From Pontiella desulfatans (GTDB lineage Bacteria > Verrucomicrobiota > Kiritimatiellia > Kiritimatiellales > Pontiellaceae): a stretch of DNA of 64,000 nt. Where the stretch lies: NCBI RefSeq assembly GCF_900890425.1, contig NZ_CAAHFG010000001.1:1860001-1924000 (forward strand), read 5' to 3'. Positions within the stretch are counted from its first letter, which is position 1, and every line of letters starts with the position of its first letter. Of this stretch, positions 1 to 64,000 are shown piece after piece. The position numbers and the translations under genes were made by a program. The notes beneath the pieces are model-generated. The model was given only the letters and a program-made list of their open reading frames with translations, did no database searches and was not told where the DNA came from.

Positions 1-2351
1 AGGAGCAACCCTTGCCCGTGGTGGTTGGCGTGGAGGTTCTGCAGGGTGAGGGTGCCGTTGCCGACATCGGCCAGGATGTCGGGGTTGCCCCAAACCATGG
101 TGTTGATCAGGGTGGCCTCGGAATCGAAACCGTCGGAAATGAGGATGGCCGTTTTGTTTTGCGACGACATGGCCACGAGCTCGGTGTTGACCATCGAGAT
201 TTCGCCGTGTCCGTATTCAAAATAGCAGCTGATTTTGGAACCGTCGGTGCCGTGGCCATGGCTGACGCAGTTGATTGCCCCCTCGCCGTTCTGCTGGGTG
301 AAATGGATGCCGTAGAGCGAACCGAAGACAAAGTTTTGGTAGAGGAACTGGTTTTCGGTATGGCCGACCACCAAGGCATCGAGGTTTTCCTTCTGGTACG
401 TCCAGAACCGGGCTCCAGTCCCACTGGAAACACCGCCGTCGGTCTTGTTGGCATAGAGCGGGTTTCGGCGTGGTGCGCGCGACCAATAGTGCGGGTTGAA
501 CTGCATGTTTTGCACGATTCCGTTCCGGCTTCCGCCGCCGACGGCAACGCCCACCTTGAAGGGGGCGCCGGAGGGATAGTCGATGAAGTGGCGGTCGCAC
601 CGGTGCGACATGAAGTCGATGAACTTGAACGGATTGGCGGCGTTGACGTTGATGACATAGATGTTTTCACCGCGCCCCTGGATGAGGAAGGGATATTCCT
701 TCACCTCCTCGATCCGCTGTTCCGGATAGTTGAACGAAAGCCCGCGCATGCCGCTGTTGGCCTCCATGGCAATGGTTGGTTCGTCATCCGGGGGATAGAT
801 GTGGAGCACGCTTCCGCCGCCCATGGTGTGGTGCGGCACGTCGTGAACACCGCGCAATTCCACGCCCCCCGGAATGCTAAGGCGGCCTTTGATCAGATAG
901 TCCTGCCCCGGCAGCAGCACCATGCCGCCTCCATTGCGGGCGCTGTTGTCCAGTGCTTGCTGGATGGCGGCGGCATCGTCGGAGCCGGAGGGATGGACGA
1001 CCTCCAACGCAGGCTTGGCCGGGACATATTGCGTTCGCGTTGTTTTATGAAAGTCGGGAATGGGGTTCAGGCCCGGAGGTGCGTCCGATTGCTGGACGAT
1101 GCCGTCCGGGGCTTCGCTTTGCACCATGGGCAATGGGTTGGGGTATTGGTTGCCGGCCAGCACCACGCCGATGACCTTTTCCCCAATCCGGATCCGGCTG
1201 TTCTTGTCCTTGAGCGCGGAACCGAGGATCGAGTGCGCACCTTTGTCGAGTACGACATTGCCGCTCAGCACGCGGCACTGCTCCATCAGGATGTTGCCGC
1301 TTCCGTTCGAACGCAAGGCTTCCTTCCCGCTGAAGATGCAGGTCGAAAAAAGTAGGGCGGAGTCGAATTTTTCATCAACCAGCACGCCGTGCTGCGCGCC
1401 GTCGAAATAGCATTCCGTGAACACCATGCCGAAGGGGTTGGTTTTTTCCACCTCCATGGCGGTGGCGCAGTTGCGGATGATCAGATGGTAGAACTGTGCA
1501 TTGGCCGCACCGCGCACGCCTTCGGAAATCATGAAGCCTCGGGCATAGCCCTCGATCTCCACGTCGGCGACATATTCCCAGTCGGAGCGCAGCATGTGGA
1601 TGGCCGTACCGTTTTCCATGGTCCAGTCCAGATTCCTGGGCGATTTGGGCAGGCCGCCCAGGCACCACCAACGCGGGGAAAAGCGGATTTTTTCCAGGCG
1701 GCCGATATCGGTGGTGGAGTCGTATTGGATCCCCGTTTTAAGCGGGGTTCCATAGACGTTGCGCACCAGGTGCAGCTCGTTGCCGCCGGGCCCGATGCGG
1801 ATGCCCTGGTAGGGGTTCACCAGGGTCAGGTTTTCGAAGGTGGCGTTGTCGCCGCCCTTCTGGATCAGGCACCAGGGGTAGGGGTCGGGGTTCTGGTGGG
1901 ACTGCAGCGGATACCAAATATTCAGGTCTTTGATGCCCGCACAGTAATCGACCGTGATAAACGGAGTCCCGTCGGGATCGCCCTTGCCCGCCAGCGGCAT
2001 GAGGATGGTGCCCCGCACCGATGGATTCTCCCTGGTTGGTTCGTTCCATTCACCGCGCAGGGTGACGGCAACTGGAATTTTGAGGTTTCCCTTGAAGAGA
2101 TAACGGCCCTCCGGAACAAACACCGTTCCGCCGCCGGCCTCGTGCATCCGGTCCAGCGCCGTTTGGAAGGCCTTGGTGCAGTCCTTCCTGCCATCGCCCT
2201 TAGCCCCGAAGTCCTCCACGTTGTAGCCCGCCACCACCACATCGGTGGTCGGGTATTTTGTTTTAATGATCTGCCACTCCGGTTTATCCGGTGCACCGGC
2301 AGAAATTGAAGAAATCAGGAGCAGGGTGGAAAAAAGTGTTCTATGAATCAT
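1..2351 (-). CDS. secreted right-handed beta-helix (pectate-lyase-3-like) protein, C-terminus cut by window edge
   Basis: The frame is open from ATG at 2351 to the window edge, giving 783 codons without a stop, so the C-terminus is missing. The N-terminus is a hydrophobic signal peptide of about 19 residues. It is followed near residue 45 by DFGAKGDGRKD, the hallmark start of the pectate-lyase-3/glycosyl hydrolase 28-like beta-helix fold, and later by Asn/Gly-rich strands typical of parallel beta-helices. Such proteins bind or cleave polysaccharides outside the cytoplasm; lyase, hydrolase or binding activity cannot be told from the sequence. The start lies 2 bp after the stop of the DUF1080 gene, so the two are surely co-transcribed with the upstream sulfatase unit. 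Long plus-strand ORFs over this gene are codon-aligned shadows. Confidence 0.85.
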   Translation of the reverse strand, partial: MIHRTLFSTLLLISSISAGAPDKPEWQIIKTKYPTTDVVVAGYNVEDFGAKGDGRKDCTKAFQTALDRMHEAGGGTVFVPEGRYLFKGNLKIPVAVTLRGEWNEPTRENPSVRGTILMPLAGKGDPDGTPFITVDYCAGIKDLNIWYPLQSHQNPDPYPWCLIQKGGDNATFENLTLVNPYQGIRIGPGGNELHLVRNVYGTPLKTGIQYDSTTDIGRLEKIRFSPRWWCLGGLPKSPRNLDWTMENGTAIHMLRSDWEYVADVEIEGYARGFMISEGVRGAANAQFYHLIIRNCATAMEVEKTNPFGMVFTECYFDGAQHGVLVDEKFDSALLFSTCIFSGKEALRSNGSGNILMEQCRVLSGNVVLDKGAHSILGSALKDKNSRIRIGEKVIGVVLAGNQYPNPLPMVQSEAPDGIVQQSDAPPGLNPIPDFHKTTRTQYVPAKPALEVVHPSGSDDAAAIQQALDNSARNGGGMVLLPGQDYLIKGRLSIPGGVELRGVHDVPHHTMGGGSVLHIYPPDDEPTIAMEANSGMRGLSFNYPEQRIEEVKEYPFLIQGRGENIYVINVNAANPFKFIDFMSHRCDRHFIDYPSGAPFKVGVAVGGGSRNGIVQNMQFNPHYWSRAPRRNPLYANKTDGGVSSGTGARFWTYQKENLDALVVGHTENQFLYQNFVFGSLYGIHFTQQNGEGAINCVSHGHGTDGSKISCYFEYGHGEISMVNTELVAMSSQNKTAILISDGFDSEATLINTMVWGNPDILADVGNGTLTLQNLHANHHGQGLL

Positions 2352-2353
2352 GA

Positions 2354-2977
2354 TTATTTCAATGCGCGGACTTTGATTTCGCGGTAGTAGGTGATGCTTT
2401 TCGGATCGTGTCCCTGGAGGGCGAAGGTGCCGGAGCTTAAACGGCGGTCCTTGAATTTTTCAGGGGGTTGAAGGTCGGCCGGCTCGGTGTATTCGTTCAC
2501 CACCTTGCCGTCGATGAGGATGGTGATGGTCTTGCCTTTCACGCGGATGAGATAGTCGAACCATTCGTCGTCCTTGGAGGGCGCATCGTTCATGACATCC
2601 TGCACGGCGTAGATGCTGGCGGTCTTGCGCTTGTCCTTATGCGTTGTGTTAACCTGAGCTTCATAGCCATGCGACGGCCAGCCGGTTTCCTGGTATTCGG
2701 TGTGGAAGAATATGCCGCCGTTGGAGCCGGGCGTGGTTTTGACCTTTGCGCTGAACTCGAAATTTGTGAAGGAGCCCGGAATCGTTTCGGTGCCCATCCA
2801 GAACAGGTGCGAACGCCCGCCCTCCACCTTGAGCGTATCGCCCTCAACGATGCTGAAGCATCCTTCGGTTTCGCTCGCCTTCCAGCCCTCGAGGCCGGAG
2901 CCAGCGAACAAGGTTTGCCACTCGCCGGAAAATGCGGTGGTGGCACAGATGAATATGATTCCAATACTTATTTTCAT
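2354..2977 (-). CDS. secreted DUF1080 (3-keto-disaccharide hydrolase-like, LamG-type) protein
   Basis: A 207-residue protein with a short signal peptide ending near residue 17 (TAFSG). The rest is one DUF1080 domain: early TLFAGSGLEGW, central NGGIFFHTEYQ, then DEWFDYLIRVKG and a C-terminal SGTFALQGHDP strand pair. The fold is a concanavalin/LamG beta-sandwich. Some members hydrolyse 3-keto-glycosides, others probably only bind glycans. It sits between a sulfatase and a beta-helix protein in a minus-strand carbohydrate unit. A 14-bp operator-like sequence lies about 60 bp upstream, in the 106-bp gap after the sulfatase, so it may have its own regulated promoter. Family assignment is firm; the reaction is not known. 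Confidence 0.88.
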   Translation of the reverse strand: MKISIGIIFICATTAFSGEWQTLFAGSGLEGWKASETEGCFSIVEGDTLKVEGGRSHLFWMGTETIPGSFTNFEFSAKVKTTPGSNGGIFFHTEYQETGWPSHGYEAQVNTTHKDKRKTASIYAVQDVMNDAPSKDDEWFDYLIRVKGKTITILIDGKVVNEYTEPADLQPPEKFKDRRLSSGTFALQGHDPKSITYYREIKVRALK

Positions 2978-3035
2978 GACGGATCTCCGGGGTGATCAGT
3001 TGTTTTTTGATTTCAGGCGTTAAACAGCATTGCAG

Positions 3036-3049
3036 GATGAAACGTTTAT
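3036..3049. promoter_or_regulatory. operator-like site, copy 2 (before the DUF1080 gene)
   Basis: The 14-mer GATGAAACGTTTAT occurs here and again identically at 5528-5541. Its centre AAACGTTT is palindromic, as in LacI-family operators (TGAAACGTTTCA-like). It lies in the gap between the sulfatase stop and the DUF1080 start. Operator function is inferred from the exact repetition in two promoters of one locus; no cognate regulator gene is in the window. Confidence 0.5.
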
Positions 3050-3083
3050 TCCAAGCTATTTTGGACACGTTGGATGCGGGGCT

Positions 3084-4496
3084 TCACATCGAGTGGTCAT
3101 CGGCTGGCTTTCCTTTTTTTTCGGGGAGGTTGATTCCTTCCGCCTTCAGTCGCGCAACGAGGCTGGCTCGAAGTTTGCGCAGCGTTGCGGCATATTCGGG
3201 ATTAACGGCGAGATTGCTGAATTGTTTTGGATCTTTCTTCATGTCGTAGAGTTCTTCCGAACCATTCGTGTAGCGCATGTAGGCGAATTGGTTTTCGCGC
3301 AAGGAGAAGCCGTTGTTCAACGAAAGGGCTGCATCCCGGACGGTTGCACCGGGGTTGCGCAGCACTGGAACCAGGCTCTTGCCCTGCACGCTTGCAGGAA
3401 TTGGAAGCCCGGCCAGCTCGGCGAGGGTGGGGTAGATATCGACCAGTTCCGTCAGGGCGTCGGTCCGGGCGGGGTTGAAACCGGGCGCCGAGATGATGAG
3501 CGGCACGCGCGTGACCTCTTCATGGAGGTTGCTTTTTTGCCAAAACGTATGCTCGCCGAGGTGGTAGCCGTGGTCGCTGAGAAAAACGATCGCGGTGCTG
3601 CTGCGCAGTCCGAGCCGGTCGAGCTCGTCGATGATGCGCCCGACCTGCTCATCCATGAAGGTGACGGTTGCATAGTATGCCGACCACATGCGCTTCTGGT
3701 TGTCGGGATATTGCCCAATGGGATTGGTGGCGTTCTTTGTTTTGGCCAGTCCGGCTTGCGGAATGTCGTCGAGGTCGTTCACGGGCACCTCCGGCAGTTC
3801 GATCCCTTGCCATGGGTAGGGTGCGAAATAGTGCTCCGGCGCGACGTTCGGATAGTGCGGGCGCACCAACCCAGCGGCGATGAAAAACGGTTTGTCTCCA
3901 TGCTTGCGCAGTAGCTCGATGGTTTTGTCGGCCGTTTTATGGTCCGGTTGATCGGAGCCGTCGCCTTCGTAGCTGACCGAAACAAACATCCGGTTTTTCA
4001 TTTTAGTCGATTCACGCCCCTCCAGCTCGGTCGTGAAAATGTTCTGGTTCAGGCAGGCATAATCCCCCGGCGTGTGGGCTTCCATCCCTTGGGAGTTGAA
4101 GCGCTCCGTCCAGGAGCTGGCCACGTCGGCGCCATGGGTGCCATCGATAATGTCGCCGGGCACGCGCATGTGGTAGATCTTCCCGACGCGCGCGCTGTAC
4201 CAGCCCTTGTTTTTGAAGTGCTCTGCCAGGTTGATGCCTTTGTCATCCGTATAGCGGCTATACATGAACGACTGCCGGGAAGGCGCGCACCATACCCCCT
4301 GGCAGTAGGCGCGACTGAACACCAGACCTTCACGTGCCAGACGATCGAGGTTGGGCGTTTGGCACACCTCGTCGCCATAGCAACCCAGCACGCTCGCCTT
4401 AAGGTCGTCGGAAACAAGTAGCAGCACATTGCGAATTGAACCGCTGTAGGCAGGCAGCACAACCGCAAGGGCCAAGGTGGCGAGGAGCAGGCGCAT
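3084..4496 (-). CDS. secreted sulfatase, iduronate-2-sulfatase-like (family S1)
   Basis: A 470-residue sulfatase. ATG at 4496 was chosen because it starts a clean signal peptide (RLLLATLALAVVLPAYSG) preceded by GAGGG. The longer open frame upstream only reads the HAD gene out of frame. After VLLLVSDDLKAS (metal-binding Asp30-Asp31) comes CAPSR at residues 70-74, the Cys-type formylglycine motif needing an anaerobic or FGE maturase. The later GKIYHM, FLSDHGYHLGEH and HTFWQKSNLHEE blocks are those of iduronate-2-sulfatase-like enzymes. It should remove sulfate esters from a polysaccharide in the periplasm or outside the cell. It starts 13 bp after the HAD gene stop, in the same unit. Substrate is not deducible. 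Confidence 0.93.
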   Translation of the reverse strand: MRLLLATLALAVVLPAYSGSIRNVLLLVSDDLKASVLGCYGDEVCQTPNLDRLAREGLVFSRAYCQGVWCAPSRQSFMYSRYTDDKGINLAEHFKNKGWYSARVGKIYHMRVPGDIIDGTHGADVASSWTERFNSQGMEAHTPGDYACLNQNIFTTELEGRESTKMKNRMFVSVSYEGDGSDQPDHKTADKTIELLRKHGDKPFFIAAGLVRPHYPNVAPEHYFAPYPWQGIELPEVPVNDLDDIPQAGLAKTKNATNPIGQYPDNQKRMWSAYYATVTFMDEQVGRIIDELDRLGLRSSTAIVFLSDHGYHLGEHTFWQKSNLHEEVTRVPLIISAPGFNPARTDALTELVDIYPTLAELAGLPIPASVQGKSLVPVLRNPGATVRDAALSLNNGFSLRENQFAYMRYTNGSEELYDMKKDPKQFSNLAVNPEYAATLRKLRASLVARLKAEGINLPEKKGKPADDHSM

Positions 4497-4509
4497 GCCC
4501 TCGACCCGG

Positions 4510-5493
4510 TTAACGACGCTGCTTGATTTTTTCAAGCAAGGCTTCGAAGTCCTCGACATATTGCTTGCAAAGGCCGCGGGTGCCGGACTGGTCGATGTTG
4601 CCGCCGCCGATGCCCCAGGGCTGCATACCGGCCAGCAGGATGGAGCAGATGCCCGCGCCGCTGTCTTCGATGCCGATGGCGGAATGGCGCTGGCTGAAAT
4701 CCATACCCAGTCCGACACGCATCGTTTCGGCGTAGAGCCACGGGTGGGGTTTGGGCGAGAGTTCGCCGAGCGTTCCGGCTTCGCCTTTGCGCAGCGCGTG
4801 GCCGGCGGTGATGATGGCATCATAAAAGTCGGCGGGGTCGCCCATGCCGAGCGTTTTGAAGGCATCGAGGATTTCTGGATAGGCTTTTTCATATAAACCA
4901 GACGTCACCAAACCGATTCGCATGTCCATGTTTTTTAATTCGAGCAGGAACTCCTTGATGCCGGGCGATGGGCGGAAGGCGCCGGGCTTGCCCTTGCCTT
5001 CAAGGATCAGCTGCATTTCGCGGTGCGTGTGTTCGAAATAATAGGTGCGAGCTTCCTCTACCGTTTTTTCCGGACAATATTTCGTGACGCAATATTGCAG
5101 GTGTTCGGAAACCGAGTGGCCGGAAACATAGGGGAGGTCGGATTCTTCGAGTTCAAAGCCTGGATTGCCCAGCAGGCTGGCGGTACTGAGTTGGATGATC
5201 CAGATCCAGAATTCCTCGCTATGCACGGTGGTGCCGTCGAGATCCATCAAAACGGCGGTAATCGGATCTTCCCGCTCCACGGAATGGACCGGATAGTAGG
5301 CCGGGTAACCCAGCGCCGAATTCACCAGCGCCATGGTTTGGTCGGAAAATCCAATGAACTCCACTTTTCCATCACCGGTCTTGCCAATGGCCTGAACGCC
5401 GTTGGTTCCCGTGGTAAAGCGGTGGTCAGAGGTTTGTTTCAGTTCGTTGAGACCGAGCGACTCGATCGTGGTTCCTAGCTCCGGAAATTGCAT
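4510..5493 (-). CDS. HAD-superfamily hydrolase (beta-phosphoglucomutase/phosphatase-like) with N-terminal extension
   Basis: A 327-residue HAD protein. The catalytic motif DLDGT (Asp84, Asp86) is preceded by an unusual region of about 80 residues with no recognised domain. Motif II is GLVTSG, motif III is the SPKPHPW lysine, and motif IV is GIEDSGAG. A large helical cap lies between motifs I and II, as in beta-phosphoglucomutase and sugar-phosphate phosphatases. It is cytoplasmic, with no signal peptide. As first gene of the minus-strand unit next to sulfatases and a GH38 enzyme, it probably handles a phosphorylated sugar from the same glycan. Mutase versus phosphatase cannot be decided from sequence. 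Confidence 0.85.
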   Translation of the reverse strand: MQFPELGTTIESLGLNELKQTSDHRFTTGTNGVQAIGKTGDGKVEFIGFSDQTMALVNSALGYPAYYPVHSVEREDPITAVLMDLDGTTVHSEEFWIWIIQLSTASLLGNPGFELEESDLPYVSGHSVSEHLQYCVTKYCPEKTVEEARTYYFEHTHREMQLILEGKGKPGAFRPSPGIKEFLLELKNMDMRIGLVTSGLYEKAYPEILDAFKTLGMGDPADFYDAIITAGHALRKGEAGTLGELSPKPHPWLYAETMRVGLGMDFSQRHSAIGIEDSGAGICSILLAGMQPWGIGGGNIDQSGTRGLCKQYVEDFEALLEKIKQRR

Positions 5494-5527
5494 GCTGAAT
5501 CCATTTAGGTAAAATTAGTGCTTGTGT

Positions 5528-5541
5528 GATGAAACGTTTAT
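5528..5541. promoter_or_regulatory. operator-like site, copy 1 (divergent HAD / GH38 promoter)
   Basis: Identical 14-mer GATGAAACGTTTAT to that at 3036-3049, in the 107-bp region between the divergently transcribed HAD gene and the GH38 gene. Its position allows control of both directions. The AAACGTTT centre suits a LacI-type dimer, but the regulator is not in view. Confidence 0.5.
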
Positions 5542-5600
5542 CCTATAGTGGTTGTTACTTAGTCAATCCAATTTTCAAACGAAACACGAGGAAACAAATC

Positions 5601-8405
5601 ATGAATAAGAAAACCGCTTTAGTTGTTGCACACACGCACTGGGACCGCGAATGGCGCTACCCGATCTGGAAAACCCGCTCGCTATTGATCGAATTCATGG
5701 ACTGGCTGATCGATATTCTGGAAAACGACCCGGCATACGACAGTTTCCTGCTCGATGGCCAGACCGTCTGTGTTGACGATTATCTGCAAGTCCGCCCCGA
5801 AAACCGCGACCGCATTGCCGCACTGGTCAAGGCCGGCAAGCTGGTGGTTGGGCCCTGGTACACGTTGCCCGACCTCTTCCCGATTTCCGGCGAATGCCTC
5901 GTGCGCAATCTACAGACCGGCATCCGGTTCGCGGAGGAACTCGGCGGCTACAACCCGATTGCCTACCACACCTTCGGCTGGGGGCAGACCGCGCAGTTCC
6001 CGCAGATTTACCAGGATATTGGCATTCACTATGCCGTTGCCGCCAAAAAAGTTTCCGAAGAGCGCGCGCCCAACAGCGAATTCATCTGGACGGCGCCGGA
6101 CGGATCGGAGCTGCTGACCTCGCGCCTCGGCCACTTCACCCGCCAGAACGGCTATTTCTATCTGCACTTCCCGGTTCGGCTGAACAATATCTACGACGAC
6201 AACCAGTATGCCTGGGAGTGGGGCAAAACCGGCGTGGCCTACCACCGCGCCGACGAAAACAATTATCAGAACGACTATTTCCGCATCGACCATGAAGATG
6301 GCTACTTCAAGGAAAACGTCAAAGATGCCGCGCAGCGAACGTGGGACAACATGGACAAGACGCTGGTCGACGACTGGCGCCTGCTGATGTGCGGGTGCGA
6401 CTTTTCGACTCCCAATCCCTATCTGCCGCGGATGGTGAAGGATTGCAACGAAGCGCTGCCGGAGATCGAGTTCCGGATGGCCTCGCTGAAGGAATATTTC
6501 CAGGGCGTGGAGGAGCGGCTCGACCGATCCATCGTACCGGTGGTCCATGGCGAGCTGCGCGATGGCGAGCCAAGCCATGCCTCCGCCAACGCACTGGCGA
6601 CCCGTATTCACATCAAGCAACTGAACAAACAGGTTGAGAACGTGTTCATGCGCCGGATGGAACCATTGGCCGCATCGCTTTCCATGCTGGGCGAAACCTA
6701 TCCAACGAACTTTATCGGCAAGGGCTGGAACTATCTGCTCAAAGCGCACCCGCACGATTCCATCAACGGTGTCACGCAGGACAAGACCGTGGTGGACAAC
6801 CTCTATCGCCTCAACCAGGCGCTGGAAATCGGGGAAACCATCTATGAAGATTCCATTGCCGCGTTGCTGAAGCGCCTGGATCTTTCCGCCTTCGGGCAGA
6901 CCGACACGCTGTTGCTGCTCCACAACCCACAACCGCGCCCGGTGCGCGAGGTGGTCAAGGTGGCCATCGACACGCCGCGCTCCGAAGACTGCTGGACGCT
7001 GGGCGTGGTCGACGCGGACGGCACCCGTCTGGCGATCCAGGAAATCACGCGCGATGAGCACAAGCAACCCGTGCACGATGTCGAGGCGCGGCCGTGGCCA
7101 TACTATGTCGACCGTCATCAGCTCTATCTCGACACCGGCGAAATCCCGGCCGGCGGCTACAAGATCGTCAAGGTGGTCAACGAACGAACCTATTGGCGAG
7201 AGGAGGAGTGGTGGCCGGCCATGCGCAAGAGCGCCGGCGGCTTCATCGGGCAGGGTGCCATGAAAATGGAAAACGCATTCCTGAAGGTGGAGGTGAATTC
7301 CGACGGAACCTTCAACCTGACCGACAAGTCGAACGGCCGCACCATCGAAAACATGCACCACTTCGAAGACGAAGGCGACACGGGCGACTACTGGGCCTAC
7401 TATGCACCCTATAAAAACCAGGCCATCACCAGCCGCGGCTTCGGTTCGCGCATCTGGATGGAGGACAACGGCCCGCTCAGCGCGACCATCGGCATTGAAA
7501 CCATCATGAAGGTTCCGGCCCATGCGGAATACGGCAACGTCAAGGTGCAGGGCTACGGCAAGCGGTGCGATCGCCTCGTGGACCTCAAGATTGTTTCACG
7601 CATCACACTCAACAAGGACAGCAAGCACCTGAAGGTGAAAACCTCCATCGACAATACCGCCAAGGACCATCGCATACGCCTGATGATCCCGACCGACATC
7701 CAGACCGACTTCTCGGATGCAGCCGGACACTTCACGGTTGACCATCGCGGCATCGTCCACGAAAAGGATGCCGATGGAAAATTCTACCCCGAAATGGCGC
7801 TGCGCCCGATGAGCGTCTTCTGCGACGCGAGCGATGGCACCAACGGAATGGCCGTACTCAATAACTGCCTGACCGAATTCCAGCTGCTTGAGGATGACCG
7901 CGGGACGATCGCATTGACCCTGCTGCGCGCCATCCGCAACCGCATTTGCACCGAGTCGCGCGTTTCATCCGAATTCCCGGAAGCGCTCGGTAGCCAGATG
8001 CTCCAGACGGTGGACTATGAATATGCGATCTATCCGCACGCCGGAAACTGGGCCGAGGGCGCCGTCTACGCCGAGGCCGACAAGCTGAACGCCAAGCCGG
8101 CAGTCACCCAGATTTCCATGAACCGCGGTGGCGACCTGCCAACGGTGGCCTCGCACTATGCCATCGACAACGATGCGCTGGTGCTTTCCTCCATCACCAA
8201 AACGCATGGCCGCAATTCCCTGATGCTCCGCCTGTTCAACCCGACCGGCGAAACGCAGGAGGGCACGGTCAAGTTCGGCCTCCCGGTTTCCAAGGCCTGG
8301 AAAAACAACCTGATCGAAACGCGCGGGGAGGAGTTGGAGCTACTGGACGGCGCGGTTGCGCTCTCTGTCCCGAAGGGTCGGATTGTGACGATTGAAGTGG
8401 AGTGA
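5601..8405 (+). CDS. glycoside hydrolase family 38 alpha-mannosidase homologue, nucleophile position altered
   Basis: A 934-residue cytoplasmic GH38 protein. ATG at 5601 follows GAGGAAAC and begins just before the conserved HTHWDREW (zinc ligands His13 and Asp15). The upstream in-frame start at 5526 lies in the promoter. PWYTLPD...SGE near residue 85 and the HDSINGVTQDKT block (zinc His) are present, followed by the beta-sandwich C-terminal half. The segment that normally carries the nucleophile/zinc Asp (P-D-x-F-G...AQxPQI) reads A-Y-H-T-F-G-W-G-Q-T-A-Q-F-P-Q-I, so the Asp is His123 and two residues are inserted. GH38 enzymes normally release alpha-mannose; this variant may act differently. 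It heads the plus-strand unit with two sulfatases (next ATG 3 bp after its stop). Confidence 0.9.
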   Translation: MNKKTALVVAHTHWDREWRYPIWKTRSLLIEFMDWLIDILENDPAYDSFLLDGQTVCVDDYLQVRPENRDRIAALVKAGKLVVGPWYTLPDLFPISGECLVRNLQTGIRFAEELGGYNPIAYHTFGWGQTAQFPQIYQDIGIHYAVAAKKVSEERAPNSEFIWTAPDGSELLTSRLGHFTRQNGYFYLHFPVRLNNIYDDNQYAWEWGKTGVAYHRADENNYQNDYFRIDHEDGYFKENVKDAAQRTWDNMDKTLVDDWRLLMCGCDFSTPNPYLPRMVKDCNEALPEIEFRMASLKEYFQGVEERLDRSIVPVVHGELRDGEPSHASANALATRIHIKQLNKQVENVFMRRMEPLAASLSMLGETYPTNFIGKGWNYLLKAHPHDSINGVTQDKTVVDNLYRLNQALEIGETIYEDSIAALLKRLDLSAFGQTDTLLLLHNPQPRPVREVVKVAIDTPRSEDCWTLGVVDADGTRLAIQEITRDEHKQPVHDVEARPWPYYVDRHQLYLDTGEIPAGGYKIVKVVNERTYWREEEWWPAMRKSAGGFIGQGAMKMENAFLKVEVNSDGTFNLTDKSNGRTIENMHHFEDEGDTGDYWAYYAPYKNQAITSRGFGSRIWMEDNGPLSATIGIETIMKVPAHAEYGNVKVQGYGKRCDRLVDLKIVSRITLNKDSKHLKVKTSIDNTAKDHRIRLMIPTDIQTDFSDAAGHFTVDHRGIVHEKDADGKFYPEMALRPMSVFCDASDGTNGMAVLNNCLTEFQLLEDDRGTIALTLLRAIRNRICTESRVSSEFPEALGSQMLQTVDYEYAIYPHAGNWAEGAVYAEADKLNAKPAVTQISMNRGGDLPTVASHYAIDNDALVLSSITKTHGRNSLMLRLFNPTGETQEGTVKFGLPVSKAWKNNLIETRGEELELLDGAVALSVPKGRIVTIEVE

Positions 8406-8408
8406 TTG

Positions 8409-10028
8409 ATGAACAGGCGTTCCTTTACCATGCTAGCCGCAAGTTCCGCGCTGGTGTCTCTTTCCGCGAAAGCGGTTAAGGGAAAGCGGCCGAACCTGCT
8501 CTTCATTATGACCGATCAGCAACGCTTCGATGCGTTGAGCCTGTCGGGAAACACGATCCTGAAAACACCGAATCTGGATCGGATTGGCAAGGAGGGCGCC
8601 TATTTTGAAATCTGCAATTCACAGTGTCCGGTGTGCGGCCCCGCGCGCAGCAGCCTGATGACGGGGCGCTCCGTGGAAAATTCGAAGGTGTTCACGAACA
8701 TGGATGCCGACATTGCGGACCGGACACCGATGCCGTGCTACGACGAGTTGCTGTCGGACGAGGGGTACCGCACCGAATACTACGGCAAATGGCATGCGCC
8801 TCTCGGGCGGGCGATGAAATACGACAACGCCGTAACGCCTGCCGCCTGCCATGAATGGGAGCGCGGCCCGGGCATGTCGAAGGAATACGAGGACTATCTC
8901 AACCAGCATGTGAAACGCACGAAGCTGTTCAACAATCCGGAATATGCCAATACCGGATGGCAGGAGCAGACGTTCGACCACCGCCCCTACAAAACCAACC
9001 CGCTCGATACCCGGCACGGTATGGAGCCCGGAATCAAGGTGGATGAAAACGGTGAAAAACTGAAAGTGGGGCAACCGGACCAGCATGGCATCTCGACCGT
9101 GCCGAAGGAGCACACCATTACGGCCGTGCAGGCCAAGATGACGTTGCAGGCGCTGGAGCGGTTGGCAAAAAGGGACGAACCGTTTTCGCTGCATTGTTCG
9201 TTCCACTGCCCGCATTCACCCATCACGCCCTCGGAGCCGTATGCTTCCATGTATAAGCCGGAGGCCATGCCGGTGCCGGTTAGCATTGATGATCCCATGG
9301 ACAACTCGCCGTACATCAATGAAAACGGACGCAAGCGGTTGCCGCAGTATCGGGATCGGGAAAAGATCAAATACATGATCGCGAATTATTATGCGCTGGT
9401 GAAGGAGATCGATGTTTGGGTGGGCGGGATTCTCGACAAGCTCGACGAGCTGGGGCTGGCTGACGACACGATGGTTGTCTTTACTTCGGACCACGGCGAA
9501 ATGCTCGGTGCCCACGGCATGCGCGAAAAGAATATTTTCTATGAAGAGTCGGTTCATGTTCCGCTCATGATCCGTTTCCCCGGCCGCATCAAGGCCGGAA
9601 GCGTGGTGGCTGCGCCGGTTTCGCAGATTGATCTTTACGCGACGATCCAGGATTACCTGGGGTCTGGGAAAACCGAATCCGACGGGGAAAGCTTGCGCCG
9701 CTACATCGAAAACCCGGCCGCCGAGCGGACGGCTTTTGCCGTATCCGAATGGAATTGGCGCGGCCCGGTGCAACCGAACCTGATGGTGCGGACGAAGGGG
9801 TGGAAATATTTCATTCCCAACACCGCCGACTCCAAGGTGATGAACGTGCTGTATGACCTGAAGAACGACCCGTTCGAGATGGATAACCTGCTGGGCAAAA
9901 ATCCCGATGCAGAAAACCACCGCAAGCAGGCCGAGTTCATGAAAGACCTGCTCGTCCAATGGCTGGAAAAAACCAAGTCCCCCCATTTGGAAGCGGTGAA
10001 GAAACGTGATGCGGTCAAGGCCGGATAA
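8409..10028 (+). CDS. exported sulfatase (family S1)
   Basis: A 539-residue sulfatase. ATG at 8409 is preferred to TTG at 8406. The N-terminus NRRSF followed by an alanine/serine-rich hydrophobic run looks Tat-type. The metal site begins NLLFIMTDQQRFDAL. The formylglycine motif is CGPAR at residues 76-80 within CPVCGPARSSLMTGR, and the FTSDHGEMLGAHG metal block follows near residue 360. It starts 3 bp after the GH38 stop, so translation is coupled. It probably desulfates the glycan that the GH38 homologue then trims. The exact S1 subfamily was not assigned. Confidence 0.93.
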   Translation: MNRRSFTMLAASSALVSLSAKAVKGKRPNLLFIMTDQQRFDALSLSGNTILKTPNLDRIGKEGAYFEICNSQCPVCGPARSSLMTGRSVENSKVFTNMDADIADRTPMPCYDELLSDEGYRTEYYGKWHAPLGRAMKYDNAVTPAACHEWERGPGMSKEYEDYLNQHVKRTKLFNNPEYANTGWQEQTFDHRPYKTNPLDTRHGMEPGIKVDENGEKLKVGQPDQHGISTVPKEHTITAVQAKMTLQALERLAKRDEPFSLHCSFHCPHSPITPSEPYASMYKPEAMPVPVSIDDPMDNSPYINENGRKRLPQYRDREKIKYMIANYYALVKEIDVWVGGILDKLDELGLADDTMVVFTSDHGEMLGAHGMREKNIFYEESVHVPLMIRFPGRIKAGSVVAAPVSQIDLYATIQDYLGSGKTESDGESLRRYIENPAAERTAFAVSEWNWRGPVQPNLMVRTKGWKYFIPNTADSKVMNVLYDLKNDPFEMDNLLGKNPDAENHRKQAEFMKDLLVQWLEKTKSPHLEAVKKRDAVKAG

Positions 10029-10039
10029 AAGGATTAGCG

Positions 10040-11470
10040 ATGAAAAAAACAATGGTACTGGTTTTAGGTTCGGCATTGGCGGTTTCGGCTTGGGCGAAGC
10101 CGAATGTGGTGCTGTTCATGGCGGACGACTTCGGAGCGGGGAGCATCAACGCCTTCGGGGCTCCTGAGGATTTGGTGAAAACACCCCACTTGAACCGGAT
10201 GGCGGATTCCGGCATGCGGTTCACCAATGCCAACACACCGGCATCCATCTGCTCGCCGACGCGCTATGCGCTGCTGACCGGGCGCTATGCCTGGCGCGGA
10301 CCGTTGCCATTCGGCGTGGTGAACGTCTTCGACCCAATGGTGGTCGAAACGGATCGCATGACGATGCCGAAATATTTCCGGACCATGGGATACTCCACCG
10401 CCCAGATCGGCAAATGGCATTTAGGCTATGGCGACCGGAGGCCGGCGGTGTTCACCGAAAAGCTGACGCCGGGGCCGAACGACCTCGGTTTCGATTATCA
10501 CTTCGGCCTTCCGCAAAACCTGGACGACATGCTGCGCGTCTGGATTGAAAACGATGGCGTCCATGGGTTGCGCTCGGACAAGTTGAGTCCCTATGCGAAG
10601 AGCTTCTACGGCCAGCCGTATGTCGGACTCGACGCTCCGCAGCGCAGTCGCGAGGAAGCCAGCGAATTCCTGACCGAAAAGGCGGTTGAATGGCTGGGCG
10701 CCCAGGATAAGGGCAAGCCGTTCTTCCTGTACTTTGCCTCGCCCGCCACTCACCATCCGATTGTCCCCTCCGAGCGCATGCGCGGCAAAAGCAACTGCGG
10801 GGCGTACGGCGACTTTATCCAGGATCTGGACTGGTCGTTCGGCCGGATCGTCCAGGCGCTGGACGGGATGGGGGTGCTAGACGACACCATCATTGTTTTC
10901 ACGTCCGACAACGGCGGCGATATCCCGAATGAAGAAACCCGTCCGGAGGGGCAGGCCATCAAGGCCGGACTGAAACCCAACGGTGGATACCGCGGCGACA
11001 AGCACACCATTTATGAAGGGGGTGCGCGCGTGCCATTGATGGTGCAGTGGAACGGAAAGGTGCCAGCCGGAAAAGTCTCGGATCGCATGGTCAGCATTGC
11101 CGACCTTTTCGCGACCCTCGCGGATGTCGTCAACGGGAAATCCGTGACGGTGCCGGACGCGATCGACAGTAGTAGTTTTGCGCCGACGCTGGCCGGCAAG
11201 AAGCAGCCGGTTCGCAAGCCGATGGTTTCCACCAATGCAGGGGGGCTGCAGGCGATTCGTTCCGGCAAGTGGAAATATATCGACGGAACCTTCCCTGAAA
11301 CCGCGCCTCAGGGTTTGCGCAACACGTTCAAGAAGGAGGCCGAGCCTGCCCTCTATGACCTTTCCAAGGATCCCGCAGAAAAGCGCAACGTGATTGCCGA
11401 CCATCCCGAGGTGGTTCAGGAGCTGCAGGCCGTGTTGGCCGACTATCGCGCGGGCAAGGGGGCCCGGTAG
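10040..11470 (+). CDS. secreted arylsulfatase A-type sulfatase (family S1)
   Basis: A 476-residue protein with an Ala-x-Ala-type signal peptide ending near residue 19 (SAWAK). The metal motif NVVLFMADDFG is followed by CSPTR at residues 71-75 in the canonical context ASICSPTRYALLTGRY. GKWHLG near residue 125 and FTSDNGGD near residue 290 complete the active site. The layout matches arylsulfatase A/GALNS-type enzymes. It lies 11 bp after the previous sulfatase and ends the plus-strand unit. Three different Cys-type sulfatases in one locus imply a substrate sulfated at several positions; the activating formylglycine enzyme is elsewhere. Confidence 0.93.
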   Translation: MKKTMVLVLGSALAVSAWAKPNVVLFMADDFGAGSINAFGAPEDLVKTPHLNRMADSGMRFTNANTPASICSPTRYALLTGRYAWRGPLPFGVVNVFDPMVVETDRMTMPKYFRTMGYSTAQIGKWHLGYGDRRPAVFTEKLTPGPNDLGFDYHFGLPQNLDDMLRVWIENDGVHGLRSDKLSPYAKSFYGQPYVGLDAPQRSREEASEFLTEKAVEWLGAQDKGKPFFLYFASPATHHPIVPSERMRGKSNCGAYGDFIQDLDWSFGRIVQALDGMGVLDDTIIVFTSDNGGDIPNEETRPEGQAIKAGLKPNGGYRGDKHTIYEGGARVPLMVQWNGKVPAGKVSDRMVSIADLFATLADVVNGKSVTVPDAIDSSSFAPTLAGKKQPVRKPMVSTNAGGLQAIRSGKWKYIDGTFPETAPQGLRNTFKKEAEPALYDLSKDPAEKRNVIADHPEVVQELQAVLADYRAGKGAR

Positions 11471-11641
11471 CAGAGGCTATGGGCAGGTTTGCAAGGGGTT
11501 GCGCTGTCGGGGGCGAGCGCCCGGGGGGCGGAATGATCCGTTCCCGGCAAAACATCCCGCAATTAATAATTAACGATTTATATGGATTATTGTTCGCGAA
11601 CGCGATACACACACAGTTCATTCAATTAAGGAAAATGAAAA

Positions 11642-11845
11642 ATGACTACAGGAACAGTAAAATGGTTCAGCGCTGAAAAGGGCTTTGGTTTCATCACTCC
11701 CGACGAAGGAGGAACCGATATGTTTGTTCACCATTCGGAAATCCAGGTTTCCGGTTACGCCTCCCTCGATGAAGGCCAGAAGGTATCGTACGAAGTTGGT
11801 CAGGGGCAGAAAGGCCCGTGTGCAACGAACGTTACCCCGATGTAA
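11642..11845 (+). CDS. cold-shock domain protein (CspA family)
   Basis: A 67-residue single cold-shock domain with both RNA-binding motifs: KGFGFI (RNP1) at about residues 14-19 and DMFVHHSEI (RNP2) near residue 26. It binds single-stranded RNA or DNA as an RNA chaperone. ATG follows AAGGAAAATGAAAA. The 170-bp upstream region is long and ends AT-rich, as is usual for csp leaders whose structure gives temperature control, but no specific leader element was identified. A rho-independent terminator follows at 11870, making it monocistronic. Confidence 0.95.
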
Positions 11846-11869
11846 TCCAATTACATCGACAAGATCGAG

Positions 11870-11895
11870 AAGGCGCCTGCGAAGGCGCTTTTTTT
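11870..11895 (+). terminator. rho-independent terminator after the cold-shock gene
   Basis: GCGCC/GGCGC stem extended by G-T and A-T pairs, 6-nt loop, followed by seven T residues. Confidence 0.85.
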
Positions 11896-11907
11896 GTGCC
11901 TATTGCT

Positions 11908-12273
11908 CTAGTGGCGCCGATGCATCCTGGTACGGGCGGTGAAGCTGGCACCAAGCAGGGCGGCTCCAAGGAAGACCAGCAGAATGCTGATCCAGGGCGG
12001 ACTGGCGGAATTCTTTACGAGGAACAAGGGACAGGCCCCTATGCTTGCACCTCCCAATAGGGTGCTAACCACCCGCATGAAGCCGATCGGGGGGCGCAAT
12101 GCGCGTAGAACAAGGGCGATGCCAGGAATAATCAGGACATAGCCAGCCAGTGGATGGTACATCGGCTCTTCCAGATAGAACTGGTTTGCAGCTCCCGCTC
12201 CTGCCAGAAAAAGACCTAGCAGTATCGCCATGAAAGTGACCCTGTGCGTGTGTTTCCCGTGCCCGTTATGCAT
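11908..12273 (-). CDS. small integral membrane protein, function unknown
   Basis: A 121-residue protein with a His-rich N-terminus (residues 1-10), about four hydrophobic segments (near residues 15-30, 42-58, 68-86, 92-110) and a basic Arg/His C-terminus. ATG at 12273 has GGGAGG 6 nt upstream, which supports it as a real gene. It diverges from the GAF-domain gene. A small inverted repeat (TATAC-TTC-GTATA, 12305-12317) lies in the shared upstream region. I do not recognise the family. Confidence 0.6.
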   Translation of the reverse strand: MHNGHGKHTHRVTFMAILLGLFLAGAGAANQFYLEEPMYHPLAGYVLIIPGIALVLRALRPPIGFMRVVSTLLGGASIGACPLFLVKNSASPPWISILLVFLGAALLGASFTARTRMHRRH

Positions 12274-12501
12274 CCACAGCCTCCCGTTATTCCTTTTAAT
12301 CCCTTATACTTCGTATACTCCAATGCATATGGATTGCAAGGGCTTAATGTCTTGGCTCCTGGCTGGCGCTTGGGGCAATCTCCCGATGCATGGCTCCGCA
12401 TGCAAGAAATTAAGCGTTTCGGGATTGTCCTTGCACGGTCGTTCATGCTGACATACCTGAATGCCTCAAGCATAGCCACGCCCAATTGGATCGGATGGAA
12501 T

Positions 12502-13038
12502 ATGTCGAAAAACAAAACAATGGATACCAAGTGCTTGCTTGAAGCCCTTTCGAGCATCGCCTCGAAATTATGTTCATCCAACGGTGAAGAGGCGCTCTAC
12601 GAGATCCTCAGCACGCTAGGCATCGCCGTGGGCGTTGATCGCACTTATCTTTTTGACTTCACCATAACGGCCGATGGCAACCTGATTGCAAGCCAGCGGG
12701 CGGAATGGGTCGAGGTGGGGCAGGAACGACAGATTGCCAATCCGGAACTGCAAAACTTCGATATGGAGGCCAGTGGCTTTTCCGATTGGAATGAAAGAAT
12801 GCTGGCTGGCGAGGTGATTGCCTCGCTCACATCCCATCTGCCTGCGGCGCAGCAGGAGGTTTTGCGGGAGAAGCAGGGCATACTGTCGATTGTCTTTGTG
12901 CCGGTTTTTTCAAAGGGCAAGCTGTGGGGGGCAATTGGCTACGACGACTGTTCCACCGAGCGCGAATGGAAGCATGAAGAGATCGAGGCCTTGCGCATAG
13001 CCTCTAGCATAGTCGGAGTGCTCTGCTACGAAAGCTAG
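12502..13038 (+). CDS. stand-alone GAF-domain protein
   Basis: A 178-residue cytoplasmic protein made of one GAF domain: helix SLLEALSSIASKL-like start, AVGVDRTYLFDF strand, then the end block SIVFVPVFSKGKLWGAIGYDD followed by W-x-x-E-EIEALRIAS, the typical GAF closing helix. GAF domains bind small ligands or mediate dimerisation. No output domain is attached, so it would act by itself or through a partner. The start at 12502 is chosen over an open extension to 12244 because the extension has no protein-like sequence and the GAF fold starts soon after. Ligand unknown. Confidence 0.72.
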   Translation: MSKNKTMDTKCLLEALSSIASKLCSSNGEEALYEILSTLGIAVGVDRTYLFDFTITADGNLIASQRAEWVEVGQERQIANPELQNFDMEASGFSDWNERMLAGEVIASLTSHLPAAQQEVLREKQGILSIVFVPVFSKGKLWGAIGYDDCSTEREWKHEEIEALRIASSIVGVLCYES

Positions 13039-13203
13039 CCGGGCATGAAAACGGGCCGGCATCCCGGGTTCGATAAACACATCAATCCACCCCGTCGCAA
13101 CTATTGAGGGAGCGGCGGGCGCCATGAAGATAGAAACGCTTTTAGGGTCGGAATCTCGCCTCTGGCCTTATAGTATCCAACATCTCATTCAAAGGAGTCC
13201 GAC

Positions 13204-13359
13204 ATGAAAATTATTGCAATGGTTGTTATTTTGTTTTCCCTGTTTTCCGTGATGACGGGATGCCAGTCAAGAAAGGCGGAAAAGGAAGCCTATTATGAAG
13301 AGGGTAAGATGGACGAGCAGGTGCAGTCCTGGAAAACCAAGCCTGGCGGTCGCTACTGA
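13204..13359 (+). CDS. small lipoprotein (51 residues)
   Basis: ATG at 13204 has AAAGGAG 7 nt upstream. The peptide has a hydrophobic signal (IIAMVVILFSLFSVMT) ending in a lipobox with the lipidated Cys in MTGC, then a short Glu/Lys-rich tail ending GGRY. It is a predicted lipoprotein of the entericidin-like size class; function unknown. It converges on the flavoprotein gene, whose stop is 27 bp away. Confidence 0.65.
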   Translation: MKIIAMVVILFSLFSVMTGCQSRKAEKEAYYEEGKMDEQVQSWKTKPGGRY

Positions 13360-13386
13360 TTCCATGATGCGGGTATCTTGGCCTCC

Positions 13387-14811
13387 CTATTTCCGTGCCA
13401 GATAGGCCTTGGTTACGGCATCCAGCACGTCGAGGCAACTTCCGCACAAACCCGCGGCATAGGTGGCCCCCATCACATCGGATGTTGATTTAAGGTTCTT
13501 TTCGTCGATCGCTCTGCAAATGTCGCCATAGGTGACGTAGTTGCAGAAGCACACCACATCGTCGTCTTCCATGTCGAGTTGCGTGGCGAGCGGTTCGCCG
13601 ATAGGCGCGAGCAGCGCCCGTGGATTGGAGGGCAGTTCAAGCTTCTGCTCCACATGCTTCCGCAACCGTTCGAACTCCGAGGTTTCGCCCACGAGTATGG
13701 CACCGAGCAACCGTTTTAGATCATTGCTCATGATCAGTTTTTTATACACACCACGGGCGGGTTCCTGATCGATGAGCTGACGCGCCTCCGGCGCTTCCAG
13801 ATGGATTTGGCCAATGCTAGCCACCTGGAGATCCAGTAGCTTAAGCTTCGAGGCCGGAGTGGCCATCGTAAAGGTCTTGTTGATTTTCCCGAGTTGGGCG
13901 GCGGCCACCTCCGCCATGGCATATCCCGGGGCAACAAGTCCAAAGGTCGAGTTATTGAACGCGGCGCAGTCGCCAATTGCAAAAATATGGGGATCCGACG
14001 TGAGGGTGTGCTCATCAATGGCGATCCCTCCATGGGTCCCCAGCTCAAGCCCGGCACCGCGCGCAAGCTCGTCGTTGGGGACGATGCCCGTGGCAATGAT
14101 GACCATGTCGGCAGGAATGGGCGGCCCGTTTTCAAAGCGAACGGACTCCACGACGCCAGAACCCCCCAATGATTGAACCCTTGCGTTCAGGCGCAGCCGG
14201 AGGCCAAGGTTTTCAATTTTCATATCCAACAACCGTCCCGCCGCTTCATCGAGCTGACAGGCCATAAGGATTGATTCCTGCTCCACGATCGTCGTCTCGA
14301 GCCCCTTTTCACGACAGGCCTCTGCCACCTCGAGCCCAAGCAGGCCGCCCCCGATGACGACGGCATGTGATGCGGCCCGGCTCCCGTTCAGGATTGAGGT
14401 AGCATCTCCCGTGGTTCGGTAGACATGCACACCTTCCTGGTCGATGCCGCTAATATCGGGGAGATGGGGGCGCGCGCCTGTGGCGATGACGAGGTGGTCA
14501 TAGGGAAAGCTCTTTCCCGAAGAAGTCGTGACGGTTTGTGCGGAGCGGTTGATTTCGATGACTCGCGCGCCAAGCCGAAGGTTGATCTTGCAATATTCAT
14601 ACCACCGGCTCTCGGCGAAAACGAGATCGCTCTCTGTTTTGCCGTCGAATAGCAAGGAAAGCGACACGCGGTCGTAGGCCGGAGAGAGTTCATCCCCGAG
14701 CACCGTGATCTGGTGCTCATGGAACGCATCGTATTCGAGCAACTTTTCGCAGAAGCGGAAGCCAACCATTCCATTGCCGATGACCACAATCTTTTTTTTC
14801 TTTTCGAGCAT
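13387..14811 (-). CDS. NirB-N-terminal-like FAD/NAD(P)H oxidoreductase with BFD-type [2Fe-2S] domain
   Basis: A 474-residue flavoprotein. FAD-binding IGNGMVG lies at residues 11-17, NAD(P)H-binding VVIGGGLLGLE near 151-161 and the second FAD block IFAIGDCAA near 280. The C-terminus (from about residue 419) is a BFD-like [2Fe-2S] domain with C-F-C and C-G-S-C (Cys421, 423, 456, 459). This is the domain order of the electron-input half of assimilatory nitrite reductase NirB, but the siroheme/[4Fe-4S] reductase half is absent. It probably passes electrons from NAD(P)H to a separate acceptor protein, which could be a nitrite or sulfite reductase, rubredoxin or oxygenase. No nitrogen gene is adjacent. 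Confidence 0.82.
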   Translation of the reverse strand: MLEKKKKIVVIGNGMVGFRFCEKLLEYDAFHEHQITVLGDELSPAYDRVSLSLLFDGKTESDLVFAESRWYEYCKINLRLGARVIEINRSAQTVTTSSGKSFPYDHLVIATGARPHLPDISGIDQEGVHVYRTTGDATSILNGSRAASHAVVIGGGLLGLEVAEACREKGLETTIVEQESILMACQLDEAAGRLLDMKIENLGLRLRLNARVQSLGGSGVVESVRFENGPPIPADMVIIATGIVPNDELARGAGLELGTHGGIAIDEHTLTSDPHIFAIGDCAAFNNSTFGLVAPGYAMAEVAAAQLGKINKTFTMATPASKLKLLDLQVASIGQIHLEAPEARQLIDQEPARGVYKKLIMSNDLKRLLGAILVGETSEFERLRKHVEQKLELPSNPRALLAPIGEPLATQLDMEDDDVVCFCNYVTYGDICRAIDEKNLKSTSDVMGATYAAGLCGSCLDVLDAVTKAYLARK

Positions 14812-14932
14812 GCGTGAGCCTATTTAATACCAATATGGTGCTGTATATGTATCGGAGCAGGGCAGGGGTGTCGAACAGTTGTTCACTATTTGTTGTTGGA
14901 GAATCCGCCATGTTTCGACATCTTTTGCTCGC

Positions 14933-16054
14933 ATGACCGGTCTTTATATCCATATCCCGATTTGCGAGCGGCGTTGCCGTTATTGCGATTTCTATAAGCT
15001 GACGCCCGACGAATGGGACGATGTGGGCCTGTTCCTGAAATGCCTGGAGATCGAGCTGGACCATCTGCCGAATCATTTCGCACCCGAAACGGTGTTTATT
15101 GGTGGCGGAACGCCCACCGCGCTCAACCCGGCGGAATATGGGAAAATGCTGGAGGCAATCCACCGCCGCGTTAACTTGTCGAACGTCGTCGAGTTTACCA
15201 CGGAGGCCAACCCCGGGACGCTCAGCACCGAAAAGCTCGCTGTAATGAAGGATGGGGGAATCAACCGGGTATCCATCGGCGTACAGTCATTCAACGATAG
15301 GGCTCTTCAGCTGTTGGGGAGAATCCACGACGCCCAAACCGCGATTGAGGGATATCGAATGCTGCGAGAGGCCGGCTTCGACAATCTGAACATCGACTTG
15401 ATCCAGAGCATTCCCGGCATGAAGCCTGCGGATGTGCTGGCGGATGCCCGGAAGCTGATCGAACTGCAACCTGAGCATTTGTCCTATTACAACCTGATCT
15501 ATGAACCGGGAACCCCGCTCACCCGCGCCCGGGATCTGGGCAAAGTGGTTCCCCCTGGGGATGACGAGGAGGCCGATAATTATTTTTCCGTAAAGGAGGT
15601 TCTCGAACAGGCTGGCTACGATCATTACGAAATCTCCAACTTTTCGAGGGAAGGAAAGGCCTGCCGCCACAACATTCTCTATTGGCAAGGCGGTGAATAT
15701 TTTGGCTGCGGCCCCTCGGCCCATTCGCACTGGGCCGGTAAACGGTTCGGGAACCTCCCGGATCTGCGGGTTTATTGCGACCGGCTCTTGAGGAAGGGGA
15801 AACCCTTCGACGAGGTCGAAGTGCTTTCCCCGGAGGATAAGGCCCGGGAAACGCTTGTCATGTGGCTGCGCATGATGGATGGTTTAGACCTTTCCGAATT
15901 TGAGCGCTTGACCGGGTATGCGGCAGATGCGCTCTGTGGCGATGCGATCCGGAGCATGGAGCAGGAAGGGCTGCTTCAAAGGTGCGGAAACCGCCTGGCC
16001 TTGACCCGGGAAGCCCTGTTCGTGTGCAACGCGGTCTTTTCGGAATTGGTGTAG
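14933..16054 (+). CDS. hemW: HemW-like radical SAM heme chaperone
   Basis: A 373-residue radical SAM protein. The start at 14933 gives the family's usual N-terminus (TGLYIHIPI) directly before C-x3-C-x2-C (Cys11, Cys15, Cys18), which binds the [4Fe-4S] cluster. GGGTPT follows near residue 57. The HemW-specific block HNILYWQGGEYFGCGPSAHS is present in the second half, as is HLSYYNLIYEPGTP. HemW proteins carry heme to respiratory enzymes rather than oxidising coproporphyrinogen; true HemN has an extra cysteine and longer N-terminus. An in-frame start at 14879 would only add promoter sequence. It diverges from the NirB-like gene. Confidence 0.88.
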   Translation: MTGLYIHIPICERRCRYCDFYKLTPDEWDDVGLFLKCLEIELDHLPNHFAPETVFIGGGTPTALNPAEYGKMLEAIHRRVNLSNVVEFTTEANPGTLSTEKLAVMKDGGINRVSIGVQSFNDRALQLLGRIHDAQTAIEGYRMLREAGFDNLNIDLIQSIPGMKPADVLADARKLIELQPEHLSYYNLIYEPGTPLTRARDLGKVVPPGDDEEADNYFSVKEVLEQAGYDHYEISNFSREGKACRHNILYWQGGEYFGCGPSAHSHWAGKRFGNLPDLRVYCDRLLRKGKPFDEVEVLSPEDKARETLVMWLRMMDGLDLSEFERLTGYAADALCGDAIRSMEQEGLLQRCGNRLALTREALFVCNAVFSELV

Positions 16055-16197
16055 TGCACCGCAACATATGGTGTTGACCCTGTAAGGGAATCGCGAAAAA
16101 AGGCGCATTTAGTCTTGCAAAGCCGACGGGAATCCTTACATTCCCAAGCTCTTGTTGAGCAAAACAATTTGGAAAACACAATACAGAGGTATTTGAG

Positions 16198-16428
16198 ATG
16201 TCTAGAGAATGTGCAGTTACTGGGAAAAAGACCATCACTGGTCGTCGTATCGTCCGCAAGGGCTTGTCCAAGAAAAAAGGTGGCATCGGTCTCCACGTGA
16301 CCAGCTCCACCAAGCGCACGTTTAAGCCGAACCTGCAGCGCGTCCGTGTTCGTGACGAAAACGGAACCGTTAAACGTGTTTGGGTTTCCGCCAAGGCCCT
16401 GCGCTCCGGCGCTGTCAAGAAAGCCTAG
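16198..16428 (+). CDS. rpmB: 50S ribosomal protein L28
   Basis: A 76-residue L28. The N-terminus SRECAVTGKK and the block TKRTFKPNLQRVRV are diagnostic. It has a single Cys near the start and lacks the paired CxxC motifs, so it is the zinc-free (C-minus) form. It is monocistronic, with a strong terminator 27 bp after the stop. It faces the rpsN gene tail to tail. Confidence 0.96.
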   Translation: MSRECAVTGKKTITGRRIVRKGLSKKKGGIGLHVTSSTKRTFKPNLQRVRVRDENGTVKRVWVSAKALRSGAVKKA

Positions 16429-16454
16429 TTCCCTTTTAAAAGGAACCGCAAAAG

Positions 16455-16483
16455 CCGTCCCGGATGCGGGGCGGTTTTTTTTT
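16455..16483 (+). terminator. rho-independent terminator after rpmB
   Basis: CCGTCCCG/CGGGGCGG stem of 8 pairs (one G-T), GATG loop, then nine T residues. Confidence 0.93.
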
Positions 16484-16593
16484 GTGATCCCGCAACCTTG
16501 AGTTTACGCTTGAACCTTACGAGCAAGGGTCTTTCGAAGTTCGAAAGTAAGCATTGCATGTTCGATGTTCATTTTTCCCCGCAACCGCGAGCC

Positions 16594-16629
16594 AAAAAAA
16601 ACACCCCTCCGCTTTCGCAGAGAGGTGCA
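16594..16629 (-). terminator. rho-independent terminator after rpsN
   Basis: Read on the minus strand: CACCTCTCTGC, GAAA loop, GCGGAGGGGTG (11 pairs including G-T), then eight T residues. Confidence 0.92.
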
Positions 16630-16656
16630 TGGTCTTTCAAACAAAATGGATGAAAT

Positions 16657-16962
16657 TTACCAGCTGGCCTTTGTCATGCCCGGGATCTTGCCTTCGGAAG
16701 CCATTTCGCGAAGGGTGATACGGGAGAGGCCGAACTTGCGATAGACGGCGTGGGGGCGGCCGGTTACCGAACAACGGTTCATGATGCGGATGGGGTTGGC
16801 GTCGAGCGGAAGCGAGCGGAGCTTGCGTACGGCAGCCATGCGATCAGCCGGATCCGTTTCCGGATTGCTGATGATTTTCTTCAGTTCCATCCGCTTCTCG
16901 TAGTACTTGCTAGCACATGCGATACGCTTCTGGTTCTTAACGACCATGCTTTTTTTAGCCAT
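16657..16962 (-). CDS. rpsN: 30S ribosomal protein S14
   Basis: A 101-residue S14. ATG at 16962 gives [12 protein letters not shown], the usual N-terminus; the longer open frame to 17139 is promoter. The C-terminal [20 protein letters not shown] block is diagnostic. It is the long zinc-free type, with only one Cys in the region where zinc-binding S14 has two CxxC pairs. The gene stands alone, outside an S10/spc ribosomal operon, with its own terminator. An inverted repeat lies upstream. Confidence 0.96.
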
Positions 16963-16989
16963 ATATAATTGATTCCTTTTTGTTGAAAG

Positions 16990-17014
16990 ACCCGTGGATA
17001 AAACATAAACGGGT
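16990..17014. promoter_or_regulatory. inverted repeat upstream of rpsN
   Basis: ACCCGT and ACGGGT separated by 13 AT-rich bases, 28-52 bp upstream of the rpsN start. It could be an operator or a leader hairpin. It does not match known Zur boxes. Confidence 0.3.
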
Positions 17015-17166
17015 TGGGTCGCGCAACATAAATTGTTAGAAAAAAACCATGCTGTTTGCGGTATATTACCGATGCGACTTCGCTCTTTTAGTCTTGAATG
17101 CCGGCTCGCAAACCGTATTTTCCTCGGAACGCAAAACATATGACGAAAGCAATAGGGAGATTTATA

Positions 17167-18456
17167 ATGTCAAAAATCACGAATATGGGAATGGCCAAGC
17201 TAACCTTTAACAACCAGACCATAGACCTGCCCGTGTTCGAAGGCTCCGAACACGAAACAGCCGTAGACATCCGCGCACTGCGCAAAGAAACCGGAATGAT
17301 CACCTACGATCCCGGTTTCGTGAACACCGGTTGCTGCAAGTCCGATATAACGTATATTGATGGCGAAGCCGGGATTCTCCGCTACCGCGGATACGACATC
17401 AACGAGCTCGCCGAAAATTGCGAGTTTGTGGATGTGGCCTACCTGCTGGTTCACGGCACATTGCCGAATACCGAACAGCACGCCGAGTTTTCCTCGCACC
17501 TCAACACCCATTCGTTGCTGCACGAGGACATGCGTCACTTTTTCGATGCCTATCCCGACCACGCGCATCCGATGGCAACGCTGTCCGCCATGGCGGTTTC
17601 GCTTTCCACCTTCTATCCGGAACTCGAAGATGCCACGCTGCAGGAAAACATCGATTTCAAAGTAACCCGCCTGCTCTCCAAGATGCGGACGGCCGCGGCA
17701 TTCGCCTACAAGAAATCGATCGGCCACCCGATTGTTTACCCGCGCCATGACCTGAAATATTGCGAGAACTTCCTGAATATGATGTTCCGTACGCCGGTCA
17801 ACAACTACCAGGTTGACCCGGTGGTCTCCAAAGCGCTTAACAAACTGCTGATCCTGCACGCCGACCACGAGCAAAACTGTTCGGCCTCGGTCGTCAAGAT
17901 GGTCGGCAGTGCCGGCGCCAACCTCTATGCCTCCATCTCGGCCGGCATCTGCGCCCTGTGGGGGCCGTTGCATGGCGGTGCCAACCAACACGTAATCGAG
18001 ATGCTCGAACGCATCATTGCCGAAGATGGCGGAAACGTGAAACGCGTGATTGAACGTGCCAAGGACAAGAACGATCCCTTCCGCCTGATGGGCGTTGGCC
18101 ACCGTGTCTACAAATCCTACGACCCCCGCGCCAAGGTGGCCAAGGAGATGTGCAAGGATGTGCTCGCCAAGATGGGGGTGGACGATCCGCTGGTGGATCT
18201 GGCCCAGGAACTGGAAGAAGCAGTCCTGGCCGACGATTATTTCGTAAGCCGCGGACTCTATCCGAACATTGATTTCTACACCGGTCTGACGTACCGCGCC
18301 ATGGGCATCCCGACCAACATGTTCACCGTCATGTTCGCCATCGGCCGCATGCCCGGCTGGATTGCCCAGTGGCTCGAAATGCGCGAAGACCCGCATGGCC
18401 GCATCGGTCGTCCGCGCCAGATCTACACCGGCCATACCCAACGTCCGGTAAACTAG
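17167..18456 (+). CDS. gltA: citrate synthase, type II
   Basis: A 429-residue citrate synthase condensing acetyl-CoA and oxaloacetate. ATG at 17167 follows GGGAG; the earlier in-frame start at 17098 would add a basic tail absent from the family. The signature [11 protein letters not shown] near residue 275 and [15 protein letters not shown] near residue 313 carry the catalytic histidines. [18 protein letters not shown] is the typical mid-region. Length and N-terminal beta domain match the Gram-negative hexameric type. A TPR gene follows 11 bp downstream. Confidence 0.96.
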
Positions 18457-18467
18457 CAGGATTTTTA

Positions 18468-18866
18468 ATGAGCAAGGAAAGAACCAAAGGCCGCGCCGAA
18501 CACGACGCGGTCGAACTCGCATTTCTTCAAAAAGTGTCGGAACGTCTCCCGGAGGATATCGAGATCCTCCAGGCACTGGCGGATCTCTACACCAAGAACG
18601 GGAAATTCCAGGAAGGGTTGGCGATCGACGAAAAGCTCAGCCATCAACTACCCAACGACGATCTCGTCTGGTACAACCTTGGATGTTCCTACTCGCTCAC
18701 CCATCGTGCCGACGACGCCTTTGAGGCGCTCACCAAGGCGGTCGAGCTGGGCTACTGCGACTATGACTGGATGAAGACCGACCCCGACCTCAACAACCTG
18801 CATGCCGACCCGCGTTTCGAATCGCTTCTCAGCTGGCTCTACACCGCTTGCGAAGAGGATGAATAG
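18468..18866 (+). CDS. TPR-repeat protein, function unknown
   Basis: A 132-residue cytoplasmic protein with about three tetratricopeptide-type helix pairs: LPEDIEILQALADLYTKNGKFQEG, then DLVWYNLGCSYSLTHRADDAFEAL, ending with the PDLNNLHADPRFESLL block common to TPR 'small repeat' proteins. The N-terminus is Lys/Arg/Glu-rich and the C-terminus acidic. It is 11 bp downstream of gltA and probably in the same transcript. It would mediate protein-protein contacts; no partner is evident. A 38-bp palindrome follows its stop by 19 bp. Confidence 0.8.
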   Translation: MSKERTKGRAEHDAVELAFLQKVSERLPEDIEILQALADLYTKNGKFQEGLAIDEKLSHQLPNDDLVWYNLGCSYSLTHRADDAFEALTKAVELGYCDYDWMKTDPDLNNLHADPRFESLLSWLYTACEEDE

Positions 18867-18885
18867 GGCGCTGGGGGCGCAACAG

Positions 18886-18923
18886 GTTAAATCCAGAATG
18901 ACGATCGTCAATCTGGATTTAAC
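18886..18923. repeat. 38-bp long palindrome, core TGACGATCGTCA
   Basis: Arms GTTAAATCCAGA / TCTGGATTTAAC flank the 12-bp core; only one A-A pair per half breaks full symmetry. It sits between the TPR gene stop and the next start and could form a long RNA hairpin that terminates or stabilises transcripts. A short T run (18933-18937) follows. It shares its core with palindromes at 46272 and 59086. Confidence 0.8.
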
Positions 18924-18939
18924 ACCGGAGCCTTTTTGA

Positions 18940-20094
18940 ATGAGCATATGCACTAAAAAGGAGTGGCGCGAAGCCGGAGTCAGGATCGACGATTGCGTTG
19001 ATCTGGCCCGGATTTCCGCGGAAGCGACCATCCACCCAGGTTGCCGAGTTCTTGGTTCCGGAACCTCGATCGGCCCCGGGTGCGAAGTCGGCGCCGAGGC
19101 GCCGGTGCTCATCGAAAATTGCCAGCTTGGGCGCAATGTGCAGCTCAAGGGCGGCTACTTTTCCGGGGCGGTCTTTTTCGAGGGGGCCAATATGGGCAGC
19201 GGGGCGCATGTGCGTGCCGGAACCATTCTGGAGGAAGAGGCCAATGGCGCCCATACGGTCGGATTCAAGCAAACCATCCTGATGCCGTTCGTGACCTGCG
19301 GAAGCCTGATCAACCTCTGCGATGTGCTCATGGCCGGCGGAACCAGCCGGAAGGATCATTCCGAGGTCGGTTCGTCCTACATCCACTTCAACTTTACCCC
19401 GCACCAGGACAAGGCCACCGCATCGCTGATCGGCGACGTGCCCAACGGCGTGTTCCTCGGCAAGCGGCCAATCTTTCTTGGCGGGCAGGGTGGGCTGGTT
19501 GGCCCAGCGCGCATCGCCTACGGCTCGGTCGTGGCGGCCGGCGGCGTTTGCCGGGAGGACATTCTCGGGGAAAACCAGCTTCAGGTGCCCGCAGTGCCCG
19601 AAGCCGGAACGCGTCCCTATGAAACCGGAGTCTACCGCAGGACGGATCGCATCGTGAAAAACAACCTCGCCTACATCGGCAACATTCTCGCCTTGCGCGA
19701 ATGGTACCGCCATGTTCGCCCGTTGTTCGTGCGCGATTCGTTCGACCAGGCCGTGCTCGATGGCGGCCTCAAGAATCTCGACCTTGTCTTGAAGGAACGC
19801 ATCAAGCGCCTCGGCGACCTCGCCGGAAAACTTGAATATTCCATCCAATGGCTCGAAGCCAACGGCGGCAAGCGGGAAGAGATCGAAGTGCAAAAACGCT
19901 TTAACTCCGACTGGCCGCAACTGAAGTCCAAGATCGATGGCCTTGCCATTCCATCACCTGGGGATTTCCTCCAAGCCATGGAGCCGAAGGAATCATATAC
20001 CGAAAGCATCCACTCCTTGCGGTCCACCGTAAAAGATGCGGGGCGCAACTGGTTGCAGGAAATCGTAGACCGTATCGAAAATCTTTGGAGATAG
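18940..20094 (+). CDS. left-handed beta-helix (hexapeptide-repeat) acyltransferase-like protein
   Basis: A 384-residue cytoplasmic protein. Residues about 20-220 hold hexapeptide repeats (ATIHPGCRVLGSGTSIGPGCEVG, then NVQLKGGYFSGAVF), the left-handed parallel beta-helix of GlmU-type acetyltransferases. A distinctive block RKDHSEVGSSYIHFNFTP is followed by IGDVPNGVFLGKRP. The C-terminal 150 residues are mostly helical. There is no nucleotidyltransferase domain. The stop is 5 bp before glmM, which makes phosphoglucosamine, so a role in UDP-GlcNAc synthesis or sugar-nucleotide handling is likely but not shown. Confidence 0.75.
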   Translation: MSICTKKEWREAGVRIDDCVDLARISAEATIHPGCRVLGSGTSIGPGCEVGAEAPVLIENCQLGRNVQLKGGYFSGAVFFEGANMGSGAHVRAGTILEEEANGAHTVGFKQTILMPFVTCGSLINLCDVLMAGGTSRKDHSEVGSSYIHFNFTPHQDKATASLIGDVPNGVFLGKRPIFLGGQGGLVGPARIAYGSVVAAGGVCREDILGENQLQVPAVPEAGTRPYETGVYRRTDRIVKNNLAYIGNILALREWYRHVRPLFVRDSFDQAVLDGGLKNLDLVLKERIKRLGDLAGKLEYSIQWLEANGGKREEIEVQKRFNSDWPQLKSKIDGLAIPSPGDFLQAMEPKESYTESIHSLRSTVKDAGRNWLQEIVDRIENLWR

Positions 20095-20099
20095 AGAGC

Positions 20100-21461
20100 A
20101 TGGGAACATTATTCGGAACAGACGGCGTTCGCGGCATGGCGAACGAGGGGAACATGACGGCGGAAATGGCGCTGCAGATCGGGCGTGCATTGGCCTACAC
20201 CTGCAAGGAATATCATCGGGAGCAGGGCACCCGGCCACGCATCATCATTGGCAAGGATACGCGCCTGAGCGGCTACATGCTGGAAAACGCGTTGACGGCC
20301 GGCATCACCTCGATGGGCGTGGATGTGCTGCTGCTCGGGCCGATCCCGACGCCGGCCGTGGCCTTCATCACCCAGAGCATGCGCGCCGATGCGGGTATCG
20401 TGATCTCCGCCTCGCACAACCCCTATTTCGACAACGGCATCAAGATTTTCGGGCGCACCGGCTATAAACTACCCGATGAAATGGAAGCCGAAATCGAGGA
20501 ACTCGTACTCAGCGGGCGCATCAACAACATCCGCGCCGTGGCGCAGGATGTTGGCAAGGCCAAGCGCATCGACGACGCCATGGGCCGCTATATTGAATTC
20601 TGCAAAAACACCTTCCCGAACGACATGACGCTGGACGGCATGAAGGTGGTGCTCGATTGCTCCAATGGGGCCACCTACAAATGCGCCCCGTTGATTTTCT
20701 CCGAACTCGGCGCCGATGTGACGACGATCCACGCCGAGCCCAACGGCATGAACATCAACGACCATTGCGGATCGCAGCATACGCAGGATCTACAAACCAA
20801 GGTGAAGGGAGTGGGTGCCGATCTCGGTCTGGCGTTCGATGGCGATGGCGACCGCTTGATTGCCGTGGATGAAACCGGGGCCGAGCTGACCGGCGACCAG
20901 ATCATGGCCATCTGCGCCAAGGCCTACAAGGATTCCGGAGCCCTGAAAAACAACCGCATCGTTGCCACGGTCATGAGCAATGTCGGCTTCCATGCGGCCA
21001 TGCGCGAACTCGGAATCGAGGTCGATGTGGCCGGGGTGGGCGACCGCCTGGTGCTTGAGCTGATGAAGGAAAAAGAGGCGGTTGTGGGGGGCGAGGATTC
21101 GGGGCACATGATTTTCCTCGATTGCCATACCACCGGGGATGGCATTGTCTCTGCGCTCAAGCTGGTTAACACGGTCAAGCAGTCCGGAGCCAGGCTATCC
21201 GAGCTTGCAACGGTCATGACTCCGTTCCCGCAGCGGCTGATCAACATAGACGTGAAGGAAAAGCCGCCGATCGAAGAGGTTCCTGTTTTGATGGACGCGA
21301 TCAAGGAGGGCGAAGACGAGTTGGGCGAAAACGGCCGCATACTTGTGCGCTATTCGGGTACGCAACCCATGTGCCGCGTAATGGTCGAGGGGCCGACCGA
21401 AAAGCTGACCGACGCCATTGCGGAACGGCTGGCGGTGGTCGTCAAGGAAACCATTGGGTAA
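20100..21461 (+). CDS. glmM: phosphoglucosamine mutase
   Basis: A 453-residue alpha-D-phosphohexomutase converting glucosamine-6-phosphate to glucosamine-1-phosphate. ATG at 20100 follows GGAGATAGAGAGC; LFGTDGVRGMAN is the family N-terminus. The phosphoserine loop SASHNPYFDNG has its Ser at residue 105. The metal loop is DGDGDR, the sugar-binding loop GGEDSGH, and the phosphate loop RYSGTQPMCRVMVEG. The GTDGVRG start and short length favour GlmM over phosphomannomutase. It is translationally close to the upstream hexapeptide protein. Confidence 0.94.
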   Translation: MGTLFGTDGVRGMANEGNMTAEMALQIGRALAYTCKEYHREQGTRPRIIIGKDTRLSGYMLENALTAGITSMGVDVLLLGPIPTPAVAFITQSMRADAGIVISASHNPYFDNGIKIFGRTGYKLPDEMEAEIEELVLSGRINNIRAVAQDVGKAKRIDDAMGRYIEFCKNTFPNDMTLDGMKVVLDCSNGATYKCAPLIFSELGADVTTIHAEPNGMNINDHCGSQHTQDLQTKVKGVGADLGLAFDGDGDRLIAVDETGAELTGDQIMAICAKAYKDSGALKNNRIVATVMSNVGFHAAMRELGIEVDVAGVGDRLVLELMKEKEAVVGGEDSGHMIFLDCHTTGDGIVSALKLVNTVKQSGARLSELATVMTPFPQRLINIDVKEKPPIEEVPVLMDAIKEGEDELGENGRILVRYSGTQPMCRVMVEGPTEKLTDAIAERLAVVVKETIG

Positions 21462-21534
21462 AGCCCATACTGGTGGCGGTGAGGCAATGTTGCGCGCACG
21501 AGGGAAAGCAACGTTTTGGAAGGAATTGCAGTAA

Positions 21535-22248
21535 ATGGGCGAAAAAGAAGAAACAATTCTAAGGGCAGAGAACATTAAGCGCTCCTACACGATCGGTAAA
21601 ACGACGCTGGATGTGTTGAAAGGCGTTTCGTTGTCGGTCGATGCCGGCGAAACACTTTCGATCATGGGGGAGAGCGGTTCCGGCAAGAGCACGCTGCTTC
21701 ATGTGCTGGGTGGGCTGGATACGCCGAAGGATGGCGTGGTCCGGTTCAACGGGCATAGCGTGTATGGCATGTCGTCGCAACGGCGGGCACGCTTCCGGGC
21801 GGAAAACGTGGGCTATGTTTTCCAGTCGTTCCATTTGCTGCCGGAGCTGGATATTGTCGAGAACGTCGCGCTGCCGGCCATGGCGCAGCGCTCCAGGGGC
21901 GATGCGAAGGCCCGGGCGAAGGAGCTGCTCGTGGAGGTCGGCCTCGGCGAGCGGGTGGGGCACCGCCCCCAGGAGCTGTCCGGTGGCGAGCAGCAGCGCG
22001 TGGCCATTGCCCGGGCCCTGATGAACGATCCGGACATTATATTCTGTGATGAGCCGACCGGAAACCTCGATTCGAGGACCGGTGAAAAAGTGTTGAATTA
22101 TTTGTTTCAACTGGTCGAGGCCAGGAGGCATACTCTCGTGCTCGTTACCCATAGTCAGGACGTTGCGTCGCGGTGTTCCCGCGAGCTTTTCCTGAAAGAC
22201 GGGCTTTTGGATAATCAAGGAAAGATGAATGAAGATATTTTTAGGTGA
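21535..22248 (+). CDS. ABC transporter ATP-binding protein, LolD/MacB type
   Basis: A 237-residue ATPase. Walker [10 protein letters not shown] lies at residues 45-53, Q-loop [11 protein letters not shown] near 96, signature [15 protein letters not shown] near 144 and Walker [17 protein letters not shown] near 165. The FHLLPEL and NLDSRTG signatures are those of the LolD/FtsE/MacB group; LolD extracts lipoproteins from the inner membrane. The usual membrane partner (LolC/E) is not adjacent, so the symbol is withheld. Its last 20 bp overlap the aminotransferase start. Confidence 0.88.
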
Positions 22249-23098
22249 TAGGTTGGTTGATGAAAAGGATGCCGTTGTTTCGGTGTTCGACCATGGTTTG
22301 CTTTATGGCGACGGAGTCTTCGAAGGCATCCGCGCCTATAACGGGCGCGTTTTTCTTCTGGATGAGCATATCGACCGGTTATACGACTCGGCCAAGGCCA
22401 TTGCGCTGGAAATCCCGATGTCCAAGGGGGAGATGGCGCAGGCCGTGGTGGATACCTGCAAGGCCAATGACTTGATGGATGGCTATATCCGCCTCGTCAT
22501 CACTCGCGGTGTCGGCACGCTCGGGCTCAATCCGTACCTCTGCAAAAAGGCCCAGACCATCATCATTGCCGCCAAGATCCAGCTTTATCCGCAGGAGCTT
22601 TACGACAACGGCATGAAGATCGTTACGGTCGGTACGGTGCGCAACCACCCGGAGGCGATCAACCCGCGCATCAAGAGCCTGAACTATCTCAACAATGTGA
22701 TGGCCAAGATTGAGGCCATCAATGCCGGCTGCATGGAATGCCTGATGCTCAACCATAAGGGCGAAGTGGCGGAAGCCTCCGGCGACAATGTGTTCGTGAT
22801 CAAGAATGGGGTCATCACCACGCCGCCGAGCACCTGCGGGGCTCTTGAAGGCTTGACCCGGAACAAGGTGATGGAGCTAGCCCGTCTTGCTGGATACGAA
22901 GTGCGCGAGGTTCCGATGGCCCGCTATGACCTGTTTGTGGCAGACGAAGTCTTCCTCACGGGAACCGCCGCCGAAATCATCTCCGTGGTCGATGTCGACA
23001 AGCGGGTTATTGGCGACGGGAAGCCCGGCGCAATCACCGCCCAGCTGGCCAAGCTCTACCACGATTGCGCCAATTCCGAAGGGACGCCGATCGAATAG
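22229..23098 (+). CDS. ilvE: branched-chain amino acid aminotransferase (class IV)
   Basis: A 289-residue PLP enzyme of fold type IV. DHGLLYGDGVFEGIRAYNG is the N-terminal signature, the PLP Lys is about Lys149 in NPRIKSLNYLNNV, and EASGDNVFVIKNG with TRNKVMELA follow as expected. It transfers amino groups between glutamate and branched-chain keto acids. D-amino-acid transaminase is the main alternative within the family, but the sequence pattern is IlvE-like. It overlaps the ABC ATPase gene by 20 bp, so translation is coupled. A hairpin at 23125 ends the unit. Confidence 0.88.
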   Translation: MKIFLGDRLVDEKDAVVSVFDHGLLYGDGVFEGIRAYNGRVFLLDEHIDRLYDSAKAIALEIPMSKGEMAQAVVDTCKANDLMDGYIRLVITRGVGTLGLNPYLCKKAQTIIIAAKIQLYPQELYDNGMKIVTVGTVRNHPEAINPRIKSLNYLNNVMAKIEAINAGCMECLMLNHKGEVAEASGDNVFVIKNGVITTPPSTCGALEGLTRNKVMELARLAGYEVREVPMARYDLFVADEVFLTGTAAEIISVVDVDKRVIGDGKPGAITAQLAKLYHDCANSEGTPIE

Positions 23099-23124
23099 TG
23101 GCAAGGCTGCCCCAATGTCCGCGT

Positions 23125-23165
23125 AAACCACGAAATGCCGGTCGAGTTCCTGCATTTCGTGGTTT
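23125..23165 (+). terminator. 14-bp stem-loop after ilvE
   Basis: AAACCACGAAATGC and its exact complement GCATTTCGTGGTTT separated by 13 nt. The right arm ends in TTTT, so it can act as an intrinsic terminator before mcsA. Confidence 0.72.
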
Positions 23166-23245
23166 TCCTTTGCGCAAAAGGTTTGCACACCCACGATGCA
23201 ACGAATTACCTTTTCTGTTGTCTGAAAGGAAAACAGGAAGTTTCA

Positions 23246-23749
23246 ATGAAATGTGAATGCTGTCATGAAGCGGAGGCCACGATCCACCTGACCCAGGTGA
23301 TCGACGGAGAGGTCAAGAAATTGAACCTGTGCCAGGTCTGCGCGCAAAAGAACGGGATTGATCTCAATTCCCCCATCTCCATCACCGATGTCCTGCTAGG
23401 GCTGGGCCAACCCGGCCAGCCAAAGACCGACTTGTCGGAATTCGACTTGAGCTGCGGCCGGTGCCAAATGACCCGCGCCGAATTCAAAAAGCGCGCCCGC
23501 CTGGGTTGCCCCGAATGCTATAACGCCTTCATGGGCGAGCTGAGCGCCTTGACCCAGGCGATGCATCACAGCCGCCAGCATGTCGGCAAGATCCCGGCGC
23601 GCCAAGGAAACGAAGCCCGCATTACCGCCCAGGTTGCCGCCTTGCAGAAAGACATCGAAACCGCGATCGCCAAAGAGGAATACGAAGTGGCCGCCAACCT
23701 GCGCGACAAGATCCGCGCCCTCAAGGAAGGGGAGTCCAATGACGCTTGA
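23246..23749 (+). CDS. mcsA: McsA, activator of protein-arginine kinase
   Basis: A 167-residue protein. ATG at 23246 starts MKCECCHEAEA; the open frame to 23135 runs through the upstream hairpin. Zinc-binding cysteine pairs lie at Cys3/6, 29/32, 70/73 and 88/91, in the order found in McsA. The C-terminus (about 125-163) is a UVR domain with ALQKDIETAIAKEEYE and AANLRDKIRALK. McsA binds and activates the McsB arginine kinase. The stop overlaps the mcsB start by 11 bp. No ctsR repressor gene precedes it, unlike the Firmicutes operon. Confidence 0.93.
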   Translation: MKCECCHEAEATIHLTQVIDGEVKKLNLCQVCAQKNGIDLNSPISITDVLLGLGQPGQPKTDLSEFDLSCGRCQMTRAEFKKRARLGCPECYNAFMGELSALTQAMHHSRQHVGKIPARQGNEARITAQVAALQKDIETAIAKEEYEVAANLRDKIRALKEGESNDA

Positions 23750-24803
23750 TGATATGGTGCGGCGGCACGGAAGCTGGCTCGAAGCGGGCATCGACGAGGG
23801 GCCGGTGATCAGCAGCCGGGTGCGCCTGGCGCGGAATCTGGAGCAATACAGCTTTCCCGGATGGGCCAGCGAAGAGGAAAACCATGCCGTCTGGAAACAG
23901 GCGGCCGAAATCTTCAACTCGCAGGATACGCCATACATTGGCTGGAGCATGACGGATACCCCCGCGCTCGACAAAGAGATCCTTTTCGAGCGCCACCTGA
24001 TCAGCCAGGAGCTTGCGCAGCAGGACGATAGCTGCGGTGTATTCGTCACATCGGATGAATGCCTCGCCGTCATGGTCAACGAAGAAGACCATATCCGGAT
24101 TCAATCGCTACAGCCCGGGCTCAACCTGCAGGGCGCATGGAAGGCGGCCGACCAAACCGACGACAAGCTGGAAGAGCAACTTACCTATGCCTTTTCCCCG
24201 AGGCTGGGATACCTGACCTCCTGCCCCTCCAATGTGGGAACCGGCATGCGCGCATCCGTCATGCTGCATCTGCCCGGGCTCGTTTTGATGGAGGAAATGG
24301 ATCCGGTGATCAACGGCATCTCCAAGATCGGATTGGCCGTGCGAGGCATGTGGGGCGAGGGCACCGAGGCCGCCGGCAACATGTTCCAGGTTTCCAACCA
24401 GATCACGCTCGGCCGGCGGGAAGATGAAATCATCGCCCATTTAGAGCAGATTGTGCTGGAGTTGATCGAACACGAAAACAATGCGCGGATTCGGCTAATG
24501 AACGACAAGTCGTTGATGATCGAAGACCATGTTGCACGGGCGTTCGGCATTCTTTCCAACGCACGGTTGATTTCGAGTGGCGAAGCCCTGAACCTGCTTT
24601 CGACCTTGCGGCTTGGCGTGGATCAGGGAATGCTCAAGCAGCTGTCGCGGCGCGAACTCGACATGCTCTTCATCTCCATCCAACCCGCCCACCTCCAGAA
24701 GCTCGAAGGCAAGGCCCTTGCTCCGGAGGAGCGCGATGTTGTGCGTGCTGGAATGTTGCGCGACTATATGGATAATGTTACTGAAGATGGCGATTTAGAC
24801 TAA
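23739..24803 (+). CDS. mcsB: protein-arginine kinase McsB
   Basis: A 354-residue phosphagen-kinase-fold protein that phosphorylates arginines on proteins, marking them for ClpC. ATG at 23739 overlaps mcsA. ISSRVRLARNL (residues 24-34) is the nucleotide-binding arginine block, NEEDHIRI near residue 110 is the family acidic loop, and TSCPSNVGTGMRASV carries the active-site Cys at about residue 162. The C-terminal region ends with the helical phosphoarginine-receptor part. The usual length of about 360 fits. It is followed 10 bp later by clpC. Confidence 0.95.
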   Translation: MTLDDMVRRHGSWLEAGIDEGPVISSRVRLARNLEQYSFPGWASEEENHAVWKQAAEIFNSQDTPYIGWSMTDTPALDKEILFERHLISQELAQQDDSCGVFVTSDECLAVMVNEEDHIRIQSLQPGLNLQGAWKAADQTDDKLEEQLTYAFSPRLGYLTSCPSNVGTGMRASVMLHLPGLVLMEEMDPVINGISKIGLAVRGMWGEGTEAAGNMFQVSNQITLGRREDEIIAHLEQIVLELIEHENNARIRLMNDKSLMIEDHVARAFGILSNARLISSGEALNLLSTLRLGVDQGMLKQLSRRELDMLFISIQPAHLQKLEGKALAPEERDVVRAGMLRDYMDNVTEDGDLD

Positions 24804-24813
24804 AGGAAGCGAT

Positions 24814-27321
24814 ATGGACAATTTTACACCAAGGGCACAGCAGGTGTTGCAACTGGCTCGCAAGGAAGCCGATCGGTTCAACCATGGCTATGTCGGCACC
24901 GAACACATTCTCCTGGGGCTTATCGCCCTTGGCCATGGGGTGGCGGTCAACGCGCTGCAGGCGCTGGGCATCGATCTGGCCTCCGTTCGGCTGGAGGTTG
25001 AAAAGGCGGTTGGCACCGGCCCTGAAACGAAGACGATCGGCAATATTCCATTCACGCCCCGCGCCAAGAAGGTGCTGGCGCTTTCCGCATCCGAAGCCCG
25101 CGGCCTAGGGCATAGCTATGTCGGCACCGAGCACATTCTCCTCGGCCTCCTGCGCGAAGGCGAAGGCATTGCCGCCCGTGTCCTCGAAAACCTCGGGGTC
25201 GATCTCGACGAAACCCGCTATGAAATCATGAAAACCCTCGATCCGGACTATGACCCCGCCTCGGATGGCGAATACGAGGAAGAGGACGACCAAGGCCCGC
25301 CCATGGGAGGAGCCCAGCAGCAGCGCGGCAAGGGCAAAACCAAGACCCCGGCGCTCAACACCTTTGGCCGCGACCTCACCAAGCTGGCCAAGGACGGCGA
25401 GCTCGACCCGGTGATCGGCCGCAAGGACGAAATCGAACGCGTCATCCAGATTCTCTGCCGCCGCACGAAGAACAACCCGGTGTTGCTCGGCGAAGCCGGC
25501 GTAGGCAAGACCGCCATCGCCGAAGGGCTGGCGCAGATTGTGTGCGATGGCAATGTGCCCGACCTTTTGATCGACAAGAAGGTCATCACGCTCGACCTCG
25601 CGCTGATGGTGGCCGGCACCAAATACCGCGGGCAGTTCGAGGAGCGCATCAAGGCCGTCATGGATGAGATCCGCAAGGAAAAGAACATTATCCTCTTCCT
25701 GGACGAGTTGCACACGATCGTCGGAGCCGGTTCGGCCGAAGGCACCATGGATGCCGCGAACATCATCAAGCCGGCATTGTCGCGCGGCGAACTCCAGTGC
25801 ATCGGCGCGACCACCTTGAAGGAATACCGCAAATACATCGAAAAAGATGCCGCGCTGGAACGTCGCTTCCAGACCGTCATGGTCAAGGAACCCACGGTTG
25901 AAGATGCGGTCGAAATCATGAAGGGGTTGCGCGTAAAATACGAAGAGCATCACCACGCCCTGTTCACCGACGAATCGCTCAAGGCGGCCGTCGAATGCTC
26001 CGCACGCTATCTGCCCGACCGCTTCCTGCCGGACAAGGCGATCGACCTGATCGACGAGGCCGGCGCCCGCGCGCGCATCGGCAGCATGAGCCGCCCCCCC
26101 GAGCTCAAGCAGCTCGAAGAGGACATCCACGATTTTGAAAAGAAAAAAAACGACGCCATCCACGAACAAAAGTTCGAGGATGCCGCCAACTTCCGCGATC
26201 AGGAGCGCCAGGCCAAGGAAAAGCTTGATGGCATGCTCGATGACTGGCGCAAGCAACGCGATGAAAACAAATCCGTGGTGACCGACGAGGATATCATGGT
26301 TGTTGTTTCCAAGTGGACGGGCATCCCGGTCATGAAAATGGGCGAAAAGGAAATGGAACGCCTGCTTCGCATCGAGGACGTGGTCGGTGAGCAGGTCGTT
26401 GGCCAGCGGGAGGCCGTGAGCGCCATTGCCCGTGCCCTGCGCCGCTCGCGCGCCGACCTGAAGGACCCGAAACGTCCGATCGGCTCGTTCATTTTCCTCG
26501 GCCCGACCGGCGTCGGGAAAACGCTGCTGGCCAAGACGCTGGCGGAATTCATGTTCGACGACCCGGAATCGTTTATCCAGATCGACATGTCGGAATACAT
26601 GGAAAAATTCAACGCATCGCGTCTGGTCGGATCGCCCCCTGGCTATGTCGGCCACGAAGAAGGCGGGCAGCTGACCGAGCGCGTTCGTCGTCGGCCCTAT
26701 TCCGTCGTGCTCTTCGATGAAGTTGAAAAGGCACATCCGGACGTCATGCACATGCTGTTGCAGATCATGGAGGAGGGGCGCTTGACCGATAGCCTTGGAC
26801 GCAGCGTCGACTTCCGCAACACGGTCGTCATCATGACCTCCAACCTCGGCGCACAGGAGGTCAAAAAATCCGGGGCGCTGGGTTTTGCCCCATCGAACGA
26901 GGAGGTCGACTACCAGAAGCTCAAGGAAATGATGATGGGCATCGCCAAGAAGACCTTCAAACCCGAGCTGCTCAACCGCCTCGACGACATGATTGTCTTC
27001 CGCGAACTGACCAAAACGGATCTGGAAACGATCATCGACCTGGAGCTGGCCAATATCCAGAACCGTGTGCTCGGTCGCAACATCGAGCTGAAGATCACCA
27101 AGTCCGCCCGCGACTTCCTGCTGGAAAAGGGCTACGACAAAGCCTACGGAGCACGCCAATTGCGCCGTACCGTCGAACGCTTCCTCGAAGATCCGCTGGC
27201 GGAGGAAATCCTTCGCAGCACCATCGGGAACGATTCGGTGGTAACGGTCAAGGCCAACAAGGATGGACTAACGTTCAAGGGTGCTCCGGTTACGGTCGAA
27301 GAGAGCGCCACCGAAGAATAG
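24814..27321 (+). CDS. clpC: ClpC-type AAA+ protease ATPase
   Basis: An 835-residue Hsp100 unfoldase. Two Clp-N repeats occupy residues 1-145 (FTPRAQQVL and FTPRAKKVL). The first AAA module has GEAGVGKT at 226-233; a UVR-type middle segment ([17 protein letters not shown]) lies near 455; the second AAA module has GPTGVGKT near 563-570 and the C-terminal D2 region follows. It feeds substrates to ClpP and recognises arginine-phosphorylated proteins made by McsB. It is third in mcsA-mcsB-clpC. The antisense 684-residue open frame here is a shadow. Confidence 0.96.
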
Positions 27322-27354
27322 AGCCCCATTTCGGATGAGCTCAAACCATTGCGT

Positions 27355-27392
27355 CCCCGGTTTCCCGTACAGGAAATCGGGGATTGAGTTTT
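27355..27392 (+). terminator. terminator after clpC
   Basis: CCCCGGTTTCC/GGAAATCGGGG stem (11 pairs, one G-T), 6-nt loop, then ATTGAGTTTT. The weak T run makes it a moderate-strength candidate. Confidence 0.65.
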
Positions 27393-27438
27393 GCGGGGGG
27401 TGGAAATAACCTCCGCCACGTTTACGGAGAGAATGATT

Positions 27439-29166
27439 ATGCGCGAATTTGCCACTTTTGAGGAACGCCTGTCGGACTGGACGACGGATGCCATGAAATC
27501 TGTTTTCGGACTGGAAGGCAGCGAGGTGCATCTTGGGGTGTCGCCGACGAACAACGATAAGTTCGGCGACTACCAGTGCAACGCGGCCATGGTGCTTTCG
27601 AAGCAACTGAAAAAAGCGCCCCGCCAGATTGCGCAGGAGTTCGTGGATGCCGCAGTGCTACCGGACTTTGTTGAGAAGATCGATATTGCAGGGCCGGGCT
27701 TCATTAACTTTTTCCTCTCCGATTCGGCGTTGGCCGAACACGTCCAGTTGCTGGAAAACGATCCCCGGTTGGGCGTGAAGCAGGAAGGGCAGGGGAAGAC
27801 GGTCATCATCGACTATTCGAGTCCGAACGTCGCAAAATCGATGCACATCGGCCACATCCGTTCTACCGTCATCGGCAACGCCATCGACCGCCTCTACCGT
27901 TTCCTCGGCTATCATGTGATTGCCGACAACCATCTTGGTGACTGGGGAACCCAGTTCGGTCTCATGCTGGTTGGCTACCGCGAATTCGTGAACGAGGAGG
28001 CGTTGGCCCAAGCTCCTGTGGAGGAGTTGGAACGCATCTATGTGGCGAGCTACAATAAATCCAAGGAGGACGATTCCTGGCGCGACTTGGCAAAGGCAGA
28101 ACTGGTTAAGCTTCAGCAGGGTGATGCCGAAAACCGGGCCTTGTGGGAAAAATTCATCGAACTGTCCATCGGGGAATTCAACACGATCTATGATCGCCTA
28201 GGGGTAAAATTCGATCTCTATCGCGGCGAAAGTTTCTACAACGATCGCCTGCCGGAAATCATCGGGCAGCTGGAGGCCAAAGGGCTGGCCGCCGAGAGCG
28301 AAGGTGCGCTGATCGTTGATCTTGAAGAGGACAAGATGCCCATCTGCATCGTGCGCAAAAGCGATGGGGGATACAACTATGCAACCACCGATTTGGCGAC
28401 CGTTGAATCCCGGATCGAAGAATTCGATCCGGAGCGAATCATCTACGTGACCGACGAGCGCCAGCAACTCCATTTCAAGCAGTTTTTCAAGATCTCGGAA
28501 AAGCTCGGGATGGAGGCCAACCTGGTGCACGTCTGGTTCGGTCTGATGCGTCTGCCCGAGGCAACGTTTTCCACCCGGGAAGGCAATGTAATCAAGCTGG
28601 CGGCCTTGCTGGACGAGGCGGAATCGCGGGCCTTGGAAATGGTGAAATCCAGCAGCCCGGACATGCCCCCGGAACAACAGAAGGATTTGGCCACGGCCAT
28701 CGGCATTGGAGCCATCAAATACACCGACCTTAGCCAGAACCCGCAAAGCCTTGTGACCTTCACCTGGGAAAAGGCGCTCAACATGCAGGGGAACTCGGCG
28801 CCATATCTCCAGTATGCCTATGCCCGGATTTCGTCGGTATACGACAAGTTCCATGCACAGTATCCCGACATTGATCTCAGCGAGTGTTCAATTAATGTTG
28901 AACATGAGATCGAACGGAAATTGGCCATCAAATTGTCCCGGTTTCCAGCGGCGGTCAGTGCGGCTGCCGAAAACTACAGCCCGAATATCCTCGCCGAATA
29001 TCTTTATGACCTCGCGCAGGTCTACAGTAGCTTTTACCAAAATGTTCCGTTTCTCAAGGCCGAGGAAGGCGTCCGCGAAAGCCGTATCCGCTTGTGCCGT
29101 TCAACGGCGGCAACGCTCAAGCAAGGGCTTGATCTGCTCGGCATCGAAACCCGCGAACGGATCTAG
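27439..29166 (+). CDS. argS: arginyl-tRNA synthetase
   Basis: A 575-residue class I synthetase attaching arginine to tRNA-Arg. ATG at 27439 is preferred to 27433 because GGAGA sits 8 nt upstream. The class I HIGH motif is SPNVAKSMHIGHIRST near residue 130; ATTDLATVESRI and the KMSK-region variant FSTREGNVIKL follow, as in bacterial ArgRS. The C-terminal DALR anticodon-binding domain ends LLGIETRERI. It is monocistronic, between two terminators. Confidence 0.96.
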   Translation: MREFATFEERLSDWTTDAMKSVFGLEGSEVHLGVSPTNNDKFGDYQCNAAMVLSKQLKKAPRQIAQEFVDAAVLPDFVEKIDIAGPGFINFFLSDSALAEHVQLLENDPRLGVKQEGQGKTVIIDYSSPNVAKSMHIGHIRSTVIGNAIDRLYRFLGYHVIADNHLGDWGTQFGLMLVGYREFVNEEALAQAPVEELERIYVASYNKSKEDDSWRDLAKAELVKLQQGDAENRALWEKFIELSIGEFNTIYDRLGVKFDLYRGESFYNDRLPEIIGQLEAKGLAAESEGALIVDLEEDKMPICIVRKSDGGYNYATTDLATVESRIEEFDPERIIYVTDERQQLHFKQFFKISEKLGMEANLVHVWFGLMRLPEATFSTREGNVIKLAALLDEAESRALEMVKSSSPDMPPEQQKDLATAIGIGAIKYTDLSQNPQSLVTFTWEKALNMQGNSAPYLQYAYARISSVYDKFHAQYPDIDLSECSINVEHEIERKLAIKLSRFPAAVSAAAENYSPNILAEYLYDLAQVYSSFYQNVPFLKAEEGVRESRIRLCRSTAATLKQGLDLLGIETRERI

Positions 29167-29221
29167 GTTTGAAAAAATAGCCGCCTGCGCTTTTTGGCTC
29201 GGGCAATTGAATCCTGCATCA

Positions 29222-29250
29222 AAACCAAGTCTCCGGGCTTGGTTTTTTTT
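29222..29250 (+). terminator. rho-independent terminator after argS
   Basis: AAACCAAG/CTTGGTTT perfect 8-bp stem, 8-nt loop, T run to 29250. Confidence 0.9.
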
Positions 29251-29300
29251 CTTGATCTATGCCCAAAAAATTAACTCGCTGAGAATCGAAAAATCAAATT

Positions 29301-29327
29301 GCCGATGGGTCATTGGCCGTTTTTTTT
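29301..29327 (+). terminator. second terminator-like hairpin after argS
   Basis: GCCGATG/CATTGGC stem (7 pairs, one G-T), 3-nt loop, followed by eight T residues. Confidence 0.6.
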
Positions 29328-29654
29328 CAATATTCAAAATATGAAATCTAAGAAACGGCGCAGGCTAAAACCTGGATTTTGATTTCAACGGGCTAGCGGT
29401 AATGAAAGCGTTTTGGCTCAAAAGTTTCTTAGGAAGCCCTGGAAGGGTTTCGTTTTATTTTTTGATGGAATTCATGAAGTATCGCTGATGCTGACCGGGT
29501 TTTGAGACGATGAGATCGGGGAACCAACATCGTCGTTCATCGTCACTTTCCGAAACTCGTGGGGTGTTGGTTTATTCGCAAGGTTGGCCACGAAAACCTG
29601 GGTGGCAAACATGAGCGCCCACATCCGGTGGCCAGAAATGCAACCGTCCCGCAG

Positions 29655-29673
29655 TTATCCACAGTTATCCACA
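29655..29673 (+). other. two tandem perfect DnaA boxes
   Basis: TTATCCACA occurs at 29655-29663 and again at 29665-29673, in direct orientation and one base apart, next to an AT-rich tract. Both match the universal DnaA box exactly. They could mark a replication origin, a DnaA titration cluster or a DnaA-regulated promoter. Confidence 0.6.
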
Positions 29674-29811
29674 ATTTCATCAACATGTACAACGTCGCAT
29701 AATATATCTTATGTCTATATGGGGTTTGTAAACAGCTCTAGATATGGTGGTTATGCGGTTGGTTGAAGTTATACGGCACTACGACAAGTCGTACCCGCAT
29801 GGCAGTTGGTT

Positions 29812-30498
29812 TCATGGATAGTTATTGAAAACCGCCATCTGGTCGCCACCTTTTTGAAACTCATACCCGACGTTTTCCAGTTTCATGGAGATGCCTCTTG
29901 CTGATAATTCCGCCGTCAATCTTTGAAGGTGCCGCGAGCTTTGGTTTCCGAGCTCAATGACAGGAAAGATTCTGAGTTCGTCGGATATGTTCATCAGGGA
30001 AAGAATGGATTCCAGATGGAATGAGAATGAAAGTTGCTCTCCGTAGAGAAGCAGAAAGTGCGAGCACAGGCAGAGGTCGAATCGATTTTCGTGGAATGGC
30101 AGGCTGGGAAGTTCGGATGCTACATACCTCCCCTGCCGCCTTCCATCGTAAAAATCGGACAGGAATAGTCCCATAGCATGGAGTCGGTGGCTCAGCAAAT
30201 CCTGCGGAGAATCAAAGTGCGTCCAAATGAAGTCGTCCTTGTTTGCTTCAACTTTGCGGATGATTTCCGGCGCAACCTCCTCGATCCGCGCCTGGATTTC
30301 TTCCGGGTCAATGCAGTAGATTGGATCAACCGAAATACCTTGTCCGCCATTTTTCGTGTGCGTGGCATTAAAGCTGGCCGGGCCATCCGCACAGCCGAGG
30401 ATCCTTTTCCGCAGGTCGGATTCCGTCAGGCCAAACATTGCGACATACTCATCGTATGAACGCCCCCATGGAACAACATTTTCAAGTTCGAAAGCCAT
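29812..30498 (-). CDS. SAM-dependent methyltransferase-like protein
   Basis: A 228-residue cytoplasmic protein. ATG at 30498 is used; the open frame extends to a TTG at 30528 without support. A Rossmann-type SAM motif (RILGCADGPASFNA) lies near residue 33, followed by the acidic strand end SVDPIYC, and the later FDLCLCSHFLLLYG plus ELRIFPVIELG match a family of uncharacterised class I methyltransferases. Substrate unknown. It faces away from the plus-strand CBS gene and lies next to the DnaA-box region. No operon partner is visible. Confidence 0.7.
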   Translation of the reverse strand: MAFELENVVPWGRSYDEYVAMFGLTESDLRKRILGCADGPASFNATHTKNGGQGISVDPIYCIDPEEIQARIEEVAPEIIRKVEANKDDFIWTHFDSPQDLLSHRLHAMGLFLSDFYDGRRQGRYVASELPSLPFHENRFDLCLCSHFLLLYGEQLSFSFHLESILSLMNISDELRIFPVIELGNQSSRHLQRLTAELSARGISMKLENVGYEFQKGGDQMAVFNNYP

Positions 30499-30601
30499 GG
30501 GTGAATTCAAGCCGGTAAAGTCTGGCAAAGCAACAAGTCTTTCGCTTTAGTTCCCGAAGCGGTTGGGAAAGCGCTCTCCGCATGAAACCCAGAAGGAATT
30601 G

Positions 30602-31858
30602 ATGAACGAGATCCACACGGAATTTTTTTACTACAGCCTAGCCACACTCACACTGGCCTGCATCCTTGCGTCGGTTTTCACATCGTTGCGTTTTACGGGC
30701 GATGCCGGCCTCCCGCGCTTGATCGAGCGAGAACAACGGCGGGGCAAACTGCTGGAGTTCTGGCGCGACCGATGGGATTTGCTCTGCAAGACCTCACGCC
30801 TGCTACTCACGCTGACGGCCATTGCAACCTTCATTCTTTTCTACTTGGCACTCAAGGATTGCCCCCCCGTGAAGATGGTTGGCGGTCTCTTCCTGCTGTC
30901 TTTGGTCTACATGCTGTTTGCGCGCATCGTTCCCCACGTTCTTTCAGAGAGCTATGCCGATCGTATTTCGCTTGCGGCACTTCCTTTTGCCGGCGCACTG
31001 ACGATTGCCCTGTATGTGTTCGTTTGGCCGCTTCAGCTGATTGAGGATCGTTTGTTGCGCCATGCCATGTCGACCTCCGACGACGAGGACCGTCCTTCAA
31101 CGGAGGATGAGATCAAAAGCCTGATCGAAGAGACGGACGAGGAGGAGCTCGAGGAGGAGGAGCGCGAAATTATCCGCAGCGTTTTTGAGTTTGGCGAAAC
31201 GATTGCGCGCGAGATCATGGTTCCCCGCATCGACATTAGCGGCATCAAGGACACCCTGACGGTCAGCGAGTGCATCGAACTGGTCAAGGAATCGCGGCAC
31301 TCCCGTTTCCCGGTCTACCACGAAAACATCGACGACGTGGTCGGCCTGGTGCACGTTAAGGAGCTCCTCCGGTTGGTCGCCGGCGGCGATTGCGACACGC
31401 CGATGAGCCAGCTGGCCAAAAAGATTGAGTACATCCCCGAAACCATGCCCCTGAACGACCTGTTGCAACTCATGAAAAAGGCCCGTGCACAGATGGTGCT
31501 GGTGGTCGATGAATATGGTGGCACCGAGGGGCTTGTTACCATGGAGGATGTCATCGAGGAGCTCGTGGGCGAGATCGAGGATGAATATGACCCGAAGGAA
31601 AAGGAATTCCATCGGCGGCCGGATGGCTCGGTGATGGTACAGGCGCGCATGCCGATCCATGAGCTGAACGAGGAGCTGGGTTCGAAGATTCCCGAGAGCG
31701 ATGAATATGATTCCCTGGGCGGCTATGTTTTCTCCGTGCTGGGTCGCATCCCGCAGGCGGGCGAAACGGTAGGTGCCCCCGGGTATATGTTGCGCATCCA
31801 TTCGGCAACCCACCGCCAGATCCAGGTTGTCCATATGAAGCCCAGTGGCGACGTTTAA
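30602..31858 (+). CDS. CNNM/CorC-HlyC-type membrane protein with CBS pair
   Basis: A 418-residue membrane protein. ATG at 30602 has AGAAGGAATTG just upstream. Three to four hydrophobic segments lie in residues 1-155 (diverged DUF21/CNNM part), followed by an acidic linker rich in Glu near 185. EFGETIAREIMVPRIDI starts the CBS pair (about 200-330), with VVDEYGGTEGLVTMEDVIEELVGEI as the second CBS hallmark. The C-terminal CorC_HlyC domain (EYDSLGGYVFSVLGRIPQAGE) is FAD-like in fold. Family members affect magnesium or cobalt efflux. Confidence 0.87.
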   Translation: MNEIHTEFFYYSLATLTLACILASVFTSLRFTGDAGLPRLIEREQRRGKLLEFWRDRWDLLCKTSRLLLTLTAIATFILFYLALKDCPPVKMVGGLFLLSLVYMLFARIVPHVLSESYADRISLAALPFAGALTIALYVFVWPLQLIEDRLLRHAMSTSDDEDRPSTEDEIKSLIEETDEEELEEEEREIIRSVFEFGETIAREIMVPRIDISGIKDTLTVSECIELVKESRHSRFPVYHENIDDVVGLVHVKELLRLVAGGDCDTPMSQLAKKIEYIPETMPLNDLLQLMKKARAQMVLVVDEYGGTEGLVTMEDVIEELVGEIEDEYDPKEKEFHRRPDGSVMVQARMPIHELNEELGSKIPESDEYDSLGGYVFSVLGRIPQAGETVGAPGYMLRIHSATHRQIQVVHMKPSGDV

Positions 31859-31886
31859 TGATGAAACTAGATCAAGAGGAATAATT

Positions 31887-32834
31887 ATGCCACAGAACCT
31901 GAAACAAACACTGCTTCTCATTATCGCCCTGGCGACCCTGGCGGCCTCGTCGATGGCCGAAGACCTGAGAGCCTACTACGAAAAGCAAAAGGCGGAGTTT
32001 GCCCCGTTGTTCAATGCGCCGGCGCTGGGTACGGAGGTATCCTTCAAAATGCTGTCGGGCCAGGAGCGCAAGGGCATCCTGATGAAGTTGGCCGAGGATG
32101 AACTTTCGGTGATGAATGAGACCGGAACGACGGTTTCCATTAAACGAACGGCCCTCCACGAATCGGCCCGGGCGGTTTTTTTCGCGGAAGACTTCGCCCA
32201 TGTCATGGCGCTGGAGAAAACGCAGGAATACAAGCAGCAACTCCACATCGAAGGCGTGGCCGAGGAGCAGGCGAACACGCATGATGGCCGTATTTCCGTG
32301 ATCGTTAAAAGCGACAAGAGTGTCGATAAGGACACCGAGGAAGACGAAAATGAAAACGAAAAGACCGGCGCCACAACCACAACAACCACGACCACCCGTA
32401 GCCAGACCGAGGTCGTGAACCTGCGCGTAACCGTGGCCAACAACACAACCCATTCCGACACCTACACCCTCGAATGGTATTTCTTCGGAGAATCCGTCGT
32501 GAAGATGAATAGCCGGAACGGTGAAAAAACGGATGAGGAAAAGGCGGCGGGCAAAGTCACGATCTTCGATGGTGGCACCCGCAAGGTGACCGTTGGCGCG
32601 CGCGCCCGCAACCAGGAGACCATTGCCTCCAAGGCCTTTGTGGTTGAAAAGGTCACGGTTGAGACCGAACGTTCGAACTCCGACCACTCAGGCGATCCGC
32701 GTGTCACCGAAAGCGGAACGGAAAGCGCGGGCTGGCTGGTGCTGCTGAAATATGGCGGAACGATCATGGATAAAAAGGCGAGCTCCCGGAAGTTCATGGA
32801 AGACGAATGGATGGGCCAGTTGCGCCTGCCGTAG
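31887..32834 (+). CDS. secreted protein of unknown function with poly-threonine tract
   Basis: A 315-residue exported protein. ATG at 31887 follows AAGAGGAATAATT and begins a signal peptide ending ASSMA near residue 24. Residues about 40-85 resemble a small SH3-like/SLA1-type beta domain (TEVSFKMLSGQERKGILMKL). A low-complexity linker with eight consecutive Thr lies near residue 160-172, after a Glu/Asp/Asn-rich stretch, and a second beta-rich domain follows (VNLRVTVANNTTHSDTYTLEW). It probably acts in the periplasm or on the surface. It lies 28 bp after the CBS gene and ends in a terminator, suggesting co-transcription. No function recognised. Confidence 0.72.
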   Translation: MPQNLKQTLLLIIALATLAASSMAEDLRAYYEKQKAEFAPLFNAPALGTEVSFKMLSGQERKGILMKLAEDELSVMNETGTTVSIKRTALHESARAVFFAEDFAHVMALEKTQEYKQQLHIEGVAEEQANTHDGRISVIVKSDKSVDKDTEEDENENEKTGATTTTTTTTRSQTEVVNLRVTVANNTTHSDTYTLEWYFFGESVVKMNSRNGEKTDEEKAAGKVTIFDGGTRKVTVGARARNQETIASKAFVVEKVTVETERSNSDHSGDPRVTESGTESAGWLVLLKYGGTIMDKKASSRKFMEDEWMGQLRLP

Positions 32835-32872
32835 AAAACGCTCGACGCGACGCCCAGACTCTGGACAATACG

Positions 32873-32906
32873 CCCCGACTTCCACGAATGGGAATTCGGG
32901 GTTTTT
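32873..32906 (+). terminator. terminator after the poly-Thr secreted protein gene
   Basis: CCCCGACTTCC paired with GGGAATTCGGGG around ACGAAT, followed by TTTTTGTTTT. Confidence 0.8.
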
Positions 32907-32929
32907 GTTTTATCTGGAGAACTTGGAAC

Positions 32930-33703
32930 ATGGAACACATCCGCAGTAAAAAAGCGTTCATTTGCGATATGGACGGCGTGATCTACCACGGCAACAAACT
33001 GCTGCCCGGCGTGCCGGAATTCGTCGACTGGCTCAAGCGCGAGGAAAAACGCTTCCTCTTCCTGACCAACAGCAGCGAACGCGCGCCGCGCGAACTGCAG
33101 GAAAAGCTCAAGCGCCTGGGGCTGGAGGTCGATAAGGAGCATTTCTACACCAGTGCGCTTGCCACCGCCGCATTCGTTGCCCGGCAGGCTCCCGGCTGCA
33201 GCGCCTACGTCATTGGCGAAACCGGCCTGAGCAACGCCCTCTACGATGCCGGAATCAGCATGAACGATGTCAACCCCGACTATGTCATCGTCGGCGAATC
33301 GCGGAACTACACCTACGAGAACATTCTTCGCGCCGTTAAGTTTATCCAGCACGGCGCCAAGCTCATCGGAACCAACCCCGACCAGACCGGTCCCACCGAG
33401 CAGGGCATTGTGCCCTCCACCGGCGCGCTGATCTCCCCCATCGAAAAAGCCACCGGAAAGAAGGCCTATTTTGTCGGCAAGCCCAACCCGCTCATGATGC
33501 GTACCGCGCTCCAGAAGCTCAGTTGCCAGCGGGAGGACACCGTAATCGTGGGCGACCGAATGGACACCGACATCATCGCCGGAGTCGAATCCGAAATCTC
33601 CACCGTGCTCGTGCTCAGCGGCTGCACCTCCCGCGAGGAGGTTAACGACTTCGCCTACCGCCCCGACCTCATCCTCACCGGCGTAGGGGATATTCCGGGG
33701 TGA
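32930..33703 (+). CDS. HAD-IIA phosphatase, NagD family
   Basis: A 257-residue cytoplasmic HAD phosphatase. ATG at 32930 follows GGAGAACTTGGAAC. Motif I is DMDGVIYHG (Asp13, Asp15), motif II FLTNSSERAP, motif III the Lys in VGKPNPLMM and motif IV VGDRMDTDI. The large C2B cap between motifs II and III is typical of NagD/p-nitrophenyl phosphatases that dephosphorylate nucleotides or sugar phosphates. Its stop overlaps the mutY GTG start as GTGA, so the two genes are translationally coupled. Confidence 0.9.
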   Translation: MEHIRSKKAFICDMDGVIYHGNKLLPGVPEFVDWLKREEKRFLFLTNSSERAPRELQEKLKRLGLEVDKEHFYTSALATAAFVARQAPGCSAYVIGETGLSNALYDAGISMNDVNPDYVIVGESRNYTYENILRAVKFIQHGAKLIGTNPDQTGPTEQGIVPSTGALISPIEKATGKKAYFVGKPNPLMMRTALQKLSCQREDTVIVGDRMDTDIIAGVESEISTVLVLSGCTSREEVNDFAYRPDLILTGVGDIPG

Positions 33704-34782
33704 AAAAGGTTAAGCAGGCCATCGCCGACGAACTCCTTCCCTGGTTTTCGCAGAACAAACGCAGCATGCCGTGGCGCAGCAACCGCACGCCCTACCGGGT
33801 CTGGATCTCCGAGCTCATGCTGCAACAGACGCGGGTCGACCAGGCCACGCCGTACTTCCAGCGCTTCATGAAACGGTTCCCTTCGCTCAAGTCGCTGGCC
33901 GCGGCTTCGCAGGAGGAGGTGCTCAAGCAATGGGAAGGCCTCGGCTACTATTCCCGCGCCCGCAACCTCCACAAGGCGGCGCAGATCGTTGCCGCCGAGC
34001 ACAAGGGTCGCTTTCCGGACACGGCCGAGGGGCTCATCCAGCTGCCGGGCATCGGAAACTACACCGCCGCGGCCATTGGATCGCTCGCGTTCAACCTCGA
34101 TCTTGCCGTGCTCGACGGAAACGTTATCCGCGTCCTGGCAAGGCTCTTCGCCTACACCCGGGATTCCCGCTCGTCCACCGCAAAAGCCGAGCTGCAGCGC
34201 TATGCCGACGACCTGCTGGTGAAGGGCGACGCCGGCAACTTTAATGAAGCGATGATGGAGCTGGGCGCAACCGTCTGCCTGCCCAGGAATCCGCAATGCG
34301 CCCAATGCCCCCTCTCCCGCGTTTGCCTGGGTCACGAGTCCGGCCGCCCGACCGACTATCCGGTCAAGGCGCCGAAGAAAAAGGTGCCGCACATCGTCGT
34401 GGGAGCCGCGGTCGTCACCAACGCGAAGGGACAGGTGCTGGTTGCGCAACGTCGCGCGGAGGATATGCTCGGTGGTCTATGGGAATTCCCCGGCGGCAAG
34501 CAGGAACCCGGCGAAACCATTCAACAGTGCATCGAACGCGAGCTCAAGGAAGAACTGGGGATCCATGCGAAGACCGGCTCCTTCCTGGTGACGGTCAAGC
34601 ATGCCTACAGCCATTTCACGATGGACATGCACACCTACTTTGCAACGATTGAATCCGGGCGTCCCCGGCCATTGCATTGCCAGGATTTCAGATGGATGGC
34701 GATTCCCGAGTTGCGCATGCTGCCGTATTCGAAAGCCGACCTTAAAATCATCGAAGAACTGGAAACCCGATGCGAATCATAA
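33700..34782 (+). CDS. mutY: A/G-specific adenine DNA glycosylase MutY
   Basis: A 360-residue MutY that removes adenine opposite 8-oxoguanine. It starts with GTG overlapping the upstream stop. Glu38 in WISELMLQQTRV and Asp139 in VLDGNVIRVL are the catalytic residues. The helix-hairpin-helix is LPGIGNYTA near residue 115. [4Fe-4S] cysteines are C193-x6-C200-x2-C203-x5-C209. The C-terminus is a NUDIX-like domain with GKQEPGETIQQCIERELKEE, which recognises 8-oxoG. Thirteen bases overlap the next gene. Confidence 0.95.
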   Translation: MKKVKQAIADELLPWFSQNKRSMPWRSNRTPYRVWISELMLQQTRVDQATPYFQRFMKRFPSLKSLAAASQEEVLKQWEGLGYYSRARNLHKAAQIVAAEHKGRFPDTAEGLIQLPGIGNYTAAAIGSLAFNLDLAVLDGNVIRVLARLFAYTRDSRSSTAKAELQRYADDLLVKGDAGNFNEAMMELGATVCLPRNPQCAQCPLSRVCLGHESGRPTDYPVKAPKKKVPHIVVGAAVVTNAKGQVLVAQRRAEDMLGGLWEFPGGKQEPGETIQQCIERELKEELGIHAKTGSFLVTVKHAYSHFTMDMHTYFATIESGRPRPLHCQDFRWMAIPELRMLPYSKADLKIIEELETRCES

Positions 34783-35948
34783 CACAGTCCCTTCTCCTTC
34801 TAATGGCGTCCATTGCGGGGGCAACGGATTTTTCTATTGAACTGACCCGGCAGGATCCCTCCATGGACTGGTGGTATGCCGTCCCCCAACCGTTCGAAAC
34901 CAGGATTGCCAACGTTGACCACGTGGTGCGTGGCGAATATTTCAGCGTCATCCCTTTTTTCAACAGCTTCGCCATTTCGGCCGACGGCACGGCAAACCTT
35001 GTGTTCGATGTGGAGGTGGAACGTCCGGACGGAAGCATCCACAAGAGCGTCTCCGGATGCAAGGGAATCACGGGGAAGGCCCCCGCTTCCAAGCCTGTCC
35101 CGGCACAGGCCATCATCAACTTGCATTTCGAAGAGGAAGATCCGTATGGCACCTATACGGTCAATGTGAGCGCCAAGGATGCCACCAGCGGGAAGACGAC
35201 CCGTCGATCGATTACAATTGAACAGGTGCCCTTTTCGATGGATCAACTCACGCAGGACGAATGCGAACGGGTGTTCATCAACTATGTATCGGACCCCGAT
35301 CCCTCCCGCGCCTTCGCGGCCTTCCTTCAAACGGGGAAACCTTTCCTGGACGAAGGCTACGAGCCGGTCTGGTCGGCGATTTGGTTCTATAAAACCATCG
35401 TGGAAAACAACGACTATCTCATCCCCCACCTGCTGGAATTTTTCCCGACGGCCACCTATAAGCAACAGAAAGACATCTACCTCCTACTGTCCCTGCTCCC
35501 CGATGCCAAGAAGAAGCTTCGCGTGCCGGACCGGTTGAAAACCTACAAACGGATCATCGATGCCGGGCGCATTCCCCAGCCCTATGGCGAGCTCGCGAAC
35601 GTGAAACAGCTCGACATGCTCTGGGCGGAGTTTTTTGCCACGGGGCGCATCCGGCCATTGCGGCAACTGACCACGGCGCTGGAGCTGGGCAAATCGCTGG
35701 GCACCCTCGAAAAGATCAAGTCCGGCGTGTTGGATCGGGAGGACTCCGGGGTGGCCCGGGCCGCCATGCAGGAAGCCGTTTTCCAGTCGGCGCTGATCTC
35801 GCTCCGGGAACACTGTGCAAAGTCCCCGCTGGCGTTCCAATACTGCGTCGGCATCATTGAACGGGACATGCTGTCGGAAGAGGCACAGGAAACCCTGACC
35901 CTCCTGCTCGAATCCATCGCCCGCGAGAAAAGAAGTCCAGACAGATAA
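34770..35948 (+). CDS. secreted protein of unknown function
   Basis: A 392-residue exported protein. A signal peptide (RIITQSLLLLMASIAGA) is followed by a beta-rich N-terminal domain of about 140 residues that looks immunoglobulin-like (NLVFDVEVERPDGSIHK, then YGTYTVNVSAKD). The remaining 230 residues are helical and HEAT/TPR-like in character. It starts inside mutY (13-bp overlap) and ends about 190 bp before the accessory surface-protein gene. No family recognised; conserved neighbours would be the best clue. Confidence 0.72.
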   Translation: MRIITQSLLLLMASIAGATDFSIELTRQDPSMDWWYAVPQPFETRIANVDHVVRGEYFSVIPFFNSFAISADGTANLVFDVEVERPDGSIHKSVSGCKGITGKAPASKPVPAQAIINLHFEEEDPYGTYTVNVSAKDATSGKTTRRSITIEQVPFSMDQLTQDECERVFINYVSDPDPSRAFAAFLQTGKPFLDEGYEPVWSAIWFYKTIVENNDYLIPHLLEFFPTATYKQQKDIYLLLSLLPDAKKKLRVPDRLKTYKRIIDAGRIPQPYGELANVKQLDMLWAEFFATGRIRPLRQLTTALELGKSLGTLEKIKSGVLDREDSGVARAAMQEAVFQSALISLREHCAKSPLAFQYCVGIIERDMLSEEAQETLTLLLESIAREKRSPDR

Positions 35949-36010
35949 CCCCTTAACCACAGCAATTTCTGCGCGTTGTTCTTTGCGGGATAAACAAGAT
36001 GCCCATTCTG

Positions 36011-36034
36011 TTTATCCTGTAATCCCGTCTAAAA
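36011..36034. repeat. dispersed 'TTATCCTGT-ATCCCGTC' intergenic repeat, copy 1
   Basis: TTTATCCTGTAATCCCGTCTAAAA. Related copies lie at 39866-39899, 40586-40612 (inverted) and 40748-40772, flanking the large surface-protein gene on both sides. Confidence 0.6.
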
Positions 36035-36137
36035 TTTTGTCAAATACAGCAACTATTCCTGTCGATTGGATTCGTTGTTTTCCTACATTCGTTGCTAACA
36101 TTCCGCATGTTCCATGATGAGCCAAGCAATTCCCGCT

Positions 36138-39100
36138 CTACGGGTTCACAACCCGAAGCACGTTGCCGGCGGTCGCCTTGATGCGGTAAAAGCCTTCCTG
36201 CTGCGACTCCGGCACCACCTCGACATTGTTGGTTCCGCCGCTTCCGCCGAAACGCTTCAGCACGTTCCATTCGTTGGTCAACGACGGTGTGTATTCAACC
36301 CAATAGACGCGGCCGGACGCCGTTCCGACCGACAGCATGCTGTGCAGCATGCCGCCGTCCAGCCAATTGCTGGTTCCCCAGCCAAATCGACTGCCCGCAT
36401 CGTCCGGGCGGGTGCCGAAAACATATTCCGCATAATCGGAATAGCCGTCGCTGTCGGCGTCCGCAACCGTATTGCTGACCGATGCATTCAACGAATAAAG
36501 CTGTTCCCAATCATCCGGTAGGCCGTCGCCATCGGAATCTTTCGAGAATGGAGCGCTGTCAGACATATCGTTCACGCCATCGCCGTCCGCATCGTTCAAC
36601 GCCGGATCATCCACCACTATCTCCGCCTTGATGCGGTAATATTGGTTTTCGAATGCCGCCGCATCCGGATCGATCAGCAGCATATTGGTGCCCGTTCCAA
36701 AAAACCGCACCAACTCCACCCAATTGGATGTTGTCAGATCGTCCGTTCCTTCGATGGCATACCACCGCTTTTCGCACGACCGCACATCCAGCTTCATGCC
36801 GCCTTCCAGCATCCGGCACTCCAGCACCCGCCCATCCAAACCATTCGTCGGACTGGTGCCAAAAACATATTCCATAAAATTGCTCTGACCATCACCATCC
36901 GGATCCGCATCGCGCCCCATCTGCGTCGCGGAATATCCGCTTCCGGCGAAAGCTATGGACTGCCATGTAACATAGGGATCAAGAGCGGGAATCATCTCAC
37001 ACGGATATCCCTTCCACGTCGGTGTGGTGAATCCTTCCGCGCCTTCATAAAAACAGACCTTGAAACCGGATGCTGCGCCATCAAACACACTCGAACCAAA
37101 CTCTGTCGGCGCATCCCCAGTAAAGGTCGCGTTCGTCAGGCTGTCACAACTTAAAAATGCACCGTAGCCGACGTTGGTTACACTAGAACCAACGATCACG
37201 CTCATTAGGCTGACGCAATCTCTAAACACAAAGCTGCGGAAAGAGGTAACACTGTCGGGAATAATGATGCTCTCAAGACTGGTGCACCTTTGAAACGCAT
37301 CGGAGCCGATGCAGGCGACACTGTCTGGAATGATGACATTTGTTAGGTTAGTGCAAAACTGAAACGTGCTATCACTAATGGCGGTGAGACTAGCCTCGAT
37401 CATGACGTTCGCAAGGCTATCGCATCCACTGAACGCATATTCGCCAAGTTTGGTGACACTGGCGGGAATGGTGACACTCGTTAGACCGTCGCATCCACTG
37501 AACGCATATTCGCCAAGACTGGTTACGCTGGAGGGAATGGTAACGTCCATCAGATTGTTGCAGCCATAAAACGCACTGCGGCCAATGGTGGATACGCTAT
37601 CGGCGATGTTAATGGACGAAAGGCTGTCGCAGTTGGAAAACGCTCTCTCTCCGATATGGGTAACGCTGGGGGGAATCATATAGCTCGTGTCGCTGATTCC
37701 GGCAGGATAGCCGATGAGCTCATCCCGGTTTTTGCTGAATAAAACGCCGTCCACACTGCAGTAAGCTGGATTGGCCGCATCGACACTAATATGCATAAGG
37801 CTGGAGCAAGAGTTAAAGGGGTTATATCCAATGGTCGTGACACTATCGGGAATGGACACGCTTGTCAGACTCCAGCACTCGCCAAACGCTTCATTACCGA
37901 TGTTCGTGACGCTAGTTCCAATCATGATGTTCGTCAGGCCAACAGAGTAGAAAAACGCCCACTCACCGATAGTCGTGACGCTATCGGGAATGATGACATT
38001 CGTCAGATTATCGCAACCGGAAAATGCATCTCTACCAATAGTGATAACGCCGGAGGGGATGGTCACGTCTGTCAGACGATAGCAACAAAAAAACGCACTG
38101 TTTCCGATCGCTGTGACCGGATACCCTTCAATGGTGGAAGGAATGGCCAGCGATCCCAAAGTACTCCAATCGCAGTCCATAATGGTGACTTCACCATCGG
38201 TTATGCTCCATTCCAGCACGGACAATGCATCCAGAATGGGAACCAGCATTTCGCAGGGATAGCCATTCCACTCCGGTGACGTGAATCCTTCTGCCTCTGC
38301 ACCATATTGAATAGTAAAACTGGTTGGGGTGCCCGCAAATACATTAGCTCCAAAGGAACTCGGCGCATCACCGGCAAAGGTCGCGTTCGTCAAGCTGGAA
38401 CAATAACTGAAAGCGGAATCGCCAATGTTGGTGACGCTGGCAGGGATCGTCACACCGGTCAGATCATCACAATGGCGAAACGCCCAGTCGCTAAGGCTTG
38501 TAACCGGATAACCTTCAATGGCAGAGGGGATGACGAACGAACCGGACGCACTGGCATCGCAGTCCGTGATGGTTACCTCACCATTGGAAATGCTGTATAG
38601 CACCTCGCCAACAGGCTGATTGAAGGCCCAAAGAATTGGATAGTCGCCATTCATTGCCCAGATCTCAACAAAATCCCAGCCAACGAACGTGCCAGGCCAT
38701 TGCATATCGGCCGTCGACCGAGCATTGCCCCCATCGCTAACATTAAGCCCCGAAAGCTCCGCATCCCAAAAACAGTTAGCAATAGTATCCCCCGATCTTC
38801 CGCAAAATCCTCCATTGCCATCGCCACCAGAAGCCGTACCGGTCGAGTAACAGTTTTCTATCCTTGCCTTGCTGTAATAATTTACACCGCAGAAACCTCC
38901 AACATAATCATTGTTACCAGCCACTACCCCCTGAGCATCACCAGTAGCGTAGCAGTTTAATATGGTAGAAGCAGACGACGTTGTTGCCTCGTTTTTTCCG
39001 CAAAATCCTCCGGCAGCCTGTCCTCCCCGCACAGATCCCGTGGCGAATGAATTCCTGATCATTCCATGGTAGTTATATCCACAAAGACCTCCGGCGGATA

Positions 39101-39764
39101 GCATCCCCCAATAACCATCATAATAAACCGACCCCGATGCGAAACAGTATTCGATTGTCCCCAAATTCCACCCGCAAAGGCCGCCGACATGTGTCTTATA
39201 GCCACCCTTCACCGAACAGGTTGCAGAGCACCCGGCAATCCAACCATAATTCTCGCCACAAATCCCTCCCACATGTCTCGTCGATGTACTGGAAGAAGAG
39301 TAGCGAACTTCTCCGTCCCCAACATGACAGTTCACAATCTGACCATAATTAAACGCACATATCCCCCCTCCGTTTGCAGAACTTGTAAAATCGATGGCTT
39401 CTACGCCCAGGTTTCTGACGGTTGCGTCATAATAGATAGAGCCGAATATTCCGCCGAGCGTGTCACGAAGGGTAACATTGCGAAGTACATGCCCACCGCC
39501 CTCAAAGACACCCTCGAACCGGGAAGCACCTGTGCCAATGGGAGTCCAGTAACGTCCCGAAAGATCGATGTCAGCAGTTAGTCGAGTATAATTACCCTCG
39601 CCCCAATAAGCCTCGTTAGAAGCATACGCTAAAAGGTCGTCCCGATCCTCGATCAGGAATGGATTACCTATCGTACCGTAACCGGGTATATTTCCGTTAG
39701 CTGCATTCGCCTCCATGTAAGATGATAGCACCACCAAACTGCAAATCATTTTCCAGATATTCAT
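36138..39764 (-). CDS. large secreted surface protein: GLUG repeats, LRR_5 repeats and calcium-binding-type C-terminus
   Basis: A 1208-residue protein. It has a signal peptide of about 21 residues, then GLUG-type repeats (GGICGENYGWIAGCSATCS-like, about 100-370), found in bacterial adhesins. From about 385 to 905 there are BspA-type LRR_5 repeats with the 23-residue pattern DSVTTIGxxAFxxCxSLT; several are near-identical, including two adjacent units about 69 bp apart at 37400-37545. The C-terminus has DxDGDGxxD motifs near 990 and 1085-1130, typical of calcium-binding surface linkers, and ends without an anchor I recognise. It is probably an adhesin or surface glycan-binding protein. Codon usage is less GC-rich than in neighbours. 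Confidence 0.85.
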   Translation of the reverse strand: MNIWKMICSLVVLSSYMEANAANGNIPGYGTIGNPFLIEDRDDLLAYASNEAYWGEGNYTRLTADIDLSGRYWTPIGTGASRFEGVFEGGGHVLRNVTLRDTLGGIFGSIYYDATVRNLGVEAIDFTSSANGGGICAFNYGQIVNCHVGDGEVRYSSSSTSTRHVGGICGENYGWIAGCSATCSVKGGYKTHVGGLCGWNLGTIEYCFASGSVYYDGYWGMLSAGGLCGYNYHGMIRNSFATGSVRGGQAAGGFCGKNEATTSSASTILNCYATGDAQGVVAGNNDYVGGFCGVNYYSKARIENCYSTGTASGGDGNGGFCGRSGDTIANCFWDAELSGLNVSDGGNARSTADMQWPGTFVGWDFVEIWAMNGDYPILWAFNQPVGEVLYSISNGEVTITDCDASASGSFVIPSAIEGYPVTSLSDWAFRHCDDLTGVTIPASVTNIGDSAFSYCSSLTNATFAGDAPSSFGANVFAGTPTSFTIQYGAEAEGFTSPEWNGYPCEMLVPILDALSVLEWSITDGEVTIMDCDWSTLGSLAIPSTIEGYPVTAIGNSAFFCCYRLTDVTIPSGVITIGRDAFSGCDNLTNVIIPDSVTTIGEWAFFYSVGLTNIMIGTSVTNIGNEAFGECWSLTSVSIPDSVTTIGYNPFNSCSSLMHISVDAANPAYCSVDGVLFSKNRDELIGYPAGISDTSYMIPPSVTHIGERAFSNCDSLSSINIADSVSTIGRSAFYGCNNLMDVTIPSSVTSLGEYAFSGCDGLTSVTIPASVTKLGEYAFSGCDSLANVMIEASLTAISDSTFQFCTNLTNVIIPDSVACIGSDAFQRCTSLESIIIPDSVTSFRSFVFRDCVSLMSVIVGSSVTNVGYGAFLSCDSLTNATFTGDAPTEFGSSVFDGAASGFKVCFYEGAEGFTTPTWKGYPCEMIPALDPYVTWQSIAFAGSGYSATQMGRDADPDGDGQSNFMEYVFGTSPTNGLDGRVLECRMLEGGMKLDVRSCEKRWYAIEGTDDLTTSNWVELVRFFGTGTNMLLIDPDAAAFENQYYRIKAEIVVDDPALNDADGDGVNDMSDSAPFSKDSDGDGLPDDWEQLYSLNASVSNTVADADSDGYSDYAEYVFGTRPDDAGSRFGWGTSNWLDGGMLHSMLSVGTASGRVYWVEYTPSLTNEWNVLKRFGGSGGTNNVEVVPESQQEGFYRIKATAGNVLRVVNP

Positions 39765-39790
39765 TTCTCTTTCTCCAATTAGTGATACTC

Positions 39791-39810
39791 CCTCGGGGCA
39801 AGCCCCGGGG
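39791..39810. repeat. GC-rich hairpin CCTCGGGGC-AA-GCCCCGGGG
   Basis: Nearly perfect self-complementary 20-mer just upstream of the surface-protein gene. It has no following T run, so it is more like a REP-type element than a terminator. Confidence 0.5.
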
Positions 39811-39865
39811 CATCTTAGCTCAGCTCAAAATCGAGCGGAGCGTTTCCTTGCTCCTAATAGATTTC

Positions 39866-39899
39866 CATCCTGCACATCCTAGTATCCTGTCTAAAAAAC
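39866..39899. repeat. dispersed 'ATCCTGT' repeat, copy 2
   Basis: CATCCTGCACATCCTAGTATCC-type string ending TCCTGTCTAAAAAAC, related to copy 1 at 36011. Confidence 0.5.
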
Positions 39900-40285
39900 G
39901 AGCGCTTTTAATGGATGCATTCTGTAAACGAGTAAAACAAGAGTTAGCCACCAGTCCTCCCGCATCGATAACAGGACTGTTATATCCGTCTTTTTCATGC
40001 TTTCACCTTGAAGCATACAACTTCATGCTGTTTGAATTACTATTTTAGATTTATAGAATGTATACATAATTTTCAAAGACGCAATGCACAATTCCATACA
40101 TGAAACATTGCTAACATTATCGTTTAGGTCGCAATATTGTGCAGTCTACGCAGGAGCACTATAAATTTGTGGGAGTTGTCTTATTACTTACAGGCTTATT
40201 AAGTAAAATATCTCAGCCGTTTTTACCACATGTGACATCCCACCGTCGCCAGACGATGGGCTTCGCTGCACATCAAGCTTTGCGC

Positions 40286-40492
40286 AGGGCTGATTCATAT
40301 GGAATCGCCAGGCGTTGCAGGGCATTGGTTTGGCCATCCGCCGCCGCCCGTAGAACGGTGCTCCGCGCCGTTTATCCGCTGGAGCAGCACGACGGAGCTT
40401 CCCATGCGGAATACACGGCGCGGAGCACCATGCTACCCTTTTCCGCAACCATCTGACCCCAAGCATATTGCCGTTCCACATGAATCAGCCCT
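40286..40492. mobile_element. possible MITE-like inverted-repeat element
   Basis: Terminal inverted repeats AGGGCTGATTCATATGGAA (40286-40304) and its complement at 40474-40492 match at 18 of 19 positions. An inner perfect 15-bp inverted repeat GGTGCTCCGCGCCGT lies at 40358-40372 and 40415-40429. Similar 10-mers AGCTTTGCGC (40276) and AGCTTTGTGC (40494) flank it like a target duplication. No transposase is encoded. The inner motif recurs at 46221. Confidence 0.45.
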
Positions 40493-40585
40493 GAGCTTTG
40501 TGCCCTTTCGCGATTTTACAATCGCGCTATCTAGGGTAGGTTTTGGATTCTACGTAGAATTATATGTGGAGAAAGCGGGGAAATA

Positions 40586-40772
40586 TTTTGACGGGATAAC
40601 AGGATAAACCGGATCAAATCCTGTAGATCAGCAGGGAAAGGCTTTTTTGGCATGGACTAGCAACGGTTTGTCGATTCCGACGGAGGGGCTGAAGGGAATT
40701 AGGAAGATCAACAGGATGGAGCGGCCTTCTAAGCAAAGTTATCCGGATGATCCTGTTATCCGGTCGAAAAAA
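40586..40772. repeat. paired inverted copies of the 'ATCCTGT' repeat
   Basis: TTTTGACGGGATAACAGGAT at 40586 and GATCCTGTTATCCGGTCGAA at 40750 are inverted copies, with inner AAATCCTGTAGATC and GATCAACAGGAT also inverted. The whole can fold on itself. Confidence 0.5.
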
Positions 40773-40808
40773 TACTGTTCACCATAAAAAAACACGGAGA
40801 ACCTAACC

Positions 40809-41189
40809 ATGAAACACATCATCAATACCGAAAACGCCCCCGCTCCAATCGGGCCCTATAGCCAGGCCGTAAAGAGCGGGCACCTGCTCTACACCTCCGG
40901 GCAGATTCCGATCGATCCCGCAACGGGCGACATGGTCGAGGGCGGAATCCGCGAGCAAAGCATCCAGGTGCTGGAAAACCTTAAGGCCGTGCTCGAGGCG
41001 GCCGGTGCCACACTCGACGATGCCATCAAAACCACGGTCTTCCTGGCCGACATGGGCGACTTCCCCGAGCTCAACACCATCTATGCCGAATACTTTGGCG
41101 AGGATAACGCACCGGCGCGCTCAACCATCCAGGTGGCCGCACTTCCAAAAGGGGCGTTGGTGGAAATCGAGCTGGTGGCCAAGGTTTGA
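40809..41189 (+). CDS. ridA: RidA family enamine/imine deaminase
   Basis: A 126-residue YjgF/YER057c/UK114 protein. It has the family N-terminus ENAPAPIGPYSQAV, the LYTSGQIPIDPATG block and the C-terminal APARSTIQVAALPKGALVEIE, in which Arg104 binds the substrate carboxylate. RidA hydrolyses reactive 2-aminoacrylate-type enamines made by PLP enzymes. It acts as a cytoplasmic trimer. ATG has GGAGAACC upstream. It is isolated between repeat-rich intergenic regions. Confidence 0.95.
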   Translation: MKHIINTENAPAPIGPYSQAVKSGHLLYTSGQIPIDPATGDMVEGGIREQSIQVLENLKAVLEAAGATLDDAIKTTVFLADMGDFPELNTIYAEYFGEDNAPARSTIQVAALPKGALVEIELVAKV

Positions 41190-41274
41190 AGCTTCCTGCC
41201 GCAGGTATATACCTCAGGGAACCTAGTACCGTGTACCACCTAAATTTTTGCATAAGCAGACTTCCAATATTTTG

Positions 41275-41370
41275 AACCACTAATCTTCACTAATTGACAC
41301 TAATCAACAGTAGCGGATTCGCAGCCTATAATAATAATTAGTGGTGATTAGTGTGAATTAGTGGTTTGTT
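41275..41370. repeat. imperfect inverted repeat 'CACTAAT' element
   Basis: The left arm begins AACCACTAATCTTCACTAATT and the right arm ends AATTAGTGGTTTGTT, with repeated CACTAAT/ATTAGTG units. It can fold into a long AT-rich hairpin. Confidence 0.55.
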
Positions 41371-41428
41371 GATCCGGATATTTAAGGTTTCCAGTGCACT
41401 AGCGCGGAAAAGCCGCAACCAAATTGAA

Positions 41429-41475
41429 ACACAAAGGCACGAAGTGCACAAAGCTTAGTGTTCTTGGTGCCTTGA
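41429..41475. repeat. inverted repeat of the 'CAAAGGCAC' type
   Basis: CACAAAGGCACGAAG and CTTGGTGCCTTG arms around GCACAAAGCTTAGTG. It resembles the 'ACCACAGAGGCACAGAG' palindromes common in environmental bacterial genomes and the element at 62598. Confidence 0.5.
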
Positions 41476-41539
41476 GCATAGCGGGTGTTTAACACGCACG
41501 CAGATAACAAGAAATTCAGTTCATTCAGAAAAAGAAGTT

Positions 41540-42595
41540 ATGCCACGGAAGAAGATCATTCAAATCATACTCGGGTTGGTGCTTGTCCTTGTGCTGGGGA
41601 TTGGTGGCTACCTGCGTTCGCAGGTGATCGTCAACCCGGCCCATTGGGGCGAGACCATGGGCACGGGCTACAGCATTAAAATCACTGGAAAGGTGAAGCA
41701 GTCCAAGCTGCAGGAACTGACCCGGAGCATCGACGACCGCTTGGCCGAGATCAACCGGCAGATGTCGACCTGGGATCCGGAAAGCGAGATTTCGCGTTTC
41801 AACCATTCGGACTCGCTGGAACCGTTTGAATGTTCGGATGGGTTTGTTGAGGTGGTGCGTCGCGCGCTGGAGTTATCCGAATCAACCGGCGGAGCGTTCG
41901 ACCCCACCCTCCAGCCGCTGCTGAACCTGTGGGGCTTCGGCAGCGAGGCGGACGGGCAACGCGTTCCGACCGATGCCGAAATTGCGGCCATCCGGGAAAC
42001 CATCGGCTGGCGAATGCTGACGGTCGAAGGGCGTGCGTTGCGAAAAGCGGAACCCGGGCTGTCGCTGGCGCTTGGCGCCATCGCCAAGGGCTATGGCGTT
42101 GATGCCCTGGCCAAAATCCTCAAAGACGCAGGGTTTGAAAACTGGTTTGTCGAGATTGGCGGCGAGGTCTTGGTCCGGGGCCTGAACCCCGATGGCGTCC
42201 CCTGGAAAATCGGCATCCAGTTCCCGACCACGAATCCCATGGACCAAAGCCTGCAGGGCATTGTTCACTTGACCGAAGGCGCAATTGCAACCTCGGGCGA
42301 CTACCGCAACTATGTCAGGGAAAACGACGAAATCTATTCCCACATTCTCGACCCGCGCTCGGGCCGCGCGGTTCGTTCGGACACCGCAAGCGTCAGCGTT
42401 ATGGCGGCCAATTGCATGGATGCCGATGGAATTGCAACGGCGCTTTTCGTACTGGGAGCCGACGAGGGGATCGCCTGGGTGGAGGGGGAAACCGGAGTCG
42501 AGGCCATGTTTCTGCTGCGCGACGACGACGGCCAAATAATCGAAAGATTTAGTTCGGGATTCCAGAAGGCCACTCGCTATAATCCCGCGCTTTAA
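41540..42595 (+). CDS. apbE: FAD:protein FMN transferase (ApbE)
   Basis: A 351-residue ApbE. An N-terminal transmembrane/signal helix (residues 6-24) places it outside the inner membrane. AHWGETMGTGYSIK starts the domain, and LALGAIAKGYGVDAL, GGEVLVRGLNPDGVPWKIGI and ATSGDYRNYV are the FAD and Mg-binding blocks. It covalently attaches FMN to Thr of proteins such as NqrB/NqrC or RnfD/RnfG, none of which lies in the window. It is followed 25 bp later by a LysM lipoprotein gene. Confidence 0.93.
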   Translation: MPRKKIIQIILGLVLVLVLGIGGYLRSQVIVNPAHWGETMGTGYSIKITGKVKQSKLQELTRSIDDRLAEINRQMSTWDPESEISRFNHSDSLEPFECSDGFVEVVRRALELSESTGGAFDPTLQPLLNLWGFGSEADGQRVPTDAEIAAIRETIGWRMLTVEGRALRKAEPGLSLALGAIAKGYGVDALAKILKDAGFENWFVEIGGEVLVRGLNPDGVPWKIGIQFPTTNPMDQSLQGIVHLTEGAIATSGDYRNYVRENDEIYSHILDPRSGRAVRSDTASVSVMAANCMDADGIATALFVLGADEGIAWVEGETGVEAMFLLRDDDGQIIERFSSGFQKATRYNPAL

Positions 42596-42620
42596 ATGAC
42601 GAACCATTTCAGGAGTAATG

Positions 42621-43376
42621 ATGCAAAAGAGTTTTCTGCCGTTGTTGGCCGCCGTCGTGGTGTTGGCCGGATGTGAAAAAGACAACCAGTCGATCGAGGC
42701 CCGCGAAGAGCGCGACCCGAGCGTCAGCGCCGGCCAAACCTATATGGATGAGGGCGACTACGAAAAGGCGATTACCGAGTTCAAGAAAGCCCTGGACAAC
42801 GAACCTCGCATGGCGCGCCCGCACCTCGAACTGGCGACCATCTATCAGAACTACCAACTCAACCCCATTCACGCCATCTACCATTACGACCGCTATCTCG
42901 AGCTCCGGCCGGATTCCGAAAAGACCGCGTTCATTAACGAGCAGAAGCAGAAGGTCTTCAACAAGTTCGCGGAATCCCTGATCAACAGCGTGCCACAGGT
43001 TAAGCAGGTGATGCAGGAACGCAATCAGCTGATCCAGCAAAACACCGAACTCAAGCGGCAACTGGCCACGGCCTTGAATACCCAGAAAGCAACGTCCGCC
43101 CCGGCTCCGGGAACCAAGCAGACCGCCACGCAGACCATTCCGAAAACCGCAAAGCCGGTTGCACAAGCCACTGCCCCTTCCCCGGCGACCTCCGCCTCGG
43201 GCAAGCACCAGATCTATCATGTGGTCGCCGGCGACACCCTGTCGAAGATCGCCAACAAGTTCTACCAGGACTCCGGCAAGTGGGACGTCATCTTCGAAGC
43301 CAATCGCGACACCATGCGTACGGCCGGCGATCTCAAGGTGGGCCAAACCATCGTCATTCCCGCCATCGGGAACTAA
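42621..43376 (+). CDS. TPR/LysM lipoprotein
   Basis: A 251-residue lipoprotein. ATG at 42621 (also 42618) follows AGGAG. The lipobox is VLAGC near residue 18. One to two TPR units (DEGDYEKAITEFKKALDNEPRM) are followed by a coiled helix region (KQVMQERNQLIQQN), a Pro/Thr/Ala-rich linker (about 145-190) and a C-terminal LysM domain (YHVVAGDTLSKIANKFY to VGQTIVIPAIGN). It should sit in the outer or inner membrane and bind peptidoglycan. It probably shares a transcript with apbE. Confidence 0.85.
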   Translation: MQKSFLPLLAAVVVLAGCEKDNQSIEAREERDPSVSAGQTYMDEGDYEKAITEFKKALDNEPRMARPHLELATIYQNYQLNPIHAIYHYDRYLELRPDSEKTAFINEQKQKVFNKFAESLINSVPQVKQVMQERNQLIQQNTELKRQLATALNTQKATSAPAPGTKQTATQTIPKTAKPVAQATAPSPATSASGKHQIYHVVAGDTLSKIANKFYQDSGKWDVIFEANRDTMRTAGDLKVGQTIVIPAIGN

Positions 43377-43548
43377 CGCCTGGCCTCCCGATCTTTCTGG
43401 GGCGGGCTTCGCTCCGCCTCCTCCAACCATCCTTCCTTCGCACAGGGCCGTGTTTTGCATTTGCGAACAACGGGGCTTGCATCGCATGGGGGGCTGGGCT
43501 ACTTAAGGTGCCATTGATTCACTTGATTAACAAAGGGTTTAAAAAAAA

Positions 43549-46020
<2,472 letters not shown>

Positions 46021-46043
46021 CCGGGAATCCAGATGGTTTGATG

Positions 46044-46079
46044 CGCGCCGGTTGCCTCTGTTGCGACCGGCGCGTTTTT
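46044..46079 (+). terminator. rho-independent terminator after glgP
   Basis: Perfect 9-bp stem CGCGCCGGT/ACCGGCGCG with T run. Confidence 0.92.
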
Positions 46080-46220
46080 ATGGTTCTTCACGGAAATGCT
46101 TTTCCCCCGGGAACCGTGCGCAGAATCTCTTCAGGTATCATTCTCGGCAAAGCGCAACTTTCAACCACGGAACGCACGTCGCTGGGCACGCAGCATACGC
46201 GTCTATCGGCGTCGACCGTG

Positions 46221-46241
46221 GAACGGTGCTCCGCGCCGTTT
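46221..46241. repeat. dispersed 21-bp repeat GAACGGTGCTCC...GCCGTTT
   Basis: Identical 21-mer at 40353-40373 inside the possible MITE. Starts GAACGGTGCTCC and ends CGCGCCGTTT. Confidence 0.6.
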
Positions 46242-46271
46242 TGTTTCACCGAAGCGGGAAAAGAACCCACA

Positions 46272-46315
46272 GATGTTGCAGTTATGCTGACGGCCGTCAG
46301 TTTAACTGCAACATC
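46272..46315. repeat. 44-bp palindrome, core CTGACGGCCGTCAG
   Basis: Arms GATGTTGCAGTT / AACTGCAACATC with three intervening bases each (ATG / TTT) around the core. It lies between two convergent 3' ends (glgP and murB), where a bidirectional terminator is expected. Confidence 0.8.
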
Positions 46316-46464
46316 ATGTGGTGGGTTTCGATCTGTTCCCGAGTCGAATTCAGAGGGGTTCGGAAGTGCATGCGGGGATCCCCGGCAGGAAACAGCGCCC
46401 TGTTTTTCCAGCTCAAGACGCTCTTCCGCGAAGAGGTGTTTTTATGGCGGTTGCGATGGAGGAT

Positions 46465-46486
46465 ATCATACTTGCATAAGTATGAT
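46465..46486. repeat. 22-bp stem-loop ATCATACTT-GCAT-AAGTATGAT
   Basis: Perfect 9-bp inverted repeat with 4-nt loop, 29 bp past the murB stop. It could stabilise or end the murB transcript. Confidence 0.5.
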
Positions 46487-46514
46487 GTTGGCGCTTCGGC
46501 CGGCAAAGGCGGGC

Positions 46515-47450
46515 CTAAAACCGACCGAGGAGCTTTATTTCCCGGACGAGTTCAAATCCGAATTTTTCGCGGACGGCGGCGATCATTTTTTCGGTGAGGT
46601 TGAAGACATCGGAGGCGGTTGCCTCGGGATCGGCGATGATGATGTTGGCGTGTTTTTCGAACAGGTGTGCTCCGCCAACCCGGAAATCCTTGGCGCCGGC
46701 CTCTTCCAGGAACCAACCGGCCGCCTGGCGACGTTCGGCGGCGGAGGTGGGTTCCACATTGCGGAAGACGCTTCCTGCGCATGGCATGGATTTCCAGTCG
46801 GGGTGTTTCGAACGCCGTAGCTCCATGATGCGTTCGCGTTCGTTTTGCATCGTTTCGAGGTCGGCCGGTTTGAGTTTCAGTACGGCATCGAGGATTATGG
46901 CGCCGGTCTGCTTCAGCATGGAGGAGCGATATTCGAATTGGAGTTTTTCGGCCTCCACCTCCCGCACTTCGCCCGTTGGCTCCATTAGGCGCACCGACTC
47001 CACCACATCGCCGATCTGCTGCCCAAACGCCCCGGCATTGCCGGCAATGGCACCGCCGATCGTTCCGGGAATACCGCTGCAGTAGGAGATGTCGCCCAGC
47101 CCACGCCCGATGGCCAAACGGGCAAGGTCGTCGAGCAAGGTGTTGCCGGAAACGCGGACGCGGCATCCCATGAATTCCACGGATGGATTCGTTTCGGAAC
47201 AATAGCGTAGCACCACCGAATCGAGTCCTTCGTCGGAGACCAGCAGGTTCGAACCCTGCCCGATTACGATGAAAGGGATGATTTCTGCGGCCAGCAACCC
47301 GGCGGCCGATGCGAGGCATTCCGGGGACGGGCATTCAACCAGGGCCGGGCAGGTTCCCCCCAACCGGAAGGTGGTGTAGTCGCCCAGGCGGGCGTTTTCC
47401 AAGAGGCGGACTTCGGATGGGAGTTGGTGGATAATGGATTCTATGATCAT
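46515..47450 (-). CDS. murB: UDP-N-acetylenolpyruvoylglucosamine reductase
   Basis: A 311-residue FAD enzyme reducing UDP-GlcNAc-enolpyruvate to UDP-MurNAc. TTFRLGGTCPALVE starts the FAD domain, VIGQGSNLLVSDEG and GIPGTIGGAIAGNAGAFG are canonical, and EYRSSMLK supplies the Arg/Tyr block. CAGSVFRN holds the catalytic Ser. The protein lacks the long Tyr-loop region of E. coli-type MurB, so it is type II-like. It is transcribed alone, divergent from the exonuclease gene. Confidence 0.95.
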   Translation of the reverse strand: MIIESIIHQLPSEVRLLENARLGDYTTFRLGGTCPALVECPSPECLASAAGLLAAEIIPFIVIGQGSNLLVSDEGLDSVVLRYCSETNPSVEFMGCRVRVSGNTLLDDLARLAIGRGLGDISYCSGIPGTIGGAIAGNAGAFGQQIGDVVESVRLMEPTGEVREVEAEKLQFEYRSSMLKQTGAIILDAVLKLKPADLETMQNERERIMELRRSKHPDWKSMPCAGSVFRNVEPTSAAERRQAAGWFLEEAGAKDFRVGGAHLFEKHANIIIADPEATASDVFNLTEKMIAAVREKFGFELVREIKLLGRF

Positions 47451-47512
47451 GGATTCTTTCGCAAATTTCTCGCCATGCTAATCATCGCCCCGCTAATTTC
47501 CAACCACTGGAG

Positions 47513-48145
47513 ATGAAAAAGTTAATATCCATCCTCTGCATTTTGGTTTCCCTCGCCGCGGGGGGGCAGGTCGGCACAACAAGCTTTGTTGCCTTCGATG
47601 TCGAAACCACCGGGTTCAGCCCGGCCTCGGAACGCATCGTGGAAATCGGCGCGGTTAAATATTTGGACGGCCAAATCATCCAGTCCACGCACTGGCTGAT
47701 CAATCCCGGCATGCCCATCAAGAATTCCCATGTGCATGGCATTACCGATGAAATGGTTGCCGGTTGTCCGGGCTTTTCCGAGACCTATCGAGAATTCCAG
47801 GATTTCGTGGGGAACGGGGTCTTGATTGCGCACAACGCCTCGTTCGATGTCCGCTTCATGACCGCCGAGATCAAGCGCAACCAGCTGGTGCCCCTGCCCA
47901 ACCCCACCCTCAACTCGCTCACGTTGTTTCGCCGTTGGTTTCCCGATGCCCCGTCGCACAAGCTTGGGGAACTGGCCAAGCATCTGGGCATTCCGGTCTC
48001 GGTCGCGCATCGGGCGGAGGACGATTCCGCCACGCTGCTGCATATCCTGAAGCGCGGCATCGAGGCCCGGCCCTCGGTTACCCTGGAGCAAATCAAAACC
48101 ACGGCCAATGGCACCTACCATTTTGATGGGAGCAGAAAAAAATGA
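47513..48145 (+). CDS. DEDDh 3'-5' exonuclease with signal-like N-terminus
   Basis: A 210-residue DnaQ/PolC-type exonuclease. Catalytic acids are FDVETTGF (Asp29, Glu31), HNASFDVRF (second Asp) and HRAEDD (His and Asp), so it is the DEDDh class. The surprising part is a hydrophobic N-terminus (KKLISILCILVSLAAGG), which looks like a signal peptide or membrane anchor. GGAG directly abuts the ATG, an unusually short spacing. Without the signal it would be a cytosolic repair exonuclease; with it, a periplasmic nuclease. It overlaps the next gene by 4 bp. Confidence 0.82.
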   Translation: MKKLISILCILVSLAAGGQVGTTSFVAFDVETTGFSPASERIVEIGAVKYLDGQIIQSTHWLINPGMPIKNSHVHGITDEMVAGCPGFSETYREFQDFVGNGVLIAHNASFDVRFMTAEIKRNQLVPLPNPTLNSLTLFRRWFPDAPSHKLGELAKHLGIPVSVAHRAEDDSATLLHILKRGIEARPSVTLEQIKTTANGTYHFDGSRKK

Positions 48146-48912
48146 TCCGCGAAATCACATCTTCCACCAATCCATTGGTTAAGGAGCTACGTGCGTTGGC
48201 CTCGTCGAAAAAGGCGCGGCAGGAGAGCGGCACCTTCATCATTGAGGGATGGCGCGGCATCAAAACCCTGCTGGAGCACGAGAGCCGGGGCTATACCCTG
48301 GAGCAGCTCGTGGTTTCTTCCGGCTGGGATTCGACAGCGCAACTTCCAGAAGCCATCGAAACGATTCAATTGCCGGAGCATCTGTTCGAAAAGGTATCGG
48401 ACGTCCGCAACGCGCAGGGCATTCTTGGTGTTGTCCGCCACACCCCCTATCCGTTCGAGTTTTTCCCGGACACCGGGAACTATCTGCTGCTCGACAACCT
48501 GCGGGATCCCGGCAACCTTGGAACCCTCATCCGTTCCGCCGTCGGTGCAGGGTTCGACGGCATCCTGCTTTACGGCGACTGCGTCGAGCCATTCAACCCC
48601 AAGGTGATCCGCTCCACGATGGGCACGTTTGCCTTTTCAAACCTGTGGCACATTGGCGATAAAGAGGTTTCCGAGTTGCTGGAGCATGGCTACGACCTGT
48701 GCGTGACGACCGGTCTGGGCGGCAACAGCCTTTACGAAACGGCGTTCGGCAGAAAAAACGTATTGGTCATCGGTTCCGAAGCCCACGGTGTATCCGGCAA
48801 CCTGATGCAGCGAGCCACCCGAAAAATCACGATCCCCCTGGCCAAGGAGTGCGAATCACTCAACGCCGCCATTGCGGGCAGCGTTTGCATGTTTCACCTG
48901 CGGAACGCCTAA
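48142..48912 (+). CDS. SpoU/TrmH-family RNA 2'-O-methyltransferase
   Basis: A 256-residue SPOUT methyltransferase. The N-terminal EITSSTNPLVKELRAL and SGTFIIEGWRGIKTLLE form a substrate-binding L30e-like domain; the SPOUT knot motifs are LLLDNLRDPGNLGTLIRSA, IGSEAHGV and IPLAKECESLNAAIAGSV. It should methylate ribose in 23S rRNA or tRNA; the RNA target is not deducible. The ATG lies inside the upstream exonuclease stop (4-bp overlap), implying translational coupling. Confidence 0.92.
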   Translation: MIREITSSTNPLVKELRALASSKKARQESGTFIIEGWRGIKTLLEHESRGYTLEQLVVSSGWDSTAQLPEAIETIQLPEHLFEKVSDVRNAQGILGVVRHTPYPFEFFPDTGNYLLLDNLRDPGNLGTLIRSAVGAGFDGILLYGDCVEPFNPKVIRSTMGTFAFSNLWHIGDKEVSELLEHGYDLCVTTGLGGNSLYETAFGRKNVLVIGSEAHGVSGNLMQRATRKITIPLAKECESLNAAIAGSVCMFHLRNA

Positions 48913-50150
48913 TCGAAGAGCCGGTCCATGGTCTTCAGCGATTCCGGTGCCGACAGGATTTCAACGTGGTCGGCATCGATGCCCACCACGCGGGTTGCCC
49001 CAGCCTGTATTCGGGAGCTGAGCTGGGAACGAAGGGTCACGACGCCATCGTTGTTGACGTGCTTCATGGCGAGGGTAGCCTTGCCGCGGTAGGCGAAGAA
49101 GAGATGATGCCCGGTTTCCGCCGGCAAGGGCTGTTCCTCCAAATTCCGCAGGAACGCGCTTCCGGGCACCATGTCGTACCAGCAAGGAACAACGTCGGGG
49201 GCATAGCGCACGCCGGCCCTGGCCCCGGAATGGCCTTCCCAGGGCGTGGCGAATGTAACGAACATCGGGATCCGTGCACGGTTGCTCAGCCGCGCGTAGT
49301 GCTGGACCATGGAGCGCGCCACCAGGCCGCCCATGCTGTGGCCCACCACATGGATTTGCCCAAACCCATGCTTCAGCCGGAGCTCGTCGATAAATCCGGC
49401 ATAGCCCTTACCCAGTGTGTCGAGTCGCATGCCGGAGGGATAGAAGGCGAGCCACGGCTGGTATTTTTCCGGATCCAGGTTTTCAACCACGGGTTTCCAG
49501 ATTCCGGGGTGCCCGCTGGAACCATGGATGAACAAGACCGGAATCTTTTCCGGAGCGTAGGGTTCCAGGAAATAGACCTTAATGCCGAACTGTTCAATGA
49601 ACCGCACCGGCGTCCAAAGGCCGAGCGAACCATTGGCATCGGTAAACAAAGGATTATCCATGGTCGTCAATTCGCCGAGTTGGCTGTTGCGCAGGGCAAA
49701 CTTGGCATCGACCTCCTCCCGGGGAGTCTGCTTCACATGGGACGGAATCTTGGCCTGGCCGGGCGGCAGCAGGCGGAGTTCAAGCCCATCGGTGGTTGAG
49801 TCGGCAGAAAGGTCGATCGCTTTTCCGTTCCCGAATATCCCGGCATATTCCGTTTCCTGATAGCGGCCGTCTTCGTTGGCGTCGGCGTAGGCCATCAGGT
49901 AGTAGCGACCGGAGTCGCGCATGAATGAAAACTCCATGCCGCACCTGGAAAGCCAATAGCCACTCGTTCCGGACTCGTCCAGTGCCCACAAGACAACAAC
50001 GACGCTATCGGTGACCGGATGATCGCAGACCACCGTGCCGCCAATCGTCCGCTGCTGCTCCAGCATATTCAAATCCTGCTTGAGCTTTAGTAGTGTGCAC
50101 CCGTTGAGCAACAGCATGAGTGCGGCCAACCCAAGATAGGAATGCTTCAT
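48909..50150 (-). CDS. lipoprotein alpha/beta hydrolase (lipase/esterase-like)
   Basis: A 413-residue lipoprotein with lipobox LLNGC (Cys18). ATG at 50150 has GAGGT 7 nt upstream. The first 130 residues are a beta-rich accessory domain containing DANEDGRYQETEYAG. The hydrolase follows, with LFIHGSSG (oxyanion region, near 207) and GHSMGG carrying nucleophile Ser272. A C-terminal HVEILS is a candidate for the catalytic His. It is probably anchored in the outer membrane and hydrolyses an ester or lipid. The stop overlaps the convergent methyltransferase stop by 4 bp. A PocR/AraC gene lies 8 bp upstream on the same strand. Confidence 0.85.
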   Translation of the reverse strand: MKHSYLGLAALMLLLNGCTLLKLKQDLNMLEQQRTIGGTVVCDHPVTDSVVVVLWALDESGTSGYWLSRCGMEFSFMRDSGRYYLMAYADANEDGRYQETEYAGIFGNGKAIDLSADSTTDGLELRLLPPGQAKIPSHVKQTPREEVDAKFALRNSQLGELTTMDNPLFTDANGSLGLWTPVRFIEQFGIKVYFLEPYAPEKIPVLFIHGSSGHPGIWKPVVENLDPEKYQPWLAFYPSGMRLDTLGKGYAGFIDELRLKHGFGQIHVVGHSMGGLVARSMVQHYARLSNRARIPMFVTFATPWEGHSGARAGVRYAPDVVPCWYDMVPGSAFLRNLEEQPLPAETGHHLFFAYRGKATLAMKHVNNDGVVTLRSQLSSRIQAGATRVVGIDADHVEILSAPESLKTMDRLFD

Positions 50151-50158
50151 TTTCGACC

Positions 50159-51001
50159 TCATTGGTTTCGATATTCCGATGGCGAACAGTTGAATTGCTT
50201 GCGGAAGACCCGGGAAAAATAGAGTGGATCGTCGTAGCCGACCGCGAGCGCGATCTCTGCCACGGGATGGTTGGGCTTGGCCTTGAGCCGGGCGGCGGCG
50301 AGATCCAGCCGATAGGTCACCTGGTATTGCTTGAAGCTGCGCCCCGTCACCTTCTTGAACAACCGCGAAACGGTCGATGGACTGCGCCCCACCATTTTGG
50401 AGGCCAGTTCCAGCGTTAATTCCTGATTCGGCGCGTCCTGGATGTGCTCGATGACCGGTTGGATCAGGTCGTAATCCTTGTGGTGGATCAGTTGGTTGCT
50501 GATAATGAATTCCATGAGCAGTTGAAACATGGAGAGGAGGGTTTCGATCTTTTCCTCGCGATAAACCGGCGTCTTTTCATATTCGGCCTGCAGCGCGTCA
50601 TCGCCATGTTCGTCCCGCCATTTCGAGGCATAGGGCGAGATGGGCGGTGCCTTGGCCTGGCTACGGAATTGGCCGGGCATGACAAACCCAACCAACTCCT
50701 CGTCAACAAACAAAGGAACCACCGCCTCCGTCATGCCGGCGTGGCAGGTGTAGGTTACCATTTCCCCCTTCCCCAGCGCCGCCTGCATCATTTCGTGGTC
50801 GAGGTCGCGACATTTCGAATCAAGGCCCAGCGTTTCCCGCAACATGATGCAGTGCGGGCAATTGGGGCGGCCGACCGAGTCGGGGTAGATCAATTTTCCA
50901 TCGGGCCCAAAGAGGGAAATCCGGATGTCGTGCAGCTCGGTATAGAGATCGAATATCTCCGATACCTTTTGGCTTATGGTGTGGTGCATGGACTCTAGCA
51001 T
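50159..51001 (-). CDS. AraC-family regulator with PocR ligand-binding domain
   Basis: A 280-residue transcription factor. Residues about 10-140 form a PocR-type sensory domain (DLYTELHDIRISLFGPDGK, cysteines at about 48, 51, 64 and 86, and VPLFVDEELVGFVMPGQ). A C-terminal AraC HTH pair lies from about 180, with LASKMVGRSPSTVSRLFKKVTG and IALAVGYDDPLYFSRVFRKQF. It diverges from galK, so it may regulate galK-galE, and it stands 8 bp before the lipoprotein hydrolase. Its ligand is unknown. Confidence 0.88.
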   Translation of the reverse strand: MLESMHHTISQKVSEIFDLYTELHDIRISLFGPDGKLIYPDSVGRPNCPHCIMLRETLGLDSKCRDLDHEMMQAALGKGEMVTYTCHAGMTEAVVPLFVDEELVGFVMPGQFRSQAKAPPISPYASKWRDEHGDDALQAEYEKTPVYREEKIETLLSMFQLLMEFIISNQLIHHKDYDLIQPVIEHIQDAPNQELTLELASKMVGRSPSTVSRLFKKVTGRSFKQYQVTYRLDLAAARLKAKPNHPVAEIALAVGYDDPLYFSRVFRKQFNCSPSEYRNQ

Positions 51002-51123
51002 GTGGACAAAAAATCACATTCTGCGCGATTTGTCCATGCCTTTGCCGGTTTATACTATGGTAAGGATTTGCTCTTCCCCCTATATTTTCAGACTCATAAA
51101 CCAGACCAAGGAGGAACCAACCC

Positions 51124-52290
51124 ATGTACGATGAGAAAGTAACAGCAGAAGCCATCGCCAAGCACACCGAAACCTATGGCACCGAGCCAACCACCGTTTC
51201 CTATGCCCCAGGCCGAATCGAAGTGCTGGGCAACCACACCGACTATAACGAAGGCACCACCTTTTCCTGTGCCATCAACATGGGCCACTGCTTCTGCATC
51301 TCCAAGTCGGATAAACCGGGCATCCGCCTGACCGCCGCCGACATCATGGTAACCACGGAGTTCGATCCCTCCACCCCCGAACCGCTGGAGAAAAAAGTCC
51401 AGTGGGCCAACTATGTGAAGGGCGTCATCCACTATCTCCGCGGATTCGGGGTCGAGGTGGACGGCATCGACTGCACGTTCCTGGGTTCCATCCCGATGGG
51501 CGCCGGCCTTTCGAGCTCCGCCGCGCTTGAAGTCGCCACCGCCTATGCGGTCCTGAGCTACGCCGGAAAGGAAATCGACAAGATCGACATCGCCAAGATC
51601 GGCCAGCGCGCCGAACACGAATTCGCCGGTTGTAGCTGCGGCCTGCTGGACCAGTTTTCCAGCATCTACGGCATCCACCACGGCCTCATCCACTCCGACT
51701 TCCGGACGCTTGAAACCTTCCCGGTCAAGCTGCCCGACGATGTCGTGTTCCTGATGATCAACCCGCATGTGAAACATGCCCTGGCGGAATCGCCCTACAA
51801 CGCCCGCCGAATGAGCTGCGAAAAAGCCGCCACCGAACTGAACCAGCTGGTCGACTACGACGTGAAGGCCCTGCGCGACATCAAGTTCGAGGATTTCGAA
51901 GCCAACAAGGGCAAGATCGATGCGGAAGCCGCCCAACGCGCCACGCACGTGGTGGGCGAAATCCATCGCGTTGAGGAAGGCGTTAAACTGCTGGAAGAAG
52001 GCAAGCTCGAAGCCTTCGGCCAGTTCCTCTTCGATTCGCACGAAACATCCATGACCGCGTTTGAAAACTCGTGCGATGAACTGGATATTGTCGTGGCCGC
52101 CGCCCGCGAAGCCGGCGCACTCGGCGCCCGCCTCTCCGGCGGAGGCTGGGGCGGAAGCGCCGTTGCCCTGGTGCATCAGGCCGATGCCGATGCCATCTGC
52201 GAAAAGATCATCGAAATCAGCAAGACGAAGGGTCTTGAACCGACTGCGGAAATCATTATTCCTTCCGCCGGTGCAATGGTTGTTAAATAA
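51124..52290 (+). CDS. galK: galactokinase
   Basis: A 388-residue GHMP kinase phosphorylating galactose at C1. ATG at 51124 follows AAGGAGGAACC. PGRIEVLGNHTDYNEG is the galactokinase signature, PMGAGLSSSAALEVA the ATP loop, GLLDQFSS holds the catalytic Asp and GARLSGGGWGGS the third GHMP motif. It is followed 51 bp later by galE, so the Leloir genes are paired. A PocR/AraC regulator diverges upstream. Confidence 0.94.
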   Translation: MYDEKVTAEAIAKHTETYGTEPTTVSYAPGRIEVLGNHTDYNEGTTFSCAINMGHCFCISKSDKPGIRLTAADIMVTTEFDPSTPEPLEKKVQWANYVKGVIHYLRGFGVEVDGIDCTFLGSIPMGAGLSSSAALEVATAYAVLSYAGKEIDKIDIAKIGQRAEHEFAGCSCGLLDQFSSIYGIHHGLIHSDFRTLETFPVKLPDDVVFLMINPHVKHALAESPYNARRMSCEKAATELNQLVDYDVKALRDIKFEDFEANKGKIDAEAAQRATHVVGEIHRVEEGVKLLEEGKLEAFGQFLFDSHETSMTAFENSCDELDIVVAAAREAGALGARLSGGGWGGSAVALVHQADADAICEKIIEISKTKGLEPTAEIIIPSAGAMVVK

Positions 52291-52341
52291 CTCAATATGA
52301 CGATGGGGGCGTGGCAACCACGCCTCACGAAAGGAATTCCC

Positions 52342-53313
52342 ATGAAAGTATTTGTTGCCGGCGGTGCCGGGTACATTGGCAGCGTAACCACCGAAATGCT
52401 CTGCGACGAAGGGCACGATGTTGTTGTGTTCGACAACCTCGAACGCGGCCACCAGGCCGCCATCGACCCACGCGCCAAGTTTGTGCAGGGCGACCTGCGC
52501 TACAAGGAAGACATCAAAAGCGCCCTGCTGGCCGAACGCCCGGATGCCGTCATCCATTTCGCGGCCTATATCGAAGTCGGCGAATCCATGGTTGACCCGA
52601 TGCCCTTCTACGAAAACAACGTGAGCGGCTCGCTCAACCTGATGCATGCAATGATCCAGGCCGGTTGCAAGAAGCTGATCTTTTCCTCCACCTGCGCCAC
52701 CTACGGCACCCCGGAACGCATCCCGATGGACGAGACCCTGCCGCAAAAGCCGGAATCGGTCTACGGCGATTCCAAGTTGCTATGCGAACACATGTTCAAA
52801 TGGGGACAGGAGATCCACGGGGTCGAGTGCGTGTTCCTGCGCTACTTCAATGCGTGCGGCGCCACTGCCAAGTATGGCGAAGCGCACAACCCGGAAAGCC
52901 ACCTGATCCCGCTCGTGCTCCAGGTGCCGCAGGGCAAGCGCGAAAAAATCTTCATCTTCGGCGAAGACTACGAAACGCGCGACGGCACCTGCGTGCGCGA
53001 CTACATCCACATCAAGGATCTGGCCCAGGCGCACATTCTTGCGCTCAAGCCCGGCATGGGCGGTGCGTTCAATCTCGGCAATGGCGACGGCTACACCGTG
53101 AAGGAAGTCATCGATGTTTGCCGCGAGGTTACCGGGCATCCGATTCCGGCGGAAGTCCAGCCGCGCCGCGCCGGCGACTGCACCGCGCTTGTGGCCGACG
53201 CCACCAAGGCCAAGACCGTTCTTGGCTGGGATCCGCAGCATGCCGACCTGAAGGAAATCGTGCAAAGCGCCTGGGATTGGCACCAGGCCCACCCGAACGG
53301 CTACGAAGACTAG
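52342..53313 (+). CDS. galE: UDP-glucose 4-epimerase
   Basis: A 323-residue extended short-chain dehydrogenase interconverting UDP-galactose and UDP-glucose. ATG at 52342 gives the Rossmann motif GGAGYIGS at residues 6-13. FSSTCATYG and YGDSK (catalytic Tyr-x3-Lys) are present, as are LRYFNACGA and TRDGTCVRDYIHIKDLA. It completes galactose entry with galK and terminates at 53343. The earlier in-frame start at 52297 only adds upstream sequence. Confidence 0.94.
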   Translation: MKVFVAGGAGYIGSVTTEMLCDEGHDVVVFDNLERGHQAAIDPRAKFVQGDLRYKEDIKSALLAERPDAVIHFAAYIEVGESMVDPMPFYENNVSGSLNLMHAMIQAGCKKLIFSSTCATYGTPERIPMDETLPQKPESVYGDSKLLCEHMFKWGQEIHGVECVFLRYFNACGATAKYGEAHNPESHLIPLVLQVPQGKREKIFIFGEDYETRDGTCVRDYIHIKDLAQAHILALKPGMGGAFNLGNGDGYTVKEVIDVCREVTGHPIPAEVQPRRAGDCTALVADATKAKTVLGWDPQHADLKEIVQSAWDWHQAHPNGYED

Positions 53314-53342
53314 AGAGGTCGGAAAGTCAAACGGCAAGAATC

Positions 53343-53367
53343 GCCCCGCCTTGTGCGGGGCTTTTTT
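53343..53367 (+). terminator. rho-independent terminator after galE
   Basis: Perfect GCCCCGC/GCGGGGC stem with 5-nt loop and TTTTTT. It also lies just past the stop of the convergent MscS gene. Confidence 0.93.
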
Positions 53368-53370
53368 GTG

Positions 53371-54618
53371 CTACAACCCTTTCAGCGATGCAACATCGAT
53401 GCCGCTGGGTTGCTGGTAGACCCGAAGTTCGAATTCGGGGATGGCGGCCAGGATGTGGTCGAAGATGTCGGACTGGATGCCCTCGTAGTTGACCCAGTTT
53501 TTGTCGGCGCTGAAGACATAGATTTCGATCGGCAGGCCTTGCGGGGTGGGTTGGAGGTGGCGCACGAGGAAGGTCATGCCTTTGTGGATCTTCGGGTTGT
53601 CGTGCAGGTAGTTGACGAGATAGGCGCGGAAAATGCCCAGGTTGGTTTGGCGGCGCCCATTGACGACGGTTGCCGAAAGATCCATGTTGCGTTCGCTGTT
53701 CTCGGCATCGATGGCCTGCTGGGTCTTTTCGACGTAGTCCTTGAGCAGCTCCATTTTGCGGAACCTTTCCAGCAGCTTTTCGTCGGCGAACTTGACGGTA
53801 TTCATGTCGATGCAGATGGAGCGCTTGATGCGCCGTCCGCCCGACTCGCTCATGCCGCGCCAGTTTTTGAAGGAATCGGAGATGAGCGCGTAGGTCGGGA
53901 TCGTGGTGATGGTCTTGTCCCAGTTGCGCACCTTGACGGTGTTGACGGCCACTTCGATAACGTCGCCGTCGGCGCCATACTTCGGCATCTCGATCCAGTC
54001 GCCCTCGCGCACCATGTCGTTCGCGCCCAGCTGGATGCCGGCCACGAAGCCGAGGATGGTATCCTTGAACACGAGCATGGTGACGGCCGTGAGACCGCCC
54101 ATCAATCCAAACAGGTTCCAGGGGGATTTGTTGAGCAGTACGGAAATGATGAAGATGCCGGCAAAGAGATAGACGATGATCAGCAGGGCCTGGAACAACG
54201 GGCGGATCGGTTTCCGGTGGGAATCCGTGTCGGCATGGTAGACGGTCGAGATCGAATTGAGGAAGGCCTCGACCGTGCGGGCGCCAATGAGAATGATGAT
54301 GGCAAAAACAATCCGCTTGAGCACAATCAATTGCCCCGGGGCCAAACGATCGATGCAGATGAGGATGAAGGTTAGCGGAATCAGACGGAGGATGCGGTGG
54401 AACATGCGCGAATCCATCAAGGCATCGTCCCACTTGTTCGAGGTTTTGAGCGTGACCCGATGGATGAGCTTCAGCAGATAGGTGCGCAATACCCAATAGA
54501 CCAAGTAGGCCCCCGCCACAACCAGCGTGGCCAATGCCATGATCGCCAGCTTGTCCGCCACCTCCGCGGCCACTCCCATCGACACCAATGTTTCGTGGAT
54601 CCAGTTTTCCATATGCAT
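53371..54618 (-). CDS. MscS-family mechanosensitive channel, YbdG-like
   Basis: A 415-residue membrane protein with about five hydrophobic segments in residues 25-200, then the MscS pore/beta domain: GLMGGLTAVTMLVFKDTILGFVAGIQLGANDM followed by VREGDWIEMPKYGADGDVIEVAV. YKVRNWDKTITTIPTY-like sequence and the long cytosolic C-terminus, with YLVNYLHDNPKIHKGMTFLVR, match the YbdG miniconductance group rather than plain MscS. It releases solutes on hypoosmotic shock. Either of two starts (54618, 54612) fits the AAGGA site. Confidence 0.9.
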   Translation of the reverse strand: MHMENWIHETLVSMGVAAEVADKLAIMALATLVVAGAYLVYWVLRTYLLKLIHRVTLKTSNKWDDALMDSRMFHRILRLIPLTFILICIDRLAPGQLIVLKRIVFAIIILIGARTVEAFLNSISTVYHADTDSHRKPIRPLFQALLIIVYLFAGIFIISVLLNKSPWNLFGLMGGLTAVTMLVFKDTILGFVAGIQLGANDMVREGDWIEMPKYGADGDVIEVAVNTVKVRNWDKTITTIPTYALISDSFKNWRGMSESGGRRIKRSICIDMNTVKFADEKLLERFRKMELLKDYVEKTQQAIDAENSERNMDLSATVVNGRRQTNLGIFRAYLVNYLHDNPKIHKGMTFLVRHLQPTPQGLPIEIYVFSADKNWVNYEGIQSDIFDHILAAIPEFELRVYQQPSGIDVASLKGL

Positions 54619-54739
54619 GGTTCCTTGTTAAAACACCTGACTTTAGCGGCTCATGTCCGAAATTGCATCAGCATATCGTTGATTCATTACCCCCTTGAAC
54701 GGCACAGTCCACTTTTAAGGAAAAGGAAACAGGCAACAT

Positions 54740-55570
54740 ATGAACAAAATCATCGCGCTTCTCACCACGCTAACCTGCTGCGCCCTTGCAGAGGACAAGC
54801 CGAAACCCACCCGCGTTGTCCCCTATAAGGAAACGCCGCAGGGCGAGCTCCACCTACACCTCTTCAATCCGGTCCAGCACAATGCCCAGGCCCAGCGTCC
54901 GGCCATCGTATTCTTTTTTGGCGGAGGCTGGAACAGTGGCACTCCCTCGCAGTTCTACCCGCAGGCGGCGCATCTGGCCAGCCGTGGCATGGTGGCCATC
55001 TGCGCCGAATACCGAACCAAAAAACAACATGGCACCGACCCGCGCGCCTGCGTCATGGATGCAAAGTCGGCCATGCGCTGGGTTCGGAGGAATGCCGGGA
55101 AACTCGGAATCGATCCCAACCGCATTGCGGCCGGGGGCGGCTCCGCGGGCGGACACCTCGCGGCAGCAACCGCAACGGTAACCGAATTCAACGAACCCGA
55201 CGAAAACACCTCCGTCAGTTGTGTTCCGCAGGCACTCGCCCTTTTCAACCCGGTCTTCGATAACTCGGAAAAAGGCTATGGCCATGATCGCGTGAAGGAC
55301 TATTGGCAGGACTTTTCCCCCATGCACAACCTCAAGAAAGGCGCTCCGCCCACCATCGTCTTTCTTGGCACCAAGGACGATCTCATTCCCGTGGCGACCG
55401 CCCAGGAATATAAAAAGATCATGCAAGCCAATGGCGACCGCTGCGACCTGCATCTCTACCCAGACCAGGCCCACGGATTCTTCAACAAGGCCAAATACAA
55501 CGAGACGCTCAACGAGACCGATAAATTTTTCGTCTCCCTCAAATGGCTGGAACCAGCCAACAAAAAATAG
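54740..55570 (+). CDS. secreted alpha/beta hydrolase (esterase/lipase, BD-FAE-like)
   Basis: A 276-residue exported protein with a signal peptide ending near residue 18 (CCALAED). FFFGGGWNSGTPS is the HGGG-type oxyanion loop, GGGSAGGHLA holds the nucleophile Ser, TKDDLIP the acid and YPDQAHGFF the His. Such secreted hydrolases often deacetylate plant or algal polysaccharides. ATG at 54740 has a purine-rich upstream (AAGGAAAAGGAAACAGG). The next gene, a glycosyltransferase, starts about 110 bp downstream. Confidence 0.88.
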   Translation: MNKIIALLTTLTCCALAEDKPKPTRVVPYKETPQGELHLHLFNPVQHNAQAQRPAIVFFFGGGWNSGTPSQFYPQAAHLASRGMVAICAEYRTKKQHGTDPRACVMDAKSAMRWVRRNAGKLGIDPNRIAAGGGSAGGHLAAATATVTEFNEPDENTSVSCVPQALALFNPVFDNSEKGYGHDRVKDYWQDFSPMHNLKKGAPPTIVFLGTKDDLIPVATAQEYKKIMQANGDRCDLHLYPDQAHGFFNKAKYNETLNETDKFFVSLKWLEPANKK

Positions 55571-55677
55571 AGCACCCGAAGCCGTCTCCGCCTCCCGGTT
55601 TCCAACTCGGAAGGCATTCGGTTTGCCTCGGTCGTTGGTCTCGTCTAGATTCTTCTGGTTGCATAGGAGAATCAAAG

Positions 55678-56652
55678 ATGAGCCAACCGGAAAAGATATT
55701 GATCATCCGCCTGAAATCCATTGGCGATGTGGTGCTGACGCTGCCCGGCGTCCATGCCGTGCGCAAGAATTTCCCCGATGCGCACATCACCTATCTGGTC
55801 TGCAAATCAATCGCTCCTTTGCTTGAAGGCTTCGGCGACATCAACGCCGTCATAGCGGTCGACCGCGCCGCATTGCGGAACCCGCTCAAGGCCCTGCCGG
55901 TGTTGGTTTCGCTGCTCCGGCGCCTGCGCTCCGAAAAATTCTCACTCGTGATCGATTTCCATGGCTATGGCGAAACCGCATTGATGGCGTGGTTTTCGGG
56001 GGCCCCGAAGCGCTGGGGTTCGGTCTATCGCAAAAGCCGGAAATGGGCCTATACGCATGGTGCATGGCGTAACGACAATTTCCATATGGCCGCCTGGAAC
56101 CTGGAAATGTTGCGCCAATGCGGGCTCGAGACCAGCAATCCGCAAAACCAACTCGTTGTTCCTCCCGCCGCGCTGGAAGCCGCAAAGGCACTCTACGGGG
56201 AAAACAAACTTGATCCGGAAAAACCCACGCTCTACATCATGCCGTTCACCAGTGCACTGGAAAAAAACTGGCCGCTGGAAAAATACCTGTCTGTGGCCGG
56301 GCATTGGCGTTCCCGCGGGGTTCAAATTGTGTTTGGCGGAGGCCCCGCCGACCTTCCCGCACTGGAGCGCGTACGCGAGCAGGGTTTCGCCGTGATTGCC
56401 GCCGCCCCCTTCCTGGTCACGGCCGGAATCATGCAACTTTCAACACTGGTGCTCGGTGGCGACACGGGCATCCTCCATCTCGGTATTGCAACGGGGAAGC
56501 ATGCCCTGATGCTCATCAAGCATTGCTCGCCCGGCCGGGCGGATCCCTTCCTGCACAAGGACTGGGCGATTGATCCAACCGGGTTCGATAGTTTTGCGGA
56601 TATCCCCGTGGAGACCGTCATCGGAAAATGTGCCGAAGCATTGTCCGTCTGA
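55678..56652 (+). CDS. glycosyltransferase family 9 (heptosyltransferase-like)
   Basis: A 324-residue GT9 protein. ATG at 55678 follows TAGGAGAATCAAAG and begins SQPEKILIIRLKSIGDVVLTLP, the heptosyltransferase N-terminus. VIDFHGYGETAL, FTSALEKNWPLEKY and the C-terminal LVLGGDTGILHLGIATGK (nucleotide-sugar site) complete the GT-B fold. It probably adds a heptose or similar sugar to lipopolysaccharide core at the inner membrane. The open frame extends to 55543 without an upstream ribosome site. No other LPS gene is adjacent. Confidence 0.9.
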   Translation: MSQPEKILIIRLKSIGDVVLTLPGVHAVRKNFPDAHITYLVCKSIAPLLEGFGDINAVIAVDRAALRNPLKALPVLVSLLRRLRSEKFSLVIDFHGYGETALMAWFSGAPKRWGSVYRKSRKWAYTHGAWRNDNFHMAAWNLEMLRQCGLETSNPQNQLVVPPAALEAAKALYGENKLDPEKPTLYIMPFTSALEKNWPLEKYLSVAGHWRSRGVQIVFGGGPADLPALERVREQGFAVIAAAPFLVTAGIMQLSTLVLGGDTGILHLGIATGKHALMLIKHCSPGRADPFLHKDWAIDPTGFDSFADIPVETVIGKCAEALSV

Positions 56653-56673
56653 TGCACCCCGGGCGAAGCGGGT

Positions 56674-57882
56674 TCATCCCCGGGCGGATTTGCGGTACTT
56701 CGCCGGCGTGATGCCCATCCACTTGCGGAACTGCTTGATGAAATAGGACTGGTCGCCGAAGCCGGTTTCGTAGGCAATGTCGGTACAACTCATATCGCTC
56801 TTTTCCAGCAGTCGGCGCGCTTCCTGGATCCGCAGGTAGTGAACGTTCTGCAAGGCGGTCTTGCCGGTCGCCTCCTTCAAGAGGTGGGCAATCCGGAACG
56901 TGCTCAACCCGGCGGCCTCGGCAATTGCCTCCAGCGAGATCGGCTCGGTATAATTTGCGGCGATATAATCGAGCGCCTTGCCGACCGCCGGACTGACGGG
57001 ATTGACGCCCTGCAGGAAAATGCTGTTCATGAAGTCGTCGAGGGCGTCGCTGAGGACATTGCACAGGTCGTCGAAATCCTGGGTTTCCACAATTTGTTCA
57101 ATCCAGGTCATATGCCGCTCCAGCAAGGGTTCCGCCAAAGGGCTGTCCTCCACCGCCGTTCGGACAAGATAGCCCATCATCTCAATGGCACGGGCGCGGA
57201 CAACCACCGGCTTCGGCGAATAGAGGAACATGGCGGCCAGCATCTTGTTGAACATCTTGCGCGCCCCGGCCCGGTCGCCAACCCGGATGAGCGAGAGCAG
57301 GATGCGCTCATCGTCGTAGGGATAGGCCCGGTTCTGCTCGACCTTCCGCTGGTGGATCTCCTCGGCAATCTGGCGCTGCTGGAGCATTTGGTCGCGGTTG
57401 CGCTTCAGGGCGAGCGGATTCCACCCGCTGTATTGGTAGAACGATGCGTAGAGGTTGTCGACGACCTCGCGCACCCGCGCCTGATCAAACACCTCGAGCC
57501 CTTGGACAAAGGCCAGGGCATCGTTGCGGCGAGCCCCCTCGCCCACAAAATAGTTCACCGAGGTGTTGATGCTCTGCGGATCGTCCTCCAGCAGGATGCA
57601 CCCCCCGCACAAGCCCCCTCTTAGATCGGTGCCTTCCACCAGAGGGACAATCCAGCTCATGATGCCCGGCGCAACAAAGAAAACATGCGGCTCCCCCCAG
57701 CGTACGGCTTCGTTGAGGTTATGCCACCTCAGGTGGCACATGGCCGGTAGATTTTCGACGGGACTCGTGGTGGCCGGAAGCGCAATCCGACCCTCGCAAT
57801 CCGACAGGCAGAGGTCGAGACCGCACTGGTTCCGGTAATCCTTCGCCACAGAAGCAAACATTCTTTTCGACAAGATCGACAT
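56674..57882 (-). CDS. AraC-family regulator, PocR-like sensory domain, divergent from the C1 genes
   Basis: A 402-residue regulator. Residues 1-130 hold a cysteine-containing PocR-like domain (Cys20, 25, 29 and 49, and GGLCGGC near 90-94). A helical linker spans about 150-290, and the C-terminal AraC double HTH carries LEAIAEAAGLSTFRIAHLLKEATG and IAYETGFGDQSYFIKQFRKWMG. It lies 157 bp from folD and is transcribed away from it, so it is the likely regulator of the C1 module. The cysteine set could bind a metal or a thiol-reactive ligand; this is inference. Confidence 0.85.
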   Translation of the reverse strand: MSILSKRMFASVAKDYRNQCGLDLCLSDCEGRIALPATTSPVENLPAMCHLRWHNLNEAVRWGEPHVFFVAPGIMSWIVPLVEGTDLRGGLCGGCILLEDDPQSINTSVNYFVGEGARRNDALAFVQGLEVFDQARVREVVDNLYASFYQYSGWNPLALKRNRDQMLQQRQIAEEIHQRKVEQNRAYPYDDERILLSLIRVGDRAGARKMFNKMLAAMFLYSPKPVVVRARAIEMMGYLVRTAVEDSPLAEPLLERHMTWIEQIVETQDFDDLCNVLSDALDDFMNSIFLQGVNPVSPAVGKALDYIAANYTEPISLEAIAEAAGLSTFRIAHLLKEATGKTALQNVHYLRIQEARRLLEKSDMSCTDIAYETGFGDQSYFIKQFRKWMGITPAKYRKSARG

Positions 57883-58039
57883 AGGATGAACACCAAAACC
57901 CTTCCAGATCAGCGTGAAAACCAGTTTCTACACTCTCTTCCAGCAAGAATGCAACATACAACCGAAAAACTTTCCTATCCCCCGAAAGGTCGCTACACTA
58001 CCTTCAGTTTAATAACCAAAGGATCAAGGGAGACGGAAC

Positions 58040-58960
58040 ATGCCGCATTCAAACATCAACGGTCGCGAAGTCGCGGACAAGCTGCTCGAACAAATCCGCA
58101 AGGATGTTGTTGCCCTAAAAAAGGAAAACTGGTTCCCCAAACTCGTTTCAATCAAGGTGGGGCAAAACGACTCGGTCGACCTCTACATCCGCAACCAGAA
58201 ACGCAACGCCGAAAAGGTGGACATCGAATTCGTGGAGCGCCACTATCCTGCCGACATCTCGCTCGAGGAAGTAACCGCCGCGATCATGCATTTGAATGTC
58301 GACCCCTCCGTCACCGGCATCATTCTCCAGCGTCCCGTCCCCGAACACATTCCAATCAAGGCCTTGCAGGAAACCATCCACCCCATGAAGGATGTCGAGG
58401 GTATGCACCCCCGCTCCATCGGCAACATTGTCTACGGCGATCTAATGCTCGGCCCATGCACTGCCGTGGCATCCGTTGAACTTCTGAAAAGCACCGGACT
58501 CAAACTCGAAGGTCTTGAGGCTTGCGTGATCGGCCATTCCGAGATTGTCGGAAAACCCATTGCCTTCCTATTGATGGCCGAAGGCGCAACCGTGACCGTC
58601 TGCCACCATATGACCCGCGAAGTGACCGTGCACTCCCGCCGCGCCGATGCGGTCTTTGTGGCCGTTGGCAAGGCCGGCCTGCTCACCGGCGACATGATCA
58701 AACCCGGAGCCGTGGTCATTGATATCGGCATCAACGTGATCGAAACCGAGGACGGAAAATCCAAGGTGGTGGGCGATGCCGACTATGAATCCTGCCTGAA
58801 AACCGCAGGATGGATCACGCCCGTCCCGGGCGGAGTTGGCCCCGTAACGCTGGCCACGCTGATGCGCAACACCGTCACCGCCGCCCAGCGCCTGCAGGAA
58901 CACTACCATCTCCACTTCCGTGGCGGAGCTCCCGTCGAACGGCAATATCGCCCCATCTAA
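58040..58960 (+). CDS. folD: FolD-like methylene-H4folate dehydrogenase with altered catalytic lysine
   Basis: A 306-residue FolD homologue. ATG at 58040 follows AGGGAGACGGAAC. Gapless alignment to the FolD motif Y-V-R-N-K gives Y49-I-R-N-Q53, so the catalytic Lys (Lys56 in human numbering) is Gln. KDVDG is KDVEG and PCTPxG is PCTAVA. The dinucleotide site is kept as VIGHSEIVGKP, GDMIKPGAVVIDIGIN and TPVPGGVGPVT. Human Lys-to-Gln variants lose cyclohydrolase but keep dehydrogenase activity, so this may be dehydrogenase only. It is first in the C1 set. A 42-bp palindrome follows. Confidence 0.85.
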   Translation: MPHSNINGREVADKLLEQIRKDVVALKKENWFPKLVSIKVGQNDSVDLYIRNQKRNAEKVDIEFVERHYPADISLEEVTAAIMHLNVDPSVTGIILQRPVPEHIPIKALQETIHPMKDVEGMHPRSIGNIVYGDLMLGPCTAVASVELLKSTGLKLEGLEACVIGHSEIVGKPIAFLLMAEGATVTVCHHMTREVTVHSRRADAVFVAVGKAGLLTGDMIKPGAVVIDIGINVIETEDGKSKVVGDADYESCLKTAGWITPVPGGVGPVTLATLMRNTVTAAQRLQEHYHLHFRGGAPVERQYRPI

Positions 58961-59307
58961 CACCGCACACCGATTCAAGCCCCCATTATGTTTGCACGGG
59001 ATTTCCCAGCGCAAATGCGCGCCCCGGAAACGTTGCGGCGCATTACATTCCCATTGGTTTTGTGCCCATGTTTAGCCCCTCCCGTTCCGGACGGAAAAAG
59101 TGACGGCCGTCACTTTTTCCGTCCGGATGTGGGGTTGGCCATTTATTCCAAACGGCAATATCGTCCCTATCTAAGCTCCGAATCGGCTGATTATTTGCTC
59201 TTAAGCGATCTGATATAGCAATATCCGACCATTTTAATCAGCTATGTTGCTATCCGGGATTGGGCGTTCCGTGCCAACCTTTTCCAACATTGGAAAAGGC
59301 GAATGGC
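58961..59307. other. intergenic region between folD and the MetF fusion gene
   Basis: No gene is seen. It contains a 42-bp perfect palindrome (59086-59127). Confidence 0.6.
59086..59127. repeat. 42-bp perfect palindrome, core GTGACGGCCGTCAC
   Basis: Exactly self-complementary over 42 bp: arms TCCGGACGGAAAAA / TTTTTCCGTCCGGA around the core. It lies 125 bp after the folD stop and could form a long hairpin or cruciform. The right arm supplies TTTTT on both strands. Confidence 0.85.
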
Positions 59308-61734
59308 ATGAAACGACTTAAAGACAGCTTGGCAGACAGCAGTTCCTTCACCGTGATCGCGGAGCTCACTTCGGGGGCGGGTTGCAGCATGGAACCGATC
59401 TTCGCGTTCCTTGAAGCGCATAAGGCTTCGGGAGGGAGCGAGATTCCCGACGGATTCGACTTTGCGGGCATTGCCCTGCCCCAGAATCCAGGCGGGGTGT
59501 CGAATCTCGATCCCTCGGACGTGCTTGCGCAACTGGCCCCCACCGACCTGCTGGACAACCTCGACTTTATTCCGCACATGAGTTGCAAGGATCACAACAA
59601 GGCGGCGCTCAACTCCGCCCTGGTCGGCTACCGGCAGCGCGGCGTCCAAAGCGTACTGGCGCTGACCGGCGACAAGCCGGTTTCCTCGAAGGGCGTTTTC
59701 GAACTTGAAGCCGTCGGCCTTTTGCAACTGGTTTCCGAAACCAACCGCAACGAGTTGCTCAAAGGCAGTCATGCCGACCCCGCCCGGGCTCGTCCGTTTT
59801 TTGCCGGCGCGGCGGTTTCGCCGTTCAAGTACACCGAGCCCTCGCAAATGCAGCAATATTTCAAGTTGGAAAAAAAGGTGGCCAGCGGTGCCCGCTATTT
59901 CATCTCCCAAGTGGGTTGGGACTGGAAAAAGTCTCGCGAGCTAAAGTGCTACATGGAGGATGTCGGCCTGAATGTTCCGGTGCTCGGCAACGCCTACTTC
60001 CTCACCACCACCAATGCCGCCCCGCGCTTGATGAACACCGGGAAACTACCCGGATGCTTTGTGAGCAATGCATTGCTTGCGCAACTGCAATCCGAAAACC
60101 TCGATGGGCACATCGACCGCTGCGCGCAACAGGTGGCCATGTACAAGACCATGGGGTATGCCGGCATCGACCTTGGTGGTGTACACGACCATGCCACATT
60201 CATTCGCATTCTGCGGCGTGCCGCCGAGGTAGGCGATGGGTGGGTCGAGTTCCGCGACAACCTTTGCTGGCCTCCGGAACAGGCCTTCTACCTCTACAAT
60301 GAGGAAGGCATCCGCACCACGCTTGCCCCCGGAAAGCCGACGTTGCACGATCGATGCTTCGACTTCATGCACAGCGCCCTGCTCGACCCCGGACACAAGG
60401 GGTTCCATGCCTTCAGGAAAATGCTGGGCAAGGGCAATCCGAATGGGCTCGCCTGCAAGTCCGTGTTCGCCATGGAACGCGCCATTAAACATGCGGCCTT
60501 CGATTGCGAGGAGTGTGGCGACTGCCACCTGTTCGAAAACTTTGGCTACTGCACCATGGGCGGTTGCGCCAAGGGGTTGGCGAACGCCCCATGCGGCGAC
60601 GCGAATGTGGACGGCACCTGCGGCAACGAGGAGGGTTTGGTCTGCCGCGGTGAACAGATCTACCGCGCCGCGAAGGCGCATCCGGGCGGGCTCGACCGCC
60701 TTCGCAAAACCATCAACAATCCGCGCAACCCCTCGCTTGAACACACCTCTTCAATCCTTAACTATCTATTCGGAAGGGACCACACCATGAAAAACGCAAT
60801 CATCACCATAGGCGAAGACATCCACGCCTCCATCCCGAAACACGGCGCGGTCATGCGCGAGCTGCACGCCCTCGGCGAAGGCGCCTACGAAAACGCGAGT
60901 CCGCAGCTCGACTACATGCGGGCGCTCGTGGAAAACCAGGCTACGGAGGGCGCCGATTATATCGCCATCAACGTCGATGATTTCGGCGACACCGACCCCG
61001 CGCTTGCGGCGAAGATCATGGTGGAATACGTCAAGCTCGTCCGCCAATGGGGCAAGGGTGTTCCGGCCTGCATCGACAGCTCCGACGACAACGTCCTGAT
61101 CGCGGGCCTCAAGGCGTGGTACAACACGACCGATCCCGTGAAGCCCCCGCTGGTCAACTCGATCAAGACCTACACCGCCGACCACATGATGCCGTTGAGA
61201 AAAGAATACGGTTTTTCCTTCATCGGAATGCTTATTGATGAAGATTCCGCCAACGCCGGCACCGCGCAGTCCGTCGAGGATCTCGTTGGCCTGGCAAAGG
61301 AAATCTTCGGCAAGGCGATGCAGGCCGGATTCAAGCCGGATGAGATCTTTTTCGATACCACCGTCTTTCCGCTTGCCATCGACATGCCGATGATGCCGGG
61401 TGTTGCGGGCTATACCTACCGCGCATTCGAAACCATCAAGGCCATCAAGGCCGATCCGGGCATGAAGGGCGTGCATTTTTCCATGGGGGTAAGCAACTGC
61501 TGCCGCGACCTCCCCGGGCGAAAGATCGGCATCTGCCGGGCCTATGTGGAGAAAGCGATGGAATGCGGCCTCGATGCCGGCATCGTCAACGCCGCCCACA
61601 AATACGGCACCACGCCTGCCGATCCGAAGCTGGTCGAGCTGGTCTCCGCCTATGCCGCCATGGACGGCGACATGGACAAGACCAACGATGCTGTTGAGCT
61701 CATGGGCGAGTTTTGCGATAGTTTGAGGAAATAG
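59308..61734 (+). CDS. fusion protein: MetF-type reductase + MTHFR_C + pterin-binding methyltransferase
   Basis: An 808-residue fusion. Residues 1-310 are a MetF-type methylene-H4folate reductase: Glu in VIAELTSG, FIPHMSCKDHN, LALTGDKP and FISQVGWD. Residues about 395-445 are the cysteine-rich MTHFR_C domain (CEECGDC, YCTMGGC, APCGD). From residue 494 a TIM-barrel pterin-binding methyltransferase of the AcsE/DHPS type follows (TIGEDIHAS, IAINVDD, CIDSSDD, NSIKTY, FSMGVSNCC). It should interconvert methylene- and methyl-H4folate and pass the methyl to a corrinoid partner not in view. ATG 60787, preceded by GGAAGGG, could give a separate methyltransferase. Confidence 0.85.
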   Translation: MKRLKDSLADSSSFTVIAELTSGAGCSMEPIFAFLEAHKASGGSEIPDGFDFAGIALPQNPGGVSNLDPSDVLAQLAPTDLLDNLDFIPHMSCKDHNKAALNSALVGYRQRGVQSVLALTGDKPVSSKGVFELEAVGLLQLVSETNRNELLKGSHADPARARPFFAGAAVSPFKYTEPSQMQQYFKLEKKVASGARYFISQVGWDWKKSRELKCYMEDVGLNVPVLGNAYFLTTTNAAPRLMNTGKLPGCFVSNALLAQLQSENLDGHIDRCAQQVAMYKTMGYAGIDLGGVHDHATFIRILRRAAEVGDGWVEFRDNLCWPPEQAFYLYNEEGIRTTLAPGKPTLHDRCFDFMHSALLDPGHKGFHAFRKMLGKGNPNGLACKSVFAMERAIKHAAFDCEECGDCHLFENFGYCTMGGCAKGLANAPCGDANVDGTCGNEEGLVCRGEQIYRAAKAHPGGLDRLRKTINNPRNPSLEHTSSILNYLFGRDHTMKNAIITIGEDIHASIPKHGAVMRELHALGEGAYENASPQLDYMRALVENQATEGADYIAINVDDFGDTDPALAAKIMVEYVKLVRQWGKGVPACIDSSDDNVLIAGLKAWYNTTDPVKPPLVNSIKTYTADHMMPLRKEYGFSFIGMLIDEDSANAGTAQSVEDLVGLAKEIFGKAMQAGFKPDEIFFDTTVFPLAIDMPMMPGVAGYTYRAFETIKAIKADPGMKGVHFSMGVSNCCRDLPGRKIGICRAYVEKAMECGLDAGIVNAAHKYGTTPADPKLVELVSAYAAMDGDMDKTNDAVELMGEFCDSLRK

Positions 61735-61754
61735 ATTTTTTTAGGGGAGTTCCG

Positions 61755-62591
61755 ATGACAGATGAAACCAACGATGCCTATGTGCCGTCGCAGATGGCGA
61801 AACGTGCCGAGGCTTCGGCCATCCGCAAGGCCAACCGCGATATGGTCAGTGCCTTTTTCCTTGCGGTGCAGGCCGGTTCGTTCATTGCATTCGGTGCGGC
61901 GTTTTTCACGCACGTCGTTCACGATATGGAGCTGGGGGTTGGCCTCACAAAACTGATCGGCGGCATGACCTTCTCGCTCGGCCTGATCCTCGTCATTATT
62001 GCGGGGGCCGACCTGTTTACCGGCGACACGCTGGTGGTGATGGGTTGCTTTACCGGCAAGGTGAAGGTGGGCAAGATGCTGAAGGGATGGCTGTTTGTCT
62101 TTCTTGGAAACCTCGCCGGGGCGCTGGCCATCCTGCTACTGGTGCATTTCAGCGGCCACTGGCTGGGCAACGGCGGCGCGGTCGGCGCCAAGGCGCTGTC
62201 CATTGCCAACGCCAAGGTGAACCTCACCTTTGTGCAGGCGTTTGCCAGCGGAATGCTTTGCAACATTCTCGTCTGCCTGGCGATCTGGCTCTGCTACAGT
62301 AGCCGCTCCGTCGCCGACAAGATCCTTTCGATCATTTTCCCGATCACCGCCTTTGTTGCCATGGGCTTCGAGCACTCGATCGCCAATATGTATTTCATCC
62401 CCGCCGGCCTGATGCTCAAGAGCAATCCGAACATCGTCGGCCTGCTGGGCGGCGCCGACCTAACCCACCTGACCATGCAAGGGTTCCTGCTCGGGAACCT
62501 GCTTCCGGTCACCCTCGGCAATATGATCGGCGGGGCGATCTTTGTGGGAACCATCTATTGGATCCTCTATCTTCGCAAACCGACCGACTGA
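61755..62591 (+). CDS. formate/nitrite transporter family channel
   Basis: A 278-residue FNT protein with six hydrophobic segments. AGADLFTGDTLVVMG near 80 is the Omega-loop region after TM2, and GFEHSIANMYFIPAG near 205 carries the family His and Asn that conduct the anion. The most likely cargo is formate given the fhs, folD and metF genes on either side; nitrite and hydrosulfide are family alternatives. It starts 20 bp after the fusion gene, with GGGGAGTTCCG upstream. A repeat (62598) precedes the next gene. Confidence 0.92.
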   Translation: MTDETNDAYVPSQMAKRAEASAIRKANRDMVSAFFLAVQAGSFIAFGAAFFTHVVHDMELGVGLTKLIGGMTFSLGLILVIIAGADLFTGDTLVVMGCFTGKVKVGKMLKGWLFVFLGNLAGALAILLLVHFSGHWLGNGGAVGAKALSIANAKVNLTFVQAFASGMLCNILVCLAIWLCYSSRSVADKILSIIFPITAFVAMGFEHSIANMYFIPAGLMLKSNPNIVGLLGGADLTHLTMQGFLLGNLLPVTLGNMIGGAIFVGTIYWILYLRKPTD

Positions 62592-62597
62592 TATTTC

Positions 62598-62663
62598 CAC
62601 CACAGAGAGCACCGAGCCACAGAGTTTTTAAATTTCCGCTCCGTGCCTCCGTGCCTCCGTGGT
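62598..62663. repeat. 'CCACAGAG...CTCCGTGG' inverted repeat
   Basis: Left arm CCACCACAGAGAGCACCGAG, right arm with three CTCCGTGCC-type units ending CCTCCGTGGT, about 14 nt between. It belongs to the widespread 'ACCACAGAGGCACAGAG' palindrome class and lies between the FNT and fhs genes. Confidence 0.65.
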
Positions 62664-62694
62664 AAAAAAGCTCTTTTCAAAAGGAGAACCATTC

Positions 62695-64000
62695 ATGAAA
62701 CTAGACCCGACCCAGATGGCCGACTGGCAAATTGCCGAGGCGGCAGAACAAAACATTAAACCCATCCAGGAAATTGCAGCCAAACTCGGACTGCAGGAAG
62801 GCGAGCTGATCCCCATGGGACGCAATGTCGCCAAGATCGACTACAACACGACCTGGAACCGCGTGAAGGATCTTGTTCCGGGAAAGTATGTCGATGTAAC
62901 CGCCATCAGCCCCACCCCGCTCGGCGAAGGAAAGACCACCACAACTATGGGGTTGGTGGAAGGCCTGGCCAAGATTGGAAAGAAACCCGTCGGCGCCATC
63001 CGGCAGCCTAGCGGCGGCCCGACCTTCAACATCAAGGGCTCCGCCGCCGGCGGAGGCCTGGCGCAGTGCATCCCGCTGGCCCCCTTCTCGCTGGGTCTCA
63101 CCGGCGATATCGATGCCATCACCAACGCGCATAACCTCTGCATGGTGGCGCTCACCGCCCGTATGCAGCACGAAAACAACTACGACGACGAGCGCCTGGC
63201 CCAAATCGGGATCCCTCGCCTTGATATCGATCCCGATCGCGTGCAGATGAAATGGGCCATGGATTTTTGTGCGCAATCGCTGCGCAATATTACCATCGGC
63301 AAGGGAGGCCCTATGGACGGCTACGAAATGGAATCGGGATTCCAGATCACGGTCTCCAGCGAAATCATGGCCATCCTTGCCGTCGCCAGCAGCCTCAGGG
63401 ATCTACGCGAACGCATCGGCCGGATGGTCGTGGCCTACAGCCGCTCCGGCGCGGAAGTCACCACCGCCGACCTCGAAGTCGATGGCGCCATGACGGCCAT
63501 TATGCTCGAGGCCATCAACCCCACCCTGGTGCAGACCATCGAAGGCAATCCGGTGTTGGTGCATGCCGGCCCGTTTGCCAACATTGCCATTGGCCAGAGT
63601 TCGGTGATTGCCGACATGCTGGGAACACGCATGGGCGATTATCTCATCACCGAGAGTGGCTTTGGCGCCGACATTGGCTATGAAAAATTCTGGAACCTCA
63701 AGTGCCGTTATTCCGGACTCAAGCCCGATGCGGTCGTGATTGTTGCCACCGTACGCGCGCTCAAGATGCACGGCGGCGGTCCGGAGGTTAAACCGGGCAA
63801 ACCACTCGATGCGGCCTATACCGACGAAGACCTCGAGCTGCTCGAGGCTGGATGCTCCAACCTGATTGCCCATATCGAGATCGTGAAGAAGAGCGGCGCC
63901 ACCCCCGTGGTTTGCATCAATGGTTTTTACACCGACACACCGGCCGAGCACGAGCTGGTTCGCAAAATCTCCGAGGCCAACGGTGCGCGTTGCGCGGTTT
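62695..64000 (+). CDS. fhs: diverged formate-tetrahydrofolate ligase, C-terminus cut by window edge
   Basis: 435 codons of an ATP-dependent formate-H4folate ligase, cut at the window end (family about 555 residues). ATG at 62695 has AAGGAGAACC upstream. The P-loop [12 protein letters not shown] is at 73-84 and RQPSGGPTF at about 103. It differs from usual enzymes at key blocks: LHFTGDxHA is [17 protein letters not shown] is NIAIGQSS, and TEAGFGADLGAEKF is [14 protein letters not shown]. The ATP site is kept, but two conserved histidines of the LHFTGDxH block and the histidine of AHGCNS are missing. It is the last visible C1 gene and could run either toward formyl-H4folate or formate plus ATP. 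Confidence 0.88.

Follow-up and report, generated by a model that had tools for sequence, protein, structure and literature searches.

A conserved GH38-derived branch without the catalytic nucleophile, tentatively read as α-mannoside phosphorylases

How might a GH38 protein act on its substrate if the aspartate that serves both as nucleophile and as zinc ligand in this family is missing? This question is raised by a gene in the window, i.e. the 64,000-nucleotide stretch of Pontiella desulfatans DNA analysed here, which lies among the following genes:

3084..4547, minus strand: sulfatase on the HAD side; start codon provisional, the open frame extending to 4892
4510..5493, minus strand: HAD-superfamily protein, weakly β-phosphoglucomutase-like, conserved partner; divergent from the GH38 gene across a 107 bp gap
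5601..8405, plus strand: GH38-like protein without nucleophile, 934 aa; intact ORF
8406..10028, plus strand: sulfatase immediately downstream of the GH38 gene
10040..11470, plus strand: second sulfatase

The protein encoded at 5601–8405 is a member of GH38 by sequence and fold. It carries the Pfam GH38 N, middle, C and C2 domains in order (95.6, 33.3, 71.6 and 34.8 bits, all above cut-off), the same four found in the GH38 enzymes of S. pyogenes (SpGH38; 2wyh/2wyi) and E. faecalis (3lvt/5kbp), and with such scores routine annotation would name proteins of this kind α-mannosidases. The sole NCBIfam match at 0.001 was the mannosylglycerate hydrolase MngB (NF007331, 406 bits), from which the protein differs both in scoring far under the 1138-bit cut-off and in the absence of the nucleophile. 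The N-terminus (MNKKTALVVAHTHWDREW) shows no signal peptide obvious by eye, and the protein is therefore probably cytoplasmic. AlphaFold2 gave a mean pLDDT of 51.9 for the full-length protein and 71.2 for residues 1–432, within which loops 124–131 and 385–395 fell below 50, so that no pocket distances were taken. Searched with VIA-align, the N-terminal model returned GH38 entries at the top (2wyi, Z 28.6, rmsd 10.9 over 362 residues) and matched yeast 5jm0 with a Z of 22.1 (rmsd 2.6 over 260 residues), a predicted resemblance that we take to concern the fold only.

The catalytic block (IAYHTFGWGQTAQFPQI) aligns without gaps to 3lvt, 5kbp and 2wyh (phmmer), as it does in the profile alignment, and the two-residue insertion proposed in the initial annotation thus disappears. 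The canonical Asp column (D125 of S. pyogenes GH38) is occupied by Phe125, not by His123 as first suggested, and Trp127 stands where Phe127 is conserved in other GH38 proteins. Correcting the alignment did not bring an Asp back: the column still holds Phe, and the block contains neither Asp nor Glu. In a bridging homologue (L032, YTPSSWGQTGQLPQI) the canonical PDSFG-like pattern can be recognised, and its Asp column holds Ser. Across the nucleophile-less homologues residue 123 is His in 15, Thr in 12, Asn in 9, Ser in 6 and Glu in one, and because it varies, His123 is no conserved replacement ligand. The central observation of the initial annotation, that the usual nucleophile is missing, was borne out and extends to 43 of the 91 aligned homologues, which have Phe (32), Cys (5), Thr (4) or Ser (2) in this column; the other 48 are referred to below as Asp-type rows. 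The protein lacks the nucleophile and zinc-ligand Asp of the retaining GH38 mechanism, which, as described, is not usable by a branch without it.

A pseudogene or sequencing artefact was ruled out as the source of this loss, which is also found in three Pontiella homologues (L001–L003) and in a paralogue of the same genome, at 86–87% identity, and four comparisons show purifying selection on the gene (dN 0.07–0.15, dS 1.06–1.11, dN/dS 0.07–0.13). In a tree built after removing the columns of the residue changes, a single branch separated the nucleophile-less rows from the others (35 versus 37 rows, SH-aLRT 98), and the gene is a member of an old, conserved GH38-derived branch without the catalytic nucleophile. 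No relatives were found in the viral contigs searched, and the plasmid matches examined (two Deinococcus, Nonomuraea and Niallia; 4 of 131 records) were Asp-type.

The active-site positions compared across these rows are encoded on the plus strand as follows:

5637..5645, plus strand: His13 and Asp15 codons (Trp14 between), zinc ligands; each in 43/43 nucleophile-less rows
5973..5975, plus strand: Phe125 codon, column of the canonical nucleophile and zinc ligand Asp125 in the ungapped alignment
5985..5987, plus strand: Gln129 codon, invariant in the branch; 43/43 versus 7/48 Asp-type rows
6045..6047, plus strand: Lys149 codon, Arg149 beside the nucleophile in S. pyogenes GH38; Lys in 31 and Arg in 12 of 43
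6141..6143, plus strand: Arg181 codon, replacing the Tyr of this loop (probably SpGH38 Y192); Arg in 43/43
6399..6401, plus strand: Asp267 codon, general acid/base position kept; Asp in 42/43
6753..6758, plus strand: His385-Asp386 codons, zinc ligand and the Asp equivalent to SpGH38 D352; His in 42/43, Asp in 43/43

As the initial annotation had stated, the protein retains the other zinc ligands, namely His13, Asp15 and the His of HDS (His385). The branch still has three of the four protein ligands of the site, and zinc binding is predicted. Compared with SpGH38, whose zinc ligands include H13 and D15 (PMC2815779), the zinc-ligand positions H13, D15 and H351, the position of D352 and the acid/base position D232 are kept, the last as Asp267, a likely general acid/base; one row lacks the zinc His, and L027 has Ala at the acid Asp. 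The differences from SpGH38 are Phe for Asp125, Arg in the Tyr192 loop, Gln129 and Lys for Arg149. The Tyr of the Arg181 loop is present in 47 of the 48 Asp-type rows and is, by position, the one that hydrogen-bonds the nucleophile. Residue 19 is Arg in 36 of the 43 nucleophile-less rows and Tyr in 38 of the 48 Asp-type rows. A relocated carboxylate nucleophile was also considered and rejected: within residues 1–430 the sequence screen found no new Asp or Glu that the branch conserves and Asp-type rows do not, and only positions 457 and 745 passed a loose version of it. With the nucleophile gone across a conserved branch and matched changes nearby, there is good support for the possibility, raised in the initial annotation, of another mechanism.

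The HAD gene was detected in 21 of 29 branch genomes versus 3 of 259 others in the class sample (Fisher p ~2e-22; absent at 1e-5 in 8 of the 29), in the single Bacillota branch genome versus none of 298 others, and in 8 of 8 further branch genomes, with loci that lack it having either a sugar kinase in its place or neither. The HAD family linked to the branch is strongly conserved. At 0.01, its only PDB matches were two β-phosphoglucomutases, both weak (E 0.004 and 0.009), and a search with its family profile gave no PDB chain at 1e-6. Six HAD proteins scored 21–32 bits against TIGR01990 (β-phosphoglucomutase, cut-off 189.4) and do not appear to belong to this curated family. In the weak-match alignment, Val127 occupies the position of a β-phosphoglucomutase Arg that presumably has a role in those enzymes. 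Eight loci with the HAD but no adjacent GH38 were scanned for neighbours: four (L175, L177, L185 and L190) carry a GH78-like gene, GH2, or an FGGY or PfkB kinase, and the other four (L176, L179, L184 and L188) have no carbohydrate enzymes or kinases among the scanned proteins. Since half of these loci carry other carbohydrate enzymes or kinases, the HAD need not mean a sugar 1-phosphate. We rejected it as proof of phosphorolysis, given that branch genomes without it exist and that its gene also lies next to those of other carbohydrate enzymes or kinases.

The reading we favour, plausible if short of probable, is that the 5601–8405 protein works inside the cell as a zinc enzyme and splits α-mannosides with phosphate in the role of the missing carboxylate, i.e. 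an inverting phosphorylase; the substrate, the use of phosphate and the activity of the HAD are what we infer. A terminal α-mannoside would be bound on zinc inside the cell and its leaving group protonated by Asp267. Arg181, Lys/Arg149 and perhaps Gln129 would position inorganic phosphate where the Asp carboxylate used to be, and this phosphate would attack C1 from the β face in a single step, yielding β-mannose 1-phosphate, which the linked HAD might convert to mannose 6-phosphate. β-Phosphoglucomutase acts likewise on β-glucose 1-phosphate. The basic residues (Arg181 and Lys/Arg149, each 43/43) would lie near the attack site by alignment, in loops modelled with low confidence; a sulfate or carboxylate group on the substrate would be an equally good partner for Arg. 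According to PMC8950772, inverting phosphorylases need one catalytic acid, which suffices because phosphate itself acts; the pattern here, with Asp267 kept, Asp125 gone and no new conserved Asp or Glu in residues 1–430, would by sequence be compatible with such an enzyme. That the whole branch has passed from retaining mannosidases to inverting α-mannoside phosphorylases making β-mannose 1-phosphate, through loss of nucleophile and Tyr, gain of phosphate-binding Arg and Gln and a dedicated HAD mutase, is a more tentative proposal that we regard as somewhat doubtful. Phosphorolysis is favoured by the loss of the nucleophile along one branch, the invariant Arg181 and Gln129, the HAD linkage and the mannose-type neighbours of some loci. 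Counterpoints to phosphorolysis are the branch genomes without the HAD, its weak likeness to β-phosphoglucomutase, the kinase and isomerase loci, and the deviant rows.

Retaining hydrolysis by neighbouring-group participation offers an unlikely but coherent alternative, in which zinc and Asp15 would activate the mannose 2-OH to form 1,2-anhydro-mannose, opened by water with Asp267; with the 2-OH attacking, no enzyme nucleophile would be needed. Retaining α-mannanases of GH99, a different family whose endo-α-mannosidases cleave α-mannosides without an enzyme nucleophile, are described as working via 1,2-anhydromannose (PMC11403624). In SpGH38 the hydroxyls that correspond to mannose O2 and O3 are contacted by zinc, D15 and D352 (PMC2815779), and the branch keeps counterparts of all three. 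In three loci, the GH38 gene lies in a gene run with PfkB kinase, D-mannose-isomerase-like and mannitol-1-phosphate-dehydrogenase-like genes, a context that suits free mannose from hydrolysis. However, this route leaves the invariant Arg181 and Gln129 and the HAD linkage unexplained, and no zinc-dependent example was found among the literature matches listed.

We likewise consider it improbable that the proteins are inverting or otherwise altered hydrolases, in which a water molecule in the vacated space, on Arg181/Gln129 or zinc, would attack C1 of α-mannosides or of anionic (sulfated, uronic) relatives. The more positively charged site would fit, and 13 of the 34 neighbourhoods examined, that in the window included, have a sulfatase no more than 5.5 kb away; the other 21, among them that of the Bacillota copy L009, have none in this range. 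Mannose-type neighbours are also consistent with hydrolysis: a D-lyxose/D-mannose-isomerase-like gene and, in L161 and L162, a GH2 gene encoding mannosidase Ig domains suggest ordinary mannose in some neighbourhoods. Hence, the unusual, sulfated substrate raised in the initial annotation is only faintly indicated. Against a water-based mechanism, the screen of residues 1–430 showed no new residue that might act as general base. Moreover, a nucleophile-to-Ala variant of Drosophila Golgi mannosidase II holds substrates in crystal structures (PMC2815779, PMC7609781), so a protein that had merely lost this residue would not be expected to hydrolyse well.

The absence of the Asp that acts as nucleophile in the GH38 enzymes described in PMC2815779 and PMC7609781, and the variability of residue 125, would fit a pseudoenzyme that keeps zinc and sugar site without cutting, in a mannoside-binding or regulatory role. 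We judge this quite unlikely, as the acid position is kept in 42 of 43 rows and the zinc ligands in 42–43, two new residues are invariant, and several loci have sugar-processing neighbours. Finally, His123 as a new zinc ligand replacing Asp after an insertion, a version encouraged by the resemblance by eye of H-T-F-G to D-T-F-G and by the Glu of L009 at this position, is very hard to sustain given the gapless alignments, the bridging L032 and a residue 123 that is mostly Thr, Asn, Ser or Glu.

The favoured phosphorolysis has parallels in known families. GH65 phosphorylases have an (α/α)6 fold and are paired with β-phosphoglucomutase. The logic proposed here would be shared with the inverting enzymes of that family, in which an α-glycoside and phosphate give a β-sugar 1-phosphate (PMC8950772), then taken up by a HAD mutase, with the differences that GH65 acts on α-glucosides and that the HAD here is only weakly β-phosphoglucomutase-like. 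With GH130, a β-propeller family acting on β-mannosides, any likeness is one of working and implies no homology: basic phosphate-binding residues in phosphorylases, where hydrolases have carboxylates, separate the two activities (PMC4599007). In the GH38 branch the corresponding exchange runs toward the basic side. Neither a nucleophile-less GH38 branch nor a GH38 phosphorylase was found in the open-licence PMC literature among the matches listed, and GH38 is not among the families named in a 2022 review of 11 phosphorylase families (PMC8950772). If these proteins are phosphorylases, they would be a zinc-dependent addition to those reviewed families, on a GH38 fold, and could be used to make α-mannosides out of β-mannose 1-phosphate. 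A single branch that has lost its nucleophile throughout, and whose neighbouring residues have changed to match, amounts to a natural experiment on the conversion of a retaining glycosidase into something different.

Two adjoining genes of the window are considered here:

5601-8405, + strand: GH38-like gene, intact ORF of 934 codons
4510-5493, - strand: HAD-superfamily gene (HAD), weakly β-phosphoglucomutase (β-PGM)-like, with homologues adjoining nucleophile-less GH38 genes in several lineages

In the window GH38, each of the four Pfam GH38 domains scores above its cut-off, and they occur in order; its closest solved sequences by phmmer are the GH38 proteins of E. faecalis (3lvt, 5kbp) and S. 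pyogenes (2wyh). Its sole NCBIfam match at 0.001, mannosylglycerate hydrolase, scored 406 bits against a family cut-off of 1138 bits. GH38 entries topped the structural listing for a predicted model of residues 1-432 (mean pLDDT 71.2), including 2wyi (Z 28.6, rmsd 10.9 over 362 residues) and yeast 5jm0 (Z 22.1, rmsd 2.6 over 260 residues). No signal peptide was apparent by eye at the N-terminus (MNKKTALVVAHTHWDREW). Among named relatives, the nearest (86-87% identity) are Pontiella sulfatireligans and a MAG of P. desulfatans. For P. desulfatans and P. sulfatireligans, the type strains are reported to use fucoidan for growth and to have 521 and 480 sulfatases, respectively (PMC7356697); the genome studied here spans 8.66 Mb. 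Elsewhere in the window, a pectate-lyase-like protein (3-2351) and a 3-keto-disaccharide hydrolase domain protein (2354-2977) are encoded beside sulfatases, and the 1208-aa product of positions 36141-39764 combines GLUG motifs with leucine-rich repeats of the BspA type.

In the S. pyogenes enzyme (SpGH38), the zinc ligands are described as His13, Asp15, Asp125, and His351, with Asp125 equated with the nucleophile, Asp232 with the acid/base, and Arg149 and Tyr192 reported to act on Asp125 (PMC2815779); a matching residue set is described for S. pombe Ams1 (PMC7609781). The 2wyh chain was brought to this numbering by subtracting a 22-residue offset of our own calculation, after which His13 and Asp15 fall correctly. 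Because the phmmer alignment runs ungapped through the nucleophile block (IAYHTFGWGQTAQFPQI in the window protein vs YFPDTFG in the 2wyh chain), the Asp column corresponds to Phe125; the conserved Phe127 is Trp127, and His123 lies two residues upstream of the Asp column. A profile alignment gave the same ungapped placement, and a homologue about 30% identical (L032) reads YTPSSWGQTGQLPQI, which is canonical except that Ser occupies the Asp column. The initial annotation was correct in substance, the Asp being gone, but wrong in detail: His123 is not its replacement, and there is no two-residue insertion.

The window GH38 is not a lone mutant but a member of a conserved, remodelled GH38 branch. 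We aligned 92 GH38 homologues, the window protein included, drawn from a related-locus search, its own genome, phylum, and class, Bacillota, and plasmid records. A residue was present at column 125 in 91 rows: Asp in 48 ("Asp-type") and another residue in 43 (Phe 32, Cys 5, Thr 4, Ser 2). In a tree of 72 of the 92 homologues (trait-adjacent columns removed, LG+G4 without mixture, quick search, midpoint-rooted), a single branch separated 35 non-Asp from 37 Asp rows with a support of 98, SH-aLRT being the only measure. We read this as loss rather than gain, since the characterised GH38 enzymes consulted have the Asp and the non-Asp group is nested in the midpoint-rooted drawing. Judging by record titles, genomes with a branch member belong to Kiritimatiellota and Verrucomicrobiota, plus a single one in Bacillota (L009). 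Matches at 1e-60 were found in 21 of 299 Bacillota genomes; of the 20 besides L009, 19 could be typed and proved to be Asp-type without exception, and the last (L083) had no letter at the column. The genome itself holds two more nucleophile-less GH38 genes (C1:3509038-3511836, 87% identity; C1:2540097-2542925, 32%), along with an Asp-type GH38 at C2:1276590.

Comparisons of the window GH38 with three related loci (L001, L003, L004) and an own-genome paralogue yielded dN/dS of 0.07-0.13 (dN 0.07-0.15, dS 1.06-1.11). All 43 branch rows have Arg at column 181, where 47 of 48 Asp-type rows have a Tyr in the same loop, probably equivalent to SpGH38 Tyr192 judging by its position in close relatives (WYSN/WYNN). 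Gln129 is likewise universal in the branch (43/43 vs 7/48), column 149 is Lys in 31 and Arg in 12 branch rows (Asp-type: Arg 47, Lys 1), and column 19 is Arg in 36 and Leu in 7 (Asp-type: Tyr in 38/48). As initially proposed, the remaining zinc ligands are kept (His13 and Asp15 43/43, His385 42/43), as are Asp386 (43/43), Asp267 at the acid position (42/43), and Trp18 (34/43). A weighted screen of residues 1-430 found no Asp or Glu conserved in the branch yet not in Asp-type rows, which argues against another Asp taking over as nucleophile; positions 457 and 745 pass a looser screen. Taken with the dN/dS values, this pattern therefore indicates that a carboxylate gave way to added positive charge at a site whose positions for zinc, sugar contact, and acid were retained, and it does not look like decay. 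Individually, the L027 (L130) locus, on a 5.6 kb contig, has Ala for the acid/base Asp and an adjoining IS1595-type transposase, and may be decaying; in another branch member (L120), Leu replaces the zinc-binding His of the HDS block.

Across 34 branch neighbourhoods, HAD lay within 5.5 kb of GH38 in 13, a PfkB kinase in 8, both in none, and neither in 13, several of the latter being short contigs. Thirty were chosen on GH38 alone (HAD 13, PfkB 6, neither 11), and the other four (L161-L164) because their genomes lack HAD. A sulfatase was within 5.5 kb in 13 of the 34. At three loci (L128, L129, L164), one gene run comprises GH38, the PfkB kinase, and two further genes, which at L128, the one locus tested, matched D-lyxose/D-mannose isomerase (E 6.7e-6) and mannitol-1-phosphate 5-dehydrogenase (E 2e-16). 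The order at L161 is GH2, GH2 with mannosidase Ig domains, a carbamate-kinase-like gene, GH94 (top PDB match chitobiose phosphorylase), and branch GH38; at L162, GH38 is preceded by a similar GH2 and a gene of the amino-acid-kinase family, and L136 has GH94 directly upstream. An amino-acid-kinase-family gene thus stands among sugar genes ahead of GH38 in two genomes (L161, L162). The contexts at these few loci suit intracellular α-mannoside catabolism.

HAD is more conserved than its neighbouring GH38 in three comparisons (59% vs 28% at L137, 65% vs 34% at L133, 61% vs 41% at L009). Outside the Pfam match, it begins with a conserved extension of about 75 residues that contains the motif GYPAYYP; mean column identity is 71% over 11 sequences. 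Within the class, HAD (1e-50) occurs in 24 of 288 genomes and the GH38 profile (1e-150) in 35, namely 27 branch, 5 Asp-type by sequence, and 3 untyped (G591, G604, G544; counted as non-branch); 19 genomes have both. In two of the five HAD-only genomes, a GH38 piece cut by the contig end directly follows HAD; one reads YSPFGWGQISQLPQLY and is thus branch type, and the other, which stops before the block, was counted as branch by place and near-identical N-terminus. Overall, HAD is found in 21 of 29 branch genomes vs 3 of 259 others (Fisher p ~2e-22, an overstatement as the genomes are related). All eight further branch genomes had HAD, and among the 299 Bacillota genomes HAD and branch GH38 occur in the same single one. 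On the other side, eight of the 29 branch genomes had no HAD at 1e-5.

As neither a nucleophile nor a new base was found, we are left with three possible chemistries: attack by phosphate, participation of the mannose 2-OH, or attack by water. We tentatively favour phosphate (inverting phosphorolysis), at somewhat less than an even chance. Phosphate would attack in place of the lost enzyme nucleophile, converting α-mannosides to β-mannose 1-phosphate, for which a β-PGM-like HAD would be a fitting partner. However, HAD scores far below the β-PGM family cut-off, a search with its profile hit no PDB chain at 1e-6, and a single alignment places Val where β-PGM has an arginine. Four of eight scanned loci with HAD but no adjoining GH38 also place other hydrolases or kinases next to HAD (a GH78-like gene, a GH2, an FGGY kinase, and a PfkB kinase; L175, L177, L185, and L190), the kinase/isomerase loci fit free mannose, and the active-site loops are too poor in both structure models to place Arg181. 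Acid alone is described as sufficient for inverting phosphorylases (PMC8950772), and GH130 phosphorylases are reported to have basic residues at the attack site where hydrolases have carboxylates (PMC4599007); the branch shows such a swap, made towards the phosphorylase side. Alternatively, the mannose 2-OH may participate, by analogy with the mechanism reported for GH99 (PMC11403624); zinc and Asp15 already contact the equivalent hydroxyl in SpGH38 (PMC2815779), but Arg181 is left unexplained. Finally, water may be the attacking group.

Among the open-licence PMC papers listed for this topic, none was seen to describe a GH38 branch lacking the nucleophile or a GH38 acting as phosphorylase, which does not prove that no such paper exists. 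A GH38 branch that is conserved and remodelled, together with its HAD partner gene, is a larger matter than a single missing nucleophile.
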